Assembly (NCBI GenBank): GCA_029553475.1
Contig: JAKPKV010000068.1
Coordinates: 1 to 53,725, forward strand
Direction of reading: 5' to 3'
Origin: Armatimonadota bacterium
Lineage (GTDB): Bacteria > Armatimonadota > Hebobacteria > CAIYQO01
Length of the DNA stretch: 53,725 nucleotides
Shown: positions 1 to 53,725 of the stretch, piece after piece
How the letters are laid out: every line of letters begins with the position of its first letter
Position numbering within the stretch: position 1 is the first letter of the stretch
Notes under the pieces: generated by a model
Seen by the model: the letters and a program-made list of their open reading frames with translations, nothing else
Database searches by the model: none
Told to the model about the DNA's origin: nothing
Translations under genes and position numbers: made by a program

Positions 1-1
1 T

Positions 2-1858
2 CTCGACTGGTCAGTGGAATATCCCGCCGGTTTTCTCGGGGAACCCTTCATTGCCCCGCTGTTCGTGGCAGGCGAGGAGCTGAGCGGATTGCCGCGCGGG
101 CTGCGCGCGCGCGATGCCCGCGTGACCACCTGCGACCTGCCGGACCCGCACTATATATTGATCTCGAAACGCATAGATATTTATCCCGGCGACAAGTTGA
201 TCGCCTATGATACTGACCTCTACGTGCTCGGTCAGCGCATTCTCCACATCCCCTGGTTCTTCCTCGACCTGCGGCAACGCCGGTCACCCATCGTCCCGGA
301 AGCCGGGCAGAATGATTTCGAAGGCTATTTCCTGCGCCTGCTCTACCAATACGTGATGGACCCGGAGAATCTGGGCGGCGTGCGGCTCGACCTGACGGAG
401 AAGCTGGGCACCGGGGTGGGGGTGGATCATTTTTACACCGTCCCGCGCGGCTCGGGCGAGGCATTCGCGTACGTGCGGCAGGATGGGTCGGAGTACGCGC
501 TGCGCCTGGACCATACCCAGGCGCTGCCGGCGGACGTGCGGCTGACCTTTCGGGGCGATGTGCGGCAGAACAGCCTCTTCACCTTTCAGCCCACGACATT
601 GACGAATTTGCACACCGGCATTACCCGGGCCACGCCGCACTCCTCCACGCAGTTTACCGCGACGCGCGCGTTAAACGAGAGCAGCTTCAGCACGGATAAC
701 GCCAGCGCCAATCTGACCTACACCCATCGCGTCGCGGGGGGGACGTTCAATTACAACGCCGCCTACAGCCGGTATGGCACCTCCGGCTTTGGCGTCAGCT
801 CCGCCGCGGACGAAGAGCTGTGGAATCGGGTGCAATGGATGCGCCGCCTGCCGGTGGGGCAGTTGAACCTCCGCGTGGATGCGCGCTCCGACGTGGACGG
901 CGACGCCTACACCGGCGATGCGTTCTTCTCCGGTTTGCAGCGCCTGCCGGAGGTGTATCTCGTTTCCGAACACTCCGATCTTAAGTGGGACGTGCTGCGT
1001 CGCCTGCCCAGCCGCTTCACCGTGGGCTGGGGGCATTTCAACGAAGAACCGGGCCATACCCGCCTGGATCGGTATCTGTTCAACTGGCAGCTGCAAAATA
1101 TGACGGTGCCGCTGGGACGGCGCACGCGCCTGACGCCGACGGCGGAAGTGCGGCAGACATTTTATGGCGACGAGGATGTCACCGGGCTGTATCGCTACAA
1201 TTATACGCTGCCATTGCGCCAGGAATTCGGCCCCTACGTGGTGAGCAATCTGCGCTACGCCACTCAGCAGGCGCACGGCTTCACCCCGTTTCGCTTCGAT
1301 AATGTCTATCCGTATGAGACCATCACCGAGTCCCTGGAGTTCAACAACAATCGCAGCCTGCGCATGACGCTGACCGGGGGCCGCGACCTGGAATACGGCC
1401 GCTGGCAGGATGCCGCGTTGCGCGCCGATGTGGAGCTCGCGCCCAGCATCACCATGACGCAGGCCGTCGCCTACGATGTCAACAATAAGCGCTGGCGCGA
1501 TCTGGTGAGCCAGTATCGCTGGGCGAACAACCCGCTGATGCGCTTCGACCTGAGCACCCGGTATGACCCCGAAGCGAGCCAACTGCGCAATGTCTCGACC
1601 AATCTGCAATGGGTGATCTCGCCCAAGTGGCGCATGAGCTGGCTCGGTGGGTATGACGGCATCCAGCGCGAGCTGCTCTATAACGAATTTTTGGTGGTGC
1701 GCGACCTGCACTGCTGGGATGCGGCGGTGTATTACAGTTATCAGCGCAAGTATGTCTACCTGTATTTCCGGCTGAAGGCGCTGAATCTGCCGCTGCCCGG
1801 TTTCGGCATCGGTCGGGGCGGGCAGATACTCGACACCGCACAGGGCTTCCCCTTTTAG
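2..1858 (+). CDS. LptD/OstA-like outer-membrane protein, C-terminal part (5' end outside window)
   Basis: The frame is open from the first bases, so the gene starts upstream of the window; the GTG at 14 is only an internal valine. About 618 residues are visible. The N-terminal stretch (ISKRIDIYPGDKLIAYDTDL, then GQRILHIPWFFLDL) matches the junction between the OstA-like jellyroll and the barrel of LPS-assembly proteins. The rest is a long series of alternating beta strands rich in Tyr, Arg and Asp, typical of a large outer-membrane barrel. LptD inserts lipopolysaccharide into the outer leaflet, so this implies a diderm cell. The GH4 gene starts 18 bp after the stop and may be cotranscribed. 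The family call rests on overall pattern; another OstA-type barrel is possible. Confidence 0.68.
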   Translation, partial: LDWSVEYPAGFLGEPFIAPLFVAGEELSGLPRGLRARDARVTTCDLPDPHYILISKRIDIYPGDKLIAYDTDLYVLGQRILHIPWFFLDLRQRRSPIVPEAGQNDFEGYFLRLLYQYVMDPENLGGVRLDLTEKLGTGVGVDHFYTVPRGSGEAFAYVRQDGSEYALRLDHTQALPADVRLTFRGDVRQNSLFTFQPTTLTNLHTGITRATPHSSTQFTATRALNESSFSTDNASANLTYTHRVAGGTFNYNAAYSRYGTSGFGVSSAADEELWNRVQWMRRLPVGQLNLRVDARSDVDGDAYTGDAFFSGLQRLPEVYLVSEHSDLKWDVLRRLPSRFTVGWGHFNEEPGHTRLDRYLFNWQLQNMTVPLGRRTRLTPTAEVRQTFYGDEDVTGLYRYNYTLPLRQEFGPYVVSNLRYATQQAHGFTPFRFDNVYPYETITESLEFNNNRSLRMTLTGGRDLEYGRWQDAALRADVELAPSITMTQAVAYDVNNKRWRDLVSQYRWANNPLMRFDLSTRYDPEASQLRNVSTNLQWVISPKWRMSWLGGYDGIQRELLYNEFLVVRDLHCWDAAVYYSYQRKYVYLYFRLKALNLPLPGFGIGRGGQILDTAQGFPF

Positions 1859-1876
1859 TGGCGGTGGATATCACCT

Positions 1877-3196
1877 ATGCGAGATAACTTGAAGATCGCC
1901 GTCATCGGCGGCGGCAGCACGTATACGCCGGAGCTAATCGAAGGGCTCGTCAGCGGCCTCCTGCCGGTGCGCGAGATCGCGCTGCAGGACATCGCCGCGG
2001 AGAAGCTGGCGGTGGTGGGAGGATTGGCGGCGCGCATGGCGGAGGCGGCCGGCGGCGGCGCACGCATACGCTGCACGGCCGACCTCGCGGAGGCGCTGGC
2101 GGGCGCGGATGCGGTGATCACCCAATTGCGGGTGGGGGGACTGGCGGCGCGGGCCATTGACGAGCGCGTGCCATTACGGTTTGGGACTATCGGACAGGAG
2201 ACGACGGGTCCGGGCGGCTTCGCCAAAGCGTTGCGGACGATCCCCGTCATACTGGAGATCAACCGGGCGATGGCGCGCTATTGTCCCGCCGCGCCGTTGA
2301 TCAACTTCACCAATCCCTCCGGTCTGGTGACGGAGGCGCTGTTGCGCCACGGCCGCGGGCTGTGCCTCGGGCTGTGCAATTTCCCGCTCACCCTGCGCAT
2401 GAAGGCGGCGGAAGCGCTGGGCGTGGACGCTGCCCGCGTTTCGCTGGCGTATTTCGGGCTCAATCATCTCTCCTGGTCGCGCGTGCTGGTGGATGGGGAG
2501 GACCGCACGGCAGCGCTGCTGGAGATCGTCATCGCCAATCCAGCCTACCGGGAGATGACCGGGTACGCCTTCGCGCCGGAGACGCTGCGGCGGCTCGGCC
2601 TGCTGCCGTCCGGGTATTTACGCTATTATTACGCCACCGCGGCCATGGTCGCGCAGCAGCAGGCGGCGCCCGAAACGCGCGCGGAAACACTGCTGCGCGT
2701 CGAAGCGGAGCTGCTGACCCAATATGCGAACCCCGCATTGCGCGGCAAGCCCGCCGGTTTGCAGGAGCGTGGGGGGGCGTGGTATGCTACTGCCGCGCTG
2801 TATCTGTTGCGCGACTACTGGACAGGGCAGGGCGCGCTGCACGTCATCAACGTGGCCAACGGGACTGCGCTGCCGTTCCTGCCGGCCGATGTGGTGGTGG
2901 AAGTACCGGCGCGGCTCGGTCCGGGAATGGTGGCGACCCAGCCGGTGGTGACGCGGGATGGTGACGCCTGGCTGGTGGCGGGACACCGCGTACCATCCGA
3001 TGTTATTGCGCTCATCCGCGCGGTGAAGGAATACGAGCTGCTCACCGTCGAGGCGGCACTGACCGGCGACCGGAGGGTGGCGCTAGAGGCACTGCGCGCC
3101 CACCCCCTTCTCGCGGGCTGCGGCGAGCGGATCCCCGCGCTGCTGGCGGCGCTGCTGGAGGCGCATCGGGCGTATCTGCCGCGTTTCTACGCGTGA
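1877..3196 (+). CDS. Glycoside hydrolase family 4 (6-phospho-beta-glucosidase / alpha-galacturonidase type)
   Basis: This 439-aa protein has the full GH4 layout. There is an N-terminal dinucleotide site (VIGGGSTYTPEL, residues 9-20), the GQETTGPGGF segment (106-115), NFTNPSG (143-149), CNFP (167-170) and GLNHLSW (194-200). In the family the Cys and His of the last two motifs bind the catalytic divalent metal, and NAD+ takes part in a redox elimination mechanism. Length is normal. The start at 1877 gives the canonical N-terminus; no strong Shine-Dalgarno is visible. The substrate cannot be fixed: GH4 includes phospho-glucosidases, alpha-galactosidases and glucuronidases. The intact CN-P and N-H motifs support an active enzyme. 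It is probably cytoplasmic and read with the upstream LptD-like gene. Confidence 0.88.
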   Translation: MRDNLKIAVIGGGSTYTPELIEGLVSGLLPVREIALQDIAAEKLAVVGGLAARMAEAAGGGARIRCTADLAEALAGADAVITQLRVGGLAARAIDERVPLRFGTIGQETTGPGGFAKALRTIPVILEINRAMARYCPAAPLINFTNPSGLVTEALLRHGRGLCLGLCNFPLTLRMKAAEALGVDAARVSLAYFGLNHLSWSRVLVDGEDRTAALLEIVIANPAYREMTGYAFAPETLRRLGLLPSGYLRYYYATAAMVAQQQAAPETRAETLLRVEAELLTQYANPALRGKPAGLQERGGAWYATAALYLLRDYWTGQGALHVINVANGTALPFLPADVVVEVPARLGPGMVATQPVVTRDGDAWLVAGHRVPSDVIALIRAVKEYELLTVEAALTGDRRVALEALRAHPLLAGCGERIPALLAALLEAHRAYLPRFYA

Positions 3197-3201
3197 GGCC
3201 G

Positions 3202-3231
3202 TTGACGGCGGCGCTGCGTCCCGCGTATACT
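3202..3231 (+). promoter_or_regulatory. Sigma-70-type promoter for cysE
   Basis: A TTGACG -35 element (3202-3207) and a TATACT -10 element (3226-3231) are separated by 18 bp. They lie just after the GH4 stop and about 57 bp before the cysE ATG. Confidence 0.6.
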
Positions 3232-3287
3232 ACCAATTACGATAAAAAACACAAACAACGTTATCTTTTTGCCGGGAGGCGGCGGCG

Positions 3288-3932
3288 ATGTTCGGGCAGT
3301 TGCGGAAAGATATTCAGGCGGTATTTGAGCGTGATCCGGCGGCGCGCAGCGTGACCGAAGTGCTGTTGTGCTATTCCGGCCTGCACGCGATCTGGCTGCA
3401 CCGGCTGGCGAACCGGATGTGGAAGTGGGGATTGCCGCTCACCGCGCGCTGGATCTCCCAGGTCGCGCGCTGGCTCACCGGCATCGAAATTCATCCCGCC
3501 GCGGCGGTCGGCCAGGGTCTCTTCATTGACCACGGCATGGGCGTGGTCATCGGCGAGACCGCCGAAGTGGGCGACAACGTCACGCTCTTCCAGGGGGTCA
3601 CGCTGGGCGGCACGGGCAAGGAGCACGGCAAGCGCCACCCGACCCTCGGCAACGGCGTGCTGGTGGGCGCCGGCGCGAAAATCCTCGGCTCCTTCACCGT
3701 CGGCGACGGCAGCCTCATCGGCTCCAATGCCGTCGTGCTGCGCCCGCTGCCCGCCAACTCCACCGCCGTCGGCGTCCCCGCCGAAGTCGTGCGCATCGAA
3801 GGCAAACGCCCGGAGCCACTCGCCCACGACATGCTGCCGGACCCGGTCCATGAGTGCATGGAATCACTGCGGAAGCGGATCGAGGCGCTGGAGGCGCGGG
3901 TGAAGGCGTTGTCGGAATTGTCTGAACCTTGA
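3288..3932 (+). CDS. cysE: Serine O-acetyltransferase
   Basis: The 214-aa protein catalyses transfer of acetyl from acetyl-CoA to L-serine, the first step of cysteine synthesis. The C-terminal half is a left-handed beta helix built from hexapeptide repeats ([18 protein letters not shown], then [20 protein letters not shown]). The signature [18 protein letters not shown] and the DHG histidine of the active site are present. The length fits the short CysE form that lacks much of the N-terminal helical domain. The start follows a GGGAGG ribosome site. Oddity: the last codons (SEP and stop) lie inside the left inverted repeat of the GxxExxY cassette, so the present C-terminus seems to come partly from an insertion. 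Confidence 0.93.
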
Positions 3933-4529
3933 TTTTGAGGATTTGAAGGATTTTCCTGATTTGTGCTCTCGTGCGATTGGTTGAGGGATCAAGGATAGCG
4001 TTGCACCGTTGAGCATCACAATATCATGCAGAGGAAACAGGAGGAGTCTATGCTTTACGAAGATGTAACCGGACGCATCATCGCTGCTGCCATGAAGGTA
4101 CATGCCACGCTGGGGAATGGATTTCAGGAGGTGATTTATCAGCGTGCGTTGGAGTTGGAGCTTCCCCATCATAGCCTGGTCTTCGAGCGTGAGAAGGAAA
4201 TGCCGATCTACTACCGCAATCAATTGATCGGCACGCGCCGTGTTGATTTCTTCGTGGAAAGCCTCATTATGGTTGAGTTCAAGACCATTAGCCAGCTCGA
4301 CGATGTGCACTTGGCGCAAGCCAGGAATTACCTTGAAGCTTATCAGGTGGAACTTGGTCTCCTGCTTAACTTCGGCACTACTAGCCTGGATGTGAAACGC
4401 GTTTATCATAATAAGCTGATTCAGGCTCGCTCTCGCAGCAATAGACGGATTGCTCTCTGAACGAGCGTTCCGCTGACAAGCCAAAATCATGAGAATCCTT
4501 CAAATCCTCTAAATCAAGGTTCAGACAAT
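3917..4529. mobile_element. GxxExxY gene cassette bounded by about 46-bp inverted repeats
   Basis: The left end (3917-3962) and the reverse complement of the right end (4484-4529) both read ATTGTCTGAACCTTGATTT and continue as GAGGATTTGAAGGATT. By eye there are only about three mismatches in 46 bp. The repeats enclose a single gene at 4050-4460. The left repeat overlaps the 3' end of cysE and supplies its stop codon. The right repeat abuts a TGCTATAAT promoter element in front of serA. No transposase is present, so if mobile the unit is non-autonomous or uses its own GxxExxY protein. The element class is my inference; the repeats themselves are directly visible. Confidence 0.7.
4050..4460 (+). 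CDS. GxxExxY protein
   Basis: This is a 136-aa protein starting at the ATG behind an AGGAGGAG ribosome site; an in-frame ATG at 4026 lacks one. Near the N-terminus it has the naming motif as GNGFQEVIY. Further on it has VDFFVES, then VEFKTI. The Asp followed by E-x-K, together with the upstream Glu, resembles the PD-(D/E)xK nuclease active site. The family is widespread in Bacteroidetes, Planctomycetes and Verrucomicrobia and has no settled function. Its base composition is lower in GC than its neighbours, and it sits alone between long inverted repeats, both signs of transfer. A nuclease role is inference from the motif pattern. Confidence 0.82.
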   Translation: MLYEDVTGRIIAAAMKVHATLGNGFQEVIYQRALELELPHHSLVFEREKEMPIYYRNQLIGTRRVDFFVESLIMVEFKTISQLDDVHLAQARNYLEAYQVELGLLLNFGTTSLDVKRVYHNKLIQARSRSNRRIAL

Positions 4530-4530
4530 A

Positions 4531-4539
4531 TGCTATAAT
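4531..4539 (+). promoter_or_regulatory. Extended -10 promoter element before serA
   Basis: TGCTATAAT is a perfect extended -10 box lying 2 bp beyond the right inverted repeat of the GxxExxY cassette. No clear -35 is seen. The serA ATG is about 116 bp downstream. Confidence 0.5.
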
Positions 4540-4655
4540 ACGCCCACCATTCTCGCAACGATGCCCGCCGGGGTGCGTCCCCGGCTTGCCGGCGCAGCGG
4601 CATTCCTGAAGTGCGGCGGGGCATCGCAGGCAGTCCCTGCTGAAAGGAGCGACAT

Positions 4656-6281
4656 ATGACTGCTACCGCGACCCGGACCTTTCGCGTCCTCGTGAGCGAT
4701 CCCGTCTCCGCAGACGGGCTCCGCGCCCTCCTCGACGACCCGGCCATCGAGGTGGTCGTCAAGACTGACTACACCCCGGACGAGCTGGCCGCCGCCATCG
4801 GTGATTTTGACGGGCTGGTGGTGCGCAGCCAGACGAAAGTCACCGCCGCTGTGCTGGAGCAGGCCGCTACGCTGAAAGTCATTGGCCGTGCCGGGGTGGG
4901 CGTGGACAACGTGGACGTGCCCGCCGCCACCCGCAAAGGCGTGGTGGTGCTGAACTCCCCCGAAGGCAACACCATGGCCGCCACCGAGCACACCTGGGCG
5001 CTGCTGCTCGCGCTGGCGCGCAAGGTCTGCCCTGCCGACGCCTCCATGCGCGCCGGGCAATGGGACCGGAAAAGCTTCACCGGCACCGAGTTGTATGGGA
5101 AAACCCTCGGTGTCATCGGCCTGGGCAAGATCGGCGGCGCCGTCGCCCGCCGCGGCCAGGGGTTTGAGATGGACGTCATCGCGTATGACCCGTTCGTCAC
5201 CCAGGAGCACGCCGCGCGGCTGGGCCTGCGCCTGGTGAGCGTGGATGAGCTGCTGCGCGCGGCGGATTTCGTCACCATCCACGTGCCGAAGACGAAAGAC
5301 ACCGCCGACATGATTCACGCCGAGCGGTTGGCGATGATGAAGCCCACCGCCCGCCTCATCAACTGTGCCCGCGGCGGCGTGGTGAACGAGGCCGCGCTGG
5401 CGGAGGCCGTGCTGAACGGCACCATCGCCGGCGCCGCGGTGGACGTCTATGCCGCCGAACCGCCGGCGGCGGACAACCCGCTGGTGCGCGCCGCGCAGTC
5501 CGGCCGCGCGAATCTGCTGCTCACCCCGCATCTGGGTGCCTCCACCGAAGAAGCGCAGATCAAGGTGGCCGTAGACGTCGCCGAGCAGATTCGCGATTAT
5601 TTCCACGGCATTCCCGCGCGTAGCGCGGTGAATATGCCCGCGCTGCCCGCCGAGCTCATCGCGCGCCTGCAGCCCTATATGACGCTGCTGGAAAAGATGG
5701 GCAAATTCCACGGGCAGCTCACCGACGGCGCGGTGCAGTCGGTTGAGGTCGTCTACAGCGGTGCGATCACCGACGAGAACACCTCTCCGCTCATCCCCGC
5801 CTTCCTGCAGGGGCTGTTCGCGCCCATCCTCGGCGCCGGCATGATCAACTCGGTGAATGCCCGCTTCACCGCCGAGCAGCGCGGCGTGGAGATCAAAGAG
5901 GTGAAGAGCACCGAGTCCTCCGGTTACGAAACGCTCGTCACCACCATCGTGCGCACGGAGATGGGCGAACACCGGCTGGAAGGCACCCTCTTCGGTAAGG
6001 GCAACGCCCGCATCACGCGCGTGGACCAATACTGGGTGGAGATGGCGCCCGAGGGGCAGTTCATCATCGCCTACCACACCGACAAGCCCGGCATCATCGG
6101 CGCCGTCGGGCAGATCCTCGGCGCGCACGACATCAACATCGCCGGCATGCAGGTGGGCCGCGTGCATCCGCGGGGCATCGCGGTGATGGTCCTCGCCGTG
6201 GACGAGCACCCGCCCGACAAGGTGCTGGAGAAGATTCGCGGCATCGAGGGGGTGGGGGATACGCGGTTAGTAGAGCTGTAG
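4656..6281 (+). CDS. serA: D-3-phosphoglycerate dehydrogenase
   Basis: The 541-aa enzyme oxidises 3-phosphoglycerate to 3-phosphohydroxypyruvate, the entry to serine synthesis. The NAD-binding fold has LGVIGLGKIGGAVA, the catalytic Arg lies in NCARGGVVNEAAL, and the catalytic His in LTPHLGASTEEAQ. The length matches the long bacterial type with an intervening domain and a C-terminal ACT domain (FIIAYHTDKPGIIGAVGQIL), which in other species gives serine feedback. The start has an AAAGGAG ribosome site. With cysE just upstream it makes a serine-to-cysteine pair, now split by the inserted GxxExxY cassette. Confidence 0.96.
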   Translation: MTATATRTFRVLVSDPVSADGLRALLDDPAIEVVVKTDYTPDELAAAIGDFDGLVVRSQTKVTAAVLEQAATLKVIGRAGVGVDNVDVPAATRKGVVVLNSPEGNTMAATEHTWALLLALARKVCPADASMRAGQWDRKSFTGTELYGKTLGVIGLGKIGGAVARRGQGFEMDVIAYDPFVTQEHAARLGLRLVSVDELLRAADFVTIHVPKTKDTADMIHAERLAMMKPTARLINCARGGVVNEAALAEAVLNGTIAGAAVDVYAAEPPAADNPLVRAAQSGRANLLLTPHLGASTEEAQIKVAVDVAEQIRDYFHGIPARSAVNMPALPAELIARLQPYMTLLEKMGKFHGQLTDGAVQSVEVVYSGAITDENTSPLIPAFLQGLFAPILGAGMINSVNARFTAEQRGVEIKEVKSTESSGYETLVTTIVRTEMGEHRLEGTLFGKGNARITRVDQYWVEMAPEGQFIIAYHTDKPGIIGAVGQILGAHDINIAGMQVGRVHPRGIAVMVLAVDEHPPDKVLEKIRGIEGVGDTRLVEL

Positions 6282-6285
6282 GAGC

Positions 6286-6308
6286 GCGTCCCGATAAAAT
6301 CGGGACGC
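6286..6308. repeat. Hairpin after serA
   Basis: A perfect 10-bp stem (GCGTCCCGAT with ATCGGGACGC) has a 3-nt loop and begins 5 bp after the serA stop. There is no T tract, so it could be a weak terminator or part of the repeat block that follows. Confidence 0.5.
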
Positions 6309-6648
6309 AGCTACTGTGGCCGCGGAGTTGTACTCCGCAGTTACCGGGCCTGGCCGCCGGCACAGCCGCGACGATGCTCCGGGCGGGCGATCCCGATGCC
6401 ATCGGGACGACTCCGGGAGGAAATGATCGTCTGTCGTGTTCGATAGTGAGACTCTCTCGTGCACACGACGGATAAAACTTCCTCCCGGAGTCGGCTCGCG
6501 GGGACGCTCGCCCGCCCATTCGCTCGCCCGCGCCCGTTTCGTACAGAAAAGCTGACAGACGCTCTCCACCGCAGTACAATCCAAACAGGCTCCCCCCGCC
6601 GCGAGTGCTACTCTACCTGACAAGCACACCGTAAGGAGGGAAACGATA
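6309..6648. repeat. Intergenic block with a 137-bp palindromic repeat (copy A)
   Basis: This gene-free stretch begins with a short palindrome, GCGGAGTTGTACTCCGC (near 6322-6338), also found at 33.5 kb. It then holds an imperfect palindrome at 6381-6517 that starts GGGCGGGCGA and ends CGCTCGCCCGCCC. The second half folds back on the first through CTCCGGGAGGAA and TTCCTCCCGGAG. A related inverted copy lies at 14392-14525. No reading frame in the block looks coding. The last bases carry the AAGGAGG ribosome site of the TPR gene. Confidence 0.7.
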
Positions 6649-7353
6649 ATGCGAAGGCGGGGGAGTCGGCGGATGGTCGCCTGGGCGCTGGGTATCGTGG
6701 CGGCGGCTGCGCTGTGCCTCTGGCTGGCGGCGTGGCGCGGACAAGCGGAGTATCGCACGGCGGTGAACCTGGCCAAGCAGGGGCGACACCGGCAGGCGGT
6801 CGGCGCCTTCACCCGGGCGCACCTGCTGCGGCCGGGCGATCCGTGGGTGCTGGCAGGCCGCGGCATTGCCCAGCGTGACGTGCGGAACTACGACCTGGCG
6901 TTGCGCGACTTCGACGCGGCGCTGCGCCTGCTGACGGACACTGATAGGCGGGCCACCGCCATCTACTGCGCTCGCGCCGATGCCTACCATCAGATGGGCC
7001 GTTATGCGAAGGCGATTTCCGATTATGCTCGCGCGGTGAAGCGTGACCCGACGGATGCCCGCGCCTGCAACAACCTGGCCTGGCTGCTGGCCACCTGTCG
7101 CGACCCCCAGCTCCGGCGTGGCGAGCTGGCCATGCAGTTCGCCGTCGCGGCGAACAGGCAGACTGGGTGGACGCATGCCGATTATCTCGATACGCTGGCC
7201 GCCGCCTGTGCCACCGCCGGTAAATCGGCGGATGCCGCTCGCTGGGCGCGTGCCGCCGCCGCGCGCACCACGAACCCCGCCGCGAAGACCGCCCTCCTTC
7301 GCCGCGCGCACCAGTTCGCGGCCGGCAAAGTGCTGGTGGAGACGCAGCTGTAG
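6649..7353 (+). CDS. Membrane-anchored TPR-repeat protein
   Basis: This is a 234-aa protein. Residues about 9-28 form one hydrophobic segment after a basic start (MRRRGSRRM), so it is probably anchored in the inner membrane with the rest outside the cytoplasm. The remainder consists of tetratricopeptide-like helices, for example the stretch from EYRTAVNLAKQGRHRQAVGA to LRPGDPWVLAGRG, a repeat containing YDLALRDFDAALRL, and YAKAISDYARAVKRDPTDAR. TPR domains bind partner proteins; the partner is unknown. The start follows a strong AAGGAGG. The large secreted protein begins 80 bp downstream on the same strand. Confidence 0.8.
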   Translation: MRRRGSRRMVAWALGIVAAAALCLWLAAWRGQAEYRTAVNLAKQGRHRQAVGAFTRAHLLRPGDPWVLAGRGIAQRDVRNYDLALRDFDAALRLLTDTDRRATAIYCARADAYHQMGRYAKAISDYARAVKRDPTDARACNNLAWLLATCRDPQLRRGELAMQFAVAANRQTGWTHADYLDTLAAACATAGKSADAARWARAAAARTTNPAAKTALLRRAHQFAAGKVLVETQL

Positions 7354-7433
7354 CGCAGCACAAAGCTGCGTAGGCAACTTCCGCCTGCGCGCCGTGTCAG
7401 AGAACGTAATCTGACCCCTCGTGGAGGCCTTTC

Positions 7434-10400
7434 ATGGTGCGTGTCTTTGCCGTGTCCCTGTTGTGTGTGCTCGGTATTGCGGCCTGTGCCGGTCAACGCC
7501 AGCTTGTGCTGAAAGAATGGATTGGTCGCGATTGGCCGCGCACGCTGCTACATTATGACCTAACCTGCGCGCCGGGTGAGTTCCGTCCTGGTCAGGTGGA
7601 GGTTATCAACCAGGATGATCAGGCTGTGTCGAGCCAGCTTGTCGTCCTCGCCACGCACCAGGACGGCTCTATCGCTCGCTGCCGACTGAGCTTTTACGCC
7701 GAGTTGCCGGAAGGCGACAGCCGCGCCTTCATCGCACGTTCCACGAGGAACCCCGCCGTCTTCCCGGCGGGGGTAACGGCGATACCGAAACACGGCGTGC
7801 TGGAAGTGACCAGCGCTTCCACCGGCGTGCGCCTCCCCGCGCCAGGCGGGGAGGCGTTTACGCAGCCCGTCGAGCCCTCCGCCGTGCCCGCGCCGATTCT
7901 CGGCTATCGCCTTTCAACTGGCCAGTGGGCGGGTAAAGGCTGGCTGGAGAGCGACCGCAAAGTGGCAGGCTGGTCGCAAACCGTCGTCGCCGATGGACCG
8001 CTGTATATGGAGTATGCCTACGAGGTGCGCTATGCCCCGGAAGGTTACTATCGGGTCCGTGTGCGGGTGGAAGCGGAAGAGCCGCTGGTGTACGTGGCGG
8101 AAGAATACGATATGCGCGCTGCCACGCGCGGCAAGGACTTCTTCGTGCTGACGCTGGACGAGGGATGGCATCCCGACACCGCGCTCTGGGCCTGTGACCG
8201 TCTGCCGGCCGGCAAGCAAGTGCGCGTGCGCGACCGCCGCGTCGAGCACGATACCTGCGTGTGGAAAGAGACGCTGGATTTCACCGCCGACCGCCGCCAC
8301 TCGCAACTATATCCCACCGGCGACTGGGGCGGCAAGGCGCAGTGGTACGGCGTTTTTGCTGAGCAAGGCGATGCCGCATCGCCATTCGTCGGCGTGATGA
8401 CGCAGCATACCGGCGCCTGGCGTTTGCCGGATCAATCCCTGTCGGAATTCCGCTGGACGAAAGACGGCACGGTGCTGGCCCGATTCCGCACCTCCATCCA
8501 CCTGAACGGCGTGCCGCAAAACCCGTTCTCCACCGCGGAGATTGACCCAAGCCTGCCACAGACGCTGGGACGGCGCATGTGGGCGCTGGTGCTGGGTCCG
8601 CGCCCGGGGATGATGCCGGATGGCAAAACGCTGGACTACACCAGGCTTGACGGGTGGCGTGGCTACCAGGGATTCATCAACCTTGATGATTACAAAGACT
8701 GGGTGCTCACCTGGGACGAGCAACCACTGCCGCGGCCGCGCGCCTTGACAACCCCCGAGCTCTTGGCACGGTTGAAAGCGAATCTCGACCGCTGTCCGGG
8801 CAAGGCGCAGATCGAACACTTTTCCCTCATCACGGGTGACGTGAAAACAGCGGAGACGGAAGCGGCCCAGGCGCTTGCCGGGTTGGCGGGGCGCCTGCGC
8901 AGTCTGGACTTTTTCTGCACGCATTACCGCCAGACACAGATGGATTACGATCCGGTCTTTTACGCTGACAGCGCGCTCGCCTGCGCTGCACTGCCGGCGG
9001 AGACGCGGCAGGCCGTTCGCGCGCGCGTCGCGGCGATGTGCTACATGCTGACCAGCGCGGATTTCATCCCGCGCGGCGCGGGCACCCACATGGGCAATCC
9101 GAATATGGCGATCAATCGCTATATGGGCATGCCGATGTATGCGCAGATCATTGCCGACCACCCGCTGGCGAAAGCATGGCTCGACGATGCGTATGTGTAC
9201 ACGAAGTGGAAAACGTCGTATAACGTGACTTCGGCCGGCGGTACCTTCCGCGAGAACCCCGGCTATGCCACGTATGGACCGAGCATGTTCATCGGCTCCG
9301 CCGCCCTCGCGCTGCGCAACGCCGGGTATGACATCGCCTCTTTTACGCCATTGAAAGAGTGGGGATTGTATTTTGAAGCGATTGATACGCCGCCGACCAC
9401 TCCGCGTGGGCAGTATCGCCAGTGGATTGTCGCTTGGCTCAACGGGAAGAAGGTGCGCGTGCTGCCCGGCTTCGGCAACGGCGCGGACGTGGCCGGCGGT
9501 CAATTGTACCTGATGCTCGCGAACCTGACGGCGAAGTCTGATCCAGCCTTCGCGTCGCGCATGATGGCGAACTGGCAGGAGGCCGGCGCCCATCAAGGCA
9601 GCGCGGATTCCAACAGTCCGGTGTCCTGGTTCTGGTGGAATCCCGATGTGGAGCCCGCGCCGGCGAAGCGTACGGACCATCTGCTCACCGGCTTCGGCGG
9701 CATCCTGCGCGACCACGCCGACAGTCCGGAGGAAACCTACGTGGCGTTGCGCCAGGGGTATACGCAGAGCCACTGGAACCCCGACCAGGGCACCTTCGTG
9801 CTCTATGCCCGCGGCGCCTGCATCGCGCCGCCGACGGGGTGGGGGTATTCCGGCACGCAGGGCATCTGCCACGACTCGCGCATCTGCTTTGGCGAACCGC
9901 TGGCGGATCATGAACACGGTCGCGTAGATACGAACATCGAGGATTACGGTTTCACGCCATCGGTCGGCTATCTGCTGGGACGGCAGACGTTTCTGCGGCG
10001 ATGGGATCCGACAAAGACGCTGAAAAACGACTTCGACTGGAGCCGCCAGGTGGTGATGCTGCGCTCGGGGACGGTTACCACGCCCACCTACGTGGTAGTG
10101 CGGGACAGCACGCAGGGTGACTGCCCGCTGCAGAGCTGGTGGTATCAGTGGCTGACCGCGAAGCAGGAGAACGTCTCGCTCATTCCCGGCGGCGTGCATG
10201 TGAAGCTGGCGGATGGCGCGCTGTGCAATATCTACTTCGTGGCTCCGCAGAACCCGCGGGTGACGATCAAAGGCACGAAGGTGGGGGGATTCACGGAAGA
10301 CTACACCCAGATTAGTCTTTCACAGGGTGCGAACCAGGGCTACCTCACGGTCTTCTACCCGTATAAAGAAGGCGAGCCGCTGCCACGGCAGATTGAGCGA

Positions 10401-11195
10401 TTGGGGGAGGGGATCATCAAAGTGACCACCGCCGCCTCCACCGATTACGTCTTCTGCGCGGTGGAGAAACCGGTGACGTACAAAGACGACATCGTCAGCA
10501 TCAATGCCTTTGCCGGCGCGGTGCGTATCTATCCGGACCGGGTGGTGCTGGTGAACGCCTCGGGACTGGACGGCACGGTCGGCTACCGCGGCGTCATTGC
10601 CAGCGGTACGGGGCCATTTGAGCGCGAAACCCTCGTGAATCCGACGAAGCCGGAGCGATTCAGTTATCCGTCGCCGCGCGAGTTTGCCGAACCGATGGGC
10701 ACGCCGAAGTCGTTCCTCTCCGCGTCACGGCCGGTACTGGAAGGATGGATAGAGAAGGCCACGGCGAAGACGACATACGTGGGCTGGACGGGGAGCGGCC
10801 GCATTGGCGATACGGATTTCTACGTCATCGCCGAGGCGCCATTTTCCGCCACGCATGAAGCGGGAAACATCACGATCACGACTGATGGCCGACGCCGCAT
10901 GCTGCAGATGCCCATCCCGGAGGATATTGTGCCGGCCAACCTGCTGCCGCCGAAGGATAGCCTGCCGGAGGATTTTAAACTGAACTGGTCGGTGGGCGGC
11001 TGGATTAACTGGCCGTGGGCGGTAGACGTGAAGATAGACGGCATCCCCTACCAGGGCGGCTGGTACGACGGCCTGATGACGGTGGGCGTGCCGGAAGGCC
11101 GGCACGTCATCGAGATCACCCCGTACACCAATCCGCCGGTGTGGACGGAGAATGCGTATACGCGCCTGCTGCCGGCGCCGGCGGTGAAGAGGTGA
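7434..11195 (+). CDS. Very large secreted protein, possible polysaccharide-lyase-like, paralogue of 43484-46882
   Basis: The 1253-aa protein starts with a signal peptide whose IAAC at residues 16-19 could be a lipobox, so it may be a lipoprotein. I do not recognise a named domain with certainty. The order resembles alpha-barrel plus beta-sandwich polysaccharide lyases of the heparinase II/III type: an N-terminal beta region, a helical centre with HMGNPNM, then GFGNG, GFGGILRDHADSPEETYVAL and a long beta-rich C-terminus. The same landmarks in the same order occur in the second large protein of the window (HLGNPNM, AFGNGSW, GFGAILRGGLPVKEEAWVAF). The start has a GGAGG site. A role in glycan breakdown fits the many carbohydrate genes nearby but is inference. 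Confidence 0.6.
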   Translation: MVRVFAVSLLCVLGIAACAGQRQLVLKEWIGRDWPRTLLHYDLTCAPGEFRPGQVEVINQDDQAVSSQLVVLATHQDGSIARCRLSFYAELPEGDSRAFIARSTRNPAVFPAGVTAIPKHGVLEVTSASTGVRLPAPGGEAFTQPVEPSAVPAPILGYRLSTGQWAGKGWLESDRKVAGWSQTVVADGPLYMEYAYEVRYAPEGYYRVRVRVEAEEPLVYVAEEYDMRAATRGKDFFVLTLDEGWHPDTALWACDRLPAGKQVRVRDRRVEHDTCVWKETLDFTADRRHSQLYPTGDWGGKAQWYGVFAEQGDAASPFVGVMTQHTGAWRLPDQSLSEFRWTKDGTVLARFRTSIHLNGVPQNPFSTAEIDPSLPQTLGRRMWALVLGPRPGMMPDGKTLDYTRLDGWRGYQGFINLDDYKDWVLTWDEQPLPRPRALTTPELLARLKANLDRCPGKAQIEHFSLITGDVKTAETEAAQALAGLAGRLRSLDFFCTHYRQTQMDYDPVFYADSALACAALPAETRQAVRARVAAMCYMLTSADFIPRGAGTHMGNPNMAINRYMGMPMYAQIIADHPLAKAWLDDAYVYTKWKTSYNVTSAGGTFRENPGYATYGPSMFIGSAALALRNAGYDIASFTPLKEWGLYFEAIDTPPTTPRGQYRQWIVAWLNGKKVRVLPGFGNGADVAGGQLYLMLANLTAKSDPAFASRMMANWQEAGAHQGSADSNSPVSWFWWNPDVEPAPAKRTDHLLTGFGGILRDHADSPEETYVALRQGYTQSHWNPDQGTFVLYARGACIAPPTGWGYSGTQGICHDSRICFGEPLADHEHGRVDTNIEDYGFTPSVGYLLGRQTFLRRWDPTKTLKNDFDWSRQVVMLRSGTVTTPTYVVVRDSTQGDCPLQSWWYQWLTAKQENVSLIPGGVHVKLADGALCNIYFVAPQNPRVTIKGTKVGGFTEDYTQISLSQGANQGYLTVFYPYKEGEPLPRQIERLGEGIIKVTTAASTDYVFCAVEKPVTYKDDIVSINAFAGAVRIYPDRVVLVNASGLDGTVGYRGVIASGTGPFERETLVNPTKPERFSYPSPREFAEPMGTPKSFLSASRPVLEGWIEKATAKTTYVGWTGSGRIGDTDFYVIAEAPFSATHEAGNITITTDGRRRMLQMPIPEDIVPANLLPPKDSLPEDFKLNWSVGGWINWPWAVDVKIDGIPYQGGWYDGLMTVGVPEGRHVIEITPYTNPPVWTENAYTRLLPAPAVKR

Positions 11196-11228
11196 AGGGG
11201 GGCAGGCGATTCGCCTGCCCCCCTTCAC
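11192..11228. terminator. Bidirectional hairpin between convergent genes
   Basis: A perfect 18-bp inverted repeat (GTGAAGGGGGGCAGGCGA and its complement) with a 1-nt centre spans the stop of the large secreted protein and ends about 20 bp from the stop of the zinc-ribbon gene. The position between convergent genes suggests a two-way terminator, although no long T run is present. Confidence 0.65.
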
Positions 11229-11248
11229 GGTGGTGCTCGATCAGACGC

Positions 11249-12250
11249 TTACCTTCCGCCGCCGAGCCACTGGATGAGGAGATGGTTGTCGCTGAAGCCT
11301 GTCCAGATGACGCCGGCGAGAATGAGCACCAGCAGGAGGGTTTTCCCCAGGTCCTGTCCGACCAGACTCCCGAGGGCGGTGGGCTCGCGGGAGAGGTAGG
11401 CGGTGGCGGCGTAATATTCATCGCCGATGATGGTATAGTCGCAGGAGACGACGAAGAAGGGGATTTGCAGCAGCTCCGGCGTGCCGGCGACCTGGATGGC
11501 GCCGACCGCCTGGCCGTTTTCCGCCAGGATGAGCGATTCGGCGAAGAACTGCCCGAAGAGGAAGGTGGCCGCCGGGCGCTCGCGGTGCATAATGCCGGTG
11601 ACGCCCGCCGCATAGGCGAACTGGCGTTCGGAGAGATAGCGGATATCGTCAGTGCGGAAAGCTTCCGGCCGGCCTTCCGCGCTGTAGGCTTCGCGGATGA
11701 CTTCCTCCGTCACCGGCAGCATGGTGGGATCGCACACGGGGATGATGAACCGCGTGCCGTAGCGCGCGGCGTGCTTGCCGATATGGCCGGCGACGGCCAG
11801 CGCCTGCAGCGAGACGATGCTGATGCCCGCCAGTCCGCCGGAGAAAACGATGGGACGGCCCATCTCGGTGGCGCGGCCCACCGCTTCGTCAATGGCGTTC
11901 AAGCCGGGGATGCGGCGGATGAACGGCAGGCGGCCGCGTTGGGCGCTGATGATCGTCAACACGACGCTGCCGACGATGACGACGAGGACAACTCCGGTCA
12001 GCGCGTTGGCGTGATCGAGCGCCTTGTTGATGTAGTCGGCGGGATTATCCAGCTTCAAGATCACCGCGCAGGCCGCCACCGCGGCGATGAGCGCAAGGCC
12101 GAGCACCAGCAGGATGCGCTCCTGATGCCGGGTGGCAAAACCGGATTGATCGGTTTGAACCGCCGCAGCTCCGCCGGTGAGCTGGGCGCCGCAGGCCGGG
12201 CACATCGTCGGCGAGCCGGTGAGCTCGGAACCACATTCTGGACATTGCAT
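11249..12250 (-). CDS. Zinc-ribbon membrane protein (DUF6754-like)
   Basis: The 333-aa protein begins with a zinc ribbon (CPECGSELTGSPTMCPACGA, residues 3-22). It then has hydrophobic segments near residues 50-70 and 80-105, a soluble middle containing GRPIVFSGGLAGISIVSLQA and FAYAAGVTGIMHRERPAA, and a last membrane segment (LLLVLILAGVIWTGF). The pattern fits the uncharacterised DUF6754 family as I remember it. It is the last gene of the minus-strand run that starts at DUF2905, with a 42-bp gap to the 115-aa gene. Function unknown; a membrane scaffold role would be a guess. Confidence 0.65.
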   Translation of the reverse strand: MQCPECGSELTGSPTMCPACGAQLTGGAAAVQTDQSGFATRHQERILLVLGLALIAAVAACAVILKLDNPADYINKALDHANALTGVVLVVIVGSVVLTIISAQRGRLPFIRRIPGLNAIDEAVGRATEMGRPIVFSGGLAGISIVSLQALAVAGHIGKHAARYGTRFIIPVCDPTMLPVTEEVIREAYSAEGRPEAFRTDDIRYLSERQFAYAAGVTGIMHRERPAATFLFGQFFAESLILAENGQAVGAIQVAGTPELLQIPFFVVSCDYTIIGDEYYAATAYLSREPTALGSLVGQDLGKTLLLVLILAGVIWTGFSDNHLLIQWLGGGR

Positions 12251-12292
12251 AAGATCGCACCTGATTTGGCGTTTCGCGTTTCGAGTGACGCG

Positions 12293-12640
12293 TCACACGG
12301 AGGGTGTATCGTCTTCATTCGCTGTGCCGCGCGGTTCTCCTGCACGCTCTTCCTCCACCTCTTCAATTCGTTGAATGAGACGCTCAATGAAGGCGCGGCT
12401 GCTGAACAGGTCGGCGTAGCGTTCCAACCGGGACGGTTCGATAAAGCCGCCCAGTATGGGGGTGGCGGCCAGCGCCGCCTGACCGCCGAGAAAGCTGACC
12501 GGCTTGGACGACTCGAGGAAGACGATGGCGGCTGAACCCATGCCTTCGCGCACCACGCGCCGGGCAATCTCGTCAATGATCTCGCCCTCGTCACGCCCCG
12601 CCGGGTCTGTCTGGAACAAGTTTTGGAAGAAACGCAGCAC
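12293..12640 (-). CDS. Small conserved-looking protein of unknown function
   Basis: This is a 115-aa soluble protein with a hydrophobic start (MLRFFQNLFQ), a central GSAAIVFLESSKPVSFLGGQ segment and an acidic, charged C-terminal helix (IQRIEEVEEERA). No motif I can name. It sits 3 bp after the stop of the preceding membrane gene and 42 bp before the zinc-ribbon gene, so the three are almost surely one transcript and perhaps one complex. Confidence 0.6.
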   Translation of the reverse strand: MLRFFQNLFQTDPAGRDEGEIIDEIARRVVREGMGSAAIVFLESSKPVSFLGGQAALAATPILGGFIEPSRLERYADLFSSRAFIERLIQRIEEVEEERAGEPRGTANEDDTPSV

Positions 12641-12643
12641 GGC

Positions 12644-13081
12644 TCACTCCTCGATGATCCGCGGCGAGACGCCGGCGGCTTCCAGCCACGCCCGCACCCG
12701 CGCGAGGACAGCGTCCCGGTCCGCCATGCGCAGGGTGACGCCGCGATACGCTTCCGCCCATCCGCGCGCGGGCAGTGGACTAAGTTTTATCCCGTTGGGG
12801 AAAAGGTAAACGCGGCGCACCTGTGTCCAAGGCAGCACGCGCCAACTGCCAAAATGCCGCGACGACGCCCCCTGCTCGTCCAGCCGATAGGTGACGGGGA
12901 AGAGAAACTCCGCCACCGCGCCGATCAGCAGTACCGCCGCCAGCACCACGAACACCCAGTGCCGGCCGATGGCGTAGACGGCAAATAACCCGAAGAAGAT
13001 CGCCAGCAGGATCAGCACCGCCATGCCGGGCCGCTGTTTCGCGAGGTGGACGGTCCAGGTTGTGGGGTCCGGAGTACTCAT
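12644..13081 (-). CDS. Small membrane protein with PH-like C-terminal domain
   Basis: The 145-aa protein has two adjacent hydrophobic segments (about residues 20-38 and 42-64). A beta-rich domain follows, beginning YRLDEQGASSRHFG, continuing SWRVLPWTQVRRVYLFPNGI and ending in a helix. This resembles bacterial PH-like membrane proteins, in which a WxxVxxV stretch follows two transmembrane helices. Its ATG overlaps the queA stop by 4 bp (ATGA), so translation is probably coupled. Function unknown. Confidence 0.6.
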   Translation of the reverse strand: MSTPDPTTWTVHLAKQRPGMAVLILLAIFFGLFAVYAIGRHWVFVVLAAVLLIGAVAEFLFPVTYRLDEQGASSRHFGSWRVLPWTQVRRVYLFPNGIKLSPLPARGWAEAYRGVTLRMADRDAVLARVRAWLEAAGVSPRIIEE

Positions 13082-14127
13082 ATGATCATCATCGCATCTC
13101 CAAAGGATAAAAAGCGATAGCGCTCCCGGGCCGCTTCCCGGTACGCCCGCAGCACGTTCTCCCGGCCGGCGAAGGCGGCGATGAGGAGGAGGAGGGTGGA
13201 GCGGGGCATGTGGAAATTGGTGAACTGCGCATCCACCAGCCGGAAGTGATAGCCGGGTATCACGAAGAGGCGGGTGGCGCCGGTGGCCGCCGGCAGCGTG
13301 CCGTCCTCGCGAGCCGCGCTCTCCAGCGTGCGGGTGGAGGTGGTGCCAATGGCGATGACGCGTCCGCCGGCGGCCTTCGTCTCGTTCACCAGCTCCGCGG
13401 TCTCTTCCGGCACGCGGTAATACTCCTCGTGCATCTCGTGCTCTTCCACGTCTTCGGTCTGCACCGGCTTGAACGTGCCCAGACCGACGTGAAGGGTGAC
13501 GAAGGCGCGGCGCACGCCCATCGCCGCAAGCTGCTGAAAAGTCGTCTCGGTGAAGTGCAGGCCGGCGGTGGGGGCGGCGCTGGACCCCTCGACGCGAGCG
13601 TAGACCGTTTGGTAGGTCTGTTCACGCTCAGCCGGCGGCGGGCCGTCGGTGACGTAGGGCGGCAGCGGCAGCTCGCCTAACGCATGCAGTAGATCATGCA
13701 CGGCGCGCCCGCCCGCCTTTTCGCCGGGTATCAGACGCACCATGCGCCCGCCGCCATGCGTCTCCCGCAGCACCTCCGCCAGCAGCTCTTCATCGCCGAA
13801 GACGATGTTCGCCCCCGATTTCAGCCGGCGGCCGGGGCGTACCAGCGCTTCCCAGCGGTCGGCGCCGTTCGTCTTCAGCAGCAGCACCTCCGCCGCGCCG
13901 CCGCTGCCCGCCTTGCGTCCGCGCAGGCGCGCGGGGATGACGCGGGTATCATTGAGCACCAGCAGATCGCCGGGGCGCAGGTAGGCCGGAAAATCGCGGA
14001 AGCGCCGGTGCTCGATGGCGCCGGTCTCCCGGTGCAGCACCAGTAAACGCGAGGCATCCCGCGGGATGACGGGATGCTGGGCGATCAGTTCCTCCAGCAG
14101 GTCGTAGTCAAAGTCGGCGATACGCAC
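13078..14127 (-). CDS. queA: S-adenosylmethionine:tRNA ribosyltransferase-isomerase
   Basis: The 349-aa enzyme moves the ribosyl part of SAM to 7-aminomethyl-7-deazaguanine at the tRNA wobble base, the penultimate step of queuosine synthesis. Family motifs are clear: a start of FDYDLLEELIAQHPVIPRD, then GDLLVLNDTRVIPARLRGRK, APTAGLHFTETTFQQL, HVGLGTFKPVQTEDVEEHEM and FHMPRSTLLLLIAAFAG. Length is normal. The DUF2905 gene ends 3 bp upstream and the next gene overlaps by 4 bp, so it is embedded in an operon. Confidence 0.97.
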   Translation of the reverse strand: MRIADFDYDLLEELIAQHPVIPRDASRLLVLHRETGAIEHRRFRDFPAYLRPGDLLVLNDTRVIPARLRGRKAGSGGAAEVLLLKTNGADRWEALVRPGRRLKSGANIVFGDEELLAEVLRETHGGGRMVRLIPGEKAGGRAVHDLLHALGELPLPPYVTDGPPPAEREQTYQTVYARVEGSSAAPTAGLHFTETTFQQLAAMGVRRAFVTLHVGLGTFKPVQTEDVEEHEMHEEYYRVPEETAELVNETKAAGGRVIAIGTTSTRTLESAAREDGTLPAATGATRLFVIPGYHFRLVDAQFTNFHMPRSTLLLLIAAFAGRENVLRAYREAARERYRFLSFGDAMMII

Positions 14128-14130
14128 GCG

Positions 14131-14361
14131 TCAGCGCCCCCTGAAGAGCCACAAGATGAAGTTGAGCAACAGGCTGAGAATGACACTCAGCAATAGCATC
14201 GTCACGATGGGAACGTAGATGGTCGTGCCGTCCCGCTTGATGAGGATATCCCCCGGCAAGCGACCCAGCCCAAGCTTGCCGAGGAACATCGCCAGCAGAC
14301 CAACGACGGCGAGCAGTATCCCGATGACGAGCAGCACCCGGCCGAGAGTGGATAGGTCCAT
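14131..14361 (-). CDS. DUF2905 family small membrane protein
   Basis: The 76-aa protein has two hydrophobic helices around a central LGRLPGDILIKRDGTTIYVP motif, the signature of DUF2905. In many bacteria this gene lies next to queA and ruvB; here it is first in the queA run, 3 bp upstream of it. A TATAAT box (14368-14373, minus strand) lies only 6 bp before the ATG, so the transcript is probably leaderless. Confidence 0.88.
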   Translation of the reverse strand: MDLSTLGRVLLVIGILLAVVGLLAMFLGKLGLGRLPGDILIKRDGTTIYVPIVTMLLLSVILSLLLNFILWLFRGR

Positions 14362-14367
14362 AAGGGT

Positions 14368-14373
14368 ATTATA
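14368..14373 (-). promoter_or_regulatory. -10 box 6 bp before the DUF2905 start
   Basis: TATAAT on the minus strand ends 6 bp before the ATG at 14361. Transcription beginning 6-7 bp after the box would start at the ATG itself. No -35 consensus is seen. Confidence 0.5.
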
Positions 14374-14391
14374 CGCGTTAACGGATATCTT

Positions 14392-14525
14392 GGGCGGGCG
14401 AGCGTCCCCGCGAGCCGACTCCGGGCGGAAGTCTTATCCGTCGTGCTCACGAGATAGTCAATCTATCGAACACGGCATACCATCACTTCCGCCCGGAGTC
14501 AGCTCGCGGGGACGCTCGCCCGCCC
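14392..14525. repeat. 134-bp palindromic repeat (copy B)
   Basis: This begins GGGCGGGCGAGCGTCCCCGC and ends with its complement. Inside are CTCCGGGCGGAA and TTCCGCCCGGAG. It is the inverted relative of copy A at 6381-6517: the reverse complement of B follows A closely over the last 110 bp or so. It fills the gap between the DUF2905 start region and the galK stop. Confidence 0.75.
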
Positions 14526-14529
14526 GCTG

Positions 14530-15696
14530 TCACACGAGATGCTCCAGCTCGACTTCCTCCGCGCCGGCGCTGGCCTGGCACACGTAGATCTGCGGATGGA
14601 GGCCGGTGGCGGTTGTATAGGCGGGACCGACGGCAGCGACGAACGCCTCGGCGTGTTCCTTGGCGACGAGGCTGACGGTGCAGCCGCCGAAGCCGGCGCC
14701 GGTCATGCGCGAGCCGTAGACGCCGGGCTGGCGGCGGGCAATCTCCACCAGCGCATCGAGTTCAGGACAACTCACCGCATAATCGCCGCGCAGGCTGTCG
14801 TGCGATGCGTTGAGCAGGCGGCCGAGTTCAGGCAAATCACCGGCGGCCATCGCCTTCACTGCCTGCAGCACGCGCGCGTTTTCGCTGACGACATGGCGGC
14901 AACGGCGGTAGACGATCTCGGGCAACAGGTCGCGATGCGCCTCCAATTGCGTGGGCAGCACGTCGCGCAAGGCATTGATGCCGGGCAGCACTTTTTCCAG
15001 GATGGCGACGCCCGCTTCGCACTGCTCGCGACGCTCATTGTAGGCGGACTCGACCAACCCCCGGCGGACCCCGGTGTCACCGATGACGATGCGCACGCCG
15101 GCGGGGATGGGATACGGCTGATAGTCCAGTGTGCGGCAGTCAATGAGCAGGGCGTGGCCGGGTTGGCCCAGCACGGAGATGAACTGATCCATGATGCCGC
15201 AGCGATTGCCCACGAACGCGTTTTCCGCGCGCTGGCACAGGCGGGCGATCTCCGGCCCCGGCACGTCATATTCCGCCAGGGTGAGGAAGGCGAGGGCGGC
15301 GGCGACTTCCAGCGCGGCGGAAGAGCTCAGGCCGGAGCCGATGGGCACATCGCCGGCGAAGACGATATCGGCTCCGCGCAGATGATAGTCAGCTTCTTCG
15401 AGGACGTAGCAGACGCCACGCAGGTAATTGCTCCATGATTCAGCGGTATCGTAGCCGATTTCGTCGAGCGAGAAGGCGGAGTAGCCGTCACAATCGAGCG
15501 CGTGGAGGGTCACGTCGCGCGCCCGGCCGGGGCGGGCGGCGAGGAGCACCTCGCGGTCAATGGCGGCGGGCAGCACGAAGCCATCATTGTAATCGGTGTG
15601 CTCGCCGATGAGGTTCACGCGGCCCGGCGCGCGGAACAGGCGGTATTCGCCGTCCAGCTCGGCGCTGATGCGGGTTAGAAAACCTTCGATCTCCAT
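14530..15696 (-). CDS. galK: Galactokinase
   Basis: The 388-aa enzyme phosphorylates D-galactose at C1 in the Leloir pathway. Signatures are present in order: the galactokinase box FRAPGRVNLIGEHTDYNDGF, the GHMP ATP loop DVPIGSGLSSSAALEVAAAL, CGIMDQFISVLG with the catalytic Asp, and SRMTGAGFGGCTVSLV. I prefer the ATG at 15696, which follows a GGGAG site; an ATG at 15711 is also in frame. Either way the gene overlaps the 3' end of tilS by about 20-40 bp. The GH27-like gene elsewhere in the window could supply galactose. Confidence 0.96.
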   Translation of the reverse strand: MEIEGFLTRISAELDGEYRLFRAPGRVNLIGEHTDYNDGFVLPAAIDREVLLAARPGRARDVTLHALDCDGYSAFSLDEIGYDTAESWSNYLRGVCYVLEEADYHLRGADIVFAGDVPIGSGLSSSAALEVAAALAFLTLAEYDVPGPEIARLCQRAENAFVGNRCGIMDQFISVLGQPGHALLIDCRTLDYQPYPIPAGVRIVIGDTGVRRGLVESAYNERREQCEAGVAILEKVLPGINALRDVLPTQLEAHRDLLPEIVYRRCRHVVSENARVLQAVKAMAAGDLPELGRLLNASHDSLRGDYAVSCPELDALVEIARRQPGVYGSRMTGAGFGGCTVSLVAKEHAEAFVAAVGPAYTTATGLHPQIYVCQASAGAEEVELEHLV

Positions 15697-17081
15697 GGAT
15701 TGTACTCCCATTGCATGTCGAGTTTGACTGTTGCGGCCGTCGTTGACACCATTTTTACGCGGTCGGCAATGCGAAATCCTGCCACCCAGATAATTCCGCG
15801 CGCATCCAGCACCACGGGAATACGCCCGCGCAGCCGTTTGGGCACGCCGGCGTCCACGAAAATGTCCTGCAGCTTCCGCGAGCCGGGGGCGCCAAAGGGG
15901 CGGTAGCGGTCGCCCGGCTGCCAGCCGCGCACGGTGAGTGGGGGGTCCGCGGATGCGGCATCCAGCACGGCTTCATCGCCGCCGACCAGCGGCAGCGGGC
16001 GCGGTGAACGGACGGCGGTGAGGCGGCCGATGCCCGGAAAATGCAGCGCGCCCGGTGACGGGAGCGCCTGCGGGGGAATGGTGATCTCCGCATTTCCCGC
16101 GGGGAGAAAGAGGAGCGCCCCCTCTTCGCGCACGACGCGCAGGCCGGGCAGGTGCACGGCCTCACGCGGCTGGAGGGCCTCAATGGCCGCCAGATGCGCG
16201 TAGCCGATGTCCTCACGCGCGCCGCGGGCATCGGCAATCGCCAGGCGCCAGACCCGCCAGCGGAGGGCGCGCGCCTCGTCAGCCAGGAACGGCAGCATGA
16301 TACCGTCCGGTATGGGGACGCGCACCGCGCGGTAGCGGCTTTCCGCCAGACCATCGAGGTATGCCGCATCCGCGCGCGCCAGCTCCGCCAGGTTCGCCAA
16401 TCGTTCGCGCAGGCGGGGGGCGTAGTCGCGCTCCAGCAGCGGCAGCAGGTCATGGCGAATGCGATTGCGGAAGAACGCGGTCGAAAGGTTCGTGGCATCC
16501 AGGCGGAAAGGCAGGTTCCGCGCCGCGGCATACGTTTCGATCTCCCGGCGCCAGCAGGAAAGGAGCGGGCGAACGATGTCGCCGCGCCGGGGGGGAATGC
16601 CGCGCAAGCCGGTGAGGCCGGCGCCGCGCAGCAGGCGCATGAGGACGGTTTCCGCCTGATCGTCCGCGGTGTGCGCGGTCGCGATGCGCGTGCAGTCGGC
16701 GTCGGCGGCCATGGCGCGCAACGCGGCATACCGCAAGGTCCGCGCGGCGTCTTCCACCGACTCGCCGGTCTCCGCCACGCGCGCCGGGACATCCACCGCG
16801 CGCAGCAGGAACGGCAGACCGTAGCTCGCCGCGCGCGCGCTGACGAAGGCGGCATCCTCCGCCGCGTCCGCGCGGAGACGGTGATTCACGTGCGCCACCG
16901 CCAGCCGCACGCCCATGGCCGGGGCGACTTCCGTCGCCAGCAGATGCAGCATCACCGCCGAGTCCACCCCGCCGGAGACGGCGAGCAGCAGCCGCGCGCC
17001 ATGCTCCCACAGGCCCTGCGCCTGTACGGTGGTGATGATACGCGGGGCAATCTCGTCAGTCTGTCTCGGATGCGCGGCCAT
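15675..17081 (-). CDS. tilS: tRNA(Ile)-lysidine synthase
   Basis: The 468-aa enzyme attaches lysine to C34 of the CAU-anticodon tRNA-Ile so that it reads AUA. The PP-loop LLAVSGGVDSAVMLHLL is near the N-terminus. The family segments RLAVAHVNHRLRADAAEDAA, CTRIATAHTADDQAETVLMR and LLRGAGLTGLRGI follow, with a C-terminal substrate domain (LQDIFVDAGVPKRLRGRIPV). I place the start at the ATG at 17081; the frame is open to a TTG at 17102. A TATAAT at 17091-17096 lies 9 bp before this ATG, which argues for the shorter start and a near-leaderless message. The C-terminus runs into galK. Confidence 0.94.
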   Translation of the reverse strand: MAAHPRQTDEIAPRIITTVQAQGLWEHGARLLLAVSGGVDSAVMLHLLATEVAPAMGVRLAVAHVNHRLRADAAEDAAFVSARAASYGLPFLLRAVDVPARVAETGESVEDAARTLRYAALRAMAADADCTRIATAHTADDQAETVLMRLLRGAGLTGLRGIPPRRGDIVRPLLSCWRREIETYAAARNLPFRLDATNLSTAFFRNRIRHDLLPLLERDYAPRLRERLANLAELARADAAYLDGLAESRYRAVRVPIPDGIMLPFLADEARALRWRVWRLAIADARGAREDIGYAHLAAIEALQPREAVHLPGLRVVREEGALLFLPAGNAEITIPPQALPSPGALHFPGIGRLTAVRSPRPLPLVGGDEAVLDAASADPPLTVRGWQPGDRYRPFGAPGSRKLQDIFVDAGVPKRLRGRIPVVLDARGIIWVAGFRIADRVKMVSTTAATVKLDMQWEYNPWRSKVF

Positions 17082-17090
17082 GACGCGTCT

Positions 17091-17096
17091 ATTATA
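17091..17096 (-). promoter_or_regulatory. -10 box close to the tilS start
   Basis: TATAAT on the minus strand lies 9 bp before the tilS ATG. It is divergent from the murJ promoter at 17122-17150. Confidence 0.45.
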
Positions 17097-17121
17097 GCGC
17101 AAAGCGCCGTAGCCGGCTTCA

Positions 17122-17150
17122 TTGCCATTTCACGTGGTATGCTTTATACT
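17122..17150 (+). promoter_or_regulatory. Promoter for murJ
   Basis: TTGCCA (17122-17127) and TATACT (17145-17150) are spaced by 17 bp. The murJ ATG is 80 bp downstream. Confidence 0.65.
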
Positions 17151-17230
17151 GCCAACCGCGTAACGGCCCTTTCGATCATCGCCAGATCGGATCGCGCGCG
17201 CAGCACCACATCACCGTAAAGGAGCAGGGC

Positions 17231-19021
17231 ATGGTCACATCCCCGGATGACGAGGGAGTTGCCGCGACGAGTGGCGCCAACGGCGACGTCGCGTCATCAG
17301 CAATGTCCACGGTCGCGAAAGGCGCGCTCATCCTCTCCCTCGGCACGCTCGTCAGCCGTATTCTGGGATGGTACCGGGAGAAGCTGCTGCTGGGCACCTA
17401 CGGCGACTCCGACATCAACGGCGCCTACATCGCCGCCTTCAATGTGCCCGACCTGCTCTATTATCTGCTGGCGGGCGGCGCGCTCGGCGCGGCCTTCATC
17501 CCGGTCTTTTCCGGCTATATCGCCAAAGGCAATCAGAAGGACGCCAATAAGGTCGGCAGCACCATCGCCAACCTGATGCTGGTGGCGATTGCCGTGGGCA
17601 CGGTCATTCAGCTGCTGTTCACGCCCTTTTTCGTGAGGCTGATCGCGCCGTGGTATACGCCGGGGTCGGAGGTATTCACCCTCACCGTGAACCTCACGCG
17701 CATCCTGTGCTTCATGGTCTTTTTCACCGCGCTCTCCGGGTTGCTGACCGGGATGTTGAATTCGTACCACCACTTCCTGGCGACCACGCTGGTCTGGAAC
17801 ACCTACAACCTGGGCATCATTTTCGGGCTGCTCTACCTGCGCCAGTTCGAGTGGGGTCCGCATGGCATTTATGGTGTGGCGCTGGGCGTCATTATCGGCG
17901 CCTTCAGCATGGTCGCCATTCAGTTCCCGGTGCTGTGTAAGTACGGCTTTCGGTACGCGCCGATCATGGACCTGCGGCACGAGGGCGTGCGCCGCGTGCT
18001 GACCTACTTCGTCCCGGTGATGATCGCCTTCACGTTGGGCATGGCCACCTTGCAGACGATCCCGGGCATCCTGGCTACCAAACTCGGCCCCCCGGTGGTG
18101 GCGGATATGCGCGCCGCGACCCGGCTGGTGCTGCTGCCGATGGGGATCTTCGCGGTGGCGATCTCCACCGCCGCGTTCCCGCGGCTGGCGCAGCAGGTGG
18201 CGCTCGGGCAGACGGACGAGTTTCGCGCCACGCTGGTGCATGCCATCAAAGCCGTGCTGGTGCTCACCATCCCCGCGGTGGTCGGCATCTTCGTGCTGGC
18301 CGAGCCGATGAATTTCCTGCTGTGGGGCGGCGATGAGTATGGCGCGAACGGCGTGCGCGCGGCGTCCTACGCCACCATGCTGCTTGCCGCCGCCCTGCTG
18401 GGCCTCAGCCTGATGCAGATCGTCAACCGCGCCTTTTTCTCGCTGGGGAAGAATTACGTGCCGATGCTGGTCGCGCTGGGCGTCGTGCTGGTGAATATCC
18501 CGTTGGCGCTGTGGCTCATGCACACGCCATTGCAGTATGGCGGCATCTCGTTGGCCGCCAGCGTGACGCTGGTCCTGGGCTGCGCCGTGCTCATTGACCT
18601 GCTGCGGCGCCAGTTGGGCGGCATCAACGGGCGCTCGATCGCCATCCTGACCGCCAAGGTGCTGCTGGCGTCAACGCTGATGGGCGTGGCGGTTTACTTC
18701 GTTGCCCGCCTGGAGCCGCTCACCCCGCGCTTCCGCTACACCGAGACCGCCAACCTGCCCGCGGCGGAGCTGGAGGCGCTGCGCCAGGACGACATCGGCC
18801 CGCATCTGCGCTGGGCGGCCCCCAGCGTGCCGGAGACCAAGAGCGTGGGCGCCCACGGCAAGCTGATCGTGCCGCGCGTAAAATTGGCGCTGCAGGTGCT
18901 GGTGAGCCTGGTCGTGGCGGTGGTCGTCTATCTCGGGGCGCTCTACGCGCTGCGCGTGCAAGAGTTGACGATCATCACGTCGCGCGTGTTCGGGCGTCTC
19001 CGGCGACGGCGGACGGCGTGA
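17231..19021 (+). CDS. murJ: Lipid II flippase MurJ
   Basis: The 596-aa membrane protein of the MOP superfamily flips lipid II across the inner membrane for peptidoglycan synthesis. The MurJ N-terminal signature is clear: TLVSRILGWYREKLLLGTYG, then AAFNVPDLLYYLLAGGALGA and AFIPVFSGYI. About 14 hydrophobic segments follow. It is longer than the usual 510-530 residues because of about 28 extra N-terminal residues and an insertion between the last two membrane helices (about 520-560). The start has an AAAGGAG site. No gene follows on the same strand; a hairpin lies 38 bp beyond the stop. Confidence 0.93.
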   Translation: MVTSPDDEGVAATSGANGDVASSAMSTVAKGALILSLGTLVSRILGWYREKLLLGTYGDSDINGAYIAAFNVPDLLYYLLAGGALGAAFIPVFSGYIAKGNQKDANKVGSTIANLMLVAIAVGTVIQLLFTPFFVRLIAPWYTPGSEVFTLTVNLTRILCFMVFFTALSGLLTGMLNSYHHFLATTLVWNTYNLGIIFGLLYLRQFEWGPHGIYGVALGVIIGAFSMVAIQFPVLCKYGFRYAPIMDLRHEGVRRVLTYFVPVMIAFTLGMATLQTIPGILATKLGPPVVADMRAATRLVLLPMGIFAVAISTAAFPRLAQQVALGQTDEFRATLVHAIKAVLVLTIPAVVGIFVLAEPMNFLLWGGDEYGANGVRAASYATMLLAAALLGLSLMQIVNRAFFSLGKNYVPMLVALGVVLVNIPLALWLMHTPLQYGGISLAASVTLVLGCAVLIDLLRRQLGGINGRSIAILTAKVLLASTLMGVAVYFVARLEPLTPRFRYTETANLPAAELEALRQDDIGPHLRWAAPSVPETKSVGAHGKLIVPRVKLALQVLVSLVVAVVVYLGALYALRVQELTIITSRVFGRLRRRRTA

Positions 19022-19058
19022 ACGCCCCGCGCCCGCGCCAGCGTCCCAACCAAATGCA

Positions 19059-19088
19059 GACCGCCGGACGTCTACTGGTCCGGCGGTC
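19059..19088. terminator. Hairpin between convergent murJ and rpmB
   Basis: A perfect 10-bp stem (GACCGCCGGA with TCCGGCGGTC) with a 10-nt loop lies between the two stops. There is no T tract; it may serve both directions. Confidence 0.55.
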
Positions 19089-19113
19089 GCGTGTCAGGGG
19101 GTGCGGCGGAAGA

Positions 19114-19308
19114 TCAGTAGGCCTTGATAACCTTGTTGGCCTTCAGGCAACTGGTGCAGACGTTCAGGCGGGAGGGGGTGCCGCTGGCATCACGCACGCG
19201 CACTTTCTGGATATTCGGCTTCCAGGTACGCTTGGTGCGGATATGCGAATGGCTGATGCTATGGCCGGTGATGGCGCCTTTGCCGCAAACTTCACAAACA
19301 TATCCCAT
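19114..19308 (-). CDS. rpmB: 50S ribosomal protein L28
   Basis: This is a 64-aa zinc-type L28. CEVCGKG near the N-terminus and CTSCLKANKV near the C-terminus give the two CxxC pairs. HSHIRTKRTWKPNIQKVRV is the family core. I choose the ATG at 19308 because it lies 8 bp after GAGGAG; a GTG three codons upstream is too close to that site. It has its own strong promoter at 19365-19393. Confidence 0.95.
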   Translation of the reverse strand: MGYVCEVCGKGAITGHSISHSHIRTKRTWKPNIQKVRVRDASGTPSRLNVCTSCLKANKVIKAY

Positions 19309-19364
19309 CGGAATCACTCCTCGTCAATAACCGTCGCCGAGCACGCCCGGACGCACGGACACGC

Positions 19365-19393
19365 ATTATAGCAGGCTTTGCGGAGACGTGCAA
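19365..19393 (-). promoter_or_regulatory. Promoter for rpmB
   Basis: On the minus strand TTGCAC (19393-19388) and a perfect TATAAT (19370-19365) are spaced by 17 bp. They lie between the stop of the sigma/GGDEF gene and rpmB. Confidence 0.7.
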
Positions 19394-19407
19394 GGGGATT
19401 GGCCGCA

Positions 19408-20751
19408 TTACCGCGCGGGCGCGGCCGGCCGCATGGCGGCGCCCTGGGCGCTGAAGGGGCCGCGTGCGACGGCGGTTGCCAGCGCGAGGTGGGCGCGTTT
19501 GACCAGCACGTCAGCCATGGCGCCGTCCATGGGGAACACGGCATAGCCAATGGTGATTTCCACGGGCTCCGGCTGATCGGCGAAGGGCGCCCGATCCCGC
19601 CGAGACGCGGTCTGGCAGAGCCGTTCGCCGAGGACGCGGGCTTCGCGGCCGGTGTGCGGCAGCAACAGGCCGAAGGTGCCGTCACCCAGGTACCCGATGA
19701 GATCCACCACGCGGGTGCTGTCGCGCAGCCAGCGTCCGATGCCGGTCAGCAGGAGGCGGTCGTCCTCGCGATCTTTCACATGGATGAGCATCAGGGTGAA
19801 GTTCGTGGGGTAGCGCTGGCTGCGCGCGATTTCTTCCTTCACGCGCAGGTGAATATACATGCCGGAATGTACGCCGGTGAAGGCGTCGAACGTGGGGATA
19901 TCGGCGGGGATGCCGGATGATGCGGGTTCGTGTCCCTGCGCTTTCACCTCGGCCTGTTCTTCCAGGGTCGTTTTAATCTTCGCGATGGCGCGGCGCAGCA
20001 AATAGGAGGCGTAATTGACGGAGATGCCAAGCTGGCGGGCGATCTCCGTCTGGGTCTGGTCATCGAAGAAATAGTGTCGCACCACCTTCTGCTCAAGGAT
20101 TTTCAACTGGCTGATGGCATCTTCAAGGACGATTTGATCCTCGATGGGCAGGTGATAGCTTTCGGTGTTCATGGGCTGGGCTTGCTCTTTTTCGAGCAGG
20201 CTGATATCGCCATCGCTCGCCCCATCAGTCGGGGGACTGAGCGATGCCACGTGATTCAGCTCTCGGGCGGCGAGCACGTTATGCACCGACTGCAGCGGGA
20301 CGCCGAGCAGGTCGGCGATTTCTTCCGGCATCGGTTCGCGGCCAAGCTCCTGCGTGAGCTGCTCGGTGGCGCGCAGCACCTTCGCGTTGAGTTCCTGGAC
20401 CCAGGCCGGCTGGCGGATGAGGCGTCCACGGTCGCGCAGGTAGTGTTGAATCTGGCTGGTGATGAGGTGGCTGGCGTAGGTGGTGAATTTCACGCCGCGT
20501 TCAGGATCGAACAGGTCCACGGCGTTCAGCAGGCCGATGGTGCCTTCCTGGATCAGGTCTTCCAACGATTCTCCCAGGCCGCTGAAGCGCCGGGTGAGGC
20601 TGTGGACCAGATGGAGGTGTTGGCAGACGAGCTGGTCACGCACCGCCACCTCTCGACTCTGACGATATTGCCGGAAACGCGCCAGCATGTCGCCGGCGTC
20701 GCCCGCGGGCGCAGACGCGTCTTCCTGGTTCGCAAGCGGATGGTATGTCAT
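19408..20751 (-). CDS. Sigma-70 family sigma factor fused to a degenerate GGDEF-like domain
   Basis: This is a 447-aa protein. Residues about 35-110 are sigma region 2 (SLEDLIQEGTIGLLNAVDLF, FDPERGVKFTTYASHLI, RGRLIRQP). Residues 120-170 resemble region 3, and 205-262 region 4 with the helix-turn-helix TQTEIARQLGISVNYASYLL. After a linker, residues 288-435 follow the diguanylate-cyclase fold: DAFTGVHSGMYIHLRVKEEI in place of the DxLTGL opening, LGDGTFGLLLP (355-365) in place of GGDEF, and ITIGYAVFP then KRAHLALATA at the end. GGDEF is changed to LGDGT, so catalysis is unlikely; it may bind a nucleotide. The ATG overlaps the stop of pilC by 1 bp (TGATG), so the two are translated together. Confidence 0.85.
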   Translation of the reverse strand: MTYHPLANQEDASAPAGDAGDMLARFRQYRQSREVAVRDQLVCQHLHLVHSLTRRFSGLGESLEDLIQEGTIGLLNAVDLFDPERGVKFTTYASHLITSQIQHYLRDRGRLIRQPAWVQELNAKVLRATEQLTQELGREPMPEEIADLLGVPLQSVHNVLAARELNHVASLSPPTDGASDGDISLLEKEQAQPMNTESYHLPIEDQIVLEDAISQLKILEQKVVRHYFFDDQTQTEIARQLGISVNYASYLLRRAIAKIKTTLEEQAEVKAQGHEPASSGIPADIPTFDAFTGVHSGMYIHLRVKEEIARSQRYPTNFTLMLIHVKDREDDRLLLTGIGRWLRDSTRVVDLIGYLGDGTFGLLLPHTGREARVLGERLCQTASRRDRAPFADQPEPVEITIGYAVFPMDGAMADVLVKRAHLALATAVARGPFSAQGAAMRPAAPAR

Positions 20752-21965
20752 CAGTGAATATTGCCTACTAACGCGTAAATGGGGGCGATCACACTCACGG
20801 CGATGAAGCCGACGAGGACGCCGATGAAGACGATGAGCACCGGTTCCAGCAGTGATGCCAGACCTTTGAGCGTTGAATCTACTTCCGATTCGTAGAAATC
20901 GGAGACTTTGATGAGCATCTGATCCAGACGTCCCGTTTCTTCCCCGACGGAGATCATCTGGGTGACCATGAGCGGGAAAATCGTGCTGCCCTGCATGGGG
21001 TCGCTGATCTTCTCGCCTTCCTTCACGCTGGTGCAGGCTTGCTCGATCACCTGGGCGACGGCACGGTTGCCAGCGGTATCCGCGGTGATCTCCAACGCCC
21101 GCAGCACCGAGACGCCGGCGGCGACAAGGGTGCCGAAGGTGCGCGTGAAGCGAGAGATCGCGACTTTCAGGATGATATCGCCGAAAATCGGGATGCGGAG
21201 CTTCACGCGGTCCAGGTGCAGCGCGCCGGTCTCGGTGCGGCCATACAGATAGGTACCGGCGATCAGGCCGGCGATACTACCGAGGACCAGGTACCAATAT
21301 TTTTTCGTCGCGGTGGCGAAACCGAGCATGAACGCGGTGGACATCGGCAGTTTCGTGATGCCCATATCGTCAAAGATGCGCTGGAACTGCGGCAGCACCC
21401 ACCACATCATGACGCCCATGACACCGATCGCGAAGATCATCACCACCGAGGGATACATCATGGCGGCGCGGACTTTATTGCGCATCTCCAGCTCTTTTTC
21501 CAGGAAGGTTGAGAGCCGGTCCAGTACCTGGTCAAGGATGCCGCCCATTTCCGCGGCGCGCACCATGTTGATGTAAAGCCTGGAGAAGACGCGCGGATGT
21601 TTCGCCAGCGCCTCCGTGAGGCTGGCGCCGCCGTGGACATCTTTGCGCACGCTGGCCAGCGCTTCCTGCAGCACAGGGTCTTTCGTCTGCCGCTGCAGGA
21701 TATCCAGGCATTTCAGCACGCTCAAGCCGGCGTCAATCATGGTGGCGAACTGCCGGCTGAATGCGACCAGCTCCTTCATGTTGACGCGGCTGAAGCTGCG
21801 GAAGAAGTCGGTCAGGTTCGAGGGCGGGGGAATCTCATTGATCCCGACGATGTGGTAACGCAGGTCGGTCAGCTTGGCGCGCACGGTTTCGAGGTCGTCA
21901 GCTTCGAGCGTCCCGGCATAGGGGCGCCCCATGTTGTCAATGGCAGTGTATCGAAACCAGGGCAT
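20751..21965 (-). CDS. Type IV pilus / type II secretion inner-membrane platform protein
   Basis: This is a 404-aa PilC/GspF-family protein. It opens with MPWFRYTAIDNMGRPYAGTL. It has two GspF domains, the first with FSRQFATMIDAGLSVLKCLD and the second with FTRTFGTLVAAGVSVLRALE, and three membrane helices, with the last at VLIVFIGVLVGFIAVSVIAP. It is the platform on which pilus ATPases act during pseudopilus assembly. I choose the ATG at 21965, preceded by GGGAG, rather than one nine codons upstream. The downstream sigma/GGDEF gene is translationally coupled to it. A prepilin-like gene lies 1.6 kb away. Confidence 0.93.
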   Translation of the reverse strand: MPWFRYTAIDNMGRPYAGTLEADDLETVRAKLTDLRYHIVGINEIPPPSNLTDFFRSFSRVNMKELVAFSRQFATMIDAGLSVLKCLDILQRQTKDPVLQEALASVRKDVHGGASLTEALAKHPRVFSRLYINMVRAAEMGGILDQVLDRLSTFLEKELEMRNKVRAAMMYPSVVMIFAIGVMGVMMWWVLPQFQRIFDDMGITKLPMSTAFMLGFATATKKYWYLVLGSIAGLIAGTYLYGRTETGALHLDRVKLRIPIFGDIILKVAISRFTRTFGTLVAAGVSVLRALEITADTAGNRAVAQVIEQACTSVKEGEKISDPMQGSTIFPLMVTQMISVGEETGRLDQMLIKVSDFYESEVDSTLKGLASLLEPVLIVFIGVLVGFIAVSVIAPIYALVGNIH

Positions 21966-22144
21966 GCAGACTCCCTTCGGCGATGATAGCACACGGCATG
22001 GCGTTCCGCGCGTTCAGCTTCCCGCGCATCCGATGCATGAGTGAACCTGCCAGTAAGACCCGTTCCCGCGGCGCGCGGGAGCGCTTACCCGCATAGTACC
22101 ATATTCCATACCAGATGACCAGTCTCGCGATCCTTTCCGCGCGG

Positions 22145-23212
22145 CTACAGCACGATCATCGCTTTGATGACGCCGTCCCGATACTGATGCACCAGCTCCA
22201 TGCCCTCGGCGACCCGCTCGAGCGGGAAGCGGTGCGTGACGATCTTTTCCGGCGCGATCTGTCCGGTGGCCATCAGGCGGATGGTGGCGTCGAGCGCCTG
22301 ATTCGAGCGGCGGGCCATGATGATCGTGAGCTCTTTCCGGCGGACAGGGTGCACCCACAGGCTGATGCGGTCCACCGCGGGGATGCCGATGATCACCGCC
22401 GTGCCGGCGGGGCGCACGCAGAGGGTGGCATCGTCAATGGCGGCCTGCTCACCGGCGGCGTCAAAGGCGATGTCAATGGGACCGGTGGCGGCGATGCGCT
22501 CCACGGCACCGCCGTCGCGCGGATCGAGCACCAAGTCCGCGCCGAAGCGTTGCGCGGCCGCGCGGCGCTCGGGAATGGGATCGGTCATGGCGATAAACGA
22601 CGCGCCGGCCGCGCGCGCGGCCATCATCGTCACCAGGCCAATCGGCCCACAGCCCATGATGGCGAGGCGGTCGCCCAGCTTCAGCGGCGCCATGTTGACG
22701 GCGTGGATGCCGACCGCCATCGGCTCCAGCGTCGCCGCCGCTTCGAAGGAGACGTGGTCGGGAATGGGCACGCACTGCTCCGGCGCATAGCAGTGGTATT
22801 CCTCAAAGGTGCCGTCAATCGGCGGCGTGCCGAGAAAGCGCACATGCGGGCAGCAGTTCGGGCGGCCGATGCGGCACGCGTGGCACGCGCCGCACGATTT
22901 CGCCGGCTCCAGCGCCACGCGCTGGCCGACCGCCAATCCGGTGACGCCGTCACCGAGCGCGGCAATCTCGCCGGCCGGCTCGTGGCCGAGGAGGTAGGGG
23001 AACTCCACCACGGCATCGCCGATGCGCCCATCCAGGTAGTAGTGGACATCGCTGCCGCAGATGCCGATGGCGCGCAAACGCACCAGCACTTCGCCGAGTC
23101 CGGGGCGGGGTGTGGGTTTTTCCTGAATCTCGACCCGGCGCAGGCCGGTCATCACCGCCGCGCGCATCGTCGCGGGGATCGTCATACTGTTGGCAAGGGG
23201 ATTCGTCGTCAT
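22145..23212 (-). CDS. Zinc-dependent alcohol (polyol/sorbitol-type) dehydrogenase
   Basis: This 355-aa medium-chain dehydrogenase oxidises a sugar alcohol with NAD(P). The catalytic zinc site is seen as GICGSDVHYY and LGHEPAGEI. Structural-zinc cysteines are in SCGACHACRIGRPNCC, and the Rossmann loop is MGCGPIGLVTMM. The GSDVHYYLDGRIGD stretch and EPMAVGIHAV are typical of sorbitol/xylitol dehydrogenases. The exact substrate is not shown by the sequence. A GAGGGA site precedes the ATG at 23212. There is no close operon partner. Confidence 0.9.
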   Translation of the reverse strand: MTTNPLANSMTIPATMRAAVMTGLRRVEIQEKPTPRPGLGEVLVRLRAIGICGSDVHYYLDGRIGDAVVEFPYLLGHEPAGEIAALGDGVTGLAVGQRVALEPAKSCGACHACRIGRPNCCPHVRFLGTPPIDGTFEEYHCYAPEQCVPIPDHVSFEAAATLEPMAVGIHAVNMAPLKLGDRLAIMGCGPIGLVTMMAARAAGASFIAMTDPIPERRAAAQRFGADLVLDPRDGGAVERIAATGPIDIAFDAAGEQAAIDDATLCVRPAGTAVIIGIPAVDRISLWVHPVRRKELTIIMARRSNQALDATIRLMATGQIAPEKIVTHRFPLERVAEGMELVHQYRDGVIKAMIVL

Positions 23213-23602
23213 CGTATTCCCTCATTTCGGCGTGGCGGTGATGATTCCTGCCATCAGCCAAAGCGCGCGTGGGGAAAAACTTTTCATCGTTGCGCCCGCC
23301 GGGCCCTTCGCCGTCCGGCCCGCGGCGCCGCGCGACCGCCGTTTCTCCCTGCCGCGCAGGGGCCTGCGGTAGAAAGCCGGTTCCACCGACGTCGCCGGGC
23401 GCTTTCCCAGCAGGCGCATACCGGCGAAACGCGAAACTCAGGGTTCAGGTACGGTGTAGAATTATAATGCGATATAAATTTTTCCGTTTAGCCGTTTATA
23501 GCTGTGGAAAAAATTGACAAGGGGCCGCTTGTTCCAGTAGTATACACCCGTTACGCAGATGTAACGCTTCCCCCACTATCTTAGTCTGAAGAAGGAGTAC
23601 GT
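23213..23602. other. Divergent intergenic region between the dehydrogenase and the prepilin-like gene
   Basis: The left 200 bp are GC-rich and contain only short overlapping open frames that I do not accept as genes. From about 23450 the sequence turns AT-rich and carries the prepilin promoter. No RNA element is recognised. Confidence 0.5.
23514..23543 (+). promoter_or_regulatory. Promoter for the prepilin-like gene
   Basis: A perfect TTGACA (23514-23519) and TAGTAT (23538-23543) are spaced by 18 bp, inside an AT-rich stretch. The ATG lies 60 bp downstream after GAAGGAG. Confidence 0.65.
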
Positions 23603-24577
23603 ATGCGAAAGGGATTTACCCTGATCGAGCTGCTTGTCGTCATCGCGATCATCGCGATCCTGGCAGCGATCCTGTTCCCGGTGTTTGCGAAGGCCCGTGA
23701 GAAGGCGCGCACCACCACCTGCCTGCAGAACGTACGGCAGATCGGCACGGCCATCCAGATGTATGTGCAGGACAACGAAGAGATGCTGCCCGGCGTGAGG
23801 GGCATAAACGATTCGTCCTGGCGCACGAACATGAACCAGTATCTGGAAGCGCCGAAGATCTTTGACTGCCCCACGCGTACGGGTGATGGCGGCGTGAACA
23901 AGCCCGAGTACGGCATGAATGGCGCGCTCTTCGCGGCGGCGCTCGGCGACATCCGCGCGCCGGAAGCCACCATCCTGGTTGCCGACTCCCTGGTAACCCC
24001 GGACACGAACATCGCCCTGCCCACCCCGGCCGCGCTGGACAAGAATCGCCACAACGGGGGCTTCAACGCGACGTTCTGTGACGGGCACGTAGACTTCGTG
24101 CGCTCGAACCTGCTGCCGTCTCTCTACACGGTGGATACCACTAACGCGCAGTTCACCACCGCCACCGGCAGCCTGAACGTGGCGCTCACCGACTTTTCGG
24201 ATCGCCTGCTGGCCGGCGGCGTCGGCAGCAGCTACCTGGCGACCATTGATTCCACCCCGGTGGTGAGCACCACCGCCAGCAACACCACCATCACCAAGAA
24301 CGATTACATCACGTATAAGGCGAGCGCGCAGTTCACCGCCGGCGGGCAGTCCATCCTTCGCGTGACGGATGACAAGGGCACCCCAGCCGACGCCGCCGAC
24401 GACACCAAGTGTCTGATCAAGCTGCCGGCGTCCGGCACCGTGGCGATGAACACTTATCTGGTCATCCGCCCGGAGCAGGGCACCGTCGTCAGCGGTCGCA
24501 GCATCAAGTACGAGGTGTTCAACGGCGCCGCGACGCCCGTCGTGCTCGCCACCTTCACCCAGGAGGGCACGGAATAA
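23603..24577 (+). CDS. Prepilin-type N-terminal methylation protein (DUF1559-like pseudopilin)
   Basis: This is a 324-aa protein. [20 protein letters not shown] is a type III prepilin signal with Glu at position +5 and one N-terminal hydrophobic helix. [20 protein letters not shown] follows, a hallmark of the many pseudopilins of Armatimonadota. The middle has [20 protein letters not shown], the H-X9-DG-type signature of this family. The last 150 residues ([20 protein letters not shown] onwards) form an extra beta-rich domain I do not recognise. It is expected to be processed by prepilin peptidase and assembled by the PilC-type platform. Its own promoter and terminator make it monocistronic. 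Confidence 0.92.
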
Positions 24578-24612
24578 GCCATTGCTGACAATGGGAATCT
24601 GCTAAGTCATAC

Positions 24613-24647
24613 GGGGTGGGCACCGGCAGCGGTGCCCACCCCCCTTT
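24613..24647 (+). terminator. Rho-independent terminator of the prepilin-like gene
   Basis: A perfect 12-bp stem (GGGGTGGGCACC with its complement), a 6-nt loop and a short CCTTT tail lie 36 bp after the stop. Confidence 0.75.
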
Positions 24648-24753
24648 GTGACGCGCAGGGCTTGGGGAGGCGTTTCATGGTGGGCCGCCGACGCACGTGG
24701 GGACCGGGACGACTGCCCCCAGGACTCCACTGGCCGGCGCGTCCTGTCGAGCC

Positions 24754-25986
24754 TCATGGTGCGCGCACCACCGCATCCGTCATCTTCGCCACGCGCGCCA
24801 TCGCTTTCACGTCGTGCACGCGGACGATGTCGGCGCCGTTGGCGATGGCGAGGGCGACGGTAGCGGCGGTGCCTTCCAAGCGTTCCTCGGGGGAGAGGCC
24901 GCCGAGGATTGTGCCGATAGTGGACTTGCGCGAGGTACCCATGAGCACCGGCTGGCCGTAAGAGCGCAGCTCACGCAGACGGCGGAGGAGCTCCAGGTTG
25001 TGCGCCACCGTCTTGCCGAAGCCGAAGCCGGGGTCGAGGATGACCTGGTCGCGCGGGATGCCGGCGGCGACGGCGAGGGCGGTGGCACCTTCAAGGTCGG
25101 CGCAGACCTCGGTCAACAGGTCGGCGTATTCCGGGTGCTGCTGCATGGTGCGCGGGGTGCCCTTGATGTGCATCACCACCACCGGGGCGCAGAAGGCGGC
25201 GGCGGTGGCAGCCATCGCGGGGTCGAAGCGCAGGCCGCTGATGTCGTTCACGATGCAGGCGCCGGCCTCCAGCGCGGCGCGGGCGACGGCGCTTTTATAG
25301 GTATCCACCGAGATGGGCACGGGCAGGCGCGCGGCCAGCGCGCGCACCGCCGGCGCCACCCGCCGCAGCTCATTTTCCAGCGGCACTTCCTCGGCGCCGG
25401 GGCGGGTGGATTCCCCGCCGATATCCAGGATATCGGCGCCGTCGGCCACCATCGCCTCCGCCCGTGCCAGCAGAGCGTCCGTATCCCCCGCCAGCCCATC
25501 GCCGGAGAAAGAATCGGGGGTGACGTTGAGGATGCCCATGATATACGTCCGGCGGCCCAACGGCAGCCGGTGCGCGCCGCAGCACAGCTCCCCTGCCGTC
25601 GTCGCGTAGTGCCACAGCGTATCGAGCACGGCGTCGGCGGTCGCCGGTAGGCCCCAGCCGGCGCGGCGGAGTTTCGCGCAGGCGGTGGAGAGCTGCGCCT
25701 CGGTGCCGATGAGCACGACGTCCGTGTCATCCACCCCGCAGGACACCGCCCGGGCGTGCAGCGCGGCGTCGCCCCCGGCGGCGAGCATCTCTTGCTTGAT
25801 GACGTTCGCCGCCGGCACCGGCACCGCCGAGAGGTGAATCAGCCGTATCAGCCCCTTCGGCGTCATGATGCGGGCGCCTTCGTCCGCGCACCCGACGCGC
25901 CGCAGCGTGCGCGCCACCGCATCGGCATCTTCCGCGGTCAATACCCGCACCCCGCGATCCGCGCGCCCAAACGTATCGGCCCCCAT
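24754..25986 (-). CDS. folP: Dihydropteroate synthase with N-terminal extension
   Basis: The 410-aa enzyme condenses p-aminobenzoate with dihydropterin pyrophosphate in folate synthesis. The core starts at about residue 145 with YIMGILNVTPDSFSGDGL, followed by ADILDIGGESTRPGAEEVPL, VPISVDTYKSAVARAALEAG, NDISGLRFD, VILDPGFGFGKTVAHNLELL and LMGTSRKSTIGTILGG. About 140 residues precede the core, making it much longer than the usual 270-290-aa enzyme. This extension (with IMTPKGLIRLIHLSAVPVPA) is known in some Clostridia-like folP proteins but has no clear role. The start at 25986 has AAGGAGG. Confidence 0.94.
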   Translation of the reverse strand: MGADTFGRADRGVRVLTAEDADAVARTLRRVGCADEGARIMTPKGLIRLIHLSAVPVPAANVIKQEMLAAGGDAALHARAVSCGVDDTDVVLIGTEAQLSTACAKLRRAGWGLPATADAVLDTLWHYATTAGELCCGAHRLPLGRRTYIMGILNVTPDSFSGDGLAGDTDALLARAEAMVADGADILDIGGESTRPGAEEVPLENELRRVAPAVRALAARLPVPISVDTYKSAVARAALEAGACIVNDISGLRFDPAMAATAAAFCAPVVVMHIKGTPRTMQQHPEYADLLTEVCADLEGATALAVAAGIPRDQVILDPGFGFGKTVAHNLELLRRLRELRSYGQPVLMGTSRKSTIGTILGGLSPEERLEGTAATVALAIANGADIVRVHDVKAMARVAKMTDAVVRAP

Positions 25987-26221
25987 GGCAGGCTCCTCCT
26001 TGCCAGCGATTATTCGGGAGACGGCGCGGATTTCCTGCGCGCATCCCTGCCGTCCCCGCGGAGGCGCCATCCCGGTGGGCATCTCCGATGGGGGAGAGGT
26101 GGCACGAGTGGCTGCCGAGTTGTCAGGGTACGGCGGGAGGATAGTATAGAAAACGTTTATTTGTTAAGGGGTGTTTGGGGGTGCCGTGCCTGATCGTTCG
26201 TAGTAGCGCCGCAGCCGCAGC
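25987..26221. other. Intergenic region upstream of folP
   Basis: It holds the folP ribosome site and a plus-strand TTGTCA / TAGTAT pair near 26120-26147 with no plus-strand gene after it. Nothing else is recognised. Confidence 0.35.
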
Positions 26222-26463
26222 AAGGCGCGTCCGCCTCTGCACCCCGTCCCCACCAAACCCCGTTCGTCGTGCGGGCACGCAGCGGGACGGAGTGCCGTCA
26301 CAATGGGGACTGTCCCCTGAACGCCGTGACCCGTTGATCCACAGGGGCTTCACCGGGACTGTCCCCAATGGGCGCAGCACCCGCGCACGGCACTCCGCTC
26401 CGCTGCGTGCCTCACTACGAACCGGATGGGGTGGGGCCGGGGGTGCCGAGGCGGACGCGCCTT
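26222..26463. repeat. 242-bp imperfect palindromic repeat (left flank of HEAT gene)
   Basis: The ends are perfect 15-bp inverted repeats (AAGGCGCGTCCGCCT at 26222-26236 and its complement at 26449-26463). Both arms contain ACCCCG, CCCCACC and GCACGCAGCGG-type blocks. The centre carries GGGGACTGTCCCC twice, around GAACGCCGTGACCCGTTGAT. The central part is repeated in inverted orientation at 27840-27955. Confidence 0.7.
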
Positions 26464-26479
26464 CTGATTGCCAAGCGGG

Positions 26480-27607
26480 TTACACGGCGTCCGTATAGGC
26501 GCGATCCACCGCTATCGTGCCGAAGAAATGGCGCAGGATCCGCAAGGCGTTTTCGGGGAGCGCGCAGGTTACGCGTACCGGCATTTTCTTGTAGCGTTTC
26601 CGCCGCCGGGGGTCGGTGTCATTGCCCACCAGGATGCAGAAGCGCTCGACTTCCAGCTCGCTCGCGCGACGGATCTCCACCCGGTCGAAATCGAAGTGCG
26701 CCTTGCGGGCCAGCCAGTCGCCGGAGTAGATGCCGTCTTCATGGCTGTCCCCGGCCATTCCCTCGTCCAGCACGGCGACGATCGTCTCCGCGCGGTCCCA
26801 GGTGTTGCCGAGACAGCCGGGGCAGGCGATATAGCGAATTCGCTGCCACCATTTCAGGTGGAGTGCCTGCCGCGCTTCGCGCGGCAACGCCGGCGCAAAC
26901 GTCGCGGGACGTCGCAGGCACCGCGGGCAGTAGGCATCGGCGCCGGGGTAGGGTGACGCGGCGAGCGCCGCGCAGAGACTCCCCAGCGCCCGACGGGCCG
27001 CCGCCCGCACAGGGTAGTCATCCGCCAGCCGCGCGAGGAGCGGTTCCACCGCCCGCGCATCGCCCAGGGTTCCCAGCGCCGTACAGGCCGCCCTCCGCAC
27101 AGCCGAACTACGATCCGCCAGCCGAGTGAGGAGTGGCTCCACCGCCCGTGCATCCCCTAGCGCTCCCAGCGCCGTGCAGGCGGCTGACCGCACTGCCCCG
27201 TCACCATCCGCCAGCCGCGGGAGGAGCGGTTTGGCCGCCCGCGTATCGCCTAACGCCCCCAGCGCTATACAGGCTCGTTGACGCCACGCAGGCACTTGAG
27301 CATCCAGAGCGAGCAGCATGCCGCGCAGGAGATGGTCGGCCGCCTCCGGAGTGAGCGTCGTGATGGCAACGGACCTGCCCGCAACGAGCGTCTCACCCGC
27401 GGCAGCCAATTCCGCCTGGCCCAGCGCCCCCAGCGCGTCGCAGGCCGCCTCCCGCACATCCGCCTCATCCGCCAGCCGCGCGAGGAGCGGCGCAAGCGCC
27501 CGCGCGTCGCCCAGCGCCCCTAATTTATGGCAGGCTTCTTTCCTCTCCAGCCACCAGCCGGATGCCAGTATGCTCATCCATTTATCAAATTCAGCGCTAT
27601 TGGCCAT
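26480..27607 (-). CDS. HEAT-repeat protein with C-terminal zinc-finger-like domain
   Basis: The 375-aa protein starts at MANSAEFDKW. Residues about 15-215 are HEAT/PBS-lyase-type repeats, each with an LGALGDARAVEPLLARLAD core (at least five). The C-terminal part has YCPRCLRRP and, about 40 residues later, ACPGCLGN, a likely four-cysteine zinc site, then a charged domain with RRRKRYKKMPVRV. HEAT repeats bind proteins; the C-terminal domain is unknown to me. A minus-strand TATAAT at 27633-27638 is 25 bp upstream. The gene is enclosed by inverted copies of a GGGACTGTCCC repeat, which suggests movement as a unit. Confidence 0.75.
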   Translation of the reverse strand: MANSAEFDKWMSILASGWWLERKEACHKLGALGDARALAPLLARLADEADVREAACDALGALGQAELAAAGETLVAGRSVAITTLTPEAADHLLRGMLLALDAQVPAWRQRACIALGALGDTRAAKPLLPRLADGDGAVRSAACTALGALGDARAVEPLLTRLADRSSAVRRAACTALGTLGDARAVEPLLARLADDYPVRAAARRALGSLCAALAASPYPGADAYCPRCLRRPATFAPALPREARQALHLKWWQRIRYIACPGCLGNTWDRAETIVAVLDEGMAGDSHEDGIYSGDWLARKAHFDFDRVEIRRASELEVERFCILVGNDTDPRRRKRYKKMPVRVTCALPENALRILRHFFGTIAVDRAYTDAV

Positions 27608-27632
27608 GACACCGGCGCCCCCTGCATGCAGA

Positions 27633-27638
27633 ATTATA
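27633..27638 (-). promoter_or_regulatory. -10 box for the HEAT-repeat gene
   Basis: TATAAT on the minus strand lies 25 bp before the ATG at 27607. No good -35 is seen. Confidence 0.4.
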
Positions 27639-27744
27639 CGCGCGAGCGCCGTCCTCCTGCGGGCGGGCGGGCGATCCCGACGGGCGATCCCGATGGCAGC
27701 GGAGCGGAGGGCCGTGCGGGGGTGCTGGCGGTTGCAGACACGCA

Positions 27745-27960
27745 CACTGGGACAGTCCCCATATGCGTCATCATAGCGTCAGCGCTCGTACTCGAAATGG
27801 GATACGGGCGGACAGGATGTCCGCGCTCCGATGGACGCATAATGGGGACAGTCCCGGTGAGGCCCCTGTGGGTCAACGGGTCACGGCGTTCAGGGGGACA
27901 GTCCCCATTTCACGACGAAGGGGTTTGGTGGGGCCGGGGTGCAAAGGCGAGCGCATCTCC
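27745..27960. repeat. Inverted partner repeat (right flank of HEAT gene)
   Basis: It contains GGGACAGTCCC three times (near 27749, 27844 and 27896). The block at 27840-27955 is the reverse complement of the central part of the left repeat, including the complement of GAACGCCGTGACCCGTTGA and of CCCCACCAAACCCC. An internal GCGGACAGGATGTCCGC palindrome also recurs in the hairpin after metG. Confidence 0.7.
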
Positions 27961-28036
27961 ACAACGCGCGCGGGATGTGGCATAATAGGCGAGCATCGCT
28001 GCGCAGACCGATCGTTACCACGAGAAGGAGCAGACC

Positions 28037-28987
28037 ATGACGCGTCATCCCGGGTCGCCGACATTTCGTTTTTCGCCCGCGCCCTTCATCCCCTTCGCCG
28101 ACGCGGCGGAAGTGGCGCGCGTGCGCGCCATCCGCCGCGAGCAGTTGGCACGGCACTGGAATCCGGATTTTCGCATCACCATCATCCCCAACGCCGAGGT
28201 GGAGTTCCGCTGGATCGCCGACATGTTCCATCGCATCCACACCGCCGCGGTCGAAGGCCGTCAACTGGTGATGATTACCCCGAACCCCTGGCCGTCCTAC
28301 GCGAAGATCGCCTATCTGATCAACATGTTCCGCCTTGACTGCCGTCACCTGTGGACCTTCAACATGGACGAATACGCCAACGAAGACGGCGAGATCGCCC
28401 CGGAAAGCTGGGAATTCGGCTTCATGCACGCCTTCAAAAAATATTTCTGGGCGGAAATTGATGCGGACCTGCGCCCGCCGGCGCATCAAGTCAACGGTCC
28501 CACCACCGAGAACATTGACCGCTACAGCGACATGATCGCCGAGCGGGGTGGGGCGGATATCTGCTACAGCGGCCCCGGCTGGACCGGCCACCTCGCCTTC
28601 ATCGAGCCCGACGCCCCGGAATTCGCCGGCTCGCTGGAGGAATGGAAGCGGATGGGCGCCCGCGTCTGCACGCTGCACCCGCTCACCGTGGCGCAGAACT
28701 CCATGCACGGCAGTTTCGGCGCCAGCGGCGACCTCTGGGCGGTGCCCCCGAAGGCCGCCACCATCGGCCCGCGCGATGTCATCGGCGCCAAGCACCGCAT
28801 TGACATGCACGCGATCTCCGTGGATGGCTCGCGCGTCTCCTGGCAGCGCATGATTACCCGCCTGGTGCTGCATGGCCCGGTCACCCCCCGGCTGCCGCAG
28901 TCTCTCCTGCAGACCCTGCCTACCGATGTCTGGGTGGCGGAAAGCTCGGCGCAGGATATCGAACCCCACTGGGAGATCGGCTACTGA
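28037..28987 (+). CDS. Glucosamine-6-phosphate deaminase/isomerase-like protein (NagB superfamily)
   Basis: The 316-aa protein has the NagB layout: LVMITPNPWPSYAKIAYLIN, NMDEYANEDG at the usual LDEY site, and GPGWTGHLAFIEPDAPEF where NagB has GxGxDGHIAFNEP. The catalytic His and Glu of that motif are kept, but the first Asp is Thr here. It may therefore act on a different sugar phosphate or by a modified mechanism. The start has GAAGGAG; an extended -10-like TGGCATAAT lies at 27979-27986. It is the first gene of a three-gene run with a GH27-like glycosidase and an esterase. Confidence 0.78.
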   Translation: MTRHPGSPTFRFSPAPFIPFADAAEVARVRAIRREQLARHWNPDFRITIIPNAEVEFRWIADMFHRIHTAAVEGRQLVMITPNPWPSYAKIAYLINMFRLDCRHLWTFNMDEYANEDGEIAPESWEFGFMHAFKKYFWAEIDADLRPPAHQVNGPTTENIDRYSDMIAERGGADICYSGPGWTGHLAFIEPDAPEFAGSLEEWKRMGARVCTLHPLTVAQNSMHGSFGASGDLWAVPPKAATIGPRDVIGAKHRIDMHAISVDGSRVSWQRMITRLVLHGPVTPRLPQSLLQTLPTDVWVAESSAQDIEPHWEIGY

Positions 28988-29015
28988 CCGAAACTATATG
29001 TACCGGGAGCGCCTC

Positions 29016-30338
29016 ATGTCCCAATCGCTGCATCGCCTGACGCCGCGCCCGCCGCTCGGCTGGAACAGTTACGACAGTTTTGGCTGCTTCATCAACGAGC
29101 GCCGGGCGTTGGAAAACCTCCGCGTCTTCATCGAGCGCCTTCGCCCGCACGGCTATGCCTACTTCGTCATAGACGCCGGCTGGTATCGGAGCTATGACCT
29201 CGCCGGCCGGGAGTTCCCCGGCGCGGACGAGCCCTACACCGTGCGCATGGACGAGTACGGCCGGCCCATCCCCGCGCCCGGCTTCTTCCCGAACGGCATG
29301 GCCTCCCTTGCCGACGCCTGCCATGCCGCCGGCGTCAAGTTCGGCCTCCACATGATGCGTGGCATCCCGCGCGCCGCCGTGGAGGCCAACGCCCCGATAT
29401 GCGGCACGGCGCTGTATGCCCGCGATATCGCCAACCCCGCCGACACCTGCGCCTGGTGCGGCGACAACTACGGCATTGACATGGGCCGCCCCGGCGCGCA
29501 GGCGTATTACGACAGCATCATCGCCATGCTGGCGGGGTGGGGCGTGGATTTCATCAAGTACGACGATATCATCCCCTCGCCGCCGGAAGTGGACGCGGTC
29601 GTCAACGCCATCGAGAAGGTGGAGCGCGACATCGTCCTCAGCCTTTCGCCCGGCAACGGCCACCATCCCGACGGCTGGCCGTCCTATTTCCGCGCCAACA
29701 TGATCCGCACCAGCGGCGACATCTGGGACGACCGCGAGGATTTCCGCTGGGTCTTCGAGCGCTGGCAGACCTTCATGCCGCTGCTCGCTCAGCTCCCGCA
29801 TGGCTGCTGGCTCGATATGGATATGATCCCCTTCGGCGAATTGCAGGTGTGGAACCCGGCCGCTGACGAGCCGGTCGGCCACATGCTCATGAACGGGCGC
29901 GGCGCTCGCCGCATGAGCGGGCTGAATGACCCGCAGAAGCGCACCTTCATGACCATGCGCGCGCTGGCCGCTTCCCCGCTCTTCATGGGCGGCAACCTCC
30001 CCGGCACCGATGACTATTCCTTCCAGTTGCTCACCGACCCGGAGCTGCTCGCGTGCAACCAGCACGGCGTCACCGGCCATCTCGTCACCTACACCGAGTG
30101 GACCAGCACCTGGCAGACGCCGCATCGCGCGCGGCCCGATAGCGGCTGGTTCGGCATCTTCAACCGCGATGGCGCGCATCCGCGCGACATCGTGGCCGAC
30201 GCCGGGGTGCTGGACATCCCGCCGCACAGCCGTCTTTTCGATATCTGGAACCGCCGCGACCTCGGCGACCTGACGGCGCCGCTGTGCGTGACCGTGCCGC
30301 CGGATGACGTGCTCTTCGTGCGCTACCATCCCGCGTGA
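29016..30338 (+). CDS. Alpha-galactosidase-like glycoside hydrolase (clan GH-D, GH27-like)
   Basis: The 440-aa protein opens with TPRPPLGWNSYDSFG, the GH27 hallmark. The expected nucleophile Asp is in VDFIKYDDI and the acid/base Asp in IRTSGDIWDD. The (beta/alpha)8 barrel is followed by a short beta domain ending VPPDDVLFVRYHPA. There is no signal peptide, so it acts inside the cell. I chose the ATG at 29016, which follows GGGAG; the frame stays open upstream into the NagB-like gene. It is 28 bp from that gene and 12 bp from the esterase. Substrate specificity in clan GH-D is broad, so galactose is likely but not certain. Confidence 0.85.
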   Translation: MSQSLHRLTPRPPLGWNSYDSFGCFINERRALENLRVFIERLRPHGYAYFVIDAGWYRSYDLAGREFPGADEPYTVRMDEYGRPIPAPGFFPNGMASLADACHAAGVKFGLHMMRGIPRAAVEANAPICGTALYARDIANPADTCAWCGDNYGIDMGRPGAQAYYDSIIAMLAGWGVDFIKYDDIIPSPPEVDAVVNAIEKVERDIVLSLSPGNGHHPDGWPSYFRANMIRTSGDIWDDREDFRWVFERWQTFMPLLAQLPHGCWLDMDMIPFGELQVWNPAADEPVGHMLMNGRGARRMSGLNDPQKRTFMTMRALAASPLFMGGNLPGTDDYSFQLLTDPELLACNQHGVTGHLVTYTEWTSTWQTPHRARPDSGWFGIFNRDGAHPRDIVADAGVLDIPPHSRLFDIWNRRDLGDLTAPLCVTVPPDDVLFVRYHPA

Positions 30339-30350
30339 ATTGGAGGAGAC

Positions 30351-31520
30351 ATGACCACCGCCCCGCCCCCCGTCACCTGGGACCTGCCGCGGCTGTGTGC
30401 GCCGCCGGCGGTCTTCCCCGCGCCCGGCTTCTCCGCCCCGGAGGTGCGCGCGCTGTTCTACGAGGGCGCGCCGTACCGCGGCCGCCCGACCCGCGTCTTC
30501 GCCTGGCTGGGCGTGCCCGCGCTGCCGCCGGGCGAAAGCTGCCCGGCGATGGTGCTGCTGCACGGCGGGGGCGGCACCGCCTTCGACGAATGGGTGCGTC
30601 GCTGGAACCGGCGCGGCTACGCCGCCATCGCCATGGACCTCTGCGGCTGCGTGCCGGCACAGCCCGTCGTCCGCGACGGCGGCCCCCATGCCCGCCACGA
30701 GCACGGCGGCCCAGCCGGGTGGTCGGCATCCTTCGACCAGGCTGCCGATCCCATCGAAGACCAGTGGATCTACCACGCCGTCGCCGCCGGGCTGGCCGGC
30801 CACTCGCTGCTCGCCGCCCAGCCCGGCGTGGATGCCGAGCGCATCGGCGTCACTGGCATCTCCTGGGGCGGCTACCTGACGAGCATCGTGGCGGGCGTTG
30901 ACCCGCGACTGCGCGGCGCGGCGCCGGTCTACGGCTGCGGCTTCATCGGCGAGGACTCCTATATGAAGGATCAGGACTTCCCCGCGCGGCCCGCCGCCGA
31001 CGTGCGGCGCTGGCTCGAACTCTGGGATCCCGCGCATTATCTGGGGCGGGCGGCGCTGCCGATGTGCTGGGTGAGCGGCACGAACGATTTCGCCTTCCCG
31101 CTCTCTGCGCTGAAGCGTTCCTACCAACTGCCGGCCGGCCCGCGCACCCTCTGCCTTCGCATCGAGATGCCGCACAGCCATGTTGACGGCTGGGCGCCCG
31201 CCGAAATCGGCGTCTTCATGGACAGCCTGCTGCTGGGCGGCGCGCCCCTGCCGCGCCTGCATGACCACGGCACCGACGGCCGTGCCGTGTGGGCGCGCTG
31301 CGACGCGCCGCTGCCGATCACCCACGCCGAACTGTGCTGCACCCGCGCGCTGGGACATTGGGCCGACCGCAAATGGCAGAGCTATCCCGCGCAGTACGAC
31401 GCCGACGCCGGCTGTCTGACCGCCACCCTGCCGCCGCGCGCCACCGTCTGGTTTCTCAACGTGTATGACGAGCGCGGCTGCGTCGCCAGCACGCCGCACG
31501 CGGAGATCGGCAATGCATGA
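30351..31520 (+). CDS. Alpha/beta-hydrolase esterase (dienelactone hydrolase / acetyl-xylan-esterase type)
   Basis: This is a 389-aa protein. The oxyanion region is VLLHGGGGTAFDEWVRRW and the nucleophile elbow is GISWGGY. The Asp is probably in SGTNDFAFP and the His in PHSHVDGW. A C-terminal beta-rich extension of about 90 residues follows the catalytic domain. A GGAGGAG site precedes the ATG, 12 bp after the GH27-like stop. Together with its neighbours it suggests removal of acyl groups from an imported glycan fragment. No signal peptide is seen. Confidence 0.78.
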   Translation: MTTAPPPVTWDLPRLCAPPAVFPAPGFSAPEVRALFYEGAPYRGRPTRVFAWLGVPALPPGESCPAMVLLHGGGGTAFDEWVRRWNRRGYAAIAMDLCGCVPAQPVVRDGGPHARHEHGGPAGWSASFDQAADPIEDQWIYHAVAAGLAGHSLLAAQPGVDAERIGVTGISWGGYLTSIVAGVDPRLRGAAPVYGCGFIGEDSYMKDQDFPARPAADVRRWLELWDPAHYLGRAALPMCWVSGTNDFAFPLSALKRSYQLPAGPRTLCLRIEMPHSHVDGWAPAEIGVFMDSLLLGGAPLPRLHDHGTDGRAVWARCDAPLPITHAELCCTRALGHWADRKWQSYPAQYDADAGCLTATLPPRATVWFLNVYDERGCVASTPHAEIGNA

Positions 31521-31645
31521 CGGCGGCGAGCCGCGGGGAGATTGAGGGGCGCGGGCGGAGCCGGGGCGGGCGGGGGCTGTATCGGGGTGTCCGCGTTGCG
31601 CATGATGCGGCCCTGGGGTATGATGAGTTGGTGGAGGTGGCGTTG

Positions 31646-33433
31646 ATGCGTGTATGGACCGGAGTCGCGCTGCTGATAGCCTGGTTGGTATGGGGAGGCG
31701 TGGCGCCAGGCTGGGCGCAGAGCAGCATCACGGCAAAATACCCGGGGAAGGCGTGGGATTCCGTTCGCGCGGAGGTACAGCAGACGCTGCGCAATCGGAA
31801 GATCAAGGGCATGAGCATCGCGGTGGTGGATGACCAGCAGATCGTCTGGGCGGAGGGTTTTGGTACCGCCGACGTGTTTTTCCGCAACAAGGCCACCGCG
31901 GAGACCGTGTACGCGGCCGGCGTCCTCTCCAAGCTGTTGACGGCGACGGCGGTGATGCGGCTTGACGAGCAAAATAAACTCGGCATTGACCGGCCATTGT
32001 CGCGCTATTTACCGCAATTCGCCATCAAGTCTCGCTTCGGCAATCAGGAGATCACGGTGCGCAGCGTCCTCTGCCACCACTCCGGGCTGCCCAGCGACTG
32101 GCTGCAGGGCACCTGGAGCCTGAAGCCGACGCCCTACACCGACTACGCGCGGCTGCTGCATGACGAATATACCGCCGCCCCTCCGAATACCATCTACTCC
32201 TATTCCAACATCGGCTACGGCTTGCTCGCGCACATGGTGCAGCAGGTGAGCGGGCAGCGTTTTGACGACTATATGGAAGACGCCGTGCTGCGGCCGCTGG
32301 GGATGCGCACGGCCACCTTCCGCCCGGTGGGCGACGAATTTCCGGCGAATTACGCGAAGGTGTATGACGATGGCTACGAGCAGGACGTGCTGCCGCTGGG
32401 CGACGCGCCGGTAGACAGCCTGCGCGCCAGCGTGCTGGATATGAGCCGGCTGATGATGATGGTGCTGGCGAAGGGGCGCGTGGGCGGCGCGGCGTTTCTC
32501 AAGCCGGAGACGGTGGCGGAGATGCTGCGCCCACAGGGGCTGACCGGGCTGGACGCCGACGTGCGCACCGGTCTCGGCTGGTTTCGCGAAGGGGCGATGG
32601 CGTCACTTGCCGGATACGACGGCCCGCTCTACGGCTGCGGCGGGGCGACGATGACCAATCACTACGCGGCGCTGCTGGTGCTGCCGCGCGAAGAGCTGGG
32701 CATCGTGGTGCTGTGCAACTCCACGGAAGTGAACGAATCGCTACCGGTGCTCATGCGCGAGACGGCGCGGGCGGCGCTGCGCGCGAAGACCGGCAAATCC
32801 TGGTCCGCCATACGCGCGCCCGCTTTTTCAAAAGCCGTCACCCTGTCGCCGCAGGCGCTGCAACGATACACCGGATACTTCGCTACGGATTACTTCTCGC
32901 TGGTGAAGATCACGGAGCAGGGCGGGAAGCTGCACGCGTCGCTGGGGAAAATCTCCTTGAGTCTGACGCCGCGCGCCGACGGCGCATTCACGGTGAACCC
33001 GCCGCGTATCCTCGGCCTGTTCCCGGTGTCTATCGGCGCGTTTCGCGACTTGAGCTTCCGCGTCGTCACCCTGAACGGGCGCCGCATGCTGGTGCAGTAC
33101 CACGAGGGGCGGGGACAACCGGCCGGTGAACAGGTGAAGCCCGTGCCGATTTCCGCGGCCTGGAGAGCCCGCACCGGCGTCTACGCCATCAGCAATGCGA
33201 CCGCCGACGCCATGAAAACGATGACGATGACGCTGGCCATCGAGGATGGTTTCCTCGTCGCGCGCGCCAGCGGTCGCGCGACGCTGCCGCTGTCGGTCGC
33301 GTTGAATCCGATGAACAACACCGAAGCGACGATTATGGGCAGCGGGCGTTTCAAAGGCGAAACGATTCGCGTGGAAACGCAGCGCGGCGAAGAGGTGCTG
33401 TGCTATTCGGGATTCGTCTTCAAGAAGCGGTAG
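31646..33433 (+). CDS. Beta-lactamase-fold (class C / serine hydrolase) protein, nucleophile apparently absent
   Basis: This is a 595-aa protein with a signal peptide (residues 1-24, ending GWA). The start at 31646 follows GGAGGTGG; a TATGAT box is 30 bp upstream. The N-terminal 370 residues follow the beta-lactamase/DD-peptidase family: KGMSIAVVDDQQIVWAEGFG, then AAGVLSKLLTATAVM at the SxxK site, the Y-S-N motif in YSYSNIGYGLLAHMV, and LRPLGM. At the SxxK position the order is V93-L-S-K96, so the serine expected four residues before the end of the motif is Val. The C-terminal 200 residues are two beta domains like those of LACTB-type esterases. It is possibly a binding protein in the periplasm. 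Confidence 0.75.
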   Translation: MRVWTGVALLIAWLVWGGVAPGWAQSSITAKYPGKAWDSVRAEVQQTLRNRKIKGMSIAVVDDQQIVWAEGFGTADVFFRNKATAETVYAAGVLSKLLTATAVMRLDEQNKLGIDRPLSRYLPQFAIKSRFGNQEITVRSVLCHHSGLPSDWLQGTWSLKPTPYTDYARLLHDEYTAAPPNTIYSYSNIGYGLLAHMVQQVSGQRFDDYMEDAVLRPLGMRTATFRPVGDEFPANYAKVYDDGYEQDVLPLGDAPVDSLRASVLDMSRLMMMVLAKGRVGGAAFLKPETVAEMLRPQGLTGLDADVRTGLGWFREGAMASLAGYDGPLYGCGGATMTNHYAALLVLPREELGIVVLCNSTEVNESLPVLMRETARAALRAKTGKSWSAIRAPAFSKAVTLSPQALQRYTGYFATDYFSLVKITEQGGKLHASLGKISLSLTPRADGAFTVNPPRILGLFPVSIGAFRDLSFRVVTLNGRRMLVQYHEGRGQPAGEQVKPVPISAAWRARTGVYAISNATADAMKTMTMTLAIEDGFLVARASGRATLPLSVALNPMNNTEATIMGSGRFKGETIRVETQRGEEVLCYSGFVFKKR

Positions 33434-33484
33434 CGTAGTTTCTTATACCCGTTGCGCTGACCTGCGCCGCTTGTCCCGCCCACC

Positions 33485-33582
33485 ACCGGGGCCGCGGAGT
33501 TGTACTCCGCACGAGTGACCTCACCCTGTCGTTGAACAAAGAGCGTGTAAACTCGTGCGGAGTGCAACTCCGCGGCCCCGGT
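33485..33582. repeat. 32-bp inverted repeat enclosing 34 bp
   Basis: ACCGGGGCCGCGGAGTTGTA at 33485 and the complement at 33551-33582 pair with one mismatch over 32 bp. Each arm contains the smaller palindrome GCGGAGTTGTACTCCGC, also present near 6322. Confidence 0.75.
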
Positions 33583-33630
33583 ATGGGCAGGTTGATTCTC
33601 CGCGGCGAAAGGTGCGATAATGGCCTCGCC

Positions 33631-34398
33631 ATGAGCTTCACCGTCACAACCTGTCCGCTGGTGGAGGCGCGCGCGCCGCGCGCCGACCTCGCTGACTTCA
33701 CGGTGCGCTGCCCGGAGATCGCGCGGGCGGCGAGGCCGGGGCAGTTCATCATGGTGCGCTGCGGCGATTTCACCCTGCGGCGGCCCATCAGCATCTGCGA
33801 CGCCGACGGCGACCTGGTGCGCTTCGTCTTCGAAGTGCGCGGGACGGGCACGGCGTGGCTGGCGGAGCGCACGGTGGGCGATGCCCTCGATATCCTCGGG
33901 CCGCAGGGCAACGGCTTCACGCTGGGCGACACGTCGCGGCCCGCGGTCTTCGTCGGTGGCGGCATCGGCATTTTCCCGCTGCTGCACGCCTGCAAGCCGT
34001 TCGGCGCGCGGGCGGCCGTGCTCCTCGGGTTCCGCACCGCCGGGCTCATCAGCATGGTTGAGGATTTTCAGGCGGCGGGCGCCGACGTGCGCCTCGCCAC
34101 CGACGACGGCACTGCCGGCCACCACGGGCTGGTGACCGACCTGCTGCGCGCGCGGTGTGATGCGGGAGCGGTGGACGCCATCTTCGCCTGCGGCCCGAAG
34201 CCGATGCTGCGCGCCACCGCCGCCATCGCCGAGGAACGGGAGATCCCCTGCCAGCTGTCACTGGAACAGCGCATGGCCTGCGGCGTCGGCGCCTGCCTGG
34301 GCTGCGCGCAGAAAATCCGCCGTCCCGACGGCACGGAAACGTATGCGCACGTCTGCAGCGACGGGCCGGTGTTCGAGGCGAGTGTAGTAGTGTGGTAG
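33631..34398 (+). CDS. pyrK: Dihydroorotate dehydrogenase electron-transfer subunit
   Basis: The 255-aa iron-sulfur flavoprotein passes electrons from PyrD to NAD+. FAD and NAD domains are seen in LRRPISICDADGDLVRFVFE, GPQGNGFTL, VGGGIGIFPLLHA and FACGPKPMLRA. The 2Fe-2S cysteines are in ACGVGACLGCAQKI and HVCSDGPVF. The start at 33631 gives the normal length; GATAAT at 33616-33621 lies 9 bp before it. It is followed 89 bp later by pyrD, forming the class 1B enzyme. Confidence 0.92.
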   Translation: MSFTVTTCPLVEARAPRADLADFTVRCPEIARAARPGQFIMVRCGDFTLRRPISICDADGDLVRFVFEVRGTGTAWLAERTVGDALDILGPQGNGFTLGDTSRPAVFVGGGIGIFPLLHACKPFGARAAVLLGFRTAGLISMVEDFQAAGADVRLATDDGTAGHHGLVTDLLRARCDAGAVDAIFACGPKPMLRATAAIAEEREIPCQLSLEQRMACGVGACLGCAQKIRRPDGTETYAHVCSDGPVFEASVVVW

Positions 34399-34487
34399 TA
34401 TGGTAGGCCACCATATGCGTACCCTGGAGATGGGATGACGTTTGCGGCGCGACGACGGACGATGGGGCATACACGGATCCCGCGAAC

Positions 34488-35411
34488 ATGATGATGACTA
34501 CGCCAAACCTGACCGTGAATATCGCCGGCGTGACGCTGGCCAACCCGGTGGTGACCGCCTCCGGCACGTTCGGCTTCGGGCGGGAGTACGGGACGCTGTA
34601 CCCGCTATCCGAGTTGGGGGCGATTGCCGTGAAGGGGCTGACGCTGAAAGAGCGGCCGGGCAACGCGCCGCCGCGGGTGGCGGAGACGCCGGCGGGGATG
34701 CTGAACAGCGTGGGCCTGCAGAACCCCGGCGTGGAGGCGTTCATCCGCGAAGAGCTGCCGTGGCTGAAGGCGCAGGGCGCGGTGGTGATCGCCAACATCG
34801 CCGGCAATACCATCGAGGACTACTGCGCGATGGCGGAGCGCCTCTCCGACACCGCCGTGGACCTGATCGAATTGAATATCTCCTGCCCGAACGTGAAAGC
34901 GGGTGGGGTGGCCTTCGGCACGAGCTGCGCCAGCGTGGCGGCCATCACCGCCGCCGTGCGCGGTGCCTGCCGAAAACCGCTCATCGTGAAGCTCTCGCCG
35001 AACGTCACCGACATCGCCGAGATCGCCGTCTCCGCGGTGGATCACGGCGCCGATGCCCTCTCGCTCATCAATACGCTGCTCGGCATGCGCATTGACATCG
35101 CCACCCGCCGGCCGGTGCTCGCCAACAACGTGGGCGGGCTCTCCGGTCCCGCCGTGCGCCCCATCGCCGTGCGCATGGTGTGGCAGGTGCGCGGGCGCGT
35201 CAGCGTCCCGATCATTGGGATGGGCGGGGTGGCGACCTGGGAAGACGCGGTGGAGATGCTGCTCGCCGGCGCCAACGCCGTCGCCGTCGGCACCGCGCTG
35301 TATGCGGATCCGTTTGCGTCGGTGAAGATCACGCGGGGGTTGCGGGAGTATCTGGAACGGCATGGGATGGCGGATGTGCAAGAATTGGTGGGGGCGGTGC
35401 AGGCGCATTAA
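34488..35411 (+). CDS. pyrD: Dihydroorotate dehydrogenase, class 1B catalytic subunit
   Basis: The 307-aa FMN enzyme oxidises dihydroorotate to orotate in pyrimidine synthesis. Signatures are [36 protein letters not shown] (with the cysteine base typical of class 1 a little upstream of the lid), [31 protein letters not shown] and [19 protein letters not shown]. Three ATG codons in a row (34488-34496) make the exact start uncertain by two residues. The partner PyrK lies directly upstream. Confidence 0.96.
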
Positions 35412-35413
35412 CG

Positions 35414-35479
35414 CTGGGAGCGCCGGTGTCCTCACCGGCACGGGAACTGTCTTGCCGGTGAGGACACCGGCGCTCCCAG
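35414..35479. repeat. Perfect 27-bp inverted repeat after pyrD
   Basis: CTGGGAGCGCCGGTGTCCTC continues to form a 27-bp arm (35414-35440) with an exact complement at 35453-35479 and a 12-nt loop. It begins 3 bp after the pyrD stop. The arm also contains the smaller CCGGTGNNNTCACCGG fold. Confidence 0.85.
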
Positions 35480-35485
35480 GTATAC

Positions 35486-35517
35486 AAAAGCCCGCGAGAG
35501 TTCTCTCGCGGGCTTTT
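35486..35517. terminator. Bidirectional rho-independent terminator
   Basis: AAAAGCCCGCGAGAG (35486-35500) and its exact complement (35503-35517) give a strong GC stem with A and T tails on both sides. It lies between convergent pyrD and tRNA-Pro and can serve both. Confidence 0.9.
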
Positions 35518-35523
35518 CGTCAG

Positions 35524-35600
35524 TGGTCGGGGTGAGAGGATTTGAACCTCCGGCCTCACGGACCCGAACCGTGCACTCTACCAAGCTGAGCTACACCCCG
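35524..35600 (-). tRNA. tRNA-Pro (anticodon CGG)
   Basis: On the minus strand the acceptor stem CGGGGTG pairs with CACCCCG. The D arm GTAGCTCAGCTTGGTAGAG is present, and the anticodon stem CACGG/CCGTG encloses the loop TTCGGGT, giving anticodon CGG. The T arm has GAGGTTCAAATCCTC. The discriminator is A and the CCA end is encoded (35524-35526). Confidence 0.96.
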
Positions 35601-35611
35601 ATGACCGCGCT

Positions 35612-35640
35612 ACTATAGCAGTATCGCGGCCGGCTGTCAA
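35612..35640 (-). promoter_or_regulatory. Promoter for tRNA-Pro
   Basis: On the minus strand a perfect TTGACA (35640-35635), a 17-bp spacer and TATAGT (35617-35612) end 11 bp before the tRNA 5' end. Confidence 0.85.
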
Positions 35641-35860
35641 CTCGTGAGGATTGCGATGCGTCCCGATGCATGCTCTGTGGCAACTTGTTTTCCGCTTTGG
35701 TGGGCTGTGCATCGGTCGGCTGCGGTCCCCCCTGATGCACATCTGGAGCTGGAGTCACGAAATCCACCCCCCGCGGACTGGCCGGAGCGGGCCGACCAAC
35801 CGGATACCGAGCACCGCGGAAATAATGTGTCACAGCGCATGTATCGGGACGTGGCCCCGG
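35641..35860. other. Gap between the tRNA promoter and the M16 peptidase stop
   Basis: I see no gene, hairpin or repeat here. Short open frames on both strands lack ribosome sites and family likeness. Confidence 0.4.
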
Positions 35861-38566
35861 TTATTGTCCGTAGGACCCGGCGATGGAGATGACCAGCTTC
35901 TCCGGATGCAGGTATTTTTTCGCGGCGGCGTTGACCTGCTCGCGGGTGACGGCGCGGTACAGGGCGGTGAAGCGCTCCGGGTAGTCCAGGCCGAGGGCGA
36001 AATATTCGGCGTCGAGGAGCTCGCCGGCGATGGCGGCGTTCGTCACCAGCGCGATGGCGTGGGCGCCGGTGAGGTAGGCGATGGTATCGTCCACTTCCCG
36101 CTGGGTGGCGCCGCCGTCGCGCATGCGCGCGATCTCCGCTTGCAGCAGGTCGAGCGCCCTGTCCGCGTTGGCCGGGTTCACGCCCATCGCTGTATACCAC
36201 GGGCCGGCGCCGGTGGAGGCGTGGAAACCGCTGGAGACGCCGTACGCGAGGCCGTGCTCATCGCGAATGACCTTGCCCAGCCGGCTGTTCAGCGCGCCGC
36301 CGCCGCCGAGAATCATGTTCATGATCTGCGCGGCGTAGTAGTCCGGGTCGGCGCGGCGCAGATCGCCCGCGTAGCCGGCGTAGATATTCGCCTGCGCTTT
36401 GTCGGGGATAGGCGTCACCACGCGTTTCTCCGCGCCGGCCGGCACCGGCGGGAAGCTCACCAGCGTCGGCGTTTCCCCCTGCCAGTCGCCGAAATATTTT
36501 TCGATGAGCGCGCGCATCTCGGCGGCGGTGACATCACCCACCACGACCACGATGGCGGTGCGCGGCGTATACCGCGCCCGATGGAAGGCGAGCAGGTCGT
36601 CGCGCGTCATCGCCTTCAGCCCGGCTTCTTCCTCATCGAAGGAGGCCACGCGATATGGATGCCCCTCCGGCAGCACCGCGCGATAGAAGGCGCGGTAGGC
36701 ATTCTGGCTCGTCTGGTCGCGGGTGTAGGCCAGCCCGGCCAGGTTTTGCGCGCGCATCTTCGCCAGCTCCTCCTCGGGGAAGACGGGGTGGCGCACGATA
36801 TCGGCCAGGTTGCGCGTCAGCAGCTCGATATCGCTGCTCAGCGCTTTGCCGTGGAGGCCCGTCGTCTCCCAGCCGGCGCCGGCGGAGAGGGTGATGGCAT
36901 GGCCTTCCAGCTCCTCGGCAATCTGGTTCGCCGTGCGCGTGGTGGTGCCGGCATCCAGCAAGTCGGCGATCATCGTCGCCGTGCCGGCGCGGCCGGGGGG
37001 ATCATAGGCCTTTCCCGCGCGCAGGCTCATCGCCACCGCCACCGTGGGGTTGGCATGATTCTCCTGCACGATGAGGACCAGGCCATTCGGGAGGCGGATG
37101 CGCTCGCGGGTGACGGGAGCGGCCCTCCCGCCCCCGGCCCCCGCCGCTTCGGGGCGACGGGTTTCCAGGGAGCGAGCGGGGGCATGCGGGCCGCGGGCGG
37201 CGTCGCCGTCACGGTAGCCGGCGGGAACCGGCGCCGCGGCGGGGTTCGCCGGCGTGGCGCCGCCGGTGACGGGTTCAAAGATGCCCACGGTGCGGTTGTC
37301 CGGGGTCAGGTAGGTTTGCGCCACGCGGGCGACGTCCTCCGGCGTAACCTGGCGCAGGCGGTCGGGCAGGCGGTCGAGAAAGGCCCAATCGCCGGCCACC
37401 GTCTGATAGTAGCCGAGCTGCCGCGCCTGTTCGGTGACGCTGTCGCGGTCGAAGATGAAGGAGGCTTCCAACTGCCGGCGGGCGCGCGCCATTTCCGCGG
37501 CGGTGGGCGGCTCGGTCTTGATGCGCTCCACCTCGGCCAGCACCGCGCGCTCGATGGGGTGAATCTCCTGCCCGGGGCCGGCCATGCCGCCGACCATGAA
37601 GATGCCGCTGTCGCGCAGCAGCAGACTGGAGGACCAGGCGCTGACCGCCACGCGCTTCTCCACCACGTGCTGGTACAGGCGGGACAGGCGGCCCGTGCCG
37701 AGAATCTGATCGAGCAGCATCACCGCCGGCGCGTCCTCGTGGGTGAGGGCGGGCACGTGCCAGAGGATATTTGTGAAGGGCACGTTCCCCTGGCGGCGCA
37801 CCGTCACCCGCCGTTCGCCGCGCTGCGGCGGCTCCGGGGTGACCCACTGCGGCGGGGCCGACGCCGTGCGGAGGCGGCCGAAATGCTTTTGGGCCTGCGC
37901 GAAGATCTCTTCCGCCGTTACGTCGCCGACCACGACCAGCGTCGCGTTATTCGGCGCGTAATACGTGCGGTAATACGCTTGCAGGTCGGCGGCCGTCGTG
38001 TGTTCCACGTCCGCGCGCCAGCCGATGACCGGCCATTGGTAGGGGTGGGCTTTGAACGCCGCCGCCATCAACTCCTGAAACAACTGGGTGCCGGGATCAT
38101 TCTCGCGCCCCTCCAGCTCGGAGCGCACCACCGTCCACTCGGCGTCCAGGTCCGCCTGCGCCAGCGTGGCGCTGCTCATGCGCGCCGCCTCCATCTTCAG
38201 GATGGGCTCCAGGCGATCGCTGGCGATGGTGGTATGGTAGTGGGTGTAGTCGTAGTAGGTGGCGCCGTTGTCAAGGGCGCCGTTGCGCTTCACGATCTCC
38301 CGCATGGCGTCGCGGCTGTACCCCTTCGCGCCTTTGTAGGTCATGTGCTCCAGCAGGTGCGAGATGCCGGTGATGCCCGGCCGCTCGTTGCGCGAGCCGA
38401 CTTTGTACCAGACATCCACCGTGGCCACCGGCGCGGCGTGGACTTCTTTCACCAGCACGGTGAGGCCGTTCGGCAGCACGCGCTGCCGCACCTGCGCGAC
38501 GAGCGCGGCGGCGGCGAACAGGCACAGCACGAGGGCGATGCGGGACAACATGCGAGCGATCGGCAT
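35861..38566 (-). CDS. M16 family zinc metallopeptidase (two fused M16 units)
   Basis: The 901-aa protein has a signal peptide (MLSRIALVLCLFAAAALVAQ) and so acts outside the cytoplasm. The first M16 unit has the inverted zinc motif H70-L-L-E73-H74 and the third-ligand region DAEWTVVRSELEGREND. It also has the family element AYYRTYYAPNNATLVVVGDV. The second unit starts near residue 480 (IRLPNGLVLIVQENHANPTV). It has GRAGTATMIADLLDAGTTTR where the zinc motif would be, so it is non-catalytic, as is normal for fused M16 proteins such as the pitrilysin and PqqL types. The start has AAGGAGGA. It probably degrades peptides in the periplasm. Confidence 0.93.
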   Translation of the reverse strand: MPIARMLSRIALVLCLFAAAALVAQVRQRVLPNGLTVLVKEVHAAPVATVDVWYKVGSRNERPGITGISHLLEHMTYKGAKGYSRDAMREIVKRNGALDNGATYYDYTHYHTTIASDRLEPILKMEAARMSSATLAQADLDAEWTVVRSELEGRENDPGTQLFQELMAAAFKAHPYQWPVIGWRADVEHTTAADLQAYYRTYYAPNNATLVVVGDVTAEEIFAQAQKHFGRLRTASAPPQWVTPEPPQRGERRVTVRRQGNVPFTNILWHVPALTHEDAPAVMLLDQILGTGRLSRLYQHVVEKRVAVSAWSSSLLLRDSGIFMVGGMAGPGQEIHPIERAVLAEVERIKTEPPTAAEMARARRQLEASFIFDRDSVTEQARQLGYYQTVAGDWAFLDRLPDRLRQVTPEDVARVAQTYLTPDNRTVGIFEPVTGGATPANPAAAPVPAGYRDGDAARGPHAPARSLETRRPEAAGAGGGRAAPVTRERIRLPNGLVLIVQENHANPTVAVAMSLRAGKAYDPPGRAGTATMIADLLDAGTTTRTANQIAEELEGHAITLSAGAGWETTGLHGKALSSDIELLTRNLADIVRHPVFPEEELAKMRAQNLAGLAYTRDQTSQNAYRAFYRAVLPEGHPYRVASFDEEEAGLKAMTRDDLLAFHRARYTPRTAIVVVVGDVTAAEMRALIEKYFGDWQGETPTLVSFPPVPAGAEKRVVTPIPDKAQANIYAGYAGDLRRADPDYYAAQIMNMILGGGGALNSRLGKVIRDEHGLAYGVSSGFHASTGAGPWYTAMGVNPANADRALDLLQAEIARMRDGGATQREVDDTIAYLTGAHAIALVTNAAIAGELLDAEYFALGLDYPERFTALYRAVTREQVNAAAKKYLHPEKLVISIAGSYGQ

Positions 38567-38809
38567 AACCTTCCTCCTTGCGAATTAGATTGTTATTTCC
38601 CCGGTGGGGGTGTTGTCAAGCGGTGAGGGGGAAAATCCGGCTATTCCGCGGCAAAAGCGTGATGGAAAGGGGGGATGAGGGCGACGTTAGCGACTGGGGT
38701 ATCGCGGGGCGCGCGCTCGTCATCGTATGCGACGAGATGGCGGGCAGGCGCGGGCTATACGGATGGCGTTCGATTGGCGGCCGGACGGGGAGGCGGAGTG
38801 AGCAACTGT

Positions 38810-40033
38810 TTATGGGAGCCGCACCAGATACGCTTGCAGGGTGCCCGATTCGTCCGAGTTGAACAAGCCCAGCCGCCCGTCCGGCGAGAGGAAGGGGTGG
38901 GCGTGGGCGCCTTTCTGCGCGCGCGTGCCGGTGTGCAGCAGGTAGGTGAAGGCGCGGAGGGGCGCGCCATCGGCGGGGAGGTCGGCGAGATACAGGCAAC
39001 TGCCGCCCGCGGGGTCGAAGGTGTCGGTGATCAGGCGACGGCCGGCGATATCGGTGGCGAAATGGAAGAAGCGCGGGCGCGGGATGTCCCGACTGAGATC
39101 ACCGCGCACGGCGTCGGCGGTGGCGCTGCCGGTGTGATCGAGGAAAGGCGCGGCCTCGCCGGCGATGAGGCGGCACGCCTGCTCCGGCTCGGTGAAGGTG
39201 GAAGTGATGGCGCGCGTCTCGCGGCCGATCCAGCACTGGTGCCCCTGGCAGAACTCGCGGCCGTCGCGCCCCCAGGGCATATTGCGGAAATCCATGCCGT
39301 CGTCGCGGATGACGTGAATATCCGCCCCCAGGCCGCTGACGAGGGTGTGAATCTCCCCGTCGGCGCCGCAGCGGCTGCCGTGATTCTCCTGGATGAGGAT
39401 GTCGTGAGCGGCCTCGGGATCGCGCGCGCGGCAGTACTGCGGGTGCATATTGCACCAGGTGGGGCCGGACATGACCAAATTCACCTCGGCGCGCGCGAGA
39501 TTGAAGACGAGCAGGCCGAAGGGCGCTCCCTCGTGCACGCCGTCGCCCAGGAAGCAGGAGATGGCCAGGCGTGTTCCGTCGGACGAGATGGTGGAGAGGG
39601 AATAGAGCTTGCTCGGCCGGAAGCGCGTGCCGGGCAGCGGGCGGTCCACCACCATCACCGTCTCGCGCCCCGTGCCGTCGAGATTCACCCGCTTGAGCGT
39701 GATGCGCCCGCCGCCGGGCGCCGCCTCGTCCACGAAGTAGTAGACGGAACGGCCGTCCGGCGTCACCGACGGCGCGATGGCCCCCGTCTCCGCGATGAGC
39801 TCGCTCATCGTCCCATCTGCCGCATCGCACAGCAGGTAGCGGTGGCGCGGGTCGGCGCGGTCGCTCCAGTGCGGGTTACCGTGGTAATGGAGCAGGAAGC
39901 GCGCGGAATCGGGGGTGAAGATCTGCGCTTCCATGTAGATGTGGCTGCACGGCGCCTCCGGGTCCGTCGTCAACTGGAACACCTCGACGCCGGCGGGCGT
40001 GCGGTCATCACACAAATCAGGGCGGGGGAGCAT
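38810..40033 (-). CDS. Oligogalacturonate-lyase-like beta-propeller protein (PL22-like)
   Basis: The 407-aa protein starts at MLPRPDLCDDRTPAGVEVFQ after a GGAGG site. It contains TolB-like propeller repeats: FTPDSARFLLHY, VTPDGRSVYYF, ISSDGTRLAISC and LSPDGRLGLFNSD. Segments such as GPTWCNMHPQYCRARDPEAA and ENHGSRC, with several conserved-looking His, resemble PL22 oligogalacturonate lyases, where His residues hold the metal. There is no signal peptide. Such enzymes split short pectin fragments in the cytoplasm. The fold call is firmer than the activity. Confidence 0.7.
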   Translation of the reverse strand: MLPRPDLCDDRTPAGVEVFQLTTDPEAPCSHIYMEAQIFTPDSARFLLHYHGNPHWSDRADPRHRYLLCDAADGTMSELIAETGAIAPSVTPDGRSVYYFVDEAAPGGGRITLKRVNLDGTGRETVMVVDRPLPGTRFRPSKLYSLSTISSDGTRLAISCFLGDGVHEGAPFGLLVFNLARAEVNLVMSGPTWCNMHPQYCRARDPEAAHDILIQENHGSRCGADGEIHTLVSGLGADIHVIRDDGMDFRNMPWGRDGREFCQGHQCWIGRETRAITSTFTEPEQACRLIAGEAAPFLDHTGSATADAVRGDLSRDIPRPRFFHFATDIAGRRLITDTFDPAGGSCLYLADLPADGAPLRAFTYLLHTGTRAQKGAHAHPFLSPDGRLGLFNSDESGTLQAYLVRLP

Positions 40034-40123
40034 GGGCGCCTCCAGGCAGCGATGATGGTACATAGCATACCGGTACACGCGCGCGGATGCAAGCGGGCGT
40101 TTCCGCCGCCGCCCCATTTCTGC

Positions 40124-40129
40124 TACAAT
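40124..40129 (+). promoter_or_regulatory. -10 element upstream of metG
   Basis: TACAAT, preceded by TGC (an extended -10 form), lies 81 bp before the metG GTG. Confidence 0.4.
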
Positions 40130-40210
40130 AGCTACCGCTTGGATTTTCCCAAGGATTGCGGATGGGCGCCGTGTCCGTCCGTGTCGCGCGGTATCTTGAG
40201 GAGAGGACCC

Positions 40211-42169
40211 GTGGGCAACTACTACGTGACGACGCCGATCTATTATGTGAATGACGTGCCGCATATCGGCACCGCCTACCCGACCATCGCGGCGGATGTG
40301 GTGAGCCGCTTCCACCGCATGATGGGCGACGCGGTGCGCTTTTCCACGGGGACGGACGAGAACGCGACGAAGGTGGCGCGGGTGGCGGCGAGCCGCGGCG
40401 CCGATCCGATGGCCTTTGTGGACGAGATGGCGGCGGCATTTGTCGAGACCTGGCGGCGGATGCACGTGGCGTATGATGATTTCATCCGCACCACCGAGCC
40501 GCGACACCACGAGGCCACGCAGGCGCTCTTCCTGCGGCTGTACGAGAACGGCGATGTCTATTACGCCGAATACGAGGGCTGGTACTGCGTGCCGTGCGAG
40601 ACGCACTTTTTGGAGACGCAGCTCGCGGAGGGCAAGTGCCCGGACTGCGGCCGCGCCGTGGAGTGGATGAAGGAGCCGGGGTATTTCTTCCGGTTGAGCC
40701 AATACGCCCAGCCGCTGCTCGACTACATCGCGGCGCACCCGAACTGGCTGCAGCCGGAGTTCCGCAAGAACGAGGCGGTGCAGTTCATCAAAGGCGGGTT
40801 GCGCGACGTGAACATCACCCGCAGGTCGGACTGGGGCATCCCGGTGCCGTCCCATTTGCCGAACAGCGAGGGGCTGGTCATCTACGTCTGGTTCGACGCG
40901 CCGATCAACTACATCACCGTCGCCGGGTATCCGGCCGATGCGGAGGCATTCGCGCGGTGGTGGCCCGGCACGCACATCGTGGGTAAGGACATCTTCACCC
41001 GCTTCCACGCCACGCTCTGGCCGGCGATGCTGATGGCCGCGGGCCTGCCGCTGCCGGCGGCGGTGGTGGCGCACGGCTTCTGGACCATCGGCGGCGAGAA
41101 GATCAGTAAATCAAAACACGGCGGCAAGGGGTTCCGCATCAATCCGCTGGACCTCTCGCAGGAGATCGTGGAGGCCTCCGGCGCCGATATTGACGTGGCG
41201 GTGGACAGCCTGCGCTACTTCCTGCTGCGCGAGATGCCCTTCGGCATGGACGGCGATTTCTCGCTGGAGGCACTGTACCGGCGCTATAACAGCGACCTGG
41301 CGAACGACCTGGGCAATTTGGTGAACCGCACGGTGACGATGCTGGGCCGTTACTGCGGCGGCGCCATCCCGGCGCGGGCCGACGTGCTGCCCGAAGCGCT
41401 GCACGCCGCCAAACAGGTGGAGCGCTGCCTGGGCGGCGCGGTGGTGAGCTACCTGGAGGCGCTGAAGGCGATCTGGGAGCTGCTGGGCTACCTGAATCGC
41501 TACATCGAAGAGCAGGCGCCGTGGAAGCTGCACAAAGCGGGCAGGGCGGAGGAGGTGAACGCGGTGATGTATACCCTCGCCGAGGGCATCCGCTTCGCCC
41601 TCGTGCTGCTGTATCCGTTCATGCCGGTGGTGGCGGAGCGCGCGGCGGCGCAGATCGGCTGGGCGCACCCGGCGTGGAAGGTTTCCGCGCTGGCCTGGGG
41701 CGACCTGCGCCCCGGCAGCCGGACGCAGCCCGCCGGCCCGATCTTCCCGCGCATCATTGACAAGGAGACCATCGTGACCGAAGAGACCCCACAACCGGCG
41801 GCGCCGGCCGCGCCCGCCCCCGGGGCGGCGCCGGAGCAGCCGCTCATCAGCATTGACGACTTCGCGAAGGTGCAGCTCAAGGCCGGCACCGTGCTGGCGG
41901 CGGAAAAACACCCCAAAGCGGACAAACTGCTCATCCTGCAGGTAGACGTGGGCGAGGACGCCCCCCGGCAGATCGTCGCCGGCATTGCCGCCGTCTACCC
42001 GCCGGAGACGCTGGTGGGCCGCCAGATCGTCATCGTCGCCAACCTGCAGCCGGCCAGGCTGCGCGGCGAAGTCAGCCAGGGGATGCTGCTCGCCGCGGAC
42101 ATGGGGGAAACCGGCATGGCCGTGCTCTCCCCGGATACGGTGGTGCCGAACGGGAGCATGGTGCGATAG
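40211..42169 (+). CDS. metG: Methionyl-tRNA synthetase with C-terminal tRNA-binding domain
   Basis: The 652-aa enzyme charges tRNA-Met. HIGT (residues 18-21) and KISKSK are the two class I signatures. The zinc knuckle is CVPCETHFLETQLAEGKCPDCG by position, here a two-pair CxxC form. The last 105 residues are an EMAPII-like OB fold (FAKVQLKAGTVLAAEKHPKA, then LRGEVSQGMLLAAD) after a Pro/Ala-rich linker. I choose the GTG at 40211, which follows GAGGAGAGG and gives the exact family start GNYYVTTPIYYVND. The frame is open for about 500 codons upstream, but that stretch is antisense to the PL22-like gene. Confidence 0.97.
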   Translation: MGNYYVTTPIYYVNDVPHIGTAYPTIAADVVSRFHRMMGDAVRFSTGTDENATKVARVAASRGADPMAFVDEMAAAFVETWRRMHVAYDDFIRTTEPRHHEATQALFLRLYENGDVYYAEYEGWYCVPCETHFLETQLAEGKCPDCGRAVEWMKEPGYFFRLSQYAQPLLDYIAAHPNWLQPEFRKNEAVQFIKGGLRDVNITRRSDWGIPVPSHLPNSEGLVIYVWFDAPINYITVAGYPADAEAFARWWPGTHIVGKDIFTRFHATLWPAMLMAAGLPLPAAVVAHGFWTIGGEKISKSKHGGKGFRINPLDLSQEIVEASGADIDVAVDSLRYFLLREMPFGMDGDFSLEALYRRYNSDLANDLGNLVNRTVTMLGRYCGGAIPARADVLPEALHAAKQVERCLGGAVVSYLEALKAIWELLGYLNRYIEEQAPWKLHKAGRAEEVNAVMYTLAEGIRFALVLLYPFMPVVAERAAAQIGWAHPAWKVSALAWGDLRPGSRTQPAGPIFPRIIDKETIVTEETPQPAAPAAPAPGAAPEQPLISIDDFAKVQLKAGTVLAAEKHPKADKLLILQVDVGEDAPRQIVAGIAAVYPPETLVGRQIVIVANLQPARLRGEVSQGMLLAADMGETGMAVLSPDTVVPNGSMVR

Positions 42170-42175
42170 AGAAAT

Positions 42176-42206
42176 GGACCGCGGACAGGATGTCCGCGGT
42201 CCTTAT
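42176..42206. terminator. Terminator between metG and the CE7 gene
   Basis: A perfect 12-bp stem GGACCGCGGACA / TGTCCGCGGTCC with a 3-nt loop is followed by TTATT, 7 bp after the metG stop. It can act for both convergent genes. Confidence 0.8.
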
Positions 42207-42210
42207 TGCC

Positions 42211-43185
42211 TTACACTCGCTCGGCGGCCAGCGCCATCATGAACTGGAAGATGGTGTCGTTCATGCCCGGCAGACCCTCGTGGCCGTAGTCGGGGTAGAT
42301 GATCAGCTCTTTGGGCGCGGTGATTTTGTTGTAGGCGGCGAACTGCGTGCTGGGCGGGCAGATGGTATCCATGAGGCCGACGCCCATGAGGGTATGGGCT
42401 TTGATGCGCGGGGCGAGGTGCTGCACGTCAATGTAGCCCAGGCGGGTGAAGATGTCCGCTTCGCGCTCGTGGCGCGGGTCGAACTGGCGGAAGAAGGTGC
42501 GCAGCTCGGCGTAGGCGCCGACGGACAGGTCCATCTCCCACACGCGCTGATAATCGCAGAGGAAAGGGAAGATGGGGGCGGCGCGCGTCAGGCGCGGCTC
42601 CAACGCGGCGCAGGCGAGGGTGAGGCCGCCGCCCTGCGAGCCGCCGGTGACGCCCACGCGCGCGGGGTCCACTTCCGGCATGCCCAGGAGAATGCCGGCG
42701 AGCTGCGCGCAATCCAGATAGATCGCCCGGAAGAGCAGCTTTTCCGGGGCGTCGTCCAGCCCGCGGATGATGTGGCCGTTTGTCGTCGGCCCTTTCACGC
42801 CGCCGACATCCTCCGACAGGCCCCCCTGGCCGCGGCAGTCCAGCGCGACGACGGAAAAGCCCTGGCCGACATACGCGAGTTTGTCCTGCCAGTCGCCGCT
42901 GTTGCCGGTGTAGCCGTGCAGCAGCACCAGGCCGGGACCGGGGGCGTCGGCGTTTTTCGGACGCAGGTACTTGGCATACACCCGCGCGCCGCCCACGCCG
43001 GTGAAATACAGATCGAAGCACTCGGCGTTCGGCGCGGTGAAGGACGACGGGATCAACGCGAGCTGCGGATCAATCGCGTGCATCTCCGCCCGCGCGCGGT
43101 CCCAGTAGGCGTCGAAATCCGCTGGCCGTGGATTGCGGCCGGTATAGGTTTTCAGTTGGTCGAGGGGCATGTCTACCAGGGGCAT
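42211..43185 (-). CDS. Acetyl-xylan esterase / cephalosporin-C deacetylase (CE7)
   Basis: The 324-aa alpha/beta hydrolase has the CE7 layout. RPADFDAYWDRA is near the start, then GLVLLHGYTGNSGDW and CRGQGG. The nucleophile elbow is GVTGGSQGGGLTLAC, the Asp lies in GVGLMDTICPP and the His in PDYGHEG. Family members are hexamers that remove acetyl groups from short xylo-oligomers. No signal peptide is seen, so it should act on imported oligomers. Length is normal. It is convergent with metG. Confidence 0.93.
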   Translation of the reverse strand: MPLVDMPLDQLKTYTGRNPRPADFDAYWDRARAEMHAIDPQLALIPSSFTAPNAECFDLYFTGVGGARVYAKYLRPKNADAPGPGLVLLHGYTGNSGDWQDKLAYVGQGFSVVALDCRGQGGLSEDVGGVKGPTTNGHIIRGLDDAPEKLLFRAIYLDCAQLAGILLGMPEVDPARVGVTGGSQGGGLTLACAALEPRLTRAAPIFPFLCDYQRVWEMDLSVGAYAELRTFFRQFDPRHEREADIFTRLGYIDVQHLAPRIKAHTLMGVGLMDTICPPSTQFAAYNKITAPKELIIYPDYGHEGLPGMNDTIFQFMMALAAERV

Positions 43186-43483
43186 GGCATATTCCTTTCA
43201 TGATGCTAACGGTGGCTGGCTTCCTCATTCGCCATCTTCCCCCCGTTCCCCCCCGATGACTGCCCCCAAATTTGGTGCCTTTTTGCCAAACGGGGGGTAG
43301 TCGAACGACTATGTATACGCATGGTTGCATACTGCGTAGAGCAGATCTCGCGAATGATATTATGCAGGTGTTGGCGGTTGTCCAAACCGTGATGTGACAG
43401 AGGTGAGGATTTGCGTGATTGGGGCAGGAGGGGGATGGGGGGATTGGGCGAATAGGCGTAGCAGCACTGTTGCGGAGGCGTTT

Positions 43484-46400
43484 ATGCGTTACCTGGTGTT
43501 GCTCCTCGCGTGTCTCTCGCTGGCCGCGCACGCGGCGATGACCTTTACCATCAAGGACTACCTGCAGAAGACCTGGACGAATGAGCTGGTCACCTACACG
43601 GTGAAGCTGCCGGCGTCGCAGGCGAAGCGGGTGACGCTCATCGGGCCGGATGGGAAAGCGGTGCCGGTGCAGGTGACGCCGAAAGGCACCGGCACGGCCC
43701 AGGTGGCGTTTATCGTGGAGGAGCTGCCGGCGGATGGGGAGGTCAAGTATACGCTGAAGGCAGGAAAACCGGTGGGCGGCAGCTTATGGGACATGCAATG
43801 CGATCCCCCCCAACTGACGAGCGGCGTGCTTCGTCTCTTACCGTCCGTCGGCACAGGCACTTTGACGTATACACCGCCAGTGCCGTTGAGCAGTTTCCCG
43901 GCGCCGATTATGGAGGTCGGTAGTCCTGCCGGCCTGTATGGCCATGGGAAGCTGATCGGAGACTTGCCGGTGACTCGCATCACCAGTACGGTGCTCGCTG
44001 ATGGTCCGGTGTACGTCGAGCAGCAGCGCGAGTACCTGTTCCAGGGCGGCGGCTATTATCGCCTGACCTTCCGCGTGGTGAAGGGGCAGAACGCCGTGCT
44101 GGTACGCGAGGAGTTCGACACGCCAAAGACTGCCGCAGGCAAGGCGCTCATGACCTTCTCGCTGTCCACGAACTTCCACCCCGATCGCGTCTCCGCCGCC
44201 ATCCGCACCTGGCGGCAGCGCACCGACCCGAAGACGAACGCCCTCGGCGACGACTACAAGCTCGACTTCGACGAAGCGCGCAAGGAGATGTCCATCCTCG
44301 GCTACGTGAATTGGTGGCCGGAGACGGCGCGGCGGGCGACATTCTACAATTCTACACATCCGAACGGTGACACGATCTCCATCCTGCCGGCGAATATCGG
44401 CTGGTGGCGGAACCCGATGGGGATGTACGTGATGACGGAGCCGGGGGGCAAAGTCCGCCTCGACCTGCCGCTCTACATTGACCAGGACTGGGTGCGCGAC
44501 GGGGTGGAGTGGGGAAATCCCTACTACACCGGCAAGGTGGAGGCGGGCTGGCCGCGGACGGCGGGGCGGCGGGCGTGGGTGCTGCACGTAGATGCGCGGG
44601 CGAACGTCTTCCCGACGGCGGGGCGCAGCAGCGTGCTGGAGGCGGTGCGCAAATACTGCGACCTGCCGCTGGACAAGGTGAAGGACTGGGTGCTGGACTG
44701 GCCGGCTGACCCGAAGGTGACGTATCCGCGCCTCTACGTGGAGCCGGGCAAGCTGGATGCGGTGCGCGCGCGGGTGAAGGCGAACCCGCGGTGGATGGGG
44801 CGGTTCGGGCAGTATTATAACCGGCCGATCAGCTACACCATCCTGGGGGATGCGCAGATCGGCGATGCGCTGGTGCGCGCGCCGAGCAGCAACGCCGCCT
44901 GGAACACGCCGAATGACAGCCAGGGGGCGCTGGAGAGCCTGCGCTCGCTGGTGGGGAAGTTTTGGGAGCACGGGTACATGGGCTTCCCGGCGCCGAACAA
45001 CGCCGCGCCCATGAATGAGTTGATCAAGTTCGACGCGGCGATGAGCGCCGCCACCGCCACCCCGGGGGAGAAGGCGGAGATGCGGCGGCTGATGGCCTTC
45101 GTCGCCAACGTGGTCGCTGACCAGGACTGGCACAGCACGCGCTCCGGCGTGCATCTCGGCAACCCGAACATGCCGCCGCGGCAGGAGCATCACCTGGGGG
45201 TGGCGAGTTGCGTGCTGCCCGACCACCCGCTGGCGGCGGCGTGGCGCCAACGCGGCGAGGCGGAGGCGATGCGCGAGTTGGACGAGATGGTGCGCGAGGC
45301 CGGCACCTGGCGCGAGTGCCCGCACTACCAGTACGAGGCGGCGATGTATCCGCTGTTCCAGTCGGCGGTCCCGATCGCCTACAACGGCGGGCAGAACATC
45401 TTCACGCACCCGAAGATGACGGCGACGTGGGATTACCTGCTGAACATCTCGACGCCGCCCGACCCGCGCTTCGGCACGCGGCTGGTGCCGGCCTTCGGCA
45501 ATGGCTCGTGGGAGCAGGCGCCGCTGTTTGGCTGGCTGGCGAACCTCACGAAGACGGATGCCCCCGCGTTCTCCAGGCGCATGCAGTGGATGTGGATCGA
45601 ACAGGGGCGACCGGACTGGATGCAGTTCAGCGAGACGATGCTCGACCCGGCGCTGCCCGCCGAACCGCCTGCGCTGACGAGCAGGCATTATCCCGGCTTC
45701 GGGGCGATCCTGCGGGGCGGCTTGCCGGTGAAGGAGGAGGCGTGGGTGGCCTTCCGCGCCGGCGACAACGTCGAGCACTATAATTACGGCGATCAAAACT
45801 CCTTCATGTTTTACGCCAAGGGCGCGCCGCTGGTGCTGCAGTTCGGCTCGCAGTATCAGCCGCTCTTCCGCGGGGCCTGGTATTTCAACCGGGTGAGCAT
45901 CGGGCATCGCGAGGTGAAGCCGGGGTTGTTCGGCGGCACGGAATTCGCCAGCGCGGCGGGCAACGCGGATTACGCGGCGAAGATGACGGGCTTTGCCGCG
46001 CTGGGCGCGGTGGACGCCGCGACCAGCCAGCACATCACCGACCGCGAGGGGCTGGTGCCCGACGACAAGAACGTGCCGATGCCCCCCAACTTCCCGATGG
46101 ACCCGTATCCCGTCCCCCCGCGCACCTGGACGCGGACGATGGCGCTGGTGAAATCGTTCGCCGCCGACGGCGCGGAAGACCCGGCGGGACCGGTCTACCT
46201 GGTGCTGCGCGACAGCATCGCCGGCGAGAACCCGCTGGCGAGCGAGTGGAATATCTGGATGCTGATGGATACGATCGAACTCGTTGGCAATCGCGCGACG
46301 TGCACGGGGCCGTTCGGGGTGAACCTGGACGTCTACATGGCCGAACCCGCGCAGCCGCGGTGGTTCATCCGCGAGGATTCCTCCACCTTTCTCGCCGGCC

Positions 46401-46882
46401 CGACGCAGGAATCCTGGCAGAAAATGAACCCCGGCAAGCCGTGGAAGGAGACGCTGAAGAACCTGCGCGCCTACGCCGCGCCGGGCGGTGGATACTTTGC
46501 CATTCTTTTCCCGCGCAAAGCGGGGGAGAAGGCGCCGGACTTCATTCCGCTGAAAGCCGGCACCGGCGTCTGTATTGACCACTCGCGGGGACGCGACATC
46601 GTGGTGATGGATACGGAGCCAATCTCCTGCCAGTATAACAACAATGGGTTCCGATCAGCTTCCGCCGTCCTGCATCAGGAAGGCGAAGTCATCTCCATCA
46701 CGCTGCTTGCGCCAGGTACCATCCAATTTGGCACATGGCTGCTGAACGCCCAAGCCCCCGCGAGTGTCACCCGGCGTGATGGCAAATATTTCCTCTCCAC
46801 CGATGGCCCGGCGCAGACGGTAACGGTGAATGGGAAGACGGTAGAGATTCCTGCCGGAAAGCAGCATCTGGAGGTGAAGTAG
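43484..46882 (+). CDS. Very large secreted protein, paralogue of 7434-11195
   Basis: This is a 1132-aa protein. The start MRYLVLLLACLSLAAHA is a signal peptide, preceded by GCGGAGG; the frame is open 90 bp further upstream without a better start. It shares landmarks with the first large protein in the same order: VYVEQQREYLFQGGGYYRLT, HLGNPNMPPRQEHHLGV, DHPLAAAW, VPAFGNGSWEQAPLFGWLAN, GFGAILRGGLPVKEEAWVAF, FMFYAKGAPL and YLVLRDSIAGENPLASEWN. The centre looks helical, the C-terminus beta-rich, as in heparinase II/III-like lyases. I cannot name the substrate. Unlike the paralogue it lacks a lipobox, so one may be anchored and the other free. Confidence 0.62.
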   Translation: MRYLVLLLACLSLAAHAAMTFTIKDYLQKTWTNELVTYTVKLPASQAKRVTLIGPDGKAVPVQVTPKGTGTAQVAFIVEELPADGEVKYTLKAGKPVGGSLWDMQCDPPQLTSGVLRLLPSVGTGTLTYTPPVPLSSFPAPIMEVGSPAGLYGHGKLIGDLPVTRITSTVLADGPVYVEQQREYLFQGGGYYRLTFRVVKGQNAVLVREEFDTPKTAAGKALMTFSLSTNFHPDRVSAAIRTWRQRTDPKTNALGDDYKLDFDEARKEMSILGYVNWWPETARRATFYNSTHPNGDTISILPANIGWWRNPMGMYVMTEPGGKVRLDLPLYIDQDWVRDGVEWGNPYYTGKVEAGWPRTAGRRAWVLHVDARANVFPTAGRSSVLEAVRKYCDLPLDKVKDWVLDWPADPKVTYPRLYVEPGKLDAVRARVKANPRWMGRFGQYYNRPISYTILGDAQIGDALVRAPSSNAAWNTPNDSQGALESLRSLVGKFWEHGYMGFPAPNNAAPMNELIKFDAAMSAATATPGEKAEMRRLMAFVANVVADQDWHSTRSGVHLGNPNMPPRQEHHLGVASCVLPDHPLAAAWRQRGEAEAMRELDEMVREAGTWRECPHYQYEAAMYPLFQSAVPIAYNGGQNIFTHPKMTATWDYLLNISTPPDPRFGTRLVPAFGNGSWEQAPLFGWLANLTKTDAPAFSRRMQWMWIEQGRPDWMQFSETMLDPALPAEPPALTSRHYPGFGAILRGGLPVKEEAWVAFRAGDNVEHYNYGDQNSFMFYAKGAPLVLQFGSQYQPLFRGAWYFNRVSIGHREVKPGLFGGTEFASAAGNADYAAKMTGFAALGAVDAATSQHITDREGLVPDDKNVPMPPNFPMDPYPVPPRTWTRTMALVKSFAADGAEDPAGPVYLVLRDSIAGENPLASEWNIWMLMDTIELVGNRATCTGPFGVNLDVYMAEPAQPRWFIREDSSTFLAGPTQESWQKMNPGKPWKETLKNLRAYAAPGGGYFAILFPRKAGEKAPDFIPLKAGTGVCIDHSRGRDIVVMDTEPISCQYNNNGFRSASAVLHQEGEVISITLLAPGTIQFGTWLLNAQAPASVTRRDGKYFLSTDGPAQTVTVNGKTVEIPAGKQHLEVK

Positions 46883-47254
46883 TGTACAGGCCGAGTCTAG
46901 AGCAGCGAGTCTGGGAGCTGACGCGAGGCGCGCCCGGGTGTAGAGCACCTGCGTGAGGCCACACCCTTTGGTGAGCACCCCAAAGACCTGATCCACGACA
47001 GCGATCAGGTGTTTTGGTATCCATCACAGCCTCGAGCGGCAGACGCCGTTCATACCGGAACAGTCTCCTATGCCTGCCGATTTCACAGAACCGCTCAAAG
47101 CTGAACCCATCCTCGGTAGGCTGTATCACACTTATCGCCGTGCCGCCTAACCCTCGCGCGTCGGCCCCATCACCAGTATCCTCGTCCAGGCGAATGTTTT
47201 CCCAGCGAGACGCGGCAATCTCACGTCAACGCGTCACCATAAAGCCCCACATCG
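46883..47254. other. Degraded sequence at the start of the toxin region
   Basis: Minus-strand fragments such as RLDEDTGDGADARGLGG followed by VIQPTEDGFSFERFCEIG read like protein but have no start and no family I know. It is probably a gene remnant. Confidence 0.35.
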
Positions 47255-47850
47255 TCAATACCTGATGACTGCCAAGCAAACAGACGTATTTTTTGCGGTC
47301 GACACCTCCCCCACCGGCTGGTTGTTCGCATTATACGTTGGCACCTGCACATCGCGGACGGTGGTGGGATTGCCGGCCGCGTCATACGCATAGGTATCGG
47401 TATAGCCTCCGAGCCGTTCGGATACCTCCTGCACAAGCTGCCGTTTGTGATCGTACGAGTAACTGGTTACCCCGCTGAAGGCCGGCAAGCCCGGCACCAC
47501 CGCTCGGAGCTGCGTGCAATCGTCCAACGCGGAGTAGACTAGATCCTGGAAGTCAGAGTGCACGCGCCCTTTGGGATCATAATTCACCAGGCGCGCGTAC
47601 CGTCCCGCGGCATCGTAGGTATAGGTGGTCCAGGCGCGATTGCCCAGCACCTGTCTCCGCACTCCCTGCGCGTCATAGTGCCAGACCGTCGTTTTGCCGA
47701 ACGGATTCGTCAGAGTGGCGAGTTGTCCATCCGCATGGTACGTATACGAAAACGTGCCGAGCCCGCCGCCCGGAACGGGGACCGTCATGGTCGCCCGCTG
47801 CCCATCCGGGTAGTAGGTATAGCTGATCGGCGCGAAACAGAGCGCGGCGG
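47255..47850 (-). pseudogene. Rhs/YD-repeat mid-body fragment
   Basis: The minus frame reads YTYYPDGQRAT, then TFSYTYHADGQLATLTNPFG, VWHYDAQGVRR, TTYTYDAAGRYARLVNYDPK, SYSYDHKRQLVQEVSERLGG and TDTYAYDAAGNPTTVRDVQV. These are typical YD repeats from the shell of an Rhs protein. There is no real start (the ATG at 47788 is internal to a repeat) and the frame stops after a non-Rhs tail (CLAVIRY). It therefore represents a cut-out piece of a larger gene. It lies downstream, in the reading direction, of the toxin tips. Confidence 0.85.
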
Positions 47851-47918
47851 AGATGAGCTTTCTCCGCCTACCAGAGAAGGGAGAATTTACACCACATTCT
47901 GGACTTACTCCTTGCGCA

Positions 47919-47999
47919 TGTAAGCTCCGATGATGACCGTGTCAAAGATTCTCTTCGTTTTTCATCTTGGCGATTAAAGTCAACATGGATTCTTATCAT
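47919..47999 (-). pseudogene. Internally deleted copy of the 78-aa candidate immunity gene
   Basis: From the ATG at 47999 it reads MIRIHVDFNRQDEK, matching the start of the gene at 52492-52728 (MIRIYADFNNMDD). It then jumps to the 3' end: 38 bp at 47921-47958 are identical to 52471-52508, which hold the stop region of that gene. The middle is missing and the frame is lost. It begins 10 bp after the stop of the tip-3 frame, the same spacing as in the intact pair. Confidence 0.8.
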
Positions 48000-48009
48000 A
48001 CTCTGTTCC

Positions 48010-48387
48010 TCACTGTACTTGTGCGGGATTACGTATCACAAAAAACTGTGCGCTGATGAGCAATGATTGTAACTCAGTCATAGGTGTCGAGATCGACACG
48101 TCACAGTGATACAGTGAGTAAGTGCTTGGGGTAGAAATAACACGGATACCTCCAGGAAATATTAGCTGTATCTCGCCTAGAATACGTAGCTTAGATACAG
48201 TACTGACGCTTATCTTCGGATTTCGAAACCGACCAGAAGCCGCAAGTTCTTCAATTGCTTTGTACGGGACTGACTGTACCGAGAATCCATACAATCCAGT
48301 CTGATCATTATAGGTTGTTCCTATAATCAGATGAAGAACGGCTTTATGCTGGAGTAATGAGACCTTATCCTTCACATTCTGGCTCAC
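48010..48387 (-). pseudogene. Orphan Rhs toxin-tip domain, copy 3 (YGFSVQS family)
   Basis: About 115 residues align with the other two copies: IIGTTYNDQTGLYGFSVQSV, then ELAASGRFRNPKISVSTVSK, FPGGIRVISTPS, YHCDVSISTPMTELQSLLIS and RNPAQVQ at the end. It has no Rhs core before it; its frame begins inside the end of the neighbouring candidate immunity gene. The domain itself is open and complete, so it is a displaced tip rather than a decayed one. I do not recognise the family. Confidence 0.7.
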
Positions 48388-48916
48388 TCCCCTGCTGATC
48401 TACACTGACCGTCGTGGAGACATATTGCCGAAATAACTGCGCGTGCTCCTGACTCATTACGGGCTGGCGGTAATATCGTGGGAGTACACGGATAAAGGGC
48501 TCGATAGCGGGGAGCGGAATGTGATGCTTCTCCAGGATGGCGATCGCTTTTTCAAAGCACTCTTCGCTAGCATCATAACCACTAGCCCCCCAACTTGATG
48601 CCGTAATTTCGACACAATATTCTAATAATATCTCAAAATCTTTCTTCACATCTTGTGGTAGCTCCTCTAGTAGACCTTCCGGATACATCCCATCCATCGG
48701 GTCAATTTTTTCACGATGAAACCCCGCTTCCCAATCATCCCATTGTTCAGGTGAGTTATCCATGGTTAGACATGTCCAGGCATGGGCTATAATCGCCTCG
48801 AGTTCTGGATGATGGATATGATGGCGTTGGCAGAAACGTTCAGCCCCGATGAAGGCAATAAGCATTTTCCCTTCTTCGGAAAGCCGAGAACGCAACTCGG
48901 GTGTATAGTAATCCAT
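48365..48916 (-). CDS. Candidate immunity protein, third tandem paralogue
   Basis: The 183-aa soluble acidic protein starts at MDYYTPELRSRLSEEGKM after GAGGA. It is homologous along its whole length to the two genes before it: AFIGAERFCQRHHIHHPELE, WTCLTMDNS, AGFHREKIDPMDGMYPE, EKAIAILEKHHIPLPAIEPF and IRVLPRYYRQPVMSQEHAQL. It is the most divergent of the three, with SSWGASGYDASEE replacing VGWGGEAYERSER. Its end overlaps the tip-3 frame by about 23 bp. Position after an Rhs toxin tip and tandem copying suggest immunity; the family is unknown to me. Confidence 0.7.
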   Translation of the reverse strand: MDYYTPELRSRLSEEGKMLIAFIGAERFCQRHHIHHPELEAIIAHAWTCLTMDNSPEQWDDWEAGFHREKIDPMDGMYPEGLLEELPQDVKKDFEILLEYCVEITASSWGASGYDASEECFEKAIAILEKHHIPLPAIEPFIRVLPRYYRQPVMSQEHAQLFRQYVSTTVSVDQQGSEPECEG

Positions 48917-48935
48917 GACATTCCTCATCTTTCGT

Positions 48936-49478
48936 CTATTGTGGCTCACACCCCTGCTGATCTGCACTGACCGTCGTGGAGACATATTGCCGAAATAACT
49001 GCGCGTGCTCTTGACTCATCACTGGCTGGCGGTAATATCGTGGGAGCACGCGGATAAAGGGCTCGATAGCGGGGAGCGGAATGTGATGCTCCTCCAGGAT
49101 GGCGATCACTTTTTCAAAATGCCGTTCACTCCGCTCGTAAGCTTCTCCCCCCCAACCCACTGCCGTTATTTCTACACAGTGTGTTAATAGATATTGGAGA
49201 TCGCCCTTAATGTTTTCTGGTAAGCATTGCAGTAAATCAATCGGAAATACATGGTACATTGGATCGATGTCATCACGATGAAATCCTTCTTCCCAAGCAT
49301 CCCATTGTGCAGATGAGCTATCCATGGTCAGGCATGTCCAGGTATGGTCAATAAGCGCGTCAAGCTCGGGGTGATGGATCTGCTGTTGCTGGCAGAAGCG
49401 CTCGACTCCGATGAAGGCGATGAGCATCTTCCCCTCTGCTGAAAGACGCGCGCGTAACTCGGGTGTATAGTAATCCAT
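48936..49478 (-). CDS. Candidate immunity protein, second tandem paralogue
   Basis: The 180-aa protein starts at MDYYTPELRARLSAEGKM. It is close to the first copy over most of its length (LIAFIGVERFCQQQQIHHPE, TAVGWGGEAYERSERHFEK) but differs in the middle (MYHVFPIDLLQCLPENIKGD). The difference is clustered rather than even, as expected if that surface sets partner specificity. The gene is one unit of a tandem repeat with a period of about 560 bp. Confidence 0.7.
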   Translation of the reverse strand: MDYYTPELRARLSAEGKMLIAFIGVERFCQQQQIHHPELDALIDHTWTCLTMDSSSAQWDAWEEGFHRDDIDPMYHVFPIDLLQCLPENIKGDLQYLLTHCVEITAVGWGGEAYERSERHFEKVIAILEEHHIPLPAIEPFIRVLPRYYRQPVMSQEHAQLFRQYVSTTVSADQQGCEPQ

Positions 49479-49497
49479 GACATTCCTCACCTTTCAT

Positions 49498-50049
49498 CTA
49501 CTGTGGCTCACACCCCTGCTGATCTGCGCTGACCGTCGTGGAGACATATTGCCGAAAGTCCTGGGCCTGCTCCGCGCTCATCACTGGCCGATGTTTTCGG
49601 TAGTAATATCGTGGGAGCACGCGGATAAAGGGCTCGATATCAGGGAGTGGGATGTGATGCTTCTCCAGGATGGCGATCGCTTTTTCAAAATGCCGTTCAC
49701 TTCGCTCATAAGCTTCTCCCCCCCAACCCACTGCCGTTATTTCTACACAGTGGTTTAATAAATTTTCCAGATCAATCTTACTGTCTTCCGGCATGGATTG
49801 TAGAAAATCGTCAGGATATACATCGTCCATTGGGTCAATTTTTTCACGATGAAACCCCGCTTCCCAAGCATCCCATTGTTCAGATGAGTTACCCATAGTC
49901 AGGCATGTCCAAGCGTGATTAATGAGCGCGTCAAGTTCTGAGTGATGGATCTGCTGTTGTTGACAGAAGCGTTCAACCCCGATGAAGGCGATGAGCATCT
50001 TCCCGTCTGCTGAAAGACGCGCGCGTAACTCGGGTGTATAATACCCCAT
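49498..50049 (-). CDS. Candidate immunity protein, first tandem paralogue (next to the deaminase toxin)
   Basis: The 183-aa protein starts at MGYYTPELRARLSADGKM. It is the first gene after the Rhs-deaminase frame, 115 bp behind its stop, and so the best candidate for its cognate immunity protein. It is predicted soluble and acidic, with no signal peptide. It has a three-residue insertion (YYYRKHRPVM) near the C-terminus compared with its two neighbours. No known immunity family is recognised. Confidence 0.72.
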   Translation of the reverse strand: MGYYTPELRARLSADGKMLIAFIGVERFCQQQQIHHSELDALINHAWTCLTMGNSSEQWDAWEAGFHREKIDPMDDVYPDDFLQSMPEDSKIDLENLLNHCVEITAVGWGGEAYERSERHFEKAIAILEKHHIPLPDIEPFIRVLPRYYYRKHRPVMSAEQAQDFRQYVSTTVSADQQGCEPQ

Positions 50050-50164
50050 GACGTTCCTCTCCTTTCATCTCATGCTAGCGTACTACCAGGTTTAAAATAC
50101 CCTTGCAATCTACCATCGAGCGCCTCACCATTCTCTCGTTCTCGTGAGCATTCCCATACGTTGC

Positions 50165-51526
50165 TTATTCGGGATAAGTACGATACTCTATACCGAAGTA
50201 ATCAAGTACGATTCGGCATAATTCACACGGTTCTTTCGATTCACCATATTCAGCTTTTCCAGGTTTTCGAACATACATGGTATAAATATGTGCCCCCCTC
50301 AACTCATCCAGCACCACTCCGCCAGCAGCCTTTATTTTCCGTATCATCTCATTAATCGCTATAATTTCAGCACACTTTCCCCAATAACCTTGCTCTTCAT
50401 CCCACTCCGGACTATCAAGTAACTGTTGTTTAGCCATTGCGACTACGGGTGCCAACTCTGGCTCATACGTAACCTGCTCAAAGTCCTTCAAGCTTTTTCC
50501 ATATGCAAACCTACCTGTCGGCGTAACTAATTGAGCCACCATATTGGGTCGAGTGCTATTAGTCGTAGTCTGATAGATATAATCGGCATATCTTAGTAAA
50601 CCGTATTTATTGTTCTGATACAGCATGAACTCAGATATATCATTAAAAAAGTAACGACCAAAATTTAGCCAATCATAGTATATAGAGATTTTTATATTGT
50701 CAGGTATAGGCAACGCCTCAATATATGGCGGCAAATACGGCTTCAGGAATTCTGGCGTTTCTTGACTCGCAAATATTGTCAACGAACATGGCCCTATCGC
50801 TAGGCATACGGTTACACGCTCACTAAAAGGATTAAATGGCCGCTGTGGCCCAAGAATAACGGGCGGTTTCGCTATGCGGAACGGATCATTGTCGGGATTG
50901 AAATTCGGATTGTTAATCCCGAAATCCTTTTCCATGGCATACACCATACACCGTGGGCGATTATACAACATGCCATAGGATTCACCCGCGTAATATACAG
51001 TCATCGGCAGCAGTAATATCTCTGCCGATGTCAGCGTCACTGTCGTCGTGATACCTGGCATCGGGATACAATTTGATATCCCCGGGCCAATACGCGTTCC
51101 TGGAACGAATGGGTCTTTAATCTGGTTGACATTCGGGATGCCTGGTTTGAACGGCCCAACGGGTGGTCTGTAGGTTGGTGTCGTCCACAACCCTTGCGGG
51201 TCAATATAATTCACCGGATTATTCAAACAATAGACATAGAGGTTCACGCCTCCTCGATAGCCAATCGGATCGCGCGTCAGCCAGCGCCCTGTACGCGGAT
51301 CATAGTAGCGCAACGTGCAGAGAACCAATCCGGTCTCATGATCCGTATAGTACCCAAACTGGCCTTTATAGCCATACGGATCAGCGGCAGGATTTCCCGC
51401 CAGGCGCTTTCCGTAGGCGTCGTAGAGATCAGATGAGCGGATATCACCTTTCGCGTCGAGTCGGTGGAGCACATTGCCTTGCAGATCGAATTGGTACCAG
51501 GTCGCATTCCGCGCGAGTAGTCCGCC
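50165..51526 (-). CDS. Rhs core fragment with C-terminal deaminase-type toxin (YwqJ-like)
   Basis: The frame is open from a stop at 51527-51529; no true start is seen. GTG at 51472 would give 435 aa. Residues 1-94 are the end of an Rhs core: WYQFDLQGNVLHRLDAKGD (just upstream), GQFGYYTDHETGLVLCTLRY, YDPRTGRWLTRDPIGYRGGV, NLYVYCLNNPVNYIDPQG. After the DPQG boundary comes a 340-residue tip. Its last 70 residues have C367-A-E369 and, 46 residues later, P-C416-E-L-C419, the zinc-site pattern of the cytidine-deaminase superfamily. YwqJ-type toxins use C-A-E in place of H-A-E. The tip is AT-rich compared with the core. A short core fragment plus tip plus immunity gene is the known form of a displaced, orphan Rhs module. 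Confidence 0.82.
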   Translation of the reverse strand, partial: GGLLARNATWYQFDLQGNVLHRLDAKGDIRSSDLYDAYGKRLAGNPAADPYGYKGQFGYYTDHETGLVLCTLRYYDPRTGRWLTRDPIGYRGGVNLYVYCLNNPVNYIDPQGLWTTPTYRPPVGPFKPGIPNVNQIKDPFVPGTRIGPGISNCIPMPGITTTVTLTSAEILLLPMTVYYAGESYGMLYNRPRCMVYAMEKDFGINNPNFNPDNDPFRIAKPPVILGPQRPFNPFSERVTVCLAIGPCSLTIFASQETPEFLKPYLPPYIEALPIPDNIKISIYYDWLNFGRYFFNDISEFMLYQNNKYGLLRYADYIYQTTTNSTRPNMVAQLVTPTGRFAYGKSLKDFEQVTYEPELAPVVAMAKQQLLDSPEWDEEQGYWGKCAEIIAINEMIRKIKAAGGVVLDELRGAHIYTMYVRKPGKAEYGESKEPCELCRIVLDYFGIEYRTYPE

Positions 51527-51537
51527 CTAGTTGAAAC

Positions 51538-51921
51538 TGTGCTTATACACGAATGCAATGGACCTTGCGCCAGAAACTTCTTCGCTGTGTTTGGCTCAAG
51601 CCAAAAAACAGCACAGATAATATTCGCTTGTACAGTTGTAATAGGTGGCGGATATACAACAGCTGTACAATGGTATCCAGAACCAGGACTTGGTACAACC
51701 TCAACACCGTGGGGCAGAAAAGCTGACCGTATCCTGTTTAATAGACTCCTTCTTGTTACGCTAATCTTACCATTGCGGAACTGTCCAGCTGCAGCTAGCT
51801 CATGCCGTGATTTCCCTGGAGCTGACTGTACGGAGAACCCGTACAGTAGAGGAGCAGCTGTATGCCAGCGTGTTCCTTCCATGATAGTGTTAGCTATTAT
51901 CCCCCCTCTCACCACGTATGG
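51538..51921 (-). pseudogene. Orphan toxin-tip domain, copy 2 (YGFSVQS family)
   Basis: The minus frame reads VVRGGIIANT, LLYGFSVQSAPGKSRHELAA, AGQFRNGKISVTRRSLLNRI, LPHGVEVVPSPGSGYHCTAV and PPPITTVQANIICAVFWLEP. It has lost its Rhs core: upstream it runs into a broken transposase fragment. It has no stop of its own before it meets the Rhs core fragment of the deaminase gene, which is in another frame. No immunity copy follows it. Confidence 0.7.
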
Positions 51922-52399
51922 ATCAGTATCGGTGTCTTCATCACTAGTTGCTCTTCCCAACGGCTTTTTTCCGTTGCATGCATCTGGGGATGGATCTGCA
52001 GGCGATCCAACACGCTGCGCATCCCCCAATAGGTATACGACACGCCGAACGTATCACGAACCCACCGACGGACCTCATCGATATGCCGAGAGCGTGGCAA
52101 CCCGCTTCCGCCACGATGCGGGCTTCCTGGGCAGGCATCAAGCGCCGGGCAGGGCCGGTCCCGCCGCTCCGATGGCCGACGACGGCGGTCACCCCTCCGG
52201 TGCGGTACCAATTGAGCCAGGTCTGTACCGTGGAGGGATGCGCGCCGACGAGCGCGGCCACTTCATCACGGGTACGCCCTCCCTGGCGTAAGAGCCACAG
52301 CGCATGGAGACGCACCTTCAGGGGGCCTTCCTGCTTCGTGCGATAGAAATATCCGAGTTCATCAGCACTATGCTGCCACTCGACTTGCAAAGTGTGCAT
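51909..52399 (-). pseudogene. IS630-like transposase N-terminal fragment, frameshifted
   Basis: The first frame has a helix-turn-helix of the IS630 type (GRTRDEVAALVGAHPSTVQT, then WLNWYRTGGVTAVVGHRSGG). After a frameshift near 52.10 kb a second frame continues DEVRRWVRDTFGVSYTYWGM and RSVLDRLQI, the winged-helix part. The DDE catalytic domain is missing. The fragment separates the 78-aa candidate immunity gene from tip copy 2, so an insertion followed by deletion probably destroyed the core of that second copy. Confidence 0.8.
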
Positions 52400-52491
52400 T
52401 ACCTCTTACCTAGCGAACATGAGTTTGAGATGCACATTTTATCAGGTCGCGTCGGTGTTCACAACTAGTATAAGCTCCGATGATGACCGTG

Positions 52492-52728
52492 TCAAAGATT
52501 CTCTTCGTCATAATAGTGTAGCGTATCCATATCTGGTATTGCTCTCCAGACTCGATCAAAGACTAGTGTCCCAACAACTTCGAACTCATCGGGAACATAT
52601 AGTAGAACCTTCTTACCTTCAACCACTTCATCCTTATGTTTTTCGATATCTTTAAGTGATCCCGGAATATGGAGATACACTCTACCAAAATCATCCATGT
52701 TATTAAAGTCAGCATAGATTCTGATCAC
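52492..52728 (-). CDS. Small candidate immunity protein paired with the YGFSVQS tip
   Basis: The 78-aa protein reads MIRIYADFNNMDDFGRVYLH, then KKVLLYVPDEFEVVGTLVFD and ends DTLHYYDEENL. It is soluble and very acidic. Its ATG lies 10 bp after the stop of tip copy 1. A deleted copy of the same gene lies 10 bp after tip copy 3, so tip and small gene were duplicated together. This linkage is the main reason to call it immunity. No known family is recognised. Base composition is lower in GC than the core genome. Confidence 0.68.
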   Translation of the reverse strand: MIRIYADFNNMDDFGRVYLHIPGSLKDIEKHKDEVVEGKKVLLYVPDEFEVVGTLVFDRVWRAIPDMDTLHYYDEENL

Positions 52729-52738
52729 AATGGCCTCC

Positions 52739-53725
52739 TCACTGCACGGGCGCAGGGTTACGCAAACCTGTCAGGAATACCATACTAATTGCGAGAGCCT
52801 GTAATTCTGTAATGGGTGCAGGCGACACTATTCCATCACAGTGATTCTCAGAGTTATTACTTGGAGTAGATATGACTTGGACACCCACAGGAAGTAAGGG
52901 AGAGACCAGATTGTTCAAGCGAGAAACAGTCGTCACGCTTATTTGCTTATGCGGGAATCGCCCCCCTTTGCGAGTTCATCAATTGTTTTCAGTGGCGCAG
53001 ATTGAACCGAGAAACCATAAACGCCGGGATAATCTGGATGATATGCTGTACCATTCATTAACTGCGTTACAGTGACGACTCCAGCTCTAACGACCCACTG
53101 TAAACCTCCGGGCTCTTCTCTGCCAGTCTTTCTCACTCGTTGGCACGGATTTGGGCATGGATTCGGACATGGGGATGGAAAAGGCAGTCTCCTCCCAACT
53201 GCAGTAAAAGGTTCCCACCATGGCCTTGGCCTCCAGAACTCCGGCGAAGGTTCAGGAGCTCGCCCATTGGGTAACGGCTCCGGTATTGTCGGTTTTGGCT
53301 CTTTGATACTCGGTCGTGTACGTGTTACTCGACACACCCGCGGGGCTATTCGTCCGACTCCTCGCGGTACTGCTGTGGTTCGACCGGCGGATGTTACGGT
53401 TTCGGTCCAAACGGTTCCAGGCCTAGCACATAATCCTCCGGCAGGACCTAGCCAAGGAGGAAAGCCCACAAACACCTGCTTTCCATCTGGGTCTGCAAAC
53501 GATACAGGATTATTCTGACTGTAGCGATAGAGATTTACGCCCCCCTCCAATATATCCGAATAGGATCTCTCGTAAGCCACCGTCCTGCAAGAGGATCATA
53601 ATAATGTCATGTGCATAGGATCAAACCTATTACAGGTAGTAGGTGCGCCCGCCTAGTCCCGCTTTCCAGGCGCGGAGCCCATCCCCGGTGTAGCCCGCCG
53701 TCATCAGCACCACCTCGCCGGGCGC
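52739..53725 (-). pseudogene. Rhs protein C-terminal part with tip domain copy 1, frameshifted (continues beyond window)
   Basis: From the window edge the minus strand reads MTAGYTGDGLRAWKAGLGGR and TYYL, then a stop. HYYDPLAGRWLTRDPI follows in one frame, then GGVNLYRYSQNNPVSFADPD in another, the end of the Rhs core. A Pro-rich linker follows (PCPNPCPNPCQR and a stretch of PEP-type repeats). Then comes VVRAGVVTVTQLMNGTAYHP, YGFSVQSAPLKTIDELAKGG, a frameshift at a run of six C (plus strand 52961-52966), and QISVTTVSRLNNLVSPLLPV, GVQVISTPS, NHCDGIVSPAPITELQALAI ending RNPAPVQ. At least three lesions make it a pseudogene as read. The G-tract shift alone would be repaired by one base. Confidence 0.75.

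Follow-up and report, generated by a model that had tools for sequence, protein, structure and literature searches.

A REPIN-like family of palindromic repeats and its REP-type arm in Armatimonadota

The palindromic repeat found twice in the window (the whole 53,725-nt stretch of DNA analysed here) is very probably, as judged from its sequence, a REPIN/BIME-type non-autonomous repeat in which two inverted REP hairpins enclose a palindromic spacer, and it is probably mobile. The REP unit that forms its arms lies outside the GT(A/G)G and CGTC types and is without a linked RAYT. The repeat behaves as a REPIN would, and it is classed here with neither the GTAG nor the CGTC REPs.

Copies in the window and in the genome

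The window is one complete contig of a 5.27 Mb Armatimonadota draft genome (G000; 194 contigs). An earlier note on this DNA had placed palindromes at 6381-6517 and 14392-14525; both locations were confirmed and the stem strings quoted for them are exact. Their parts and neighbouring genes are as follows.

6381..6517, + strand: copy A of the REP doublet, 137 nt; a mosaic of type 2 left arm and type 1 right arm
6381..6408, + strand: left arm of copy A, type 2 (GGGCGGGCGATCCCGATGCCATCGGGAC), a small hairpin by itself
6409..6492, + strand: palindromic spacer of copy A, GACTCCGGGAGGAA ... TTCCTCCCGGAGTC plus apex
6493..6517, - strand: right arm of copy A, REP unit type 1 (GGGCGGGCGAGCGTCCCCGCGAGCC)
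14392..14525, - strand: copy B of the REP doublet, 134 nt; both arms REP type 1
14392..14416, + strand: REP unit type 1 of copy B
14417..14500, - strand: palindromic spacer of copy B
14501..14525, - strand: REP unit type 1 of copy B, matched by the pattern with one mismatch
4656..6281, + strand: D-3-phosphoglycerate dehydrogenase gene; stop 99 bp before the start of copy A
14530..15696, - strand: galactokinase-type GHMP kinase gene; stop 4 bp from the start of copy B

Copy A (+) and copy B (-) are 83% identical overall, and their ungapped match is limited to 110 nt (88% identity) because the two copies have different modules as their left arms. DNA folding of each copy was far below dinucleotide shuffles (z of -8.2 for A and -14 for B), with single-stranded fold energies of -49.3 kcal/mol against -26 in shuffles, and of -65.1 and -68.3 against -26 to -28 kcal/mol. 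These 134-137 nt doublets can fold into a single long DNA hairpin or into a pair of short hairpins connected by a loop. A further REP-like repeat, GCCGCGGAGTTG(T/C)ACTCCGC, is located a little to the left of copy A (6313-6339) and again at 33485-33582, and was counted at 24 places in 1.19 Mb of G000. At least eight more families of short repeats, the majority showing inverted symmetry, occur in the same 1.19 Mb, including GTAGTCCGCGCCCTCCGCGG (21 places), GGGACAGTCCC types (57) and GCGGACA..TGTCCGC (15); the genome is rich in REP-like repeats.

The likeness of copies A and B is not due to chance, because the palindrome occupies 53 distinct places in G000 and more in another genome of the same genus (G001). 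These places, on 31 contigs, correspond to 103 strand-wise matches of a covariance model that was built from 41 copies and applied at E <= 0.001 (150 of 6168 first-look candidates scored), and 48 of them are 100-160 nt long. In G001 the palindrome is likewise multi-copy (63 BLAST rows, both strands counted). The earlier suggestion of a dispersed REP-like family, with copies beyond the first two, is therefore borne out by the 53 places, their intergenic position and their build as inverted doublets. Neither the palindrome nor its arm was found in the third genome of the family and order (G002). When the exact 33-base arm pattern was searched in GTDB r220, a search that may leave out G000 itself, a single named genome was returned, MAG UR.bin144 (= G001), with 17 stretches. 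Viral contigs gave 0 matches to an exact arm pattern, and so no candidate vector.

Counts out of 54 refer to a set of copies obtained from 65 rows minus 11 chance matches, and pairing was analysed in alignment A2, which comprises 41 copies and omits nine with a type 2 arm and four with an apex insertion, duplication or deletion. Each palindrome is a doublet, i.e. two inverted REP-like hairpins of about 25 nt around a genus-specific and itself palindromic spacer. The outer 25 nt read GGGCGGGCGAGCGTCC(C/T)CGCGAGCC, followed by GACTCCGGGNGGAAGT, the apex, and then the inverse. Three kinds of outer arm occur: type 1 is the 25-nt sequence just given; type 2 forms exactly one arm in 9/54 copies, copy A included; and type 3 (GGGCGGGCGAGACTCCGTCGAGCC) forms both arms in 3/54 copies (L150, L158 and L163). 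A 37-bp palindrome that stands solo in G000 (C186:871-907) has the type 2 arm as one of its halves. Solo arms, truncated or half elements and apex duplications are present in G000 as well, with tandem duplications of the apex at C40:53907 and C77:4143 and a recurrent 52-bp deletion form at C156:29749 and C151:67669. In six elements a GTAG-type REP pair lies at or beside the apex, three of them in G000 (C2:52871-53137, C186:284674 and C141:8688) and three in G001 (two on C76, one on C265); the elements at C186:284674 and C141:8688 lack one arm. The position of these pairs suggests that the palindrome may open into hairpins in the cell.

The arm as a REP unit

The arm pattern was scanned, allowing up to two mismatches, in 291 Armatimonadota genomes. 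Matches occurred in 10 of them: 52+52 in G000, 20+21 in G001, 74+64 in G176, 20+25 in G104, 7+8 in G175, 6+7 in G105, and single matches in four further genomes. As a control, the pattern read backwards gave 1 match across the 291 genomes. The REP unit is common to five Armatimonadota families. In the other families the arm stands alone as GGGAGGGCGAGCGTCC(C/T)CGCGAGCC with the head GGGA, at up to 138 matches per genome (G176); the sequences flanking it vary by place, one place being a 38-bp tandem array. In G175 the unit is part of a 129-bp arrangement made up of a single REP, a spacer of unrelated sequence and two REPs in inverted orientation. Based on the solitary arms of other families and the G175 doublets with their unrelated spacer, what is shared is the REP, and the spacer is particular to the genus.

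The arm hairpin reads GGGCG-GGC-GA-GCG-loop-CGC-GA-GCC. Its general form is GGC-GA-N3-loop-N3-GA-GCC, in which the upper stem varies by compensation, being complementary in 31/59 motif matches within 1.19 Mb, where 10 would be expected with shuffled partners. The upper stems GCG/CGC, GAC/GTC, GTG/CAC and GAG/CTC were found in G000, and GGC/GCC in other families. Below the upper stem a tandem G.A/A.G mismatch is kept; its constancy in the motif search is by design, since the GA anchors are part of the search motif, and in alignment A2 each of the four mismatch bases is kept in at least 39/41 copies. DNA folding of isolated units returned the expected hairpin for the GGGA form and for reverse strands, and other small structures for some variants. 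As in REPINs and BIMEs, two inverted REP units and their spacer are able to form one hairpin, the unit is an imperfect palindrome that also exists outside the doublet, and the copies are many and extragenic with a bias to gene 3' ends.

Ends, gene context and stem changes

A pyrimidine is located just outside 102/108 ends, before GGGCGGG, and 48/54 copies lie at a Y|R step. Among the 65 rows, which include the 11 false matches dropped later, no length from 2 to 11 bp stood out as a target duplication, although old copies could have lost one; nor was a TA duplication, as in IS630-type elements, seen in the end bases. A palindromic extension into the flanks, noted by eye at L016, L029 and L010, was set aside because the Y|R bias covers the observed excess (first base complementary in 30/65, 26 expected). 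Around the site of copy A, G001 lacks a copy and carries other sequence; around that of copy B, G002 lacks a copy and carries an extra gene. Neither is a clean empty site, because the sequence differences go beyond the missing copy. Copy-less neighbourhoods, Y|R ends and the lack of a target duplication would fit mobility and are compatible with it, short of proof.

A dedicated transposase next to a copy, which the earlier note had suggested looking for since such families are often moved by one, was not found at the 40 Y1_Tnp genes inspected up to 1.5 kb on each side (10 in G000, 5 in G001 and 25 in six other arm-bearing genomes; the count leaves out two genes of G002, which is without the arm) nor among the listed G000 arms. 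Within 1.5 kb of these genes, in the eight arm-bearing draft genomes, an arm hairpin was present at 3/40, none a convincing flanking pair, against a chance expectation of 1.5-2 by our own estimate from arm counts. Candidates for a RAYT beside a copy were rejected at three Y1 genes of G000 (L052, L054 and L058), where the repeats are other REPs, and at L200 of G001, where the copy is placed at the stop codon of the next gene and the Y1 gene is flanked by different repeats of its own. L052 and L054 (G000 C159 and C105) carry AGCCACGGGTGGAGCG repeats on their flanks and look like ordinary REP-RAYT pairs. In a quick tree, one Y1 clade was represented in five arm-bearing genomes (L057 of G000, and G104, G105, G176 and G225) and absent from G002; an arm hairpin lies within reach of 1/8 members, 1.3 kb away, and the clade is a lead only for the mobiliser.

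The statement that the window holds no transposase has to be qualified. The ORF at 51944-52399 (-) has an HTH_29 domain, which is typical of IS630-type transposases; this ORF shows no apparent connection with the palindrome. A 38-bp sequence also occurs twice as an exact direct repeat (47921-47958 and 52471-52508, 4.5 kb apart), the second copy near that ORF, and the two are perhaps an IS630-type remnant.

A classical MITE, whose arms would be terminal inverted repeats cut by the DDE transposase of a lost or unseen autonomous element, is an unlikely explanation. The long, near-perfect inverted ends, the sharp boundaries and the length of 132-138 nt in most copies would suit it. Against it stand the target duplication that was not detected, the finding that no arm pair surrounds a transposase of the families searched in G000 among the matches listed (100 of 112 arm matches, with the surroundings of the solo arms), and the existence of the arm as a solitary unit in other families or beside a spacer of unrelated sequence, for which the terminal repeats of one transposon would not account.

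Gene context was determined with a simple codon-usage gene caller written for this analysis rather than a published one. At a coding fraction of 0.83, 53/54 copies were intergenic. The gene end faced is a 3' end on 60 of their sides, at a median distance of 30.5 bp, and a 5' end on 44, at a median of 125 bp. The gaps with copies were -- in 17 cases, +- in 15, ++ in 12 and -+ in 7, with two unclassed, while background gaps of at least 150 bp numbered 131 ++, 97 --, 96 -+ and 43 +-; convergent gaps therefore make up 15/51 of the classed copy gaps and 43/367 of the background.

The compensatory changes read earlier from two copies extend to the larger alignment. In A2, 96.6% of cells pair; 14/47 pairs change on both sides, against 5.6 in shuffles, and 51 cells do so, against 16.6, neither value being reached in any of 500 shuffles. 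Five pairs and 15 cells of these two-sided changes belong to one block, the type 3 arm, which changed as a whole on both sides in three copies, and ten cells belong to pair 35/102. The strongest single pairs were 29/108 (38/41 against 25.4 expected) and 17/120 (34/41 against 22.8). Pair 35/102 (A2 columns), the very one quoted as compensatory in the earlier note, turned out to be the least paired: it is hypervariable, with 396 of 10,000 shuffles scoring as high, and is the weakest evidence in the stem because it is Watson-Crick in only 17/39 copies (11.5 expected). Mismatched cells outside this pair were G.U in 31 cases and A.C in 31. As a one-strand RNA should favour G.U, this equality is as expected of a DNA-level or strand-symmetric process.

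Quasi-palindrome correction, in which one arm is copied onto the other, yields a compensatory pattern as well. The covariation is compatible with selection or with arm-to-arm copying, and the data do not separate the two. Of the earlier reading that the fold, as DNA or RNA, is under selection, the compensation is real; selection on a folded form does not follow from it, since copying gives the same pattern, and a one-strand RNA is disfavoured.

Even less probable than the MITE is that selection maintains every copy in its place as a functional RNA, a terminator or a structure of the mRNA 3' end. Location a few bp behind stop codons, the excess of convergent gaps and the covariation would all be expected of it, and some copies are perhaps used as terminators. 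As an account of the family it meets the equal numbers of G.U and A.C cells, an orientation relative to codirectional genes of 15 with and 14 against, 7/51 classed copies between divergent genes, and Rfam 15, which at the gathering threshold matches only a tRNA in the window; moreover, an ancestral RNA would not give about 50 copies at unrelated places in one genus and none in the next. Most improbable is a by-product of DNA repair, by template switching and arm-against-arm correction with no enzyme recognition, which would account for the type 3 blocks, the apex duplications and the deletion forms and would leave unexplained some 50 copies with fixed ends, the Y|R preference and a REP unit common to five families.

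Proposed mode of spread and related repeats

Under the preferred REPIN-type explanation, the doublet would spread as a non-autonomous mobile element. It would fold when single-stranded, a strand-cutting enzyme acting in trans would recognize the bulged REP hairpins, and this enzyme would cut at the flanking pyrimidine-purine step and join the element elsewhere; a HUH (Y1) transposase in trans would be the first candidate. The REP arms would be the recognition unit, which would explain their conservation and exchangeability alongside spacers that differ from genus to genus. The bias to 3' ends may reflect where insertions are tolerated, and some copies may serve as terminators or as protectors of mRNA 3' ends. 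Counting against this explanation are the missing GT(A/G)G head and CGTC tag, the lack of a linked RAYT, the two neighbourhoods that are not clean empty sites, covariation that arm-to-arm copying could also produce, and the absence of the exact arm pattern from viral contigs.

More tentatively, and with rather less than even confidence, the arm may represent a third class of REP in at least five Armatimonadota families. In such a class the fixed tandem G.A/A.G bulge and the compensating upper stem, not a GTAG or CGTC head, would be recognized; movement between Y|R steps would be carried out by a trans enzyme not located beside its REPs; spacers would be replaceable, one per genus; and the apex would be a landing place for GTAG REPs.

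In the published description of REPINs, two inverted REPs flank a spacer that forms a hairpin; compensatory changes are common in them, and REPs standing alone are regarded as their remnants (PMC3116915). The Armatimonadota repeat resembles the REPINs of P. fluorescens and others, as presented there, in its inverted doublet, pairing spacer, compensation, solo and decayed copies and extragenic location; it differs in its head, GGGC or GGGA (GGCG or GGAG next to the stem) in place of GT(A/G)G, in a spacer that is well conserved in the genus, and in that no RAYT is convincingly beside the doublet. A GT(A/G)G head defines GTAG-type REPs (PMC2817692), and the activity of E. coli TnpAREP is reported to need GTAG and a mismatch or bulge in the REP stem (PMC8266576). 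No such head was observed in the arm, which begins with GGGC in this genus and with GGGA or TGGA in other families.

CGTC-tagged REPs are likewise mostly inverted dimers behind genes and, in the account given of them, have no dedicated transposase; whether they move, and by what, is stated there as open (PMC3733652). That account gives them stems of 8-9 bp that begin with AT pairs, and a CCA tail (PMC3733652); the Armatimonadota arm has neither, and its sequences carry no CGTC (TGTC, CCTC) end tag. The same source places conv-REPs less than 20 bp from ORF 3' ends, and the location of the Armatimonadota doublets behind stop codons is the pattern reported there for REPs (PMC3733652). Long palindromes of Anabaena variabilis that host GTAG-15 dimers (PMC3733652) are comparable in having GTAG-type pairs inside the apex, as at C2:52871-53137 of G000 and on C76 and C265 of G001; in contrast, most Armatimonadota palindromes are free of such dimers and the palindrome itself is a REP doublet.

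In a search of the open-licence literature by title and abstract, no paper on REPINs or palindromic repeats in Armatimonadota was found. REPs have been described mainly from Proteobacteria. ERIC and similar sequences are enterobacterial palindromes of about 127 bp; the Armatimonadota repeat is like them in length, intergenic place and imperfect palindromy. The present family offers a phylum-level case: one REP unit occurs with different spacers by family, its stem varies by compensation and its bulge is kept. Rules of recognition can thereby be tested, and the list of candidate enzymes is short.

Several other features of the window were recorded. A perfect 27-bp inverted repeat with a 12-nt loop (35414-35479), perhaps a terminator, is located between the dihydroorotate dehydrogenase gene and a tRNA gene (35527-35600). 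Three near-tandem units of about 562 bp, 73-94% alike and with ORFs lacking a Pfam match, occupy 48376-49902 (-) between an RHS-repeat ORF (47255-47788) and a YwqJ-deaminase ORF (50165-51472); the region resembles an RHS/polymorphic toxin locus whose repeated genes may be immunity genes. The 447-aa protein encoded at 19408-20751 (-) combines Sigma-70 regions 2, 3 and 4 with GGDEF, and is a sigma factor fused to a diguanylate-cyclase-type domain.

Follow-up and report, generated by a model that had tools for sequence, protein, structure and literature searches.

A sigma factor with a fused GGDEF domain as a candidate c-di-GMP receptor in Armatimonadota

We describe a gene from an Armatimonadota bacterium that encodes a sigma-70 factor with a degenerate GGDEF domain behind its region 4, a real sigma factor architecture that occurs across the phylum and is apparently undescribed. 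Throughout the family the catalytic A-site of the domain has decayed, and the residues of the c-di-GMP I-site are its best-conserved part. We consider it probable that this sigma factor is gated in cis by c-di-GMP through its own C-terminal receptor and is tied to type IV pili. The fuller proposal, in which the sigma factor is itself the c-di-GMP receptor, sets holoenzyme formation or promoter choice without an anti-sigma factor, dates from early in Armatimonadota and is linked to pili, stands in our estimation slightly above even.

Architecture and distribution of the fusion

The gene lies in a window of 53,725 nucleotides, the whole stretch of DNA that was analysed, and contains the following parts.

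19408..20751, minus strand: sigma-GGDEF gene, a single ORF of 447 aa with its ATG at 20751 and TGA at 19408
20422..20628, minus strand: sigma-70 region 2, aa 42-110 (Pfam PF04542 Sigma70_r2, E 1.1e-19)
20185..20394, minus strand: sigma-70 region 3, aa 120-189 (Pfam PF04539 Sigma70_r3, E 8.7e-14)
19975..20127, minus strand: sigma-70 region 4, aa 209-259/260 (Pfam PF08281/PF04545 Sigma70_r4)
19933..20019, minus strand: helix continuing region 4.2 into the linker that leads to the GGDEF domain, aa 245-273 (AlphaFold2 full-length model)
19465..19890, minus strand: degenerate GGDEF domain, aa 288-429 (Pfam PF00990, domain model, Foldseek and VIA-align)

All four Pfam domains scored above their gathering cut-offs, the GGDEF domain with an E value of 1.5e-11, or 7.1e-13 when scored alone, which confirms a preliminary description of this DNA as encoding sigma regions 2 to 4 followed in frame by a GGDEF-like domain. 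The protein also reached the superfamily model TIGR02937. Its best NCBIfam sigma subfamily was TIGR02980 (SigB/SigF/SigG), at 174 bits against a curated cut-off of 234, so that we place it as a sigma-70 factor nearest to SigB/F/G and not as a member of the curated TIGR02980. From its domains it is predicted to be a group-3 sigma-70 factor of the SigB/F/G-like kind.

A model of the C-terminal domain, built from 64 aligned homologues, gave a pLDDT of 95.5 and a pTM of 0.90. When this model was searched with Foldseek all 50 matches listed were GGDEF-domain structures, and VIA-align gave Z scores of about 20 to the GGDEF structures of Marinobacter, Geobacter and PleD. For PleD with c-di-GMP (2wb4) the Z score was 20.2, at 1.8 Å over 145 residues. 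The predicted fold is that of a GGDEF domain, and not the unrelated fold that the preliminary description had named as evidence against its reading. The full-length AlphaFold2 model found sigma factors as its top fold matches and had a pTM of only 0.50, so the placement of the sigma part relative to the GGDEF domain is not predicted; within it the region 4.2 helix runs unbroken to residue 273.

The same fusion, for which the preliminary description had proposed a search in Armatimonadota, proved to be widespread in the phylum. A full-length profile matched in 195 of 291 Armatimonadota genomes at E 1e-70 and in 188, about two thirds, at E 1e-95, the threshold that separates the fusions from sigma-only relatives. 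The count was still 188 when the set was widened to the nearest relatives (397 genomes), and the matches listed all came from the same phylum or nearer. Full-length matches were present in most of 41 relatives, and most genomes carry one copy, with two in G002. A wider genome collection was searched with family-specific DNA patterns, and the titles of the best 80 loci named Armatimonadetes or Armatimonadota, a class, order or genus within the phylum, or an unspecified bacterium. A stop between the two parts, the other observation that would have spoken against the fusion, was absent from the ORF. Because the ORF is uninterrupted and the in-frame fusion recurs in 188 genomes, chance or an assembly artefact can be ruled out as its source.

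When the sigma parts were placed in a tree by maximum likelihood, all 49 sampled fusions formed one clade with support of 100/99, and the phylum's SigB/F/G-like paralogues lay outside it. Nested in the fusion clade on a long branch is L248 of genome G036, a sigma-only protein with a short basic tail after region 4. The single clade and the nested position of L248 point to one origin of the fusion and one later loss of the GGDEF domain.

The A-site and the I-site of the GGDEF domain

The residues discussed below are located as follows.

19672..19686, minus strand: A-site position, GDGTF in place of GG(D/E)EF, aa 356-360 (alignment)
19702..19713, minus strand: primary I-site RxxD, R347-V-V-D350, equivalent to PleD R359/D362
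19621..19623, minus strand: I-site arginine R377, equivalent to PleD R390
19822..19824, minus strand: secondary I-site arginine R310, equivalent to PleD R313, as read from the alignment of helix 1 to PleD

The preliminary description had GGDEF replaced by LGDGT; the alignment puts G356-D-G-T-F360 at this position, so the string is GDGTF and the earlier register was off by one. Its statement that the motif is degenerate was borne out across the family, as the canonical GG(D/E)EF was found in none of 95 homologues and later in none of 105. The position is occupied by 82 distinct five-residue strings across the 95 distinct homologues. As a reference for the family we took 56 ordinary GGDEF domains of Armatimonadota. 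The first metal aspartate is present in 100% of the ordinary domains and in 12% of the sigma-GGDEF family, the FK lysine in 98% and 15%, the asparagine of the ND pair in 100% and 2%, the GH histidine in 100% and 0%, the second glycine of GGDEF in 100% and 6%, and its glutamate in 100% and 11%. The guanine-binding aspartate of the GD pair falls from 100% in the ordinary domains to 35% in the family, and over the A-site and substrate positions as a group the range is 96-100% in the former and 0-35% in the latter. In the 447-aa protein the loop that bears N335 and D344 in PleD is also shortened. With no GG(D/E)EF in 105 homologues and with metal and guanine residues lost, an active diguanylate cyclase is ruled out. 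GTP binding by the domain would also be unlikely, since the family as a whole has lost the GTP and metal residues and the PleD N335/D344 loop is shortened here.

The I-site presents a different picture. The RxxD motif and the two further I-site arginines, which the preliminary description did not mention, are intact in the 447-aa protein; R377 belongs with RxxD to the primary I-site, and R310 represents the secondary one. Among 105 homologues R310 is retained in 104, D350 in 104, R347 in 103 and R377 in 102, and these are the top four of 145 scored columns by conservation. The four residues occur together in 98 of the 105, one is missing in the other seven, and each homologue keeps at least three. 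A complete I-site was present in 91 of 95 homologues and in 28 of the 56 ordinary domains (Fisher p of about 4e-11, a value to be taken only as a guide because the sequences are related and not independent). R347 is found in 96% of the ordinary domains and 98% of the family and D350 in 98% and 100%, so a structural role could account for some of their conservation. R377 rises from 75% to 99% and R310 from 73% to 99%, and it is more these two arginines, together with the decay of the A-site, that set the family apart from ordinary GGDEF domains.

In PleD a c-di-GMP dimer is held between two GGDEF domains by R359, D362, R390 and R313 (PMC7288161), and PopA and SgmT are proven c-di-GMP receptors whose GGDEF domains have a dead A-site and a live I-site (PMC3509222). 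For SgmT, competition assays have shown that labelled c-di-GMP is displaced by c-di-GMP alone. At the level of sequence, an A-site lost and an I-site kept is what marks a GGDEF receptor that works through the I-site only, like PopA and SgmT, and c-di-GMP binding by the domain is likely. The preliminary description had offered c-di-GMP or GTP as the possible ligand. The first of these is strengthened by the I-site being the best-conserved part of the domain, and the second loses ground with the loss of the GTP and metal residues.

The departures from the full I-site include the following. In the sigma-GGDEF proteins of two reduced genomes R310, R347 and D350 are kept and R377 is absent; DgcR binds c-di-GMP without the R377-type contact (PMC8041772). 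In the second sigma-GGDEF copy of G002 (L036) HIED replaces RxxD, and this protein may be a paralogue that has diverged and lost c-di-GMP binding.

The conservation pattern also bears on other uses of the domain. A dead GGDEF domain could act as a protein-protein or dimerisation module that binds no nucleotide, its arginines and aspartate forming salt bridges to the sigma part or to another protein, for example one of the pilus or a diguanylate cyclase, and we give this a low, though appreciable, probability. Degenerate GGDEF domains can serve as adaptors, as in FimX-PilZ-PilB (cited in PMC7288161), R303 and E307 on the same helix as R310 are almost as conserved, and a canonical cyclase gene lies near the sigma gene in a family of genomes. 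Such a module leaves unexplained, however, why it is precisely the four known ligand residues that head the 145 columns and why R310 and R377 are conserved above their level in working cyclases. It is improbable that the domain binds another nucleotide, be it GTP, (p)ppGpp, c-di-AMP or cGAMP, in place of c-di-GMP. PleD has been crystallised with c-di-GMP and ppGpp or pppGpp (9g85, 9g86), and the degenerate GGDEF domain of Caulobacter CC3396 binds GTP as an activator (PMC7288161), but in this family the A-site metal and guanine residues for GTP are lost throughout, and the RxxD of the I-site is the c-di-GMP determinant of known proteins. A functionless evolutionary relic, for which the free drift of the A-site and the loss of the domain in one family (G036, locus L248) might speak, is highly implausible, as 188 of 291 genomes retain the domain with both fold and I-site intact, and the keeping of four specific residues across the phylum contradicts it.

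Pilus genes and c-di-GMP machinery

Directly upstream of the sigma-GGDEF gene is a gene for an inner-membrane platform protein.

20751..21992, minus strand: pilC/gspF-like inner-membrane platform gene (Pfam T2SSF, E 4e-66)

The start of the sigma-GGDEF gene overlaps the stop of this pilC-like gene in the sequence TGATG. Downstream of the sigma-GGDEF gene, on the same strand, follows a gene whose product we take to be ribosomal-protein-L28-like, having named it by eye from the sequence. Among 74 loci assessed for their upstream neighbour, each with at least 700 bases upstream, a pilC-like gene was found upstream on the same strand in 49, in 48 of these within 300 bases. A pilT-like ATPase gene occurs farther upstream in 26 of 65 loci, and several loci also contain secretin, PilO-like, T2SSC-like and pseudopilin genes. 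These genes mark the neighbourhood as one of type IV pilus/type II secretion, and the regulon of the sigma factor probably includes surface-appendage genes.

The organism's own genome (G000) contains about 119 matches to the pseudopilin N-terminal methylation motif, and a pseudopilin in the window (23603-24574, plus strand) matches DUF1559 as well. We searched the regions upstream of 60 of these roughly 119 genes for promoters and recovered only Shine-Dalgarno words and sigma-A-like promoters, the latter with at most two mismatches in 14 of 58 regions on the forward strand and 3 of 58 on the reverse. SigB, SigF/G or FliA/WhiG-type promoters showed no clear enrichment upstream of the 60 genes. 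The sampled pseudopilin promoters seem, from these sequences, to be of the housekeeping type.

Elsewhere in the window an ORF at 50168-51472 (minus strand, 435 aa) carries a YwqJ-like deaminase domain at its C-terminal end (Pfam E 8e-9), a type of domain that occurs in polymorphic toxins. Two very long ORFs are present on the plus strand at 7434-11192 (1253 aa) and 43394-46879 (1162 aa), and Pfam at 1e-5 gave no match for either or for the long ORFs opposite them.

The own genome has 14 GGDEF matches, with canonical domains among them, 3 EAL matches and 1 PilZ match, and each of the 41 relatives and 14 additional genomes that were searched has GGDEF matches. At 1.5 Mb and 97% completeness, the two reduced genomes G162 and G163 (L211, L213, L224 and L229) have only two GGDEF domains, one in a canonical cyclase and one in the sigma-GGDEF protein. 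They have two PilZ matches each and no EAL match, and represent a nearly minimal c-di-GMP system. A canonical cyclase gene stands beside the sigma gene in 3 of 80 loci, about the number expected from gene density, and we rejected an enrichment of cyclase genes at this position. At L083, L105 and L108 (genomes G098 and G101) the gene of a canonical diguanylate cyclase is on the opposite strand, no more than about 2 kb from the sigma-GGDEF gene; this layout recurs in these genomes and is conserved within one lineage.

Proposed mechanism and relation to known systems

In our preferred reading, gating of the sigma factor in cis, c-di-GMP would bind the I-site of the fused GGDEF domain, probably as an intercalated dimer as in PleD. 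The bound ligand could then cross-link two sigma-GGDEF C-terminal domains, or one such domain and a partner. As the helix emerging from region 4.2 carries the GGDEF domain, binding would be expected to alter how the sigma factor joins core RNA polymerase or reads the -35 element. The liganded sigma factor would more likely be the sequestered form, with high c-di-GMP switching the regulon off. By analogy with RsiG-(c-di-GMP)2-WhiG we lean towards inhibition at high c-di-GMP, with activation kept in view as a serious alternative.

The I-site residues supply exact mutants, which makes the idea directly testable in vitro. With the fusion in 188 of 291 Armatimonadota genomes, the sigma-GGDEF protein could be a main c-di-GMP output of a little-studied phylum. 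The preliminary description knew of no well-studied sigma factor built in this way, and our own search, which covered a library of open-access papers, likewise turned up no description of a sigma-GGDEF fusion. Each ingredient has a precedent, and for the combination we found none.

The closest precedents for the domain are GGDEF proteins. The fold and the I-site residues are common to the sigma-GGDEF protein and to PleD, WspR and DgcR, whereas the sigma-GGDEF family has lost the catalytic A-site and the metal ligands. PopA and SgmT are nearer, with a dead A-site, an intact RxxD and secondary arginine and no cyclase activity expected (PMC3509222), but one of the two is a response regulator and the other a histidine kinase, and no sigma factor is among the described receptors compared.

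For the position of the domain the precedents are the ECF sigma factors with C-terminal regulatory extensions, namely ECF41 (SnoaL), ECF42 (TPR), CorE/ECF238 and OrbS (PMC8999054, PMC9023288). These also carry a sensor behind region 4, with action in cis, taking the place of an anti-sigma factor, shown or proposed, and for OrbS, CorE and ECF41 a ligand is shown or proposed to alter the contact with core RNA polymerase (PMC9023288, PMC8999054). C-terminal sensors on ECF sigma factors generally go with no anti-sigma factor (PMC9023288, PMC8999054). Unlike the sigma-GGDEF protein, these factors are without region 3, and the ligands of their sensors are metals, proteins or unknown; GGDEF is not mentioned in the review of ECF C-terminal extensions (PMC8999054, PMC9023288).

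The closest parallel in regulation is RsiG-(c-di-GMP)2-WhiG of Actinobacteria, in which c-di-GMP controls a group-3 sigma factor through an anti-sigma factor (PMC8325347). In Rubrobacter the predicted WhiG promoters include those of type IV pilus and cyclase or phosphodiesterase genes (PMC8325347), and the parallel is a close one, as both systems would join a group-3 alternative sigma factor, c-di-GMP (here a candidate ligand) and pilus genes. The receptor there is a separate anti-sigma coiled coil with the motif E(X)3S(X)2R(X)3Q(X)3D, whereas the candidate here is a fused GGDEF domain. If the proposal is true, the sigma-GGDEF protein would be the shortest c-di-GMP route to a sigma factor, a one-component switch where the known route runs through RsiG.
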